Source: Firmicutes bacterium CAG:631
GTDB lineage: Bacteria; Bacillota_I; Bacilli_A; RFN20; CAG-631
Direction of reading: 5' to 3'
Length of the DNA stretch: 31,992 bases
NCBI GenBank assembly: GCA_000433015.1
Contig: HF998011.1
Coordinates: forward strand, 1 to 31,992
Below, piece by piece: positions 1 to 31,992 of this stretch (positions are counted from its first letter, which is position 1; each line of letters opens with the position of its first letter). A model generated the notes under the pieces. The model searched no databases, had not been told where the DNA came from, and saw only the letters and a list, made by a program, of their open reading frames with translations. The position numbers and the translations under genes were made by a program.

Positions 1-26
1 GTGTCTACTTTCTCTTGACTAGTGCA
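1..26 (+). mobile_element. Terminal inverted repeat of an IS3-family element running off the left edge
   Basis: The first 26 bases match, with about two mismatches in 24, the reverse complement of the orfB-side end of the complete IS at 18519-19874 (shared core GTCTACTTT and CTTGACTAGT). This suggests that a related IS in the opposite orientation ends here at TGCA. No transposase is visible because the element lies outside the window. Confidence 0.6.
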
Positions 27-196
27 TATTGACTGACCATCTGGTTCTTGATTGAGCTAGGCGGCCTTTTTTTATGCCCAAAAATACTTTTTTAACTTTT
101 TTCAATTTATACCCCCCCATCAAAATAGCCTCCAAATCTCCATATGGTGAGAAGGGTAGTGTTCGCTCTTTTCTAGATCAAACGGAGGTAAAAGTT

Positions 197-295
197 ATGA
201 AACACAAATTAACCATTGGCGTTTCTAACGCGTCTCCTAAGAGTAGAGTAGTTACCTATAAGAAAGTATCACTAGAAGCCAAAGTAAAAGATGTA
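197..295 (+). pseudogene. 5' remnant of a small mobile-element protein gene
   Basis: A GGAGG site (about 184-188) precedes an ATG at 197 whose product begins MKHKLTIGVSNASPKSR. From memory this resembles the N-terminus of small uncharacterised proteins carried on conjugative elements of gut Firmicutes. Similarity appears to stop near 295. The frame then runs through AT-rich spacer and is by chance in frame with the next gene, so a fused protein with a hydrophobic stretch could in principle be made. I read this as a truncated leftover. The rest of 27-388 holds only a short T-rich stretch near 61-72, a C7 tract near 112-118 and the promoter at 335-363. Confidence 0.35.
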
Positions 296-334
296 ATCGG
301 TAATACAATTTTTAATTTTATTATATTAAAATTA

Positions 335-363
335 TTGTTTTATTGCCCACTTTATATTATAAT
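335..363 (+). promoter_or_regulatory. Sigma-A-type promoter for the AlbA_2 gene
   Basis: TTGTTT at 335-340 and TATAAT at 358-363 are separated by exactly 17 bp. The predicted start of transcription near 370 leaves a short leader containing GGGTGAT before the ATG at 389, which argues against translation starting further upstream. Confidence 0.6.
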
Positions 364-388
364 AATTGTGTTAAAAATGGGTGATAAA

Positions 389-1789
389 ATGATTAAAGCA
401 AATGAAATAATTAATGAATGTCTCTCGTATGAAGGCGAAAGAGAATGGTTTGAATTTAAAGAAAATTGGTTTGAAAAGGACCAGTTAGGCGAGTATATTT
501 CATCTTTATCAAATAGTGCTGCAATTTTAGGAAAAGAATGTGCCTATATGATATGGGGAATCAAAGATTTTGATCATAAAATAGTTGGTACTTCTTTTAA
601 TTATGAAATTGAAATCAATAATGAACCGTTAAAACACTATTTAGCTAGAAATTTAAGTCCAAGTATCCATTTTTATTTTTTAGAAACGATAATGGGCAAA
701 CATAGACTTGTGATTTTAGTTATCCCAAGAGCAAAAATTGTACCTACGTCTTATAAAGATGTAAGATACATTAGAATAGGTTCTAGCAAAGAAAAATTAA
801 AAAAATATCCAGAAAGAGAAGCCTTCTTATTTTCCGTATTAACTTTTGGATTGCCTACTATTACAAATAAAGAAAGTGAATATCAAGATTTAACATTCAA
901 TCAACTAAAGGCGTATTATGTTTCAAAAAACATTATTTTAAATAATTCTACATTTTTTAAAAATCTTCATTTATTAACGAAAGATGGCAAATTTAATATA
1001 ATGGCTCAGTTATTATCTGATAATTCTCATGTTCCGATTCGAGTAGCTATCTTTGAGGGCAAAACAAAAGCTTCTAAAATGTATTCAGTAAAGGAATTTG
1101 GTTATAAATGTCTTTTATATTCTTTAAATGATGTTTTAAATTATGGTGATGTTTTGAACATTCCTCAAGCAAACGAAAAAAATCGAATCATGGAGAGAGA
1201 GGAAATAATGCTATTTGATTTTGATTGCTATAGAGAAGCCATTATCAATGCATTTTTACATAACGAATGGATCCATCTAAATGAACCAATGATTACTGTT
1301 TATTCTAATCGAATCGAAATTTTATCAAGAGGCACTTTGCCTCCTATGCAAACTCTTGATGGTTTTTTTGAAGGACACTCAGTACCAGTTAATGAGAAAC
1401 TATCAGAGTTGTTTTTACAATTACACATCAGTGAAAAAACAGGTAGAGGAATTCCTATCATTACTAATAAATATGGCAAAAAAGCAATAGCCATAAACGA
1501 AAATACGATAGTAATAACTATACCATTTAATCGCATTAATGATGTGGGTGATAAAGTGGGTGATAAAGTGGGTGATAAATCACTTAATAAATCTCAAATA
1601 CGAGTCCTAGCGGAAATTAGAAATAATCCAAATATTACTAAATCTCAATTAATGATAAAATGTGAGTTAGGCAAAACATCAATTGATAAAAATATTAAAG
1701 TTTTAAAAGATAAACATTATATAAAAAGACAAGGTTCAAATAAAACTGGGTATTGGGAAATATTAGATAAAAAAACTAATGTATCGTGA
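389..1789 (+). CDS. AlbA_2 (Schlafen-like) domain protein with ATPase-like and winged-helix C-terminus
   Basis: This 466-residue protein fits the family often labelled RecG-like or 'ATP-binding' transcriptional regulators. The N-terminal segment starting near EREWFEFKENW and the YIRIGSS motif belong to an AlbA_2 domain. The stretch YREAIINAFLHNEW through TGRGIP resembles the HATPase_c_4 module. A C-terminal helix-turn-helix (about the last 65 residues, NPNITKSQL onwards) follows a VGDK-repeat linker. I chose the ATG at 389 because GGGTGAT (379-385) resembles the GGTGAT part of a Shine-Dalgarno site and a promoter ends at 363; the ATG at 377 is the alternative. The family is common in accessory DNA and the true ligand is unknown. 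The next gene, a broken nuclease-like gene 57 bp downstream, may have formed an operon with it. Confidence 0.75.
   Translation: MIKANEIINECLSYEGEREWFEFKENWFEKDQLGEYISSLSNSAAILGKECAYMIWGIKDFDHKIVGTSFNYEIEINNEPLKHYLARNLSPSIHFYFLETIMGKHRLVILVIPRAKIVPTSYKDVRYIRIGSSKEKLKKYPEREAFLFSVLTFGLPTITNKESEYQDLTFNQLKAYYVSKNIILNNSTFFKNLHLLTKDGKFNIMAQLLSDNSHVPIRVAIFEGKTKASKMYSVKEFGYKCLLYSLNDVLNYGDVLNIPQANEKNRIMEREEIMLFDFDCYREAIINAFLHNEWIHLNEPMITVYSNRIEILSRGTLPPMQTLDGFFEGHSVPVNEKLSELFLQLHISEKTGRGIPIITNKYGKKAIAINENTIVITIPFNRINDVGDKVGDKVGDKSLNKSQIRVLAEIRNNPNITKSQLMIKCELGKTSIDKNIKVLKDKHYIKRQGSNKTGYWEILDKKTNVS
1544..1579 (+). repeat. Three tandem 12-bp units encoding VGDK repeats
   Basis: GTGGGTGATAAA is repeated three times without a mismatch, encoding VGDKVGDKVGDK between the ATPase-like and helix-turn-helix parts. 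An 11/12 match, ATGGGTGATAAA, also lies at 377-388 just before the chosen start codon. Confidence 0.9.
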
Positions 1790-1846
1790 CAGCGTAATTG
1801 CCAATTCAAAGAGATTGTTAACAATCATGATAAAGGAGTATTTAAA

Positions 1847-2399
1847 ATGAATTTTGAAGAAATAATAGAAAAATTTTTAAATAATGTAAAAGAGAAAAAA
1901 ATAGAAATTTACAATGAATTTTCTTTAAAATTTGAACTTGGTATCTTTTTGAAAAATGAATTTAAGAAATATAAAGTTGAGTTTGAAAGAAACGTATCTT
2001 TTTTTGACATCACGGGTTCAGTGAAACATGAAATTGATATTGTAATTTATAATGAAAATAAAGAAAAAAATATGCCATAGAATTAAAATTTCCAAGAAAC
2101 GGTCAATACCCAGAACAAATGTATTCTTTTGTAAAAGATATTGTTTTTATGGAAAATTTAAAAAGTGCTGGTTTCACTAATAAATATGTTTTAACGATTG
2201 TTGATGACGATAAATTTTATAAAGGCAATAAGAAAACAGGCATCTATCAATATTTTAGAGACAAAAAGCCTGTTGAAGGAAAATCGTTAAACCTACAAGC
2301 AACAGTGAGAAAACATTGACGCTAGAGATTAAAAATTCTTATAAAATAAGGTGGAAAAATTGTGGCGACCTAGAATATTATTTTCTTGAAATTTTATAA
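1847..2399 (+). pseudogene. PD-(D/E)XK nuclease-like gene with two frameshifts
   Basis: The ATG at 1847 follows a good site (AAAGGAG). The frame stops at 2080, but adding one A to the A7 run at 2064-2070 restores KYAIELKFPRNGQYPEQ and continues to 2317. Adding one A at about 2288-2290 restores a further stretch ending DLEYYFLEIL and a TAA at 2397-2399. The repaired product would be about 184 residues. EIDIVIY followed by AIELKFP is a plausible D...ExK nuclease active-site pair. No family name can be given from sequence alone. Both lesions are single-base losses in A runs, so either the gene is recently dead, or it is subject to slippage, or the assembly has homopolymer errors here. Confidence 0.7.
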
Positions 2400-2557
2400 G
2401 AATTCGACCATAACTAAATTTAGCAAAAGTTATCGTTGTTGCCGTTGTAAGGGTGAACAATGTATTAAAAGCGTAGTATGTAGACATGATTGCAGACGAA
2501 AAGGCTGCAAATGAACGTTTTTGAAAAGCGGTACAGAAAACAACAGGGAGGCAGAAC

Positions 2558-3076
2558 ATGAAAAACAATAAAGAACTGATCAACGAGATCATTAAGGATA
2601 TCAAGCACGATATGACGGACGAGGAAATCATCGCATTGCTGGCGGGAAGTAAAATATCGGTGAATCCAGCAAAAGAGACGAAGACAAAAGTTTCGTTTGG
2701 TCAGCGCGCAGCGGACGCAATCGCAAAATTTGCAGGGAGCTGGGCGTTCATCGGCTCGTTCGTCGGTGTGTTATTATTGTGGATGATACTGAATATTTGC
2801 TTGGTGGCAAAAGCCTTTGATCCGTACCCGTTTATTTTGCTCAACCTTGTCTTATCCTGTGTGGCGGCGATACAGGCACCCCTCATCATGATGAGCCAAA
2901 ACAGGCAGGAGGAAAAAGACCGCCAAAGAGCGGAAAACGATTATAAAGTCAATCTCAAAACGGAGATTTTGATCGAAGACTTGTACAAAAAAGTAAACCG
3001 CATTCTTGCGCGGCAGGAAGCTATTTTGAAACATATTGAAGGAAGCGAAGAAATCTCTATCGACAAAGCAAAATAA
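2558..3076 (+). CDS. DUF1003 family membrane protein
   Basis: The 172-residue product has an N-terminal charged region, two closely spaced membrane segments (from GSWAFIGSFVGVLLLW and from PYPFILLNLVLSCVAAIQ) and a charged C-terminal tail that looks helical. The segment AIQAPLIMMSQNRQEEKDR is characteristic of DUF1003. GGGAGG precedes the ATG by a normal distance. Function is unknown for the family. The gene uses many GC-rich codons (GCG, CGC, GGC), unlike the AT-rich genes on both sides, which points to recent acquisition from a higher-GC relative. A truncated IS begins directly after its stop codon, with no room for its own terminator. Confidence 0.85.
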   Translation: MKNNKELINEIIKDIKHDMTDEEIIALLAGSKISVNPAKETKTKVSFGQRAADAIAKFAGSWAFIGSFVGVLLLWMILNICLVAKAFDPYPFILLNLVLSCVAAIQAPLIMMSQNRQEEKDRQRAENDYKVNLKTEILIEDLYKKVNRILARQEAILKHIEGSEEISIDKAK

Positions 3077-3793
3077 AGTACTTAACCCCAAAAGTTGGAC
3101 AGTGTTTTAAAATTACATTCATTGTAACTGATTGTAGGATTGTTGTCTATACATATATGGACTCAATCCTTTTAATTTTACTGTAATTCTCTTTTGGTTA
3201 TAGTAATTTATATAATTAATAATAGATTCTTCAAGTTCATCAAGTGTTTCAAATTCATATTCATGGCCATAAAACATTTCATTTTTCATAACACCGAAGA
3301 AATTTTCCATTAAGGAATTATCTAAACAATTGCCTTTTCGAGACATACTTTGGATAATTCCTTTTTCTTTTAATATATTTCTATAAGATTCCATTTGATA
3401 TTGCCAGCCCTGATCAGAATGGAAGATTAATCCTGATAAGTCATCATATTTTTCAAATGCTTTATTGAGCATATCCAAAGTTTGTTCAAAGTTTGGACTT
3501 CGTGATATATTAAATGACACAATTTCTCTATTATGCATATCAAGAATAGGCGATAAATACAATTTACCTGCTGCTATATAAAATTCAGATACATCAGTAG
3601 TCCATTTTTCATTTAGTTTAGTAGTAGAAAAATCTCTTTTATAAATGGTCTTATGATTCGTTTTGTCAATTACCTTAATTAATAATTTGTTATTACAAGT
3701 TTTACCCACTTCTCCTTTATATGATTTATATTTTGCTCGGGGTTGTTTAGCAAATAATCCCAATATAAGGATGTGCAAAGTATCTAACAACAT
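3077..3793 (-). mobile_element. Truncated IS3-family (IS150-like) element
   Basis: The left end carries a terminal-repeat-like sequence, CCCCAAAAGTTGGACA (about 3086-3101), typical of the IS150 group. Behind it lies the 3' part of the transposase gene. The 5' half of orfB, orfA and the other inverted repeat are not recognisable, so the element should be immobile. It abuts the stop codon of the DUF1003 gene. Confidence 0.75.
3119..3793 (-). pseudogene. IS3-family transposase OrfB, N-terminally truncated
   Basis: The integrase core is present: TTDVSEF supplies the first Asp, FHSDQGWQYQ the second, and NSLMENFFGVMKNE the Glu. NYYNQKRI and the C-terminal SPYMYRQQS are typical of IS150-group OrfB. 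Full OrfB proteins are about 280 residues, while similarity here starts only near KYKSYKGEVGK. The preceding residues (LHILILGLFAKQ) look like fused junk. It is unrelated in sequence to the transposase of the intact IS at 18519-19874, so two different IS3 elements have visited this region. Confidence 0.85.
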
Positions 3794-4086
3794 AATGGTA
3801 ATTCATTTCTGACACTCTAAAAAGGGTGTGACTCTTACACGACAATTCATTTTTTGTACTCTCCTAATAACGACAACTGCACATCCTTTAAAAATTTATG
3901 TTCTGTTTCTCTATATGATGAAAATGGTAGTCCCTTTTTCTAGATTACATAAAGATAAAACATAACGAAATTAGAATATCATTTCAAAATATTGACAAGA
4001 TTAATATTAATATAGTTGAATTTAATCTTAGCATCTGTACAAAGTTTATTGAAATATGTTAAAATTTAAAAAAAAGGGGGAATAAT
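3794..4086. other. Mobile-element debris and spacer upstream of a small gene
   Basis: On the minus strand there are short open stretches (EHKFLKDVQLSLLGEYKK ending near 3852, and a 15-codon ORF starting MNCRVRVTPF) interrupted by stops, which look like fragments of inactivated insertion sequences. A TTGACA at 3992-3997 has no good -10 at 16-18 bp. TAAAAT at 4060-4065 is a possible -10 for the gene at 4087. Confidence 0.3.
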
Positions 4087-4359
4087 ATGGCATATCTAGT
4101 TAGTACACAATGTATTGAAACATTAAAGGAATTAAACCAATCTTTTAATAATAAAGAAGAAATAAAACCTTTAAAAAATAAAAAAGATGTTGAAGAACTA
4201 CTTATGTCTTTAGGTTTGATTGTGATGGCAGCTCAATTTAAAAATGATGATAGAGCAAAAGAACAAATAAAGCAAATTAACGCTGCTGGCGAAGAATTGA
4301 AAGCACATATTGATGAATTGGATTTGGATTATATAAATAACAATATTTATAAAAAATAA
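4087..4359 (+). CDS. Small hypothetical protein
   Basis: A strong AAGGGGG site precedes the ATG. The 90-residue product is soluble, charged and probably helical (VEELLMSLGLIVMAAQFKN, then DRAKEQIKQINAAGEELKAHI). No signal peptide, membrane segment or catalytic motif is visible. It is not recognised. It stands alone, with debris upstream and a long gene-free stretch downstream, consistent with accessory cargo. Confidence 0.65.
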   Translation: MAYLVSTQCIETLKELNQSFNNKEEIKPLKNKKDVEELLMSLGLIVMAAQFKNDDRAKEQIKQINAAGEELKAHIDELDLDYINNNIYKK

Positions 4360-4893
4360 AATTCCGAGTGTTTGTTAATCATACATAAGCAATTTATTTC
4401 ATTCAAATTGTTTGTTATGAAGATATTTTGACATATTCCCAACTGAATTGAATAATGCAAAAGTTTTAGAATATGTTTTTATAGAAAATTGTTGGGATTC
4501 ATCAATGTCTTTTTAGTACATTTTCTTAAAACAATTTATTCTTTTCAGTTTTAATTTTTTATCTTTTAAATATAAAATTCAAATTCATTTTACTTTTTGA
4601 TATAAAAATTAAGGATATGATACTCGTCCGAGAAATCGGATATTTTTTTATTTTTAGTTTTTTACTAAACAAATAAAATCTCACTAGAAAAACAAAAGTC
4701 TACTAAATTATTAATGATACCACTACATTTTATTATATTCTTTTTCGGGAAAACTCATAAAATTTCTAGTTTTAGGGATTTTTAGAAAGTAAAAAAATAT
4801 TTTTTTATTTAAAAATTTTATGTTTTTTTAAAAATAGATATGTTTTGCTAATTTTCATTATATAATTATAAATTGAAAGGGGTGTGACTTATT
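4360..4893. other. Gene-free AT-rich stretch with a weak hairpin
   Basis: No reading frame here has both a ribosome binding site and a sensible product. The only structured element is TCCGAGAAATCGGA (4627-4640) followed by a T-rich run, a possible weak terminator on the plus strand. TATAAT at 4861-4866 is a likely -10 for the deaminase gene, but no convincing -35 is seen. Confidence 0.4.
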
Positions 4894-5289
4894 GTGGAAG
4901 AACTAAATATGCTAGATTTTGAACTCATAAAGAAAGCAAAAGAGGTAATAAAAAAGAACTATGATGGTCTAAAATTTAACCATACAGTTGGTTCAGCACT
5001 TAGATGCAAAGATGGAAGTGTATATGTAGGAGTTAATGTCTATTCTATTCATGGAGCTTGTGCTGAACAAGTGGCTTTAGGAAGTGCTATAACTAATGGA
5101 AAGAGAGAATTCGATACTATTGTTGCTATAAATGGAGAAAATGGTGAAATAATGTCACCTTGTGGAAATTGTCGCCAAATTTTTTCAGATTATATGCCTA
5201 ATTGTTTAGTCATCATTAAAGATGGAAATGATTTAAAAAAAATAAAAGCTAGCGAGTTGATTCCTTATTCTTATCACGCTCAATATTAG
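4894..5289 (+). CDS. Cytidine deaminase-fold enzyme, blasticidin-S-deaminase-like
   Basis: The 131-residue product has the zinc and proton-shuttle motif GACAEQVALGSA (Cys56, Glu58) and PCGNCRQ (Cys90, Cys93). That is the C-A-E / P-C-x-x-C signature of the short cytidine/blasticidin-S deaminase family, which hydrolyses an amino group from a cytosine-type ring. GVNVY, VAINGENGEIMSPCGNCRQ and the C-terminal ELIPYSY resemble blasticidin S deaminase more than housekeeping Cdd, where HAE is usual. A GTG at 4894 is chosen because GAAAGGGGTG lies about 10 nt before it; the in-frame ATG at 4909 would be too distant. Whether it protects against a nucleoside antibiotic or salvages cytidine cannot be decided here. 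Confidence 0.85.
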   Translation: MEELNMLDFELIKKAKEVIKKNYDGLKFNHTVGSALRCKDGSVYVGVNVYSIHGACAEQVALGSAITNGKREFDTIVAINGENGEIMSPCGNCRQIFSDYMPNCLVIIKDGNDLKKIKASELIPYSYHAQY

Positions 5290-5512
5290 TTAAAAATTCT
5301 CTTTTATAAAATTTCTTTAAAGTAATATATATCTTTCATATCATTAAAAATGTCATTAGTTTTCACTTTTTTACTAACGATTTCTATGATTTGAGTCCTC
5401 CTAATTGGGTGTAACGATTTAATGATAAGGGATTTGAATCACTTTTTCTTTTTAGTTGGGTTCATATCTATTGTACTTTAACAAAAAATATTTTACTTTT
5501 TTCAATTCATAT

Positions 5513-5541
5513 TTGAAATAATAAAAATAATTGTATATAAT
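5513..5541 (+). promoter_or_regulatory. Strong promoter of a short antisense-type RNA
   Basis: TTGAAA (5513-5518) and TATAAT (5536-5541) are separated by exactly 17 bp. No gene follows. The predicted start at G5548 leads straight into a direct repeat and then a terminator about 50 bases later. Confidence 0.7.
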
Positions 5542-5547
5542 ATAAGT

Positions 5548-5600
5548 GCAAAGAGAATTTAGGCATGAAAAGGGAATAGCTAGGACTATTCCCTTTTCGA
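5548..5600 (+). ncRNA. Candidate antitoxin RNA (RNA II-like), about 53 nt
   Basis: This is the predicted transcript from the promoter at 5513-5541 to the hairpin at 5568-5597. It would begin with the repeat CAAAGAGAATTTAG and end in the shared terminator. It contains no useful ORF (the only ATG, at 5565, gives ATG AAA AGG GAA TAG). The converging RNA encodes a small hydrophobic peptide, and the two RNAs could pair both at the terminator and through the direct repeats. This layout resembles RNA II of the par/Fst locus of plasmid pAD1. Its existence is inferred, not shown. Confidence 0.5.
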
Positions 5601-5632
5601 TTTTCAAGGATACTTTGACAAAGAGAATTTAG
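5549..5632 (+). repeat. Pair of 14-bp direct repeats flanking the terminator
   Basis: CAAAGAGAATTTAG occurs at 5549-5562 and again, identically, at 5619-5632. The first copy lies at the 5' end of the predicted plus-strand RNA. The complement of the second lies in the minus-strand RNA between the peptide stop and the terminator. A 14-bp RNA-RNA contact in trans is therefore possible. Confidence 0.85.
5568..5597. terminator. Bidirectional terminator shared by two converging RNAs
   Basis: A perfect 12-bp stem pairs AAAAGGGAATAG (5568-5579) with CTATTCCCTTTT (5586-5597) around a 6-nt loop. The A/T ends of the stem provide U tracts on both strands. Confidence 0.8.
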
Positions 5633-5637
5633 TGAAA

Positions 5638-5706
5638 TTAATTTTTCTTATTGTTTTCTTTCATAATTAAATAGATAATCAATAAGATTATCAACAATAA
5701 TTCCAT
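5638..5706 (-). CDS. Candidate type I toxin: 22-residue hydrophobic peptide
   Basis: Reading leftward from the ATG at 5706 gives MELLLIILLIIYLIM followed by a short polar tail rich in Asn and Lys. This is one membrane-spanning segment with a charged C-terminus, as in Fst/Ldr-type toxins. An AAAGGAG lies 3 nt before an in-frame TTG at 5739, which would extend the peptide to 33 residues with a basic N-terminal extension. The start codon is therefore uncertain. Predicted mRNA runs from about 5805 to the shared terminator (about 240 nt). The rest of 5290-5966 has no other gene I can support. Confidence 0.45.
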   Translation of the reverse strand: MELLLIILLIIYLIMKENNKKN

Positions 5707-5811
5707 ATTACTTTTCTTTCTGACTATCTCATTCGCCAAAGTCTCCTTTATTGAATGATATAATCATTCTGCCATTTCTCCTTTCCAATCACATTCATAG
5801 GAATGCATTTT

Positions 5812-5820
5812 ATTATATCA
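5812..5820 (-). promoter_or_regulatory. Extended -10 promoter for the candidate toxin mRNA
   Basis: On the minus strand TGATATAAT is an extended -10 element (TGn-TATAAT), compensating for a poor -35. The predicted start near 5805 gives a long leader of about 65-100 nt before the peptide. It contains two AAAGGAG sites and two very short ORFs. Confidence 0.5.
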
Positions 5821-5966
5821 ATCATTAATTAATAAACTTTTTAATACCTACAAATTTTGATTTGATGATATAAAAAAATATGTTAATATAAAAATAGAAA
5901 AGTATGTTGAATGAAAAGTCAAATTATAAGGTATTATAAAAATTAAAGTGAAAGGATTGAAGAATT

Positions 5967-6506
5967 ATGATTAAAAAAACATTATTCATTTTATTTTCTA
6001 TGTTTCTTTTATCTAGTTGTCAGGCTAATTCCTCAACTCAAACAAAGACCATTGAGACCTATGTTGAACAAGCAAATCAAGAAAATAAAAAATATGCTCA
6101 AGATGGAAAAGACTATCTATGGTCTAATATTGTTGTTGAACGAGATTCTTTAGGGCAAATTCTTATTTATGGAAATTATGATAATCCTCCAAAAGATTTA
6201 GGAAATTTAGAAACTGTTCGAGCAAGTATTCGCAAAAATTCTTTATTTTCATCTCTTTATTATACGGATTCTAATGCAGAAGATCTTTCTAACTACATCT
6301 TTCGAGATATAAATGGAGTCACACATATTCAAGGAAATGTAGAATTTAAAGATGTCAATGGTTCTATAATTCCATTAGATGAAATAGAGGAAGGGTCTGT
6401 ATTCATTGCAAAACGAAGTGCAAATTTTACCTATATTAGTCCCATGACGTTAAAAGTTTCGGAAATGATTTTTATAGGTTTAATTGAACCTCTCAATTAT
6501 TTATAA
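5967..6506 (+). CDS. Lipoprotein of unknown function
   Basis: The 179-residue product starts with two lysines, a hydrophobic stretch and the lipobox LLSSC, with Cys18 as the likely lipidated residue, so it should be anchored to the outside of the membrane. A low-complexity Ser/Thr/Gln linker follows. The rest shows no motif I recognise. AAAGG lies about 10 nt before the ATG. It has its own terminator (6521-6544) and appears monocistronic. Confidence 0.75.
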   Translation: MIKKTLFILFSMFLLSSCQANSSTQTKTIETYVEQANQENKKYAQDGKDYLWSNIVVERDSLGQILIYGNYDNPPKDLGNLETVRASIRKNSLFSSLYYTDSNAEDLSNYIFRDINGVTHIQGNVEFKDVNGSIIPLDEIEEGSVFIAKRSANFTYISPMTLKVSEMIFIGLIEPLNYL

Positions 6507-6520
6507 ATTTATAGAATTAA

Positions 6521-6544
6521 GGGCTCTGATTAGAGTCCTTTTTT
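6521..6544 (+). terminator. Rho-independent terminator after the lipoprotein
   Basis: GGGCTCT and AGAGTCC pair around a GATT loop, with one G-T mispair, followed by six T residues. Confidence 0.75.
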
Positions 6545-6596
6545 AAATATCGTTTTCATGTTATAATGATGATAAGCAGTTTAGGGAGAGATTGAT

Positions 6597-6932
6597 ATGA
6601 AAAAATGGTATGATGAAGAATATGAATGGGAAATTGAAGTCAAAGGTTTTTTACACGGAAACACTACAGAAAATTATTGCCGAAATGGAGAAGAAATTGG
6701 TGATAAATATACTTGTACTTATGGGTGTCCTGTCAACGCCCAAGGTCAAGGTATTTGCTCCAAAGTAATGATGATGATGTTTCCCATTATGGAAGCAGTA
6801 AGAAGTGGTGGTAATTTAGAAAATATTGGCGGAGATAGTAAATATACCAAAGAGGTTGTCTGTCCTGATGGTTGTGTCCTATTTAAAATGAAAGCAAAAA
6901 AATTAAATAACAATCATTTTTATAAAAAATAA
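6597..6932 (+). CDS. TIGR04076 family cysteine-containing protein
   Basis: The 111-residue product has the layout of TIGR04076: a short N-terminal strand region, NGEEIGDKY, a central GICSKVMMMMFPIMEAVRSGG helix and a C-terminal VVCPDGCVLFKMK segment. Cysteines occur at CRNG, CTYGC, GICS, VVC and DGC, so metal binding or redox activity is possible, but the family has no established function that I know of. AGGGAGAG precedes the ATG. It lies 27 bp before the NERD gene in the same direction, so the two may be co-transcribed. Confidence 0.75.
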   Translation: MKKWYDEEYEWEIEVKGFLHGNTTENYCRNGEEIGDKYTCTYGCPVNAQGQGICSKVMMMMFPIMEAVRSGGNLENIGGDSKYTKEVVCPDGCVLFKMKAKKLNNNHFYKK

Positions 6933-6959
6933 TGATTCATCGATAAAGGAACAATAAAT

Positions 6960-7682
6960 ATGGGAATACTTACTAATTTATCCAATCGCATAAAAGGAAC
7001 TGTTGGCGAATTAAAAGTCAAAAAGAAATTGACCCCTCTTTTATTTGGTCGAGTTTATCATCGTCTCATCAATAATCTTTTGCTTCTAGATGAGAATGGA
7101 AAAAGCCATCAAATCGATCACATTGAAATTAGAGAAAATGGCATTTTTTGCATTGAAACCAAAAACTATATTGGTATCATTACAGGTCAAGAAAACAGTG
7201 AAAAATGGGTTCAACATTTATACAAAGAAAAACATGAATTTTACAATCCGATTAGACAAAATAAATCACATATTTATCATTTAAATACCATTTTAAAACA
7301 TCAATATCCCATTTATTCTATTATTGTGATGGTCAATAATAATGCAAAGTCTATTTCATGTCCTTATGTAATTAATCTAAATCAACTCCAAAAATATCTT
7401 AAAAATTTTAAAAGCGAAACATCATTAAAAAAAGAAGAAATGGATATAATTTATCAAACTTTAATGCAATCAAAAACAAAGTTATCAACAAGAAAACATG
7501 TCTCTAATATTCAAAATACAAAAAAAGATTTAATCAATGAAATATGTCCACGGTGTCAAGCAAAATTGATTTTAAAAATAGGACAATATGGCGAATTTTA
7601 TGGTTGTAGTAATTTTCCTAAATGTAAATTTAAAATCAATAAAGAAAAGTTAGACCGCATCAAACAAGAAAAAAGCACATAA
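6960..7682 (+). CDS. NERD-domain nuclease-like protein with topoisomerase-type zinc finger
   Basis: The 240-residue product has an N-terminal NERD domain (about residues 12-125), a restriction-endonuclease-like fold. QIDHIEI (Asp53) and FCIETKNY (Glu66, Lys68) supply the expected D...ExK catalytic set. The C-terminal region has CPRC (196, 199) and CSNFPKC (216, 222), a four-cysteine zinc ribbon of the topoisomerase I C-terminal type that usually binds single-stranded DNA. NERD plus zinc ribbon is a known architecture in Firmicutes. A role in DNA processing is likely but the substrate is not known. An AAAGGAAC site precedes the ATG. Confidence 0.85.
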   Translation: MGILTNLSNRIKGTVGELKVKKKLTPLLFGRVYHRLINNLLLLDENGKSHQIDHIEIRENGIFCIETKNYIGIITGQENSEKWVQHLYKEKHEFYNPIRQNKSHIYHLNTILKHQYPIYSIIVMVNNNAKSISCPYVINLNQLQKYLKNFKSETSLKKEEMDIIYQTLMQSKTKLSTRKHVSNIQNTKKDLINEICPRCQAKLILKIGQYGEFYGCSNFPKCKFKINKEKLDRIKQEKST

Positions 7683-7716
7683 AACGAAACCGTTTATTTT
7701 GAATTGAAAATAAATA

Positions 7717-7725
7717 TGTTACAAT
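7717..7725 (+). promoter_or_regulatory. Extended -10 promoter of the aldo/keto reductase gene
   Basis: TGTTACAAT gives an extended -10 (TGn-TACAAT). TTGAAT at 7699-7704 is 15 bp upstream, a short spacer. Transcription would start near 7732, just before the GGAGG at 7741. Confidence 0.5.
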
Positions 7726-7752
7726 AAAAGTAGAAATAAAGGAGGTTTTTTG

Positions 7753-8751
7753 ATGTATATACCCAATCCAAATCGTTATCAAAAAATGCAATACCAAAGA
7801 TGTGGAGATAGTGGATTACTATTACCTAAAATTTCATTTGGTTTATGGCATAATTTTGGAAATAATTGCAACTATGATAACATGAAAGAATTAATTTTTA
7901 CTTGCTTTGATCATGGTATTACTTATTTTGATTTAGCAAACAATTATGGTCCTGAATATGGAGCGGCTGAGACAAATTTTGGTAAAATTTTAAAAGAAGA
8001 ATTGATGCCCTATCGTGACCAACTCATTATTAGTACAAAAGCGGGTTTTGATATGTGGGAAGGCCCCTATGGTAATTACGGCTCAAGAAAATATTTAATG
8101 GCATCAATAGACCAAAGTTTAAAACGACTACAACTTGATTATGTCGATATTTTTTATCATCACCGTATGGATCCAAATACTCCTTTAATGGAAACAATGA
8201 CGGCCCTTGCAGATATTGTTAAAATGGGAAAAGCCCTCTACATTGGACTTTCTAATTATGATGGGGAAACTTTAAAAAAAGCCACTGAAATTTTAACTTC
8301 TTTGCATGTTCCTTTTATTGTCAATCAAAATTGTTATAACTTATTCAATCGTGAAGTTGAACAAAATGGTCTACTCAAAAATACTAATGCCTTAAAAAAA
8401 GGACTTGTCGTTTATAGTCCTTTAGAACAGGGTTTATTATCTAATCGCTATATCAATGGTATTCCTACGGATTCAAGAATTGGTAGTGATGGACGCTACT
8501 TAAACGCTTCTAATTTAACGCCTCTTATATTAAAAAAGATACAAAAATTAAATGCTTTAGCACAATCTCGAAATGAAAAATTAGCAACCATGGCTTTACG
8601 CTGGCTTTTACAAAAAGAGGGCGTTACCTCTGTTATTATTGGAGCTAGTAAAAAAGAACAAATTTTAGAAGATTTAGAAGCTTTAAAACCTCATCCTTTT
8701 TCAAAGGATGAATTAGATGAAATTGAAAAAATTGTACTTTCTATCGAATAA
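7753..8751 (+). CDS. Aldo/keto reductase, YghZ/Gpr (AKR14) type
   Basis: The 332-residue product is a TIM-barrel NADPH-dependent oxidoreductase that reduces aldehydes. The catalytic tetrad is visible: Asp60 and Tyr65 in FDLANNYG, Lys96 in IISTKAG, and His137 in FYHHRMD. The opening YIPNPNRYQKMQYQRCGDSGL and the GPYGNYGSRKYL segment closely resemble E. coli YghZ, the L-glyceraldehyde 3-phosphate reductase that detoxifies that sugar phosphate and methylglyoxal. The ATG at 7753 is 7 nt after GGAGG; a TTG at 7750 is in frame but less likely. It is a single-gene unit closed by a bidirectional terminator shared with the converging glycosidase gene. Confidence 0.9.
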   Translation: MYIPNPNRYQKMQYQRCGDSGLLLPKISFGLWHNFGNNCNYDNMKELIFTCFDHGITYFDLANNYGPEYGAAETNFGKILKEELMPYRDQLIISTKAGFDMWEGPYGNYGSRKYLMASIDQSLKRLQLDYVDIFYHHRMDPNTPLMETMTALADIVKMGKALYIGLSNYDGETLKKATEILTSLHVPFIVNQNCYNLFNREVEQNGLLKNTNALKKGLVVYSPLEQGLLSNRYINGIPTDSRIGSDGRYLNASNLTPLILKKIQKLNALAQSRNEKLATMALRWLLQKEGVTSVIIGASKKEQILEDLEALKPHPFSKDELDEIEKIVLSIE

Positions 8752-8779
8752 AAAACAGTTAAAAAATTAACTGTTTTTT
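8750..8779. terminator. Bidirectional terminator containing a stop codon
   Basis: AAAAAACAGTTAA (8750-8762) pairs perfectly with TTAACTGTTTTTT (8767-8779) around AAAA. The stop codon of the minus-strand glycosidase (8767-8769) lies inside the stem. Confidence 0.85.
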
Positions 8780-10212
8780 TCATATGTGATTTCTAAAAGA
8801 TATGCTTTGGTACTATCATCTTCACCTATAAATTCTTTGGTTAGCATTGCATATGGAATCCATAAACAATGATTTTTCATTTGAATTTGTGAAGTGATAT
8901 CTTTTTGAGTTAAATGAATTAAATCAATAAGATTGATTCGTTGAATTTTAAAATCATTTTCAAATTGTACTTTTAAATGGCGAATGTGATTTGAAAAAAT
9001 GGCAATATGAGAAACAAGTTCATCCATTTGAACACAAACATCTACAGCATAGATTTCATCTTTTTCATGATTGAGTCGTTTAAACGTACCTAAAGCATAA
9101 TGATGGTTCAAGTCTTTACAACAAACCACATAGGGCACTTTTTGAATAGGATGTACTTTTGGAAGAGACGTATTTCTAGCTACTCTTGCTGGACATTTTT
9201 GTTTCACTAATTGATTAGAAACATTTTCACTCCAATAAGGTCCAAATAAAACTTCATCTGTAAAAATTTCTTTTGATAGATGTAATTTTGTGCCAACAAA
9301 GGGTTGTGATAATGTGCGATAACGCATGGCTGCAATTGCTTCATTATACCGATAATGAAAAGAACTTTGCGGTGTAATTTTAGAAAGCGTGCATTGATTA
9401 TTTCTTTCTATTCCTAAACTACATCCTAAAATTGCTCCCATATAAACCTCATCTTCACAATTAATGATACTATGTTTTTGTTTTAATAAATAACAAAGAC
9501 GGGCTAAAGTCGTTGTGGAAGATAATTCTTCAGTGACATCATAACTTCTAAATACTTCAGATAGTTGACAAACCTTATCCATATAGTTTTTTGTTTGTTG
9601 ATTCCATGGGAATTGATACTTTCGATTTTCTTCTTCACCAGCATTCATTCCATTGACAGGAGGCATACATAAAGTGTTTTCAATAATGAGTTCTGGATAA
9701 ATTTCTTTAGCTAAGTTTGTTAACATTTTACGAAAAGAAAAATCATTGCCATACACGCCCCAATCCACTTTCCAATAGACAATACGAGCATATTTTGACC
9801 ATTCCAATCTTTTTTTAAAATAAGCTTTTAGTCTTTTAACAGAATAAGTGTAGGCTTTTTGATATCCTTGTGCACAAACCCAAATTCCTACTCCTTTCCA
9901 ACCATAAGACATGATTTTATCCACCAGTTTTTTTAATCTTTCTTCTGGTTTTCCTTTAAAATGGGGGAAGCGATCTTTTTTTATCTCATGTGATGCAAAA
10001 GGATAAGGTTCCTTTTCATTTTGACTATAATAAACATCCCAGCCATCATCTAATATAAAATATAAATCTTTTCTACATTCTAAAAAAGCTTCAGCAAGAC
10101 CATTTTTTTTAAATAAGGCTTCTTCATCTAAATAATCGCGATTACTAACTCCCTTTTCTTGACAAAAGATATTTTGTGCTTGCCACGTACAATAATAATC
10201 ATAAGTTTTCAT
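8767..10212 (-). CDS. Clan GH-D-like glycosidase (alpha-galactosidase superfamily)
   Basis: The 481-residue product has LDDGW (residues 54-58), GWKGVGIWVCAQ (104-115) and YWKVDWG (146-152). These match the substrate-binding and nucleophile motifs of GH27/GH36-type alpha-galactosidases, with Asp150 the likely nucleophile. The partner acid/base Asp could not be assigned. A C-terminal beta-rich part follows. No signal peptide is present, so it should act in the cytoplasm on an imported oligosaccharide. The ATG at 10212 is chosen because AAGGAAAG precedes it. It lies 16 bp after the stop of the CoA-disulfide reductase gene, so the two are probably co-transcribed, an odd pairing. Divergent from typical GH36, it may have another substrate. 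Confidence 0.65.
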   Translation of the reverse strand: MKTYDYYCTWQAQNIFCQEKGVSNRDYLDEEALFKKNGLAEAFLECRKDLYFILDDGWDVYYSQNEKEPYPFASHEIKKDRFPHFKGKPEERLKKLVDKIMSYGWKGVGIWVCAQGYQKAYTYSVKRLKAYFKKRLEWSKYARIVYWKVDWGVYGNDFSFRKMLTNLAKEIYPELIIENTLCMPPVNGMNAGEEENRKYQFPWNQQTKNYMDKVCQLSEVFRSYDVTEELSSTTTLARLCYLLKQKHSIINCEDEVYMGAILGCSLGIERNNQCTLSKITPQSSFHYRYNEAIAAMRYRTLSQPFVGTKLHLSKEIFTDEVLFGPYWSENVSNQLVKQKCPARVARNTSLPKVHPIQKVPYVVCCKDLNHHYALGTFKRLNHEKDEIYAVDVCVQMDELVSHIAIFSNHIRHLKVQFENDFKIQRINLIDLIHLTQKDITSQIQMKNHCLWIPYAMLTKEFIGEDDSTKAYLLEITYEKNS

Positions 10213-10228
10213 TTTTATTCTTTCCTTT

Positions 10229-11893
10229 TTAAGCAACGATTTTTTCTTGATTGATTTGTAACATTTGATAGTATTGATATCCGCCTTTTAAATTATAAAC
10301 ATCAAATCCATTTTGCATTAAAATGCGACAAGCAAGATAACTTCTTAAACCTGAATGACACATCACATAAATTGATTTTGAAGAATCTAAAAGAGATAAC
10401 TTTTCTCGTAAAGAATCTAAAGGAATATGTAAAAAGCCATCAATTGACCCTTCTTGGTATTCATAATCTGTTCGCACATCTAATAAAAGTATATCTTTTT
10501 GATTTTGTAATTTTGCTAAATCTAAAAAAGAGGCTTGTTTTACTTTATGCGTTTCAATGTTTTCTGCCATATATCCAATAATATTTAAAGGATCTTTTAC
10601 CGATGAATAAGGAGGCGCATAGGCTAAATCTAAATGTTTTAAATCCACTATTTTCATTTTAGTTTGAATTGCTGTAGCCAAAACATCTATTTTTTTATCG
10701 ACACCCTCATACCCAATAACTTGTGCTCCTAATATGCAAAGTGTCTTTTTATCATATAGCACTTTTAAAGTTAATGGTTGAGCATGAGGATAATAAGAAG
10801 CATGATGTGTGGTGGAAAGTAAAAGTGTTTCATACTCATATGCATAAAATTGTGCCATTTGCTCATTTAATCCTGTAAAACCAACGGATAAATCAAATAC
10901 TTTTAATATAGAAGTTCCTAAAGAGCCCTGATAATGACTTGCTATACCACAAATATTATCTGCCGCTATTCTTGCTTGTTTATTAGCAGGGCCAGCTAAA
11001 GCAATCACAGATGGTTGTTTGGTTATGAAATGAGAAATACAAACTGCATCACCAACTGCATAAATATTTGAAATGGATGTTTCCATTTGATCATTGACCC
11101 AAATACTTTCTTTTATTCCTAATTTTAATCCAGCTTGTTTTGCTAAAAAAGAATCAGGAACAACGCCAATGGCAACAATTACTAGATCAGCTAAAAAAGT
11201 AGAACTATCCGATAAAAAAACTTGACATTGATCATCATTTTGTTTAATTGATGAAACATCAGCCTGACAAAGAAGTGAAATCCCTTGCTTTTTCAATTCT
11301 AAATGGACAGTTGATGCCATATCTTCATCTAAAAAACTTAAAACATGACTATCCTTTTGCAAAACTGTCGTTTGAATGCCAAGTAAACGCAAATTTTCAG
11401 CCATTTCTAAACTAATAAATCCACCACCAATCAAAATGGCAGAAGATACTTGATGTTGTAAAATATATTTTTTAATTTTTACCATATCTTCAATGGTTCG
11501 TAATGTAAAAATAGAATCTTTGATTGGCATAGAAGGAAAAGTCATCGGTTTAGCACCAGGAGAGAGTAAAAGCTTATCATAAGATTCAAAAAAGCATTCA
11601 TTCGTTTTTAAATTTTTAACTTGTACTCTTTTATTAAAAACATCAATGGATATCACCTCATGTTGAACGCGCACATCAATACGATATCGTGATGCAAAAC
11701 GTTTTGGAGTTTGTAATGTTAAAGCATTAAAATCGGTAATGACTTCTCCAATATAATAAGGCAACCCGCAATTGGCATAAGAAACATACCCGCTTCTTTC
11801 AAAAATAATAATTTGCGCTTTTTCATCTAATCTTCGAATGCGAGTCGCTGCTGTTGCTCCGCCAGCAACTCCACCAACAATGACAACTTTCAT
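10229..11893 (-). CDS. cdr: CoA-disulfide reductase with C-terminal rhodanese domain
   Basis: The 554-residue flavoprotein starts with a GGVAGGATAATRIRRL FAD-binding motif. Residues 37-50 (VSYANCGLPYYIGE) hold the single active-site Cys42 typical of CoA-disulfide reductases and NADH oxidases. A second nucleotide-binding motif (ILIGGGFISLEMAENL) binds NAD(P)H, and IYAVGDAV contacts FAD. From about residue 455 a rhodanese domain begins (LLLDVRTDYEYQEGSI), with its catalytic Cys512 in VMCHSGLRS. This CoADR-RHD fusion is known in Firmicutes and is linked to reduction of CoA disulfide or persulfide and polysulfide. GAGGAAGGG precedes the ATG. The gene has its own promoter (11921-11949). Confidence 0.9.
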   Translation of the reverse strand: MKVVIVGGVAGGATAATRIRRLDEKAQIIIFERSGYVSYANCGLPYYIGEVITDFNALTLQTPKRFASRYRIDVRVQHEVISIDVFNKRVQVKNLKTNECFFESYDKLLLSPGAKPMTFPSMPIKDSIFTLRTIEDMVKIKKYILQHQVSSAILIGGGFISLEMAENLRLLGIQTTVLQKDSHVLSFLDEDMASTVHLELKKQGISLLCQADVSSIKQNDDQCQVFLSDSSTFLADLVIVAIGVVPDSFLAKQAGLKLGIKESIWVNDQMETSISNIYAVGDAVCISHFITKQPSVIALAGPANKQARIAADNICGIASHYQGSLGTSILKVFDLSVGFTGLNEQMAQFYAYEYETLLLSTTHHASYYPHAQPLTLKVLYDKKTLCILGAQVIGYEGVDKKIDVLATAIQTKMKIVDLKHLDLAYAPPYSSVKDPLNIIGYMAENIETHKVKQASFLDLAKLQNQKDILLLDVRTDYEYQEGSIDGFLHIPLDSLREKLSLLDSSKSIYVMCHSGLRSYLACRILMQNGFDVYNLKGGYQYYQMLQINQEKIVA

Positions 11894-11920
11894 CTATATC
11901 CCTTCCTCATTTTCAATTTA

Positions 11921-11949
11921 AGTATACAAAATAAAAACAAAAATACCAA
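11921..11949 (-). promoter_or_regulatory. Promoter of the CoA-disulfide reductase operon
   Basis: On the minus strand TTGGTA (11949-11944) and TATACT (11926-11921) are 17 bp apart. The element overlaps the region driving the divergent CBS-domain gene. Confidence 0.6.
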
Positions 11950-11969
11950 TTTATTTTTATCAAAACTTT

Positions 11970-11978
11970 TGTTACAAT
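11970..11978 (+). promoter_or_regulatory. Extended -10 promoter of the HEPN-like/CBS gene
   Basis: TGTTACAAT is an extended -10 element, with a weak TTTATT about 17 bp upstream. The predicted start is near 11985, 17 bp before the ATG at 12002. Confidence 0.55.
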
Positions 11979-12001
11979 ATAAAAAAGGCAAGGGAAATGA
12001 T

Positions 12002-12727
12002 ATGGATCGAAATGAGCAATTTATAGAATTATATAATCGACTAGATAATCTTTTAAGAGAGTATTATCATTTAAGCGAACGTTCTTTTTCTGTCATCAAA
12101 AGATATGAAGATGAATTAAAAAAATCATCTTTATGGAAAAATCGCGAAAGAGGGATGGCTCTTGAAAGTATTCGAACGGTAAGAAATACATTAGTACATG
12201 AACCAAAAATAAAAAATCAAGATATTTTTATGATTGAAGAATCTGTTTTAGATTTTTTAAAAAAAGAAATTGATTTACTGATTCATCCTTGGACTGTTTA
12301 TGAAAAAAGAAAACCATTAGAATCAGTTGTTTATTGTCATTTAGAAAGTAAAGTAAAAGATATCACAAATTTAATGCAAAAAAAGCATATTTCCCATGTT
12401 CCTGTATTGAATTGCCATAAAAAAGTCATTGGCGTTTTTTCAGAAAGTACGATTTATACTTCTTTACTTTTTCATTCCAAAGTATCCATTAATGATGAAA
12501 CAACTATTCAAAATTTTATACCTTTTATTGAATTGGATCATCATAGTTCGGAACGATTTGCTTTTTTAGAAAAAAATGCGCGCATGAGTGATATCTATGA
12601 ATTATTTGACAAAAGAAAACCTCATGATAAACGATTAGTCATGATTTTTATCACAGAAAATGGATCTATTCATGAACCATTACTAGGCATTTTAACTTTA
12701 CCTGATTTAATTCAAAGTATCGAATAA
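12002..12727 (+). CDS. HEPN-like domain fused to paired CBS domains
   Basis: The 241-residue protein has an all-helical N-terminal domain ending in SIRTVRNTLVHEP. Arg61 and His66 fit the R-x4-H signature of HEPN RNase-type domains. Two CBS motifs follow (SKVKDITNLMQKKHISHVPVL with VIGVFSEST, then ARMSDIYELFD with GILTLPDL), which usually bind adenosine nucleotides and report energy state or c-di-AMP/ATP. The ATG at 12002 is chosen from the AAGGG spacing. A nucleotide-gated RNA-binding or RNase role is attractive, but the family is uncharacterised as far as I know and the HEPN call rests on one motif. It is a single-gene unit with its own terminator. Confidence 0.65.
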   Translation: MDRNEQFIELYNRLDNLLREYYHLSERSFSVIKRYEDELKKSSLWKNRERGMALESIRTVRNTLVHEPKIKNQDIFMIEESVLDFLKKEIDLLIHPWTVYEKRKPLESVVYCHLESKVKDITNLMQKKHISHVPVLNCHKKVIGVFSESTIYTSLLFHSKVSINDETTIQNFIPFIELDHHSSERFAFLEKNARMSDIYELFDKRKPHDKRLVMIFITENGSIHEPLLGILTLPDLIQSIE

Positions 12728-12754
12728 AGAAGAAAATTTTTTCTTCTTTTTTTT
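12726..12754 (+). terminator. Rho-independent terminator after the CBS gene
   Basis: AAAGAAGAAAA (12726-12736) pairs with TTTTCTTCTTT (12739-12749), followed by further T residues. The stop codon of the gene overlaps the first arm. Confidence 0.75.
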
Positions 12755-12755
12755 A

Positions 12756-12784
12756 TTGACTTTATATGGATGAATTTTTATAAT
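12756..12784 (+). promoter_or_regulatory. Promoter of the marR-ABC exporter operon
   Basis: TTGACT (12756-12761) and a consensus TATAAT (12779-12784) lie exactly 17 bp apart. The start of transcription would fall within the palindrome that begins 2 bp downstream. Confidence 0.85.
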
Positions 12785-12785
12785 A

Positions 12786-12799
12786 GTTGCGTACGCAAC
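12786..12799. promoter_or_regulatory. Perfect palindromic operator, probable MarR site
   Basis: GTTGCGTACGCAAC is a perfect 14-bp palindrome placed immediately after the -10 and over the predicted transcription start. Its GC-rich centre stands out in AT-rich DNA. The first gene of the operon is a MarR-family regulator, so autorepression that is relieved by a ligand is the simplest reading. Confidence 0.75.
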
Positions 12800-12825
12800 A
12801 AATTAATAGGAGGTATGTTTAGTTT

Positions 12826-13266
12826 ATGCCAACATTTATGAAGGCCATAGGTGAAATATGGCGATGTGCTAACTTATATCGAATGAAAGCCTACGAACCT
12901 TTAAACATTAATTCATTTCAAGATACCTATCTTTTGCAAATTTGTAAAAATCCAGGTATCACACAAGATCAATTATCAAAACGCATTTACGTTCATAAAA
13001 GTAATGTTGCTAGACAAGTGGCCTCATTAGAAGAAAAAGGATTAGTTTATCGCTTAAACCATCAAGACGATAAAAGAATATTACAAGTTTATCCCACAAA
13101 AAAAGCATTAGATTTAATACCTTTAATTACGAAAATGAATCAACAATGGAATCAATTATTAATGGATGAATTATCTTTTGATGACCAACAAAAATTTTTA
13201 GAAATATTATCCTTTTTAGCTAGTAAAGCAAAAGAGACTGTCGAACATTTGGAGGAAAAAGAATGA
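12826..13266 (+). CDS. MarR-family transcriptional regulator
   Basis: The 146-residue product has the MarR winged helix: a helical N-terminus, the helix-turn-helix in NPGITQDQLSKRIYVHKSNVARQVASLEEKGLV, and the wing RLNHQDDKRILQVYPT with its DxR core. The C-terminal helices would form the dimer. AGGAGG lies about 11 nt upstream. The gene overlaps the first ABC gene by 4 bp (ATGA), so translation is coupled. Together with the operator at 12786-12799 it is expected to repress its own operon and release it when a transported toxic compound binds. Confidence 0.9.
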   Translation: MPTFMKAIGEIWRCANLYRMKAYEPLNINSFQDTYLLQICKNPGITQDQLSKRIYVHKSNVARQVASLEEKGLVYRLNHQDDKRILQVYPTKKALDLIPLITKMNQQWNQLLMDELSFDDQQKFLEILSFLASKAKETVEHLEEKE

Positions 13267-14990
13267 ATAAAAAACTTTCATTTTATTTAGCTCCTTATCA
13301 AAAAAGAATGGCGCTTGGTTTATCCATTAAAATTATTGGAACAATTGTGGAATTATTTTTACCTCTCATCATGGCTTATATGATTGATTATATTGCTCCT
13401 ACGAAAAAGATTTGGATTTTAATTTTACTAGGAATTGGCATGCTTGCTTTAAGTTTAATCGCTTTTTTTGGCAATGTCATTGCCAATCGTATGGCTTCCA
13501 AAGTAGCTAAAGATATAACCAATCAAATTCGCAATGATTTATTTTCAAAAACCTTGCATTTATCTTCTCAACAAATTGATGCCTTCAGCATTCCTTCTTT
13601 AATTTCACGATTATCTTCAGATACTTATAATGTTCATCAAATGATTGGCATGATGCAACGATTAGGTGTTCGTGCTCCAATTTTATTAATCGGCGGAGTA
13701 TTATTAACTTTTACGATTGATCCTATCTTAGCTTTAATATTATTAATCAGTGTTCCTTTTTTAACACTAATCGTTTTTTTTGTTTCAAAAAAAGGGATTG
13801 CTTTGTATACAAATTTACAAAAATCAAATGATAAAATGGTTCGTAAAGTTCGAGATGATTATACAGGAGTTCGTGTCATCAAAGCGTTATCCAAAATTGA
13901 AGCAGAACAAAAATCTTTTCAAAATATTAATGAAGAAATTGTAAAAAATGAAGTCAAAGCAGGTTTGACCGTTGGCATTACCAATCCTTTAATGAATGCG
14001 ATTTTAAATCTTGGCATGGCTATTGTCATTTTTGTAGGGGCTTATCGTGTCGCCTCAAATCATGTCTTAACTGGAGATTTAATTGCCTTTACTTCTTATT
14101 TTACGATTATATTAAATGCCGTCATTTCCATTAGTCGAATTTTTGTAATTTTATCTAAAGGAAGTGCTTCTTCTAAAAGAATTATGGAGATTTTAAATCA
14201 ACCACAAACTCTATTAATTGAACCTTGCAACCATCAAAAAAAGAATGAAGCCTTCATTTGCTTTCAACATGTCTTTTTTGGTTATCATTCTTTTATGATT
14301 TTACAAGATATTTCCTTTGCTATTCAAAAAAATGAATCTTTAGGAATTATTGGAGCTACTGGAAGTGGGAAATCGACACTGATTTCCTTATTATTACGTT
14401 TTTATGATGTTCATCAAGGAGAAATATGGATTGATGGTAAAAATGTAAAAAGTTATTCTAACGAAGAATTAAGAAAAAAAATTGGTGTGGTTTTTCAAAA
14501 TGATTTTTTGATGGCCAAAAGTATTCTAGAAAATATCGATTTTGAACGAAACTTATCTTTTGATGACATTCAACATGCAGCAAAAATGGCTGATGCCCAT
14601 GATTTTATTATGAATCATGGTGGCTATGATAGTTTATTAACAGCCAAAGGAAGCAATTTTAGTGGTGGGCAAAAACAACGATTACTCATTGCTAGAGCCA
14701 TTGCCGCTAAACCTGAAATTTTAATTTTAGATGACTCTTCTAGTGCTTTAGATTATAAAACCGATGCTTCTATTCGTCAAACTTTACTAAAAAATTTAAC
14801 ACAAACAACCATTATTTTAATTGCACAACGCATTAGTTCTGTTCGTTTTGCTGATCATATCTTGGTCCTTGATCAAGGGAAAGTGGTCGGTTTTGGTAAT
14901 GATAAAGAATTAATGCAAAATTGTCCTGTATATCAACAAATCTATTCTTCTCAACATTCCTCCATGAAAGAAGGCAAAGATCATGAATAA
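13263..14990 (+). CDS. ABC exporter half-transporter with degenerate ATP site
   Basis: The 575-residue protein has an N-terminal six-helix membrane domain and a C-terminal ATPase. Walker A GATGSGKST begins at residue 364, the signature is FSGGQ, and Walker B is ILILDDSSSALD. Position 491 is Asp where the catalytic Glu is expected, and the H-loop reads AQR instead of AHR. Such losses mark the degenerate subunit of heterodimeric exporters of the BmrCD/LmrCD/EfrAB type. The start overlaps marR by 4 bp and the end overlaps the partner by 8 bp. Drug or peptide export is likely but the substrate is unknown. Confidence 0.9.
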   Translation: MNKKLSFYLAPYQKRMALGLSIKIIGTIVELFLPLIMAYMIDYIAPTKKIWILILLGIGMLALSLIAFFGNVIANRMASKVAKDITNQIRNDLFSKTLHLSSQQIDAFSIPSLISRLSSDTYNVHQMIGMMQRLGVRAPILLIGGVLLTFTIDPILALILLISVPFLTLIVFFVSKKGIALYTNLQKSNDKMVRKVRDDYTGVRVIKALSKIEAEQKSFQNINEEIVKNEVKAGLTVGITNPLMNAILNLGMAIVIFVGAYRVASNHVLTGDLIAFTSYFTIILNAVISISRIFVILSKGSASSKRIMEILNQPQTLLIEPCNHQKKNEAFICFQHVFFGYHSFMILQDISFAIQKNESLGIIGATGSGKSTLISLLLRFYDVHQGEIWIDGKNVKSYSNEELRKKIGVVFQNDFLMAKSILENIDFERNLSFDDIQHAAKMADAHDFIMNHGGYDSLLTAKGSNFSGGQKQRLLIARAIAAKPEILILDDSSSALDYKTDASIRQTLLKNLTQTTIILIAQRISSVRFADHILVLDQGKVVGFGNDKELMQNCPVYQQIYSSQHSSMKEGKDHE

Positions 14991-16728
14991 ATCAAAAAAA
15001 AGTCGAAAAGATGTTCTTTTAAGACTCTCTAAATATTTTTTACAATATAAATTTCGTGTTTTTCTCGCTTTCATTTTAATGATTGGTAGTAACCTATTTG
15101 CCTTACTTGGTCCATATTTAACTGGAAAAGCGATTGATGCCATTGATGTTAAATTAGGAATTAATTTTGAACAAGTTACTTTTTATTGCATTCTTATGGC
15201 AATCTTTTATGTAGTTTCTTCTATTTTATCTTATGTTTTATCCATTGTTATGATTGATTTAAGTCAAAAAATAGCGAAAAGTATGCGTCAAGATGTTTTT
15301 GATAAAATTTTATCTTTACCAGTTTCAACTTTAGATACCCTTCAAGCAGGGGATTTAATTAATCGTATCTCTTATGATATTGATACTGTCAATGCCTCTT
15401 TATCGAATGACCTTTTGCAAGCTGCAACAGGAATTATTTCGGTGATTGGTACCTTTATTGGGATGCTTACGCTTTCTCCTTTACTTCTTTGTGTCTTTTT
15501 AATAACCGTACCCATTTCTATTTACATAGCGATTAAACGTTCTAAAATGGTGCGACCACTATTTCGTAAACGTTCAGCAAAACTAGCAGAATTAAATGGT
15601 TTTTCAGAAGAAATGTTATCTGGCTTAAAAACCATCAAAGCTTATGGCAAGGAACAAGCTTTTATTGATCAATTTAAACAGAAAAATCAAGAAGCCGTTG
15701 ATGCTTATTATCATGCTGATTATTATGGTAGTTTAATTGGACCAGCTGTTAATTTTGTCAATAATCTTGGAACCGTATTAATTAGTACAGTGGGAGCCAT
15801 TTTTTACTGTTTTGATCTCATATCCATCGGTAAAATTTCTTCATTTTTACTCTATGCTCGAAAATTTTCCGGACCAATCAGTGAATATGCTAATATTCTT
15901 GGTGAAATTCAATCGGCTTTAGCTGCTGCTGAACGAGTCTATCGTTTATTAGATTTAGATTCTGAAATCAATGATTCTCATCTACAATCACTAACACAAA
16001 TCAAAGGAAAAATTGAATTTCAAAATGTTTCTTTTGCATATCAAAATGAGGATTGGATTATTCAAAATTTATCTTTTGTTGCTAAACCAAAACAAACGAT
16101 TGCCATCGTTGGTCCAACAGGAGCTGGAAAAACAACGATTGTTCATCTTATGATGCGGTTTTATGATATTCAAAAAGGGCAAATATTGATTGATAATCAC
16201 CCCATCATTGATTATACAAAAGAAAGTGTTCGTTTAGCTTTTACGATGGTCTTACAAGATACATGGATTTTTGAAGGTACCATTTATGAAAATATTGCTT
16301 ATGGCAAAGAAAATGCAACCTTAGAAGAGGTTATTTCAGTTGCAAAAAAAGCGCATATTCATGACTTCATTCAAACCTTACCACAAGGATATCAAACACT
16401 ATTGACAGATGGTGGAATTAATTTATCAAAAGGACAAAAACAACTCATTTCTATTGCTAGAGCTATGCTTTCTACTGCGCATCTTTTGATATTAGATGAG
16501 GCAACAAGTAATGTCGATACAAGAACTGAATGGCTTATTCAAGATGCAATGGATCAATTGATGAAAAATAAAACGTGTTTTGTCATTGCTCATCGTTTAT
16601 CAACCATTGTCCATGCAGATTTAATTTTAGTGGTTCAAGATGGTAAAATTGTTGAAAAGGGAACTCATCAAGAATTATTAAATCATCATGCTTTTTATGC
16701 CTCAATTTATAATGCCCAATTTGATTAA
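14983..16728 (+). CDS. ABC exporter half-transporter, catalytic partner
   Basis: The 581-residue partner has the same fold. Walker A GPTGAGKTT begins at residue 377, Walker B LLILDEATSNVD has the catalytic Glu506, and the H-loop AHR is intact. Its signature, however, is LSKGQ instead of LSGGQ. In the heterodimer one composite site would combine this Walker A/B with FSGGQ of the first subunit and be fully active, while the other would pair Asp491 with LSKGQ and be weak or regulatory. This reciprocal degeneration supports an obligate pair. The gene ends the operon, before a terminator shared with uraA. Confidence 0.9.
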   Translation: MNKSKKSRKDVLLRLSKYFLQYKFRVFLAFILMIGSNLFALLGPYLTGKAIDAIDVKLGINFEQVTFYCILMAIFYVVSSILSYVLSIVMIDLSQKIAKSMRQDVFDKILSLPVSTLDTLQAGDLINRISYDIDTVNASLSNDLLQAATGIISVIGTFIGMLTLSPLLLCVFLITVPISIYIAIKRSKMVRPLFRKRSAKLAELNGFSEEMLSGLKTIKAYGKEQAFIDQFKQKNQEAVDAYYHADYYGSLIGPAVNFVNNLGTVLISTVGAIFYCFDLISIGKISSFLLYARKFSGPISEYANILGEIQSALAAAERVYRLLDLDSEINDSHLQSLTQIKGKIEFQNVSFAYQNEDWIIQNLSFVAKPKQTIAIVGPTGAGKTTIVHLMMRFYDIQKGQILIDNHPIIDYTKESVRLAFTMVLQDTWIFEGTIYENIAYGKENATLEEVISVAKKAHIHDFIQTLPQGYQTLLTDGGINLSKGQKQLISIARAMLSTAHLLILDEATSNVDTRTEWLIQDAMDQLMKNKTCFVIAHRLSTIVHADLILVVQDGKIVEKGTHQELLNHHAFYASIYNAQFD

Positions 16729-16765
16729 TTTGTTTTTATGCTATTATATTATTTTATCAGTAAAA

Positions 16766-16805
16766 AAGAGTGATTTTTTATCTTTTCAATCACTCTTACT
16801 TTTTT
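16766..16805. terminator. Bidirectional terminator between the exporter and uraA
   Basis: AAGAGTGATT (16766-16775) pairs with AATCACTCTT (16788-16797) around a 12-nt loop, with T residues on the plus side and A residues on the other. Confidence 0.75.
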
Positions 16806-16822
16806 CTTTTTAATCTTTCATT

Positions 16823-18190
16823 TTATTGTTCTTCTTGTGGTGAATCTTCACTTGCCGTTTCACTTTCTTTTTTACATGGCAAAATCACATTTAATAAAAT
16901 TCCTACAATGGCAGCAATAGCCATACTCGAAATTTCTATCATAGATTGATTAATCGTGATGGCAATAACTGCTCCTCCAAGCCCAATGACAAGCATACTA
17001 CTAATAATAATAAGATTTCGCGTTTTTGTTAAATCAATTTTTGAATCCACTAACACTCTTAAACCATTCGATGCTATAAATCCATATAAAACAATAGAGA
17101 TTCCTCCCATAACGCAACTAGGAATGGCCGAAATCAAGGCAATAAAAACATTACTAAATGAAAGTATCATCGCTAAAATGGCTGCAAGTCCTGTCACCCA
17201 TACCGAAGCTACTTTTGTCATACCAACAACCGATGTATTTTCACCATAGGTGGTATTGGCTGGTCCTCCCAACATGGCTGCTACACTGGTTGCAATCCCA
17301 TCTCCTAGTAAAGTTTTATCAAGTCCTGGATCTTCTAAATAATCTTCTCCAGTAATTTTAGATAAAACGCTATGATCACCAATATGTTCACAAGCTGTTA
17401 CAAAGGCCAAAGGAATAACGGGTAATGCTCCAATTAAATTCACTTTATTAAAATGGATGGATGTTCCTAAAACATCATAGGTTGCATCCTTTAAGGAAAG
17501 AAAATGAAATTCTGGAATCTTAAACCACTGCGCTGGGGATTTGATGATTTCAATAAATTCAGTAAAATCAACAAGTCCAAAAATTGCTGATAAGATAAAG
17601 CCTCCTGCAATGGCTAATAAAAATGGAATGATTTTCATAAATTTTGTTCCCTTTAAAGCAAACATAGCGACCATCAATAGACAAGCAATAGCAATCAAAA
17701 TCATTTTCCATTGTTGTAAATGGCTTACATTTTCAATTGAAGCGACAAGCCCAGCATTGGAAATTGCACTTGTACTTAATCCAAGTCCAATAATCATAAT
17801 CATTGGCCCAACAATAATTGGCGGTAATACTTTTTTTATCCATCCTTTTCCAAAAAAACGAACGGCTAAGGCAATTAAACAATAAATCACCCCTACAAAA
17901 AACATTCCTGTAAAAACAGCTCCTAAGCCATTATTTTTCATTAAAGATTGAATGACTGGAATGTAAGCAAAACTACTACCTAAATAAACTGGGACCTTTG
18001 CTTTGGTACACGCAATATAAATCAGTGTCCCTAATCCTGAAGTAAATAAAGCAACCGAAATTGGTAGTCCTGTTAAAATTGGAACTAAAACGGTCGCTCC
18101 AAACATTGCAAAGACATGTTGAAAACTTAAAAGCAACCACTTTAATTTACTTTTTGGTTTGTCTTTAGCATTTAAAATCATTTTTTCCAT
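16823..18190 (-). CDS. uraA: Uracil permease, NCS2 family (UraA type)
   Basis: The 455-residue membrane protein has about 14 hydrophobic segments. FQHVFAMFGATVLVPILTG at the N-terminus, ACEHIGDH, and GGPANTTYGENTSVVGMT are UraA hallmarks. The Glu residues in the last two motifs bind the pyrimidine and couple to protons in the E. coli protein. It should import uracil for pyrimidine salvage. GGAGGG precedes the ATG. Xanthine/uric acid members of NCS2 have different motifs, so uracil is favoured. Upstream lies an attenuator-like leader (18254-18433) that would tie expression to pyrimidine supply. No PyrR-binding consensus was seen there. Confidence 0.9.
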   Translation of the reverse strand: MEKMILNAKDKPKSKLKWLLLSFQHVFAMFGATVLVPILTGLPISVALFTSGLGTLIYIACTKAKVPVYLGSSFAYIPVIQSLMKNNGLGAVFTGMFFVGVIYCLIALAVRFFGKGWIKKVLPPIIVGPMIMIIGLGLSTSAISNAGLVASIENVSHLQQWKMILIAIACLLMVAMFALKGTKFMKIIPFLLAIAGGFILSAIFGLVDFTEFIEIIKSPAQWFKIPEFHFLSLKDATYDVLGTSIHFNKVNLIGALPVIPLAFVTACEHIGDHSVLSKITGEDYLEDPGLDKTLLGDGIATSVAAMLGGPANTTYGENTSVVGMTKVASVWVTGLAAILAMILSFSNVFIALISAIPSCVMGGISIVLYGFIASNGLRVLVDSKIDLTKTRNLIIISSMLVIGLGGAVIAITINQSMIEISSMAIAAIVGILLNVILPCKKESETASEDSPQEEQ

Positions 18191-18253
18191 TCTTTTCCCT
18201 CCTTGTTTCTATTTTTAAAGAATCAAATGATTTCTTTATTTCCTTAGTAAATT

Positions 18254-18285
18254 TAAAAAAAACACTTTATCCAAAGATAAAGTGT
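18254..18285 (-). terminator. Leader terminator (attenuator) in front of uraA
   Basis: On the minus strand ACACTTTATC-TTTG-GATAAAGTGT forms a perfect 10-bp stem (18285 to 18262... read leftward) followed by eight U residues. It lies between the promoter and the permease start, 64 bp before the coding region, and would end most transcripts unless disrupted. The 5' arm begins 3 nt after the leader ORF stop, so a ribosome at that stop would cover it. Confidence 0.85.
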
Positions 18286-18287
18286 CT

Positions 18288-18380
18288 CTAAAAAGAAATA
18301 AAGAAGAAAAAGGGGCCAAAAAAGAATAAAATAATGTTTTTAAAATACTCAGAATGTATTTTTTTCGATTCATTATTCAT
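18288..18380 (-). CDS. Phe-rich 30-residue leader peptide of uraA
   Basis: AAAGGGGG lies just before an ATG at 18380, itself about 18 nt after the predicted transcription start. The peptide starts MNNESKKIHSEYFKN and ends ILFFFGPFFFFISF, with about 9 Phe in its last 13 residues, then TAG at 18290-18288. The end is encoded by a long U-rich stretch of mRNA. This is the layout of the E. coli pyrBI leader, where polymerase slows at the U run when UTP is low and the trailing ribosome blocks the terminator. A pheA-like Phe-sensing mode is the alternative, but it fits the permease poorly and no clear alternative antiterminator was found. CCCCTTT inside the ORF could also pair with its own AAAGGGG ribosome site. 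Confidence 0.7.
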   Translation of the reverse strand: MNNESKKIHSEYFKNIILFFFGPFFFFISF

Positions 18381-18404
18381 TTCCCCCTTTACTTTTTCTG
18401 CTCT

Positions 18405-18433
18405 ATTATATTTTAAAAAAAAATAAAAGTGAA
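18405..18433 (-). promoter_or_regulatory. Promoter of the uraA leader
   Basis: On the minus strand TTCACT (18433-18428) and TATAAT (18410-18405) are separated by 17 bp. The predicted start near 18398 puts the leader ribosome site almost at the 5' end of the RNA. Confidence 0.7.
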
Positions 18434-18557
18434 GTATTTTATTTTATTTTTTTTTGTGTTAGAATAAATTTGGTTTTCTTTTAAAAAACAATAAAACAAA
18501 TAAAAAGGACTATAATTGTGAACTAGTCAAGCGAAAGTAGACAGTTCAAAAAAAGCC

Positions 18558-19403
18558 CTAATACCCCATATCATGTTTATACAGATGTGGGGTTTTATAT
18601 TGCAAAGCATATGCTGGACGTTCGTGATTGAACCAATGTATGTATGCCTTGATAAACTTGTTTATATCATCACAATGCTTTAAATCAAAATCATAAAACA
18701 TCTCATCTTTCATCCAACCGTTAATTGATTCCATAATTGGATTATCTGTTGGAGTTCCTGCTCGAGACATAGAATGTTTCATGTTAATATTAGTTAGAAG
18801 CTCGTTATAGCTTCTGGAAGAATAAACCGAACCTTGGTCTGTGTGAAGAATGGTAACCTGGTCAGTTTGTTCTTTTTTAATTAGTTTTATTACTTCTTTA
18901 AGTCCATCGTGGTATGTTCTTGGATCGCCCTCTCTAGAACTAAGCCTGTAAGATACTATTTCGTTATTGAATGTATCAAGATACAATGTTAATTCATAAT
19001 GGATTCCCTTGTACCAGAACATTGTCATATCTGACACAATGATTTCATATGGTTTTGATGCATTCCAATTTCCACAAACTAGATTTGGAAATTCAAGTTT
19101 TTCCTCTTTTGGCCTTCTCCATTTAATTCTAGGTGCTTGAGATTTTATCCCTGCATATTTGCAACATACATGAACATAATTTGGCTTTAATATCAATCCA
19201 TATTTTTGCTTTAAATACGCTGAGATCCATCTATATCCATGAGTTTTATGTTTGTTATGAACCTCTTGAATAATCTTTAGATTAGATTCTCTTCTTTTTA
19301 CCCATTCTGGCTTATTAATTTGACGATTTTTCCATTTATAATATCCACTTCGATTTACATCCATGATTGAACATAGAAATTTAATTGGATATTTGTTAGA
19401 CAA
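18558..19403 (-). CDS. IS3-family transposase OrfB (integrase core)
   Basis: The 281-residue frame has the DDE catalytic core: SDMTMFW with the first Asp, LHTDQGSVYSS with the second, and NPIMESINGWMKDEMF with the Glu. The N-terminal part has the helix-turn-helix YGYRW-like segment (KTHGYRWISAYLKQKYG). The same frame is open upstream through KEFEIIELLSNKYP. The enzyme is therefore probably made as an OrfAB fusion by a -1 slip at AAAAAG (19429-19424) in orfA, as in other IS3 members. The ATG at 19403 gives OrfB alone. Confidence 0.92.
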   Translation of the reverse strand: MSNKYPIKFLCSIMDVNRSGYYKWKNRQINKPEWVKRRESNLKIIQEVHNKHKTHGYRWISAYLKQKYGLILKPNYVHVCCKYAGIKSQAPRIKWRRPKEEKLEFPNLVCGNWNASKPYEIIVSDMTMFWYKGIHYELTLYLDTFNNEIVSYRLSSREGDPRTYHDGLKEVIKLIKKEQTDQVTILHTDQGSVYSSRSYNELLTNINMKHSMSRAGTPTDNPIMESINGWMKDEMFYDFDLKHCDDINKFIKAYIHWFNHERPAYALQYKTPHLYKHDMGY

Positions 19404-19411
19404 GAGTTCGA

Positions 19412-19792
19412 TTATTTCGAATTCTTTTTGTTGATAATAACGTATTCTTTTCTTTGACCAACTCCTTTCACTGAGTAACCTTTTTTTAATCGTTCACACT
19501 CAACTTCCTTCTTAGCTAATTCGAGCCTTAACCTTTCAATTTCGGTAAGATTCTTTTTGGTATGTAATGCTGCATATGGATTTCCCTTTTTATGTTTTCC
19601 AACTTTTGATGAAAACCCCTTAATGCCTTCATTTCTATAAGTTTCAACCCATGTCCACAATAGACTACGAGAAACACCATATTTTCTTGAAATGGAATAT
19701 GACGATTCTTCACCATTGATTAATTCAAGAACAATTGATTCTTTCTCTTCAGGGGAACGCCTATTGTTTTTAGTTCCTTTTGGTCTTCCCAT
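19412..19792 (-). CDS. IS3-family OrfA (DNA-binding subunit)
   Basis: The 126-residue product has a basic start (MGRPKGTKNNRRSP), a helix-turn-helix (SSYSISRKYGVSRSLLWTWVETY) and a C-terminal coiled-coil/leucine-zipper region (LTEIERLRLELAKKEVECERL). OrfA binds the terminal repeats and regulates transposition. Near its end the codons AAC AAA AAG give a slippery site at 19429-19424 for -1 frameshifting into orfB. The ATG follows an AAGGAGG-like site. Confidence 0.9.
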   Translation of the reverse strand: MGRPKGTKNNRRSPEEKESIVLELINGEESSYSISRKYGVSRSLLWTWVETYRNEGIKGFSSKVGKHKKGNPYAALHTKKNLTEIERLRLELAKKEVECERLKKGYSVKGVGQRKEYVIINKKNSK

Positions 19793-19914
19793 AAAATTCC
19801 TCCTTTACCAAATCATACTAAAAGAAAAAGTAGACCGCACTTTTTTACGTGTCTACTTTTATCTTACCGGTTCAATTGTTTGTTTTCTTATAGTCCTTTT
19901 TGATTTTATTTTAA

Positions 19915-21993
19915 TTAATTTAAAAAGTTGCAATCGTTAACAATGGTTTGACCATCTACTGTAATGGATAATACACAGAAAGCATAGAAATTTTTAGTAT
20001 TCCAGTTACAAGGAGCAATTTCAAAAGTTGCTTCCATTCCATTATATGGATGTAAAAATTGATATTGATTCGCACTTGAACTATACAAATTCACTTCAAG
20101 ATCACCAGCAACATTTGTCAATTTTATAGATGTAAAATAAGCAGACTCGATTAATTTTACTTTTCCTGTTACCACATAAACTTGTGTTGTATAATCTTCT
20201 TTTACAGATAATTCATATAATTCTTCTAAAGTTTTTGTAGAATCAAAGGTTGCTTTCGAATATTCATAATCCCCATATAAATTAGATACTAATGTTGCAT
20301 CTAATAGACAAGATTGTCCGACAACTTCTCCTTCTGCTTTGTAATGTGCTCTTGTTCCTTTCATGATGACCATATTTCCTAAATTGATATTTTTCATTGT
20401 TTCTTTATCCGTGCGAATAGCAATCACACCCGTTTCATCAATAAGATAGAACCCTGTTTGATTGACTAAAGATGCAGCAACAACACCCTTAACTTGAACG
20501 ATTTCATTATCTTGTGCTTCAATTGCTGTTTTTACATCAACAAATTCTGATATAGCGGGATCAACAACTTCAATTTTCACTTTTGTACTATAAGTAGAAT
20601 CACTACCATAAGAACCTGTAATAGTAATATTCGCTGTTCCAACATTTTTGGTATGCATAAAGATATCATCCCCAACGGTTTCAAAATAAACAACATCAGT
20701 ATTATCGGATTCATAACTTAAAGTTGCATTTTCAAAACCTAAAAGTGTGGAAGATACACTACGAATTAATTGTACATTAGGATCTGCAGTATAAGTATCA
20801 ATAAATTGATCTACACCATAATATTCAACAACAAATTGAGCTGTATCTTTTAAATCAAAAACATATCCTTCATCGATTACTTCGATTGGCATAAAACGGA
20901 AAAAGCAACCAGAGTCCGTTGATTTTGCATTGATTGGTGATAAATAAACCGTACAAATCTTTCCATCAAATTCATCTAAGTAAGCAAAATCACTTCCATT
21001 ACACATCGTGTAAACATAAGAGCCAGTCTTATCATCTAAATCATTAATATAATAGTTAACAAAACCTGTTCCAGGAACTTTTTTGACTAAGGCATTGACT
21101 TTGTAAATATTTGTTGTAATATTTTCAGAAATTGGCGTATTTACAATTTCTTTTACGGTTTTTTCTTCAATCCAAGATTTATCAAAATCAGATGTTTGAT
21201 GGTCATTTTCTAACAAATAAGGATTTGCAATTTGACAAGATCCTGGATAACCATATTTTTCAGCATATCCTTTTTCACTTTCTAACACATAATAAGCTTT
21301 ATCTCCTGCAATTGTTATAGTATTGCCTTCTTCTACTTGACCAGCAATCTCACCATAAACATATATCGAACCTGTTGTATCAACTAAATAAAATCCATTA
21401 GGAATCATTCCATTGGCATAAGTAATTTTAGCAACCACGCCTGTCAATTTTACTTTTGCATCAACAGCATCATTTCGTGCAGCAGCAACAGTTTTTTGGG
21501 TATAATCATTTGGATCCATATCGGGAGCATTGTGTTTAAAATCTTGGATCCATCCCGAACCCATTTCAGGAGAATTTTTAAATGTTTTTAAAGTTCCATA
21601 TAAAACAACTTCGTCTCCTTTAACAGGTTTATCTTCTAACTCAGAATAACGTAAAACACCATCTTTTGAATAAGTACCATAAATATAAAGATCATTTGTT
21701 CCATCTGTAATCGTCATTTCGCCATATGTTGGATTAGAAACTGTAGTAATTGTACCATAGACATAATATTTTTCTGTTGTTCCTTCTTCACCCGCTTCAT
21801 TTGCAATGCGAATAGCTTCAGTAACACTAGTACAATTACTAGGATTTTCAATCGAGCAACCCCCCCCGATTGTTTGGCTTTGTGAACTAGAATTAGATTG
21901 AGCATTGTCATCTTTACAACCGACTAAACTAAACAAACATAAACTAGCAGCAAACAAACTTAGACATCGAAATACTTTTTTCTTGAATTTCAT
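19915..21993 (-). CDS. Large surface lipoprotein with OB-fold-like and Ig-like repeats
   Basis: The 692-residue product begins with MKFKKKVFRCLSL, a hydrophobic segment and the lipobox LVGC, then a Ser/Asn/Gln linker. Several modules of about 100 residues follow the pattern 'V.GVV....N.GFYL.D.TG.I.V' (for example KVKLTGVVAKI ... GFYLVDTTGSIYVYG and IVQVKGVVAAS ... GFYLIDETGVIAIR), which looks like OB-fold domains of extracellular nuclease-associated proteins. A BIG2-like domain (LSYESDNTDVVYF through GTANITITGSYG) lies between them. Function is unknown; binding of a surface or extracellular polymer is plausible. The ATG at 21993 is used because GGGAGGA lies about 10 nt upstream. Its terminator has been split by an IS. 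Confidence 0.75.
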   Translation of the reverse strand: MKFKKKVFRCLSLFAASLCLFSLVGCKDDNAQSNSSSQSQTIGGGCSIENPSNCTSVTEAIRIANEAGEEGTTEKYYVYGTITTVSNPTYGEMTITDGTNDLYIYGTYSKDGVLRYSELEDKPVKGDEVVLYGTLKTFKNSPEMGSGWIQDFKHNAPDMDPNDYTQKTVAAARNDAVDAKVKLTGVVAKITYANGMIPNGFYLVDTTGSIYVYGEIAGQVEEGNTITIAGDKAYYVLESEKGYAEKYGYPGSCQIANPYLLENDHQTSDFDKSWIEEKTVKEIVNTPISENITTNIYKVNALVKKVPGTGFVNYYINDLDDKTGSYVYTMCNGSDFAYLDEFDGKICTVYLSPINAKSTDSGCFFRFMPIEVIDEGYVFDLKDTAQFVVEYYGVDQFIDTYTADPNVQLIRSVSSTLLGFENATLSYESDNTDVVYFETVGDDIFMHTKNVGTANITITGSYGSDSTYSTKVKIEVVDPAISEFVDVKTAIEAQDNEIVQVKGVVAASLVNQTGFYLIDETGVIAIRTDKETMKNINLGNMVIMKGTRAHYKAEGEVVGQSCLLDATLVSNLYGDYEYSKATFDSTKTLEELYELSVKEDYTTQVYVVTGKVKLIESAYFTSIKLTNVAGDLEVNLYSSSANQYQFLHPYNGMEATFEIAPCNWNTKNFYAFCVLSITVDGQTIVNDCNFLN
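21860..21867 (-). repeat. G8 tract inside the lipoprotein reading frame
   Basis: Eight consecutive G residues on the coding strand encode IGGGC about 44 codons after the start, shortly after the lipobox linker. In DNA this AT-rich such a tract is unusual and could vary in length, switching the gene on and off. Confidence 0.9.
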
Positions 21994-22056
21994 ACTTATT
22001 TTTCCTCCCACAAGTTATTATAAATTGGATATATTAGTTTGTAAATAAAAAAAAAT

Positions 22057-22082
22057 AAAAAAGAGAATTTTCATCTCTTTTT
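22057..22082 (-). terminator. Terminator of the TerB/ATPase/helicase operon
   Basis: AAAAAAGAGA (22057-22066) and TCTCTTTTT (22074-22082) form a stem whose loop contains the helicase stop codon (22071-22073). A-rich DNA to the left gives the U tract on the minus strand. Confidence 0.75.
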
Positions 22083-24302
22083 CCAATTTTGAATGCGTTT
22101 TAACATTCCTTGAATATCTAAAACACCATAAGCAAATCCCTTTTTGATTAAATTAACAGGAACATACTCATCATATTTTTCAAATAAAGGAACTTCTTTT
22201 GGATAAACTAAATCTAACGGTTCTATCGGCTTTTTACTTTCATCTAAAAGAATTTCGTAAAATTCTTGAAAAGACACTTTCATTGTAAATTGCATAAAAT
22301 AAGGCCGAGAAACATCCATTTTTTTCAATCCTAATCGTGAAGCACATTTTATTTTTAAAAATCGTTCTAGTGCTAAAAAACTATAGGTTCCTAACCAAGG
22401 AAATAAAGCATACATGTCGCCTCCTAGACAAATCAAAGGATCTTCCATTAAGGAGGCACTAGAAGCGATTTTCCGTCCTTCGTTTAATCGGACGATGGCT
22501 TGATTCATTAAATAAGGATAAATGGTTTTCTCATTTAAAATTTGATACATTTTTTCTAAAACTTTTGTATGAATATCTCCAGGACATAAACCAAAATAAG
22601 CAGGAACTTGTCCTTTGGCTTCTTCACAATAAATGACATGTTTTTTATAGTCAATTTCTTCAACCGTCCACACTTTTCCAGCTAAAGCAATCTTATCCCC
22701 CACAGGGGGTGGTTTTACAATTGATCCTAATTCTTGGGAATGGCAGCGAACAACATATTCTTCATTTTCTTGAAAAACAGCATAAAATTTAAAAGAATGA
22801 ATGATTCTTTCACCAGCAAGTCCAATGATTAACCCACCATTTTCTGTCTTTTGGATATGATCAATTTGAACTAAATGACGTAATAAATCTTGATAATCTT
22901 CTAAAGAAACAAAGCGAAAATACGCTAATGAAAGAACTTTAGATGCTAAAAAAGAAGGAGTTAATTCACCATTTGATGCCAAAATAGACATCGTTTGATG
23001 ATAAAGTAAACTATAAGGATGGGATGAAACCCTTAAAGGCTCAATCCATTTTTCTTCGATATAGAGTTGAATTAAAGCAATGGCTTGAATTAATTTCCAA
23101 GGGATGGTTGCAGGAAGCATTTCTCTTGTTGTAGGAAGTTCTTCACGGATGACAAACCACATTTCTGGTGGCAAATTTCGTCTTCCTGTTCGCCCCATTC
23201 GTTGTAAAAAAGAAGAAACCATCGCTGGAGCATCAATTTGGAAAGCCCGTTGTAATCGCCCAATATCGATACCCAATTCTAATGTAGCTGTTGTCACTGT
23301 CGTTTGGAATTGGGTTTCATCTTTCATGATTTCTTCAGCCGTTTCACGATAGGATGCTGATAAATTCCCATGATGAATCAAAAAACGATCCGGTTCGTGT
23401 TGTACTTCACAATAATGTCGTAAAGTTGAAGTTACCATTTCACATTCTTCCCTAGAATTCGTAAATACTAAACATTTTTTACCTTTTGTATGTTCAAAAA
23501 TATACCCAAGCCCTGGATCAGCAAAAGCAGGAGCTTGATCACTTTTTTGATCCAAACAAGGTAAGCCCTTTGCTTTTTCTTCATCAGATAGCGTTTCATT
23601 TTGAACATAAAAATGTTGTAAAGATAATCTCCATTTGACAGGAGAGGCCACAATTTGAGGAATTAAAGTTCTTTTATTGGTTCCTAAAGACAGTAACTCT
23701 CCTACCTCTTTTGGATTACCAAGTGTAGCTGAAAGTCCAATTCGACGAGGCTCTACTTTAGCAATTTTTGAAAGTCTTTCAATTAAGCAAAGGGTTTGTC
23801 CACCACGATCATTTCTTAATAAAGAATGTACCTCATCAATGACAATGAATTGTAAATCAGAAAATAATTTAGTAATCATCCCATGTTTATGTAACAATAA
23901 AGCTTCTAAGGATTCGGGTGTAATTTGTAAAATTCCTGAAGGATTTTGAATCATTTTTTGTTTGTGCGCATAAGAAACATCCCCGTGCCAATGCCAAACA
24001 GGAATGTGTGCTTGCTCACAAAGTTCTGTTAAACGCATAAATTGATCATTAATCAAGGCTTTTAAAGGACCAATATAAATTGCTCCAATCGATTGAGGCA
24101 TTTTTTGATAAAACAAAGAAAGAATAGGAAAAAAAGCTGCTTCTGTTTTTCCACTTGCTGTTGACCCTAATAATAAAACATGTTCATCGGTATTAAAAAT
24201 GGCTTCCCCTGCTGCTACTTGAATAGCCCGTAATGATTCCCATTGACTTTGGTAAATAAAATCTTGAATAAAGGGCGCATATTTTTCAAAAATGGATTTC
24301 AT
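22071..24302 (-). CDS. Lhr-like superfamily 2 DEAD/H helicase
   Basis: The 743-residue protein has the SF2 motifs in order: Q-like region, GSTASGKTEA (Walker A), GPLKALINDQ (Ia), TPESLEALL (Ib), VIDEVHSLL (DEVH, motif II), GLSATLGNP (III), VFTNSREECE (IV), TATLELGIDIG (V) and QRMGRTGRR (VI). A long C-terminal region follows, as in Lhr/BrxHI-type helicases. The ATG at 24302 is favoured because AGGTGA sits a few bases upstream; a GTG at 24311 is the alternative. It begins 10 bp after the ATPase stop. With its two partners it forms a conserved TerB-associated trio known in Firmicutes, with probable nucleic-acid-related stress or defence function. Confidence 0.85.
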   Translation of the reverse strand: MKSIFEKYAPFIQDFIYQSQWESLRAIQVAAGEAIFNTDEHVLLLGSTASGKTEAAFFPILSLFYQKMPQSIGAIYIGPLKALINDQFMRLTELCEQAHIPVWHWHGDVSYAHKQKMIQNPSGILQITPESLEALLLHKHGMITKLFSDLQFIVIDEVHSLLRNDRGGQTLCLIERLSKIAKVEPRRIGLSATLGNPKEVGELLSLGTNKRTLIPQIVASPVKWRLSLQHFYVQNETLSDEEKAKGLPCLDQKSDQAPAFADPGLGYIFEHTKGKKCLVFTNSREECEMVTSTLRHYCEVQHEPDRFLIHHGNLSASYRETAEEIMKDETQFQTTVTTATLELGIDIGRLQRAFQIDAPAMVSSFLQRMGRTGRRNLPPEMWFVIREELPTTREMLPATIPWKLIQAIALIQLYIEEKWIEPLRVSSHPYSLLYHQTMSILASNGELTPSFLASKVLSLAYFRFVSLEDYQDLLRHLVQIDHIQKTENGGLIIGLAGERIIHSFKFYAVFQENEEYVVRCHSQELGSIVKPPPVGDKIALAGKVWTVEEIDYKKHVIYCEEAKGQVPAYFGLCPGDIHTKVLEKMYQILNEKTIYPYLMNQAIVRLNEGRKIASSASLMEDPLICLGGDMYALFPWLGTYSFLALERFLKIKCASRLGLKKMDVSRPYFMQFTMKVSFQEFYEILLDESKKPIEPLDLVYPKEVPLFEKYDEYVPVNLIKKGFAYGVLDIQGMLKRIQNWKKR

Positions 24303-24311
24303 ATCCTTCAC

Positions 24312-25622
24312 CTAAATTTCTAATTCTGTAAATAAGTTTTCTTCATCATCATCCCCATAAGAAGAAAATTCAAATTGTTTTGAATCAAAGACTTTTTTCA
24401 TGGTTAAAGAAGGATTTTGATATAAAATATTTAACAATTCAATAAAATCACGAATGACTTCTCGAGGAGTTAAGTGAGTGCTTGCTCCGACTCTTCCGTA
24501 TTCAATCTGGATAAAAGAAATAAAATCCTCTTGTGTCAATTTTGGCGTATAATCAAATAATGTTGCGTGAATATCAGCCACTTTTTCAATTAAAATAAGC
24601 ATTTCTTCATAGGTTAATGGATTTAATTGGATGATGGGTGCTAACATATCTTTATATTCTTCTTGATTTAATTTGCCATAACTAATTCGCGAACGTAGGG
24701 CTTCATAACTAAAAAGACCTCGACGGGTATCTTCAATACATTGTGGCGTACCACACATGATAATTCCTAAATATTTCGCCTTTCCTTGTAAGGTATCGTT
24801 ATACATCGTTAAAATTTTTTCATAATTGTATTGTCTCGTAATACTATTAGGGATTTTATAAATATTGACTAATTCATCAATTAAAATTAATAAACCCTGA
24901 TAACCTGCCTTTTTTAAAAAGAAGGCAAAAAGTTTAATGTATTCATACCAATCCTCATCATTAATAATCATGTTCACACCTAAATCGGCTTTTGCTTCCG
25001 CTTTGGTATGGTATTCTCCCCGAAACCATTGTAAAACTTTTCCCTTTAAAGTCGCATCATCTTGAACATAGGCCCGATAATAACAAACCAATAATTTTGC
25101 AAAATCAAACCCATGAACGAGTTCATTTAAAGAATAAATGACTTCATTAATTTTCTTTTCAACTAGCACAAAAAATTGGGGATTGGATTCATCAAAATTG
25201 GTCTCTAGTTTAATTTGGCTTTGGATAGAATTAATCCACCGATCTAAAATTAAAGATAGGGCTCCCCCTTCTGGCTTTGTTTTCGTTGACATATTTTTAA
25301 TTAATTCTTTATAAGTTGCTAATCCTTGTCCTTTTGTTCCTTGTAATCTTCTTTCAGGAGACAAATCGGCATCGACTACAACAAAATTTTTATCCATGAC
25401 ATAATTGCGAATCGTTTGTAATAAAAAACTTTTTCCGCTGCCGTATTTTCCCATAATAAAACGAAAAGAGGCGCCACCTTCTGCAATAATAGAAACATCA
25501 TGCAGCAAAGCTTGAATTTCGACTTCTCTACCCACTGTAATATAAGGTAACCCAATGCGAGGAACAACGCCTCCTTTTAAAGAATTGATTAAAATAGAAG
25601 CAATTCTTTTAGGTATTTTCAT
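24312..25622 (-). CDS. BrxD-like P-loop ATPase (DUF2791 type)
   Basis: The 436-residue protein opens with RIASILINSLKGGVVPRIGLPYITVGRE, then FIMGKYGSGKSFLLQTIRNY (Walker A) and FVVVDADLSPERRL. LLILIDELVNIY is the Walker B. The pattern GGVVPR...GRE...YGSGKSFLL is that of the BREX BrxD / DUF2791 ATPases, distant relatives of ORC/Cdc6-type AAA proteins. CGTPQCIEDTRRGLFSYEALRSRI is the sensor/arginine region. AAAGGAATG precedes the ATG inside the end of the upstream gene, giving a 14-bp overlap. No other BREX genes (pglX, pglZ, brxC) are in the window, so this is not a standard BREX locus. Confidence 0.85.
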   Translation of the reverse strand: MKIPKRIASILINSLKGGVVPRIGLPYITVGREVEIQALLHDVSIIAEGGASFRFIMGKYGSGKSFLLQTIRNYVMDKNFVVVDADLSPERRLQGTKGQGLATYKELIKNMSTKTKPEGGALSLILDRWINSIQSQIKLETNFDESNPQFFVLVEKKINEVIYSLNELVHGFDFAKLLVCYYRAYVQDDATLKGKVLQWFRGEYHTKAEAKADLGVNMIINDEDWYEYIKLFAFFLKKAGYQGLLILIDELVNIYKIPNSITRQYNYEKILTMYNDTLQGKAKYLGIIMCGTPQCIEDTRRGLFSYEALRSRISYGKLNQEEYKDMLAPIIQLNPLTYEEMLILIEKVADIHATLFDYTPKLTQEDFISFIQIEYGRVGASTHLTPREVIRDFIELLNILYQNPSLTMKKVFDSKQFEFSSYGDDDEENLFTELEI

Positions 25623-27075
25623 GTTGCAACATTCCTTTCAAATCTTTGATATAATCTTCAACAATGGTAACATCATCGTTATCATCTATCATTAAAATAT
25701 TATCTTGAAATGTATCAAAACATTTTTCATTAATTTCATCGACCAATAAAGAAATCATCCATTTTTTTTCTTTTGCATAAGAATGATAATCTTTGTGATT
25801 GAAAAGCAAAGATAAAAATGTAAAGGCATCTTTGGTTAAATGAAAAACAAAGGTTTCATTTTGTGGTTTTTTTTCTATAACTTCTTCTTCCTTTTGTTCT
25901 TCTTCCGTAATTAATTGATCAAATGTTTTTTGAGCTTGCTTTCGAATTGATGCCAATTGACTTGTATCAATAGCAATGACTTTTTTTCTTTTTACATTGA
26001 AATAACTTTCAATGACTTGTTTTAATTTTTTAATAATCTCTTGCGAAAAATGGGAAAGAATAACGTTGGATTCCATTTGAAAATAAGGCTTTAATAAAAT
26101 TTCCATGGTCAAGCAAAAATATCCTAATTCTTTACTCTTTTTTTCCTCATAACTTTCTTTATACCATTGATGATTTTGATAAAAATAAGTGGTAATAGCA
26201 TTTTTATAATAAGGTTGATAATCATTATCTTTAAAATAAAAAAGAGCACCCTTAAAAAAATAAACTTTTCTTACTATTTTCTTTTTAAAATTCTTTTCAA
26301 AAAAAGAAGTCCTCTTTTTTTTAGCATAATGGGCATCTAAAACTTGATATGCCTTAACAATAATTTGCCGTACTTCTTTTTCATGTTCTTGGTAAATTTT
26401 TGTTCTTTTTAAAGGATAGGTTGAAAGATTTTCAATCGCTTCAAAAATTTGTTTTTCAGAAGCTTTTGACACCTCAAAAAGTGTCAATAAATGATGACTT
26501 AAAGAATTTTCATTTTTTTTGAATAAAGAAGGATCTAGATGATAATAAATGATATAATCTTCAATCCAATTTTTTAAAAGAGGTACCATGGTTTGGTGAA
26601 GAGATGTCATCACTTCTAAAAAAGATGTTAATTTTTGATAACCATCTAAAGGAGAAGTGACTCCAATTTGATTGAGTAATTCATAGACATAAAGATAGGC
26701 AAAAGAAATGGAAGAAAATTCAACTTGATTTTTTCTAACCTTTGTACGCCAACCAAAATAGCAGCGAAGGTCTTCATCAGTCATTCTCTGATAGGTAGGT
26801 GTCGGATGAAAAAATGCATTAATTGCAAAATAATCATCTTCATAATTTTCCATTTGTTTACCTAAATGATAAAAATAATATGCTTCTGATTCTTTTCCTA
26901 ATTTGGATTGTCTAATTTGCTTGCGAAATTCAACAATTTCTTTTGGCGTAAAATTTTTAACTTGACGAGCCGTTTTTAAAATGGGTTCATCACGAAAAAT
27001 CATGGAATCAAATTCATGTCCATTTTTAATCTTTTCTTGATTTAAAAGAAATTGGATCAATTCTTTTGTATCCAT
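25609..27075 (-). CDS. TerB-N/TerB-C domain protein
   Basis: The 488-residue first gene of the operon has a TerB-N domain around PTYQRMTDEDLRCYFGWRTKVRKNQV with FAYLYVYELLNQIG. A long middle region is rich in lysine and aromatic residues. The C-terminal TerB-C domain follows (FVFHLTKDAFTFLSLLF, VDEINEKCFDTF, VTIVEDYIKDLK). TerB-type domains are linked to metal or membrane-associated stress responses and are found next to DUF2791 ATPases and Lhr helicases. GAAGGAGAG precedes the ATG. It appears full length, with no internal break. Its exact job in the complex is not known. Confidence 0.75.
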   Translation of the reverse strand: MDTKELIQFLLNQEKIKNGHEFDSMIFRDEPILKTARQVKNFTPKEIVEFRKQIRQSKLGKESEAYYFYHLGKQMENYEDDYFAINAFFHPTPTYQRMTDEDLRCYFGWRTKVRKNQVEFSSISFAYLYVYELLNQIGVTSPLDGYQKLTSFLEVMTSLHQTMVPLLKNWIEDYIIYYHLDPSLFKKNENSLSHHLLTLFEVSKASEKQIFEAIENLSTYPLKRTKIYQEHEKEVRQIIVKAYQVLDAHYAKKKRTSFFEKNFKKKIVRKVYFFKGALFYFKDNDYQPYYKNAITTYFYQNHQWYKESYEEKKSKELGYFCLTMEILLKPYFQMESNVILSHFSQEIIKKLKQVIESYFNVKRKKVIAIDTSQLASIRKQAQKTFDQLITEEEQKEEEVIEKKPQNETFVFHLTKDAFTFLSLLFNHKDYHSYAKEKKWMISLLVDEINEKCFDTFQDNILMIDDNDDVTIVEDYIKDLKGMLQHENT

Positions 27076-27163
27076 GATTAAATCTCTCCTTCATGATAGT
27101 ATAAATATACCACAATGAAACGAAAAAATCTTTATCTTTTTTGTTTTTCTTTTACTCAAAAAG

Positions 27164-27183
27164 GACTCAAAATGATTTGAGTC
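27164..27183 (-). terminator. Terminator-like hairpin beside the lipoprotein stop
   Basis: GACTCAAA and TTTGAGTC form a perfect 8-bp stem around ATGA. Flanking A and T runs make it usable on both strands. It closes the lipoprotein gene ending at 27207 and insulates it from the TerB operon downstream. Confidence 0.75.
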
Positions 27184-27206
27184 TAAAAAAATTTTTATCA
27201 CTTTAA

Positions 27207-27785
27207 TTAGCGATTATCGGTTAACATCTCATCGGTATAATAAAAATCATAAACAATTTTCGTTTGATACGTACAATCTTGATTTTTTCCTGGGTCTAAA
27301 AATCCAAGTAATAAATAATTGTTTTTATAATTATTATTGACACCCCAAATGATGGATTGATAGATAGTTAAGGTCACTTGATTCTCTTTTTTATCGACTT
27401 GATGAATTCCAAACATGACCTCTTGATCTATGGTTGCATAATTACGAATGGAATCGGATATTCCAACTAAACTATAGGTATCAAAAAAATCTTCACTGTA
27501 TAAGAATGGACTTCCACCCGGAAAGTCTTTAAATATTGCATCATATTCTTCTTTGGTCGTAATAAAATACCATTCACTTGGAAAAGATGGATAAGATAAA
27601 TCTTCATTCCATTCAAAAGAATGATATTGGGCTAAACTGTCCATGGTATTGGAATAAGGATAAAAGGTTGGTTCTTTTCCTTTTAAATGAACATTATACT
27701 CCCCTGAAACAGAAGATATATTTCCCTTTTCTTGACATCCTGTTAATAATAGACTAATCCCTATCATCAATAAAATCTTTTTCAT
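27207..27785 (-). CDS. Lipoprotein of unknown function
   Basis: The 192-residue product starts MKKILLMIGISLLLTGC, a short signal with a clear LLTGC lipobox and predicted lipidation at Cys17. No domain is recognised in the rest, which is rich in Tyr and Asp. GAGGGGG lies just before the ATG. It is probably a single-gene unit, with its own downstream hairpin. It does not resemble the lipoprotein at 5967 beyond the signal. Confidence 0.75.
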   Translation of the reverse strand: MKKILLMIGISLLLTGCQEKGNISSVSGEYNVHLKGKEPTFYPYSNTMDSLAQYHSFEWNEDLSYPSFPSEWYFITTKEEYDAIFKDFPGGSPFLYSEDFFDTYSLVGISDSIRNYATIDQEVMFGIHQVDKKENQVTLTIYQSIIWGVNNNYKNNYLLLGFLDPGKNQDCTYQTKIVYDFYYTDEMLTDNR

Positions 27786-27892
27786 TTTTCCCCCTCATTT
27801 CATTTTATTGACCTCATTATCTTTTTTTGCTTCTTTAATTTTAATATACATTATTTTAGATAGACTGTCAAATTCCCTATCATAAAGATTTT

Positions 27893-30253
27893 TTATTGTA
27901 AGGTTTGTCGAATATCAAAAAAATTTTTCCAAGGATCTTTTTTGGTTTTGATGCGCATTAAAACATCCTCCATTGTAAATTGGTCAGGTGTGACATTTTT
28001 TAATTCTTGATAAGAAATGGGAACTGAAACTCGTCCATTTTTGACACGAATAGAATAAGGTGCAACACTCGTTGCTTTTTTAATATTGCGCATCCAATCA
28101 ATAAAAATCTTATTTTTTCGTTGATTTTTTTGCATATTTGCCGTATAGCGATCAGGCCATTTTTGTTCCATGAGTTGGGCAACATGTCTTGCAAAATCAC
28201 GAAACTTTTCCCATTTTACTTTTGCTTGAAAAGGAACGACGACATGATATCCTTTGTTGCCACTAGTTTTTAAAAAAGAAACTAATGATAAGTCATCTAA
28301 AATTTGTTTTAAATCTTTTACTCCTTGACGAACTTTTGCCAAACTTAATTTTTCATCGGGATCTAAATCAAAAACCATGATATCGGGTTGATTTAGTTTT
28401 TGAACTTGACTTCCCCAACAATGAAATTCAATGGTTCCTAATTGCGCTTGAGCCACAATTCCTTGCGTATCTTGGATATAAAAATAAGTTTCTTTTTGAT
28501 TGTTGGTTTGAATGGTTTTTGTCTTTACGCCTTGTAAGGAATGATAAAGATGCTTTTTAAAAAAGCATTGATTGGTTCCTTTAGGACAACAAACCACCGA
28601 AAGAAAACGATTTTGAAGGTAAGGAAGCATAGAGGTACTTATTTGATCATAATACTGAATGATATCTATTTTTTTGATTTTTTCTTTTACAAAAACAATT
28701 TTATTAGGATTAGTAATAGGAATGTTTTGAATGACTAAATTGGATGAGTCTTGTTCTAAAAAAACATCTTTTACTTTTTTATCTTCTCTTAATCCTTTAA
28801 AACTTGCTTGCCTTAAAAGTCCTTCTTTTGTCCATTCTGCAAATTGAACTTCAGCAATGTATTTTGGCTTTAAAAAAACTATTTTTTCTTTACTTTTGAT
28901 GGCTTTAGAAAAATAATTTTTTGTGCCTTTTACTTCTTTCAATCGTTGAAGAAAATCTTTTTGCATTTTTTGACTCAGTCCTGTTCCCACTTTTCCTACA
29001 TATTGCAATTGTTTGTTTTCATAAACCCCTAATAGTAAAGCTTTTATTGGACGATCTTTTTTTTCAGAAAAAGTATAGCCACCAATCACGAATTCTTGTC
29101 GATGATAACATTTTATTTTTATCCAATCCTCACTACGATGGCCATGATAAGAAGAATCCATTTTTTTACCCATGATTCCTTCTAAATGGTATTTTTGAGC
29201 ATATGCAAATAATTGTTTTCCTTGATCAATAACATGTTGACTATATAATAAATGATCCAATGGTTCTTTTATCAATTGCGCTAAGATTTCTTTTCTTTGA
29301 ATCAAAGGAAGATTTCTTAAATCTTTTCCATCTAATGCAAGAATATCAAAAAGAACATAAGTTAAAGGACTATCATTTTTTTTCTTTATCCATTGTTGCA
29401 AATCTTGAAAATGACTCACTCCTTGTTGATCTAGTATTACCATTTCCCCATCTAATACCATACTTCGATGATTAGCAAGACGAATTAAAGAAGGAATGAC
29501 ATCTTCAAAAGAAGTTGAATAATCTTTTTGATTTCTACTTTTTAATTGCACTTTATCCTTTTCAATAAAAGCTATAACGCGATACCCATCGTATTTTATT
29601 TCATAAAGCCATCCCTTTTCTTTGGGAAAATCTTTTTTCAATTCTGCCAATTGAACATCGACTTGTAAAAAGGGATTTTTGAAGTTATTTTTTGCAATTT
29701 CTTTCATTGTTTTTTGGCTTAGAATACTCGTTTTAAAACGTGAAATGCCTGCTGTTTTTTTTGCATATTGATCTTTTTCTTTTATCAGTAACCATTGCTT
29801 TTTTTCATGATCCTTATTGATTCGAACAAGCGTCCATTTTCCTTTTAAACGTTTCCCATTTAAAGTCAATTTTAAAACTCCCTTTTTTAATCCTTCTTGC
29901 ATCAAACCTTCTACTTCATATTCTCCTTGATCCCAAAGCAAGACCGTTCCTCCACCATATTGCCCTTTTGGAATAACTCCTTCAAAGGTTGCATAATCAA
30001 GAGGATGATCTTCAACTTGAATGGCCAATCTTTTATCTAAAGGATTAAAAGAAGGACCTTTTGGAATGGCAAAACTGAATAATACACCTTCATATTCTAA
30101 GCGAAAATCAAAGTGAAGTTTGGTTGCATCATGCCATTGTACTACAAATTGTAAAGGTCCTTTCTTTTTTGACTTTCTTTTTTTCCCTTTCGGTTCATTT
30201 GTTTTTTGAAAATTTCTTTTTTGATGATAGGCTTTTAATTTTTTTTCTTTCAT
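27893..30253 (-). CDS. ligD: ATP-dependent DNA ligase D (PE-LIG-POL)
   Basis: The 786-residue enzyme has three modules. The N-terminal 3'-phosphoesterase (about residues 10-165) shows FVVQWHDATKLHFDFRL and GVIPKGQYGGGTV. The central ligase has the adenylated Lys220 in YEIKYDGYR, VLDGEMVILD, and EGIMGKKMDSSYHGHRSEDW. The C-terminal primase-polymerase (about 535 on) has the metal-binding DLDP (629-631) and the Asp in IFIDWMRN (719). It processes and seals double-strand breaks in end joining with Ku. The ATG at 30253 fits the family start (KAYHQKRNFQKTNEP); a TTG at 30328 is in frame but lacks a ribosome site. No ku gene is seen here. Confidence 0.92.
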   Translation of the reverse strand: MKEKKLKAYHQKRNFQKTNEPKGKKRKSKKKGPLQFVVQWHDATKLHFDFRLEYEGVLFSFAIPKGPSFNPLDKRLAIQVEDHPLDYATFEGVIPKGQYGGGTVLLWDQGEYEVEGLMQEGLKKGVLKLTLNGKRLKGKWTLVRINKDHEKKQWLLIKEKDQYAKKTAGISRFKTSILSQKTMKEIAKNNFKNPFLQVDVQLAELKKDFPKEKGWLYEIKYDGYRVIAFIEKDKVQLKSRNQKDYSTSFEDVIPSLIRLANHRSMVLDGEMVILDQQGVSHFQDLQQWIKKKNDSPLTYVLFDILALDGKDLRNLPLIQRKEILAQLIKEPLDHLLYSQHVIDQGKQLFAYAQKYHLEGIMGKKMDSSYHGHRSEDWIKIKCYHRQEFVIGGYTFSEKKDRPIKALLLGVYENKQLQYVGKVGTGLSQKMQKDFLQRLKEVKGTKNYFSKAIKSKEKIVFLKPKYIAEVQFAEWTKEGLLRQASFKGLREDKKVKDVFLEQDSSNLVIQNIPITNPNKIVFVKEKIKKIDIIQYYDQISTSMLPYLQNRFLSVVCCPKGTNQCFFKKHLYHSLQGVKTKTIQTNNQKETYFYIQDTQGIVAQAQLGTIEFHCWGSQVQKLNQPDIMVFDLDPDEKLSLAKVRQGVKDLKQILDDLSLVSFLKTSGNKGYHVVVPFQAKVKWEKFRDFARHVAQLMEQKWPDRYTANMQKNQRKNKIFIDWMRNIKKATSVAPYSIRVKNGRVSVPISYQELKNVTPDQFTMEDVLMRIKTKKDPWKNFFDIRQTLQ

Positions 30254-30310
30254 ATCTTTATTATGTTGCTTTTTTTCATTTTTATTATGGATTTTTATTG
30301 GCGTAGTAGA

Positions 30311-30316
30311 TATAAT
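30311..30316 (+). promoter_or_regulatory. Possible -10 element of asnA
   Basis: TATAAT lies 30 bp before the asnA start, in the ligD-asnA divergent region. The matching -35 is poor (GGATTT at about 17 bp), so this is a weak call. Confidence 0.35.
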
Positions 30317-30345
30317 AGTATCAGTCAAAAAAAGGAGTTTATTTT

Positions 30346-31344
30346 ATGCAAAACAACCCCTACCAATCCCTTTTAAATTTAAAAGATACCGAAAAAGCCA
30401 TTAAAATCGTTAAAGATACTTTTGAAATGCACCTTGCCAAAAATTTACATTTATTACGGGTATCAGCGCCTTTACTTGTTCATCCTAGTACCGGTTTAAA
30501 TGATGATTTGAATGGGGTTGAACGCCCTGTTATTTTTGATGTTAAAGAAGATGAAGCCCCCGTATCCGTTGTGCAATCATTAGCTAAGTGGAAAAGATAT
30601 GCTTTAAAAAGATATCAATTTAAAATGCATCAAGGCTTATATACCGATATGAATGCCATACGAAGAGATGAAGCACTCGATGCTTTGCATTCGGTTTATG
30701 TGGATCAATGGGATTGGGAAAAAATCATTCATATCAAAGAAAGAAATCTTTCTTATTTAAAAAAAATTATGACTAAAATTTATCATTCTCTTTTACAAAC
30801 GCAAAAAAAGATCCATCAAGTTTATCCACAATTATCTTCTTTTTTACCTTCAAAAATTCATTTTATCACGACACAAGAATTAGAAAATCGTTATCCTTCT
30901 TTATTACCAAAAGAAAGAGAATATCAAATTTGCAAACAATATCAAGCTGTTTTTTTAATGCAAATTGGGCAACCATTGAATCATTCAAAAAAACCCCATG
31001 ATTTAAGAGCTCCAGATTATGATGATTGGCAACTTAATGGCGATTTATTAGTTTATTATCCTATCCTTGATTGTGTCATTGAATTATCTTCCATGGGCAT
31101 TCGTGTGGATAAAGATTCTTTGTTACAACAATTACAAGCAACAAACCAAACCAATAAAATGACTTTGATGTATCATCAAATGCTCATTCATCAACAACTT
31201 CCATTGACTATTGGTGGAGGAATTGGACAATCCCGTCTATGTCTACTTCTTCTTAACAAAAAACATATTGGTGAAGTACAAGCCTCCGTATGGCCTAAAA
31301 ACATGATTGAACAATGTAAAAAAGAGGGCATTTTACTCTTATAA
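30346..31344 (+). CDS. asnA: Aspartate-ammonia ligase
   Basis: The 332-residue enzyme makes asparagine from aspartate, ammonia and ATP and belongs to the class II tRNA-synthetase fold. It follows E. coli AsnA throughout: LRVSAPLLV near the start, VVQSLAKWKRYAL, GLYTDMNAIRRDE, LHSVYVDQWDWE, RAPDYDDW, ELSSMGIRVD and TIGGGIGQSRLCLLLL. Its length is the family norm. AAAGGAG lies before the ATG. It is divergent from ligD. No T-box leader is present, the upstream gap being too short. Its last 6 bp overlap the 3' end of the converging small gene. Confidence 0.96.
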   Translation: MQNNPYQSLLNLKDTEKAIKIVKDTFEMHLAKNLHLLRVSAPLLVHPSTGLNDDLNGVERPVIFDVKEDEAPVSVVQSLAKWKRYALKRYQFKMHQGLYTDMNAIRRDEALDALHSVYVDQWDWEKIIHIKERNLSYLKKIMTKIYHSLLQTQKKIHQVYPQLSSFLPSKIHFITTQELENRYPSLLPKEREYQICKQYQAVFLMQIGQPLNHSKKPHDLRAPDYDDWQLNGDLLVYYPILDCVIELSSMGIRVDKDSLLQQLQATNQTNKMTLMYHQMLIHQQLPLTIGGGIGQSRLCLLLLNKKHIGEVQASVWPKNMIEQCKKEGILLL

Positions 31345-31656
31345 TTGGCCATTTTGTAAAACTTGATTCATTAAATTGGGATATTTAGCAATAAATTCAA
31401 AAGAAGTATAATTTTGATTTTGAAAAATTAATTGCGACACTTTCATAAAGCCATTATTGACTTTTATAATTAAGTATCCAAAAAATAAACTTTGAATCCC
31501 GCCATTGGGTAAATATTGCATGGTAATCGGCCCAAAGTAGGGTTCGTAAGTAACAAAATAAATGGGCTTATCTAAAAATGTTGCTTTTAAAATCGCTTTA
31601 GAGGTGTAATCAATATCTTTATTAAAATCAAGAACTTGAATATTATCTTTTTCCAT
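31339..31656 (-). CDS. Hypothetical protein overlapping asnA tail to tail
   Basis: AAAGGAAGGGAAGACT before the ATG supports translation of this 105-residue protein. It has no signal peptide or motif I know; the sequence alternates short strands with aromatic residues (IYFVTYEPYFGPITMQYLP), so a small beta-rich domain is likely. Its stop codon lies inside the last codons of asnA (6-bp convergent overlap), leaving no room for a terminator between the two genes. Confidence 0.7.
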   Translation of the reverse strand: MEKDNIQVLDFNKDIDYTSKAILKATFLDKPIYFVTYEPYFGPITMQYLPNGGIQSLFFGYLIIKVNNGFMKVSQLIFQNQNYTSFEFIAKYPNLMNQVLQNGQL

Positions 31657-31752
31657 AGTCTTCCCTTCCTTTATTTGATAATTCTAATTTATGTAGGTTT
31701 ATTTTATCATGATTAGGCAATGAAAAAAATAAAAAATTTGAGGTGATGCAAA

Positions 31753-31992
31753 ATGAAAAATTTACGTTCCTTTTCTGTTTTAGACTTTGATGTGAAAGGA
31801 TGGCTAAAAACGCAGTTGACATTGCAGGCTAAAGGATTAAGTGGACATTTAGATGAAATTTGGCCAGATATCAAAGAAAGTGCTTGGATTGGCAAAGAAA
31901 AAGAAGGTTGGGAAAGATTGCCTTATTGGTTAGATGGCTTTATTCCTTTAGCCTACTTATTAAAAGATGAAACTATGATTCAAAAAGCACAA
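31753..31992 (+). CDS. Start of a GH127/DUF1680-like glycosidase (cut by window edge)
   Basis: GAGGTGAT gives a near-perfect ribosome site 6 nt before the ATG at 31753. The 80 residues visible include LSGHLDEIWPDIKESAWIG, EGWERLPYWLDGFIPLAYLL and KDETMIQKAQ. These resemble the N-terminal part of the beta-L-arabinofuranosidase (GH127, DUF1680) type alpha/alpha-barrel enzymes. The rest lies beyond the window, so substrate cannot be judged. Confidence 0.7.
   Translation, partial: MKNLRSFSVLDFDVKGWLKTQLTLQAKGLSGHLDEIWPDIKESAWIGKEKEGWERLPYWLDGFIPLAYLLKDETMIQKAQ

Follow-up and report, generated by a model that had tools for sequence, protein, structure and literature searches.

Organization of the uraA leader

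The window, i.e., the whole 31,992-nt stretch of DNA that was analyzed, carries on its (−) strand a gene for a uracil permease (uraA) preceded by a leader with an intrinsic terminator. The encoded protein matched the NCBIfam ncs2 model TIGR00801 at 322 bits (above the cut-off) and the uracil permease model PRK10720 at 345 bits (below its cut-off of 477), and its best structure match was E. coli uracil permease (PDB 3qe7, E 4e-71). The features of the leader and its gene are as follows.

18405..18433, (−): promoter-like site TTCACT-17-TATAAT, 10 of 12 matches; number of such sites not above shuffles
18383..18390, (−): Shine-Dalgarno (SD)-like sequence AAAGGGGG, near the 5′ end of the leader RNA
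18288..18380, (−): ORF1, 30 codons, MNNESKKIHSEYFKNIILFFFGPFFFFISF followed by the stop; SD spacing 2 nt, stop 2 nt before the stem
18236..18373, (−): ORF2, 45 codons; SD spacing 9 nt, runs through the terminator, somewhat likelier leader frame
18288..18335, (−): U-rich zone 5′ of the terminator, T fraction 0.67 over 48 nt
18255..18285, (−): intrinsic terminator with a 10-bp stem, TTTG loop and T tail; 1 found, 0.1 expected
18197..18204, (−): uraA ribosome site AAGGAGGG
16823..18190, (−): uracil permease of the NCS2/UraA type, 455 aa (NCBIfam/PRK and PDB matches)

A promoter-like site, a ribosome site at the 5′ end of the RNA, a U-rich ORF, a perfect 10-bp terminator and uraA had been described in a first-pass annotation of this DNA, and all of these parts proved real. 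The terminator arms (18285-18276 and 18271-18262) pair perfectly over 10 bp, the T tail reaches position 18255, and the number of terminators found is well above chance. The promoter-like site is present as annotated, but a scan of the entire stretch yielded 2 such sites versus 2.3 expected by chance, so that the match is weak proof alone. The SD-like sequence starts about 15 nt 3′ of the −10 box, and uraA begins at ATG 18190 (−). The TAG of the 30-codon ORF, previously placed 3 nt before the stem, lies 2 nt from it. Upstream, IS3-family transposase genes (18558-19792) end about 125 nt from the leader promoter.

Two overlapping frames follow the SD-like sequence. ORF1 starts at ATG 18380, 2 nt 3′ of the SD, and ORF2 at ATG 18373, in another frame and 9 nt 3′ of the SD. 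ORF2 crosses the whole hairpin and stops at 18238-18236, 52 nt past the stem start. We lean slightly toward ORF2 as the leader frame because its start is better placed relative to the SD, while ORF1 matches the commonest geometry among relatives, with the stop at the stem. Thus, the 30-codon ORF of the first-pass annotation exists and is U-rich, but it is doubtful as the translated frame given the overlapping 45-codon ORF. The similarity of ORF1 and ORF2 to 70 leader peptides did not exceed that of half-wise shuffles, of which 85 and 75 in 100, respectively, scored as high. Whichever frame is translated, the U-rich zone is the identical DNA, and leader translation would reach the hairpin either way, with ORF2 crossing it and ORF1 stopping just short of it.

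Recurrence of the layout at uraA loci

Coupled attenuation that reads UTP is an established mechanism in E. coli, where pyrBI is preceded by the leader ORF pyrL. To be counted as a leader of this layout, an ORF had to start with ATG, have an SD score of at least 4.5, span 20-46 codons and end between −7 and +24 nt relative to the stem start of a terminator located 15-160 nt 5′ of the gene. A single script was applied to the best 80 uraA relatives, to further whole-genome loci and to another 46 upstream stretches. The main set of 120 loci consisted of the window, L001-L080 and 39 uraA loci fetched later; seven duplicates (L081, L082, L149, L156, L157, L159 and L161) were left out, and L133, L136, L139, L140, L141 and L143-L147 were not entered, most being repeats of the same genes (L141 reads like L010; L139 and L145 were not shown to be duplicates). 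A suitable terminator was present in 86 of the 120 loci. Removal of L004 and L009, which pass merely by catching the tail of the upstream gene, left 84 (with them, the count below becomes 52 of 86).

In 50 of these 84 uraA loci, an ATG ORF preceded by an SD stops at the hairpin or within it. The number of passes expected among the 84 was 0.27 in shuffles and 0.57 when the U-rich zone was shuffled apart, rising to 4.5 in shuffles that kept the SD and ATG in place. In comparison, 1 of 76 other genes from these loci conformed to the rule. When the rule, by then fixed, was applied to 46 additional loci of one order, 27 passed; two of these are duplicates of L079 and L027, and their removal gives 25 of 44. 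Among the 19 misses, we noted by eye look-alikes with GTG starts (L194, L197, L206 and L207) and one frame that runs through the hairpin (L187); a looser rule, which has no null control, lists 72 leaders in this one-order group. The best −10 match lies no more than 30 nt from the ATG in 38 of the 50 leaders, a count that has no control set. The window itself is one of the 34 misses, ORF1 by its SD spacing and ORF2 by its stop at +52.

The ORF and terminator layout, whose conservation the first-pass annotation had proposed to examine, holds in 50 of 84 uraA leaders but is absent from 15 of the 19 loci closest by uraA, with the leader present in L001, L005, L012 and L013 only. By eye, uraA lies behind the terminator of another gene in L002, L003, L004, L008, L009, L014 and L015; PyrR boxes take the place of the leader in L016 and L018, and a purine riboswitch does so in L011 and L017. 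Since the closest loci differ in this way, control of uraA is often exchanged among relatives.

Measured with the same script, E. coli pyrL resembles the window in having a short leader ORF with an SD near the 5′ end of the RNA and an intrinsic terminator just 5′ of a pyrimidine gene, at a distance of 30 nt in E. coli and 69 nt in the window. In both, an ORF runs through the hairpin, namely pyrL (44 codons) and ORF2 (45 codons), which stop 47 and 52 nt beyond the stem start, respectively. The two systems differ in phylum and in the gene controlled and, unlike pyrL, most uraA relatives have their stop at the hairpin or within it. The U-rich zone of the window is also longer and stronger, with a T fraction of 0.67 versus 0.29 over 48 nt; pyrL is not U-rich by this measure, although it holds a TTTTTCTT run. 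Moreover, the window has no U run right after the promoter, unlike E. coli pyrBI, for which a reiterative start at such a run is described (PMC6245113).

The U-rich zone and the leader peptide

In the 36 nt before the stem, the T fraction averaged 0.539 in leaders (n = 50) versus 0.338 in terminators before other genes (n = 76) and 0.311 at gene ends (n = 169). The high T content extends over about 48 nt next to the stem and beyond that drops sharply to about 0.25-0.35, both in leaders that stop at the stem and in those that stop within the hairpin. The U run had previously been read as a mostly Phe-encoding part of the ORF. ORF1 is indeed rich in Phe codons, but Phe matches base composition in the 50 relatives, at 88 of 600 codons versus 89.7 ± 7.0 expected.

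In seven close leader pairs, pN was 0.15 and pS 0.13, with ORF lengths equal within each pair. A pN/pS near 1 would fit an unimportant peptide and would also fit a lack of translation; owing to this ambiguity, it is the SD, the uninterrupted frames and the position of the stops that carry the case for translation. Together, U content and translation, rather than the peptide sequence, seem to matter. In one order, the peptides of L203, L205, L207, L208, L213, L215 and L216 share, by eye, a look-alike SK..LL.FAP or similar, which may represent shared ancestry or a real motif.

Distribution of PyrR

PyrR-dependent pyr attenuators of Bacilli place a terminator in the leaders of uracil permease genes, which are off when pyrimidines are plentiful. 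The uraA leaders share this placement, would share this response and, unlike those attenuators, are devoid of a PyrR box, the two being mutually exclusive in the loci examined. Specifically, the PyrR-box core CCNGAGAGG was found on neither strand of the window, and the PyrR-box pattern occurred in 0 of 50 leader uraA loci versus 20 of 70 non-leader loci, several of these 20 being strains of one genus (Streptococcus); 0.05 matches were expected per shuffle pass. This bears out the earlier statement that the leader contains no PyrR-binding consensus.

The first-pass annotation had also raised the presence of a pyrR gene elsewhere, and in the genomes of relatives this gene is nearly absent where the leader is present. 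It scored above the family cut-off in 1 of 24 leader genomes versus 7 of 12 others (Fisher p 0.0006), in a set of 36 genomes hand-picked from 80 loci with PyrR-box loci included on purpose and with looser leaders in three of the 24 (L026, L029 and L068). The exception is the genome of L050, which carries both the leader and PyrR. No PyrR gene was found in 70 further genomes of one order, whereas the controls B. subtilis and L. lactis were positive.

A probable UTP-reading, translation-coupled attenuator

We propose that, when UTP is ample, RNA polymerase would cross the U-rich zone fast and outrun the leader ribosome; with the ribosome left behind, the hairpin would fold and transcription would end before uraA. 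When UTP is scarce, the polymerase would slow over the U-rich zone, and the ribosome loaded at the 5′ end of the RNA would then catch up and cover the 5′ arm of the hairpin, so that uraA (uraA-upp in many relatives) would be transcribed. The leader peptide would be a by-product. The parts themselves, their recurrence, the U-rich zone and the anticorrelation with PyrR are observed, whereas we infer leader translation, UTP-dependent slowing and ribosome-dependent read-through.

A pyrBI-like, translation-coupled attenuator that reads UTP and is used instead of PyrR is, in our judgment, the probable mode of control. Considered separately, translation-coupled attenuation is very likely, and UTP as its signal is, if such coupling is accepted, nearly as likely. 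Coupling is supported by the anatomy of the leader, and the recurrence of the layout, the absence of PyrR boxes and the near absence of PyrR genes provide good support for translation-coupled attenuation as a replacement for PyrR. Of the UTP-sensitive coupled attenuation put forward in the first-pass annotation, the coupled part is therefore well supported, whereas for the signal we infer UTP from a U-rich zone that is not selected for Phe. Several observations speak against the UTP reading: the window does not pass the strict rule, few of the closest loci have the leader, pyrB and all but one of the upp loci have no leader of their own, the L050 genome combines leader and PyrR, and pyrL is not U-rich by our measure. 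In addition, the purine riboswitches that precede several related uraA genes allow for another substrate or signal.

Several reports on model organisms bear on this mechanism. In E. coli, termination is described as falling from about 90% to <10% once a stop codon was shifted to 5 bp upstream of the terminator, and as being abolished by ribosomes located at a stop codon a few bp upstream (PMC4824070); preventing termination at the pyrL terminator is reported to need tight coupling across pyrL (PMC5021804). In B. subtilis, transcription is reported to be uncoupled from translation, the polymerase outrunning the ribosomes, with terminators just after stop codons serving as a proxy (PMC7858274). 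Gene-end terminators of ordinary genes in L001-L080 lie a median of 6 nt after the stop, and 28% overlap it (n = 169), a spacing that, on sequence, resembles the one described for runaway transcription. The corresponding overlap among leaders is 84%, a comparison that is partly circular because the leaders were chosen within −7 to +24 nt. If the polymerase outruns the ribosome, folding of the leader hairpin should be the default outcome, prevented only if the polymerase is slowed, and a U-rich zone right before the hairpin is what a UTP-limited slow-down needs.

Other leader systems of Firmicutes share parts of this logic. In the tlrB and vmlR leaders of B. subtilis, polymerase pausing is reported to let the ribosome act on a terminator (PMC6851288, PMC12288461); these leaders differ in responding to antibiotics, and tlrB needs an arrest motif, whereas no peptide is conserved among the uraA leaders. 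In bacilli, hisS paralogues are preceded by histidine leader peptides, another case of Firmicute leader-peptide attenuation (PMC2965389); there an amino acid is sensed by codon runs, whereas the uraA leaders would rely on U content.

The pausing described for tlrB, where NusG buys time for leader translation (PMC6851288, PMC12288461), suggests a different reading, in which the attenuator is likewise coupled to translation but its pausing is set by NusG at TTNTTT, or it reads the overall state of translation rather than UTP. The U-rich zone of the window holds several TTNTTT, and TT[ACG]TTT occurred 93 times in 76 leaders versus 65.7 ± 7.1 expected. This excess is gone in the 49 leaders that are <70% alike (46 versus 42.0 ± 5.7), in which TTNTTT falls below chance (64 versus 87.3 ± 10.5), and the layout is found at uracil permeases and not at loci with PyrR boxes. 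We consider this reading unlikely.

Control by PyrR, which is what related loci usually have (20 of the 70 non-leader loci), or by an unknown riboswitch is much less probable still, given the missing box core. For a riboswitch, the window gave no Rfam match at the gathering score, including the purine riboswitch RF00167, and a search of the leader at E up to 10 gave weak sub-threshold matches alone, chiefly to plant microRNA models.

Equally hard to sustain is the idea that the ORF is a gene for a small (membrane) protein with an ordinary terminator that lies by chance before a uraA with its own promoter. The leader peptides are hydrophobic toward their end, and the gene-end terminators noted above are likewise close to stops, but the peptides are not conserved and their hydrophobicity follows from U. 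Furthermore, the gap from terminator to gene is short or moderate in 26 of 31 ORF-bearing uraA terminator entries, the layout is rare at other genes, and the promoter scan of the window revealed no promoter-like site between the terminator and uraA. Finally, a leader-peptide attenuator that senses Phe would account for the Phe codons abundant in ORF1, but these follow composition in the relatives, the ORF1 start is poorly placed and the gene is unrelated to Phe, so that we give this reading almost no weight.

The wider proposal is an even call: in Bacilli-like lineages that have no PyrR, uracil import would be controlled by a broad, repeatedly remade, peptide-independent class of attenuators that read UTP, despite default polymerase runaway and in some relatives behind a purine riboswitch. 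We found no published account of such a switch in open-access full text. If a pyrBI-like switch is widespread in PyrR-less Firmicute-like lineages, coupling can be conditional; such a switch would supply natural reporters of transcription-translation coupling and would account for pyrimidine control in lineages that have no PyrR.

Gene context in relatives

Within the fetched stretches, a UraA frame precedes 19 of 26 upp genes; therefore, the switch would often govern uptake together with the first salvage step. A leader of its own was found at 1 of 26 upp loci (L117) and at 0 of 5 loci of aspartate transcarbamylase (ATCase, pyrB) above the family cut-off. The one upp case comes from genome G150, in which uraA (L087) and a separate upp (L117) are each preceded by an SD-led short ORF ending at the terminator stem. 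ATCase scored above the cut-off in only 5 of 30 leader-type genomes, many of these genomes being incomplete drafts, and as it is so rare, many such genomes may depend on uracil uptake.

In five loci, a purine riboswitch lies upstream of the leader ORF and terminator before uraA: L001 (4658-4760), L012 (197-298), L134 (3141-3242, (−)), L142 (3101-3202, (−)) and L148 (2124-2225, (−)). Riboswitch and leader in series could possibly form a two-input gate for purines and pyrimidines.

Elsewhere in the window, the DNA upstream of cdd (4894-5289), judged by eye, contains no comparable leader. A tblastn search against plasmids gave matches of <60% only, and the ORF at 27893-30328 resembles, in its sequence features, an ATP-dependent DNA ligase of the LigD type.
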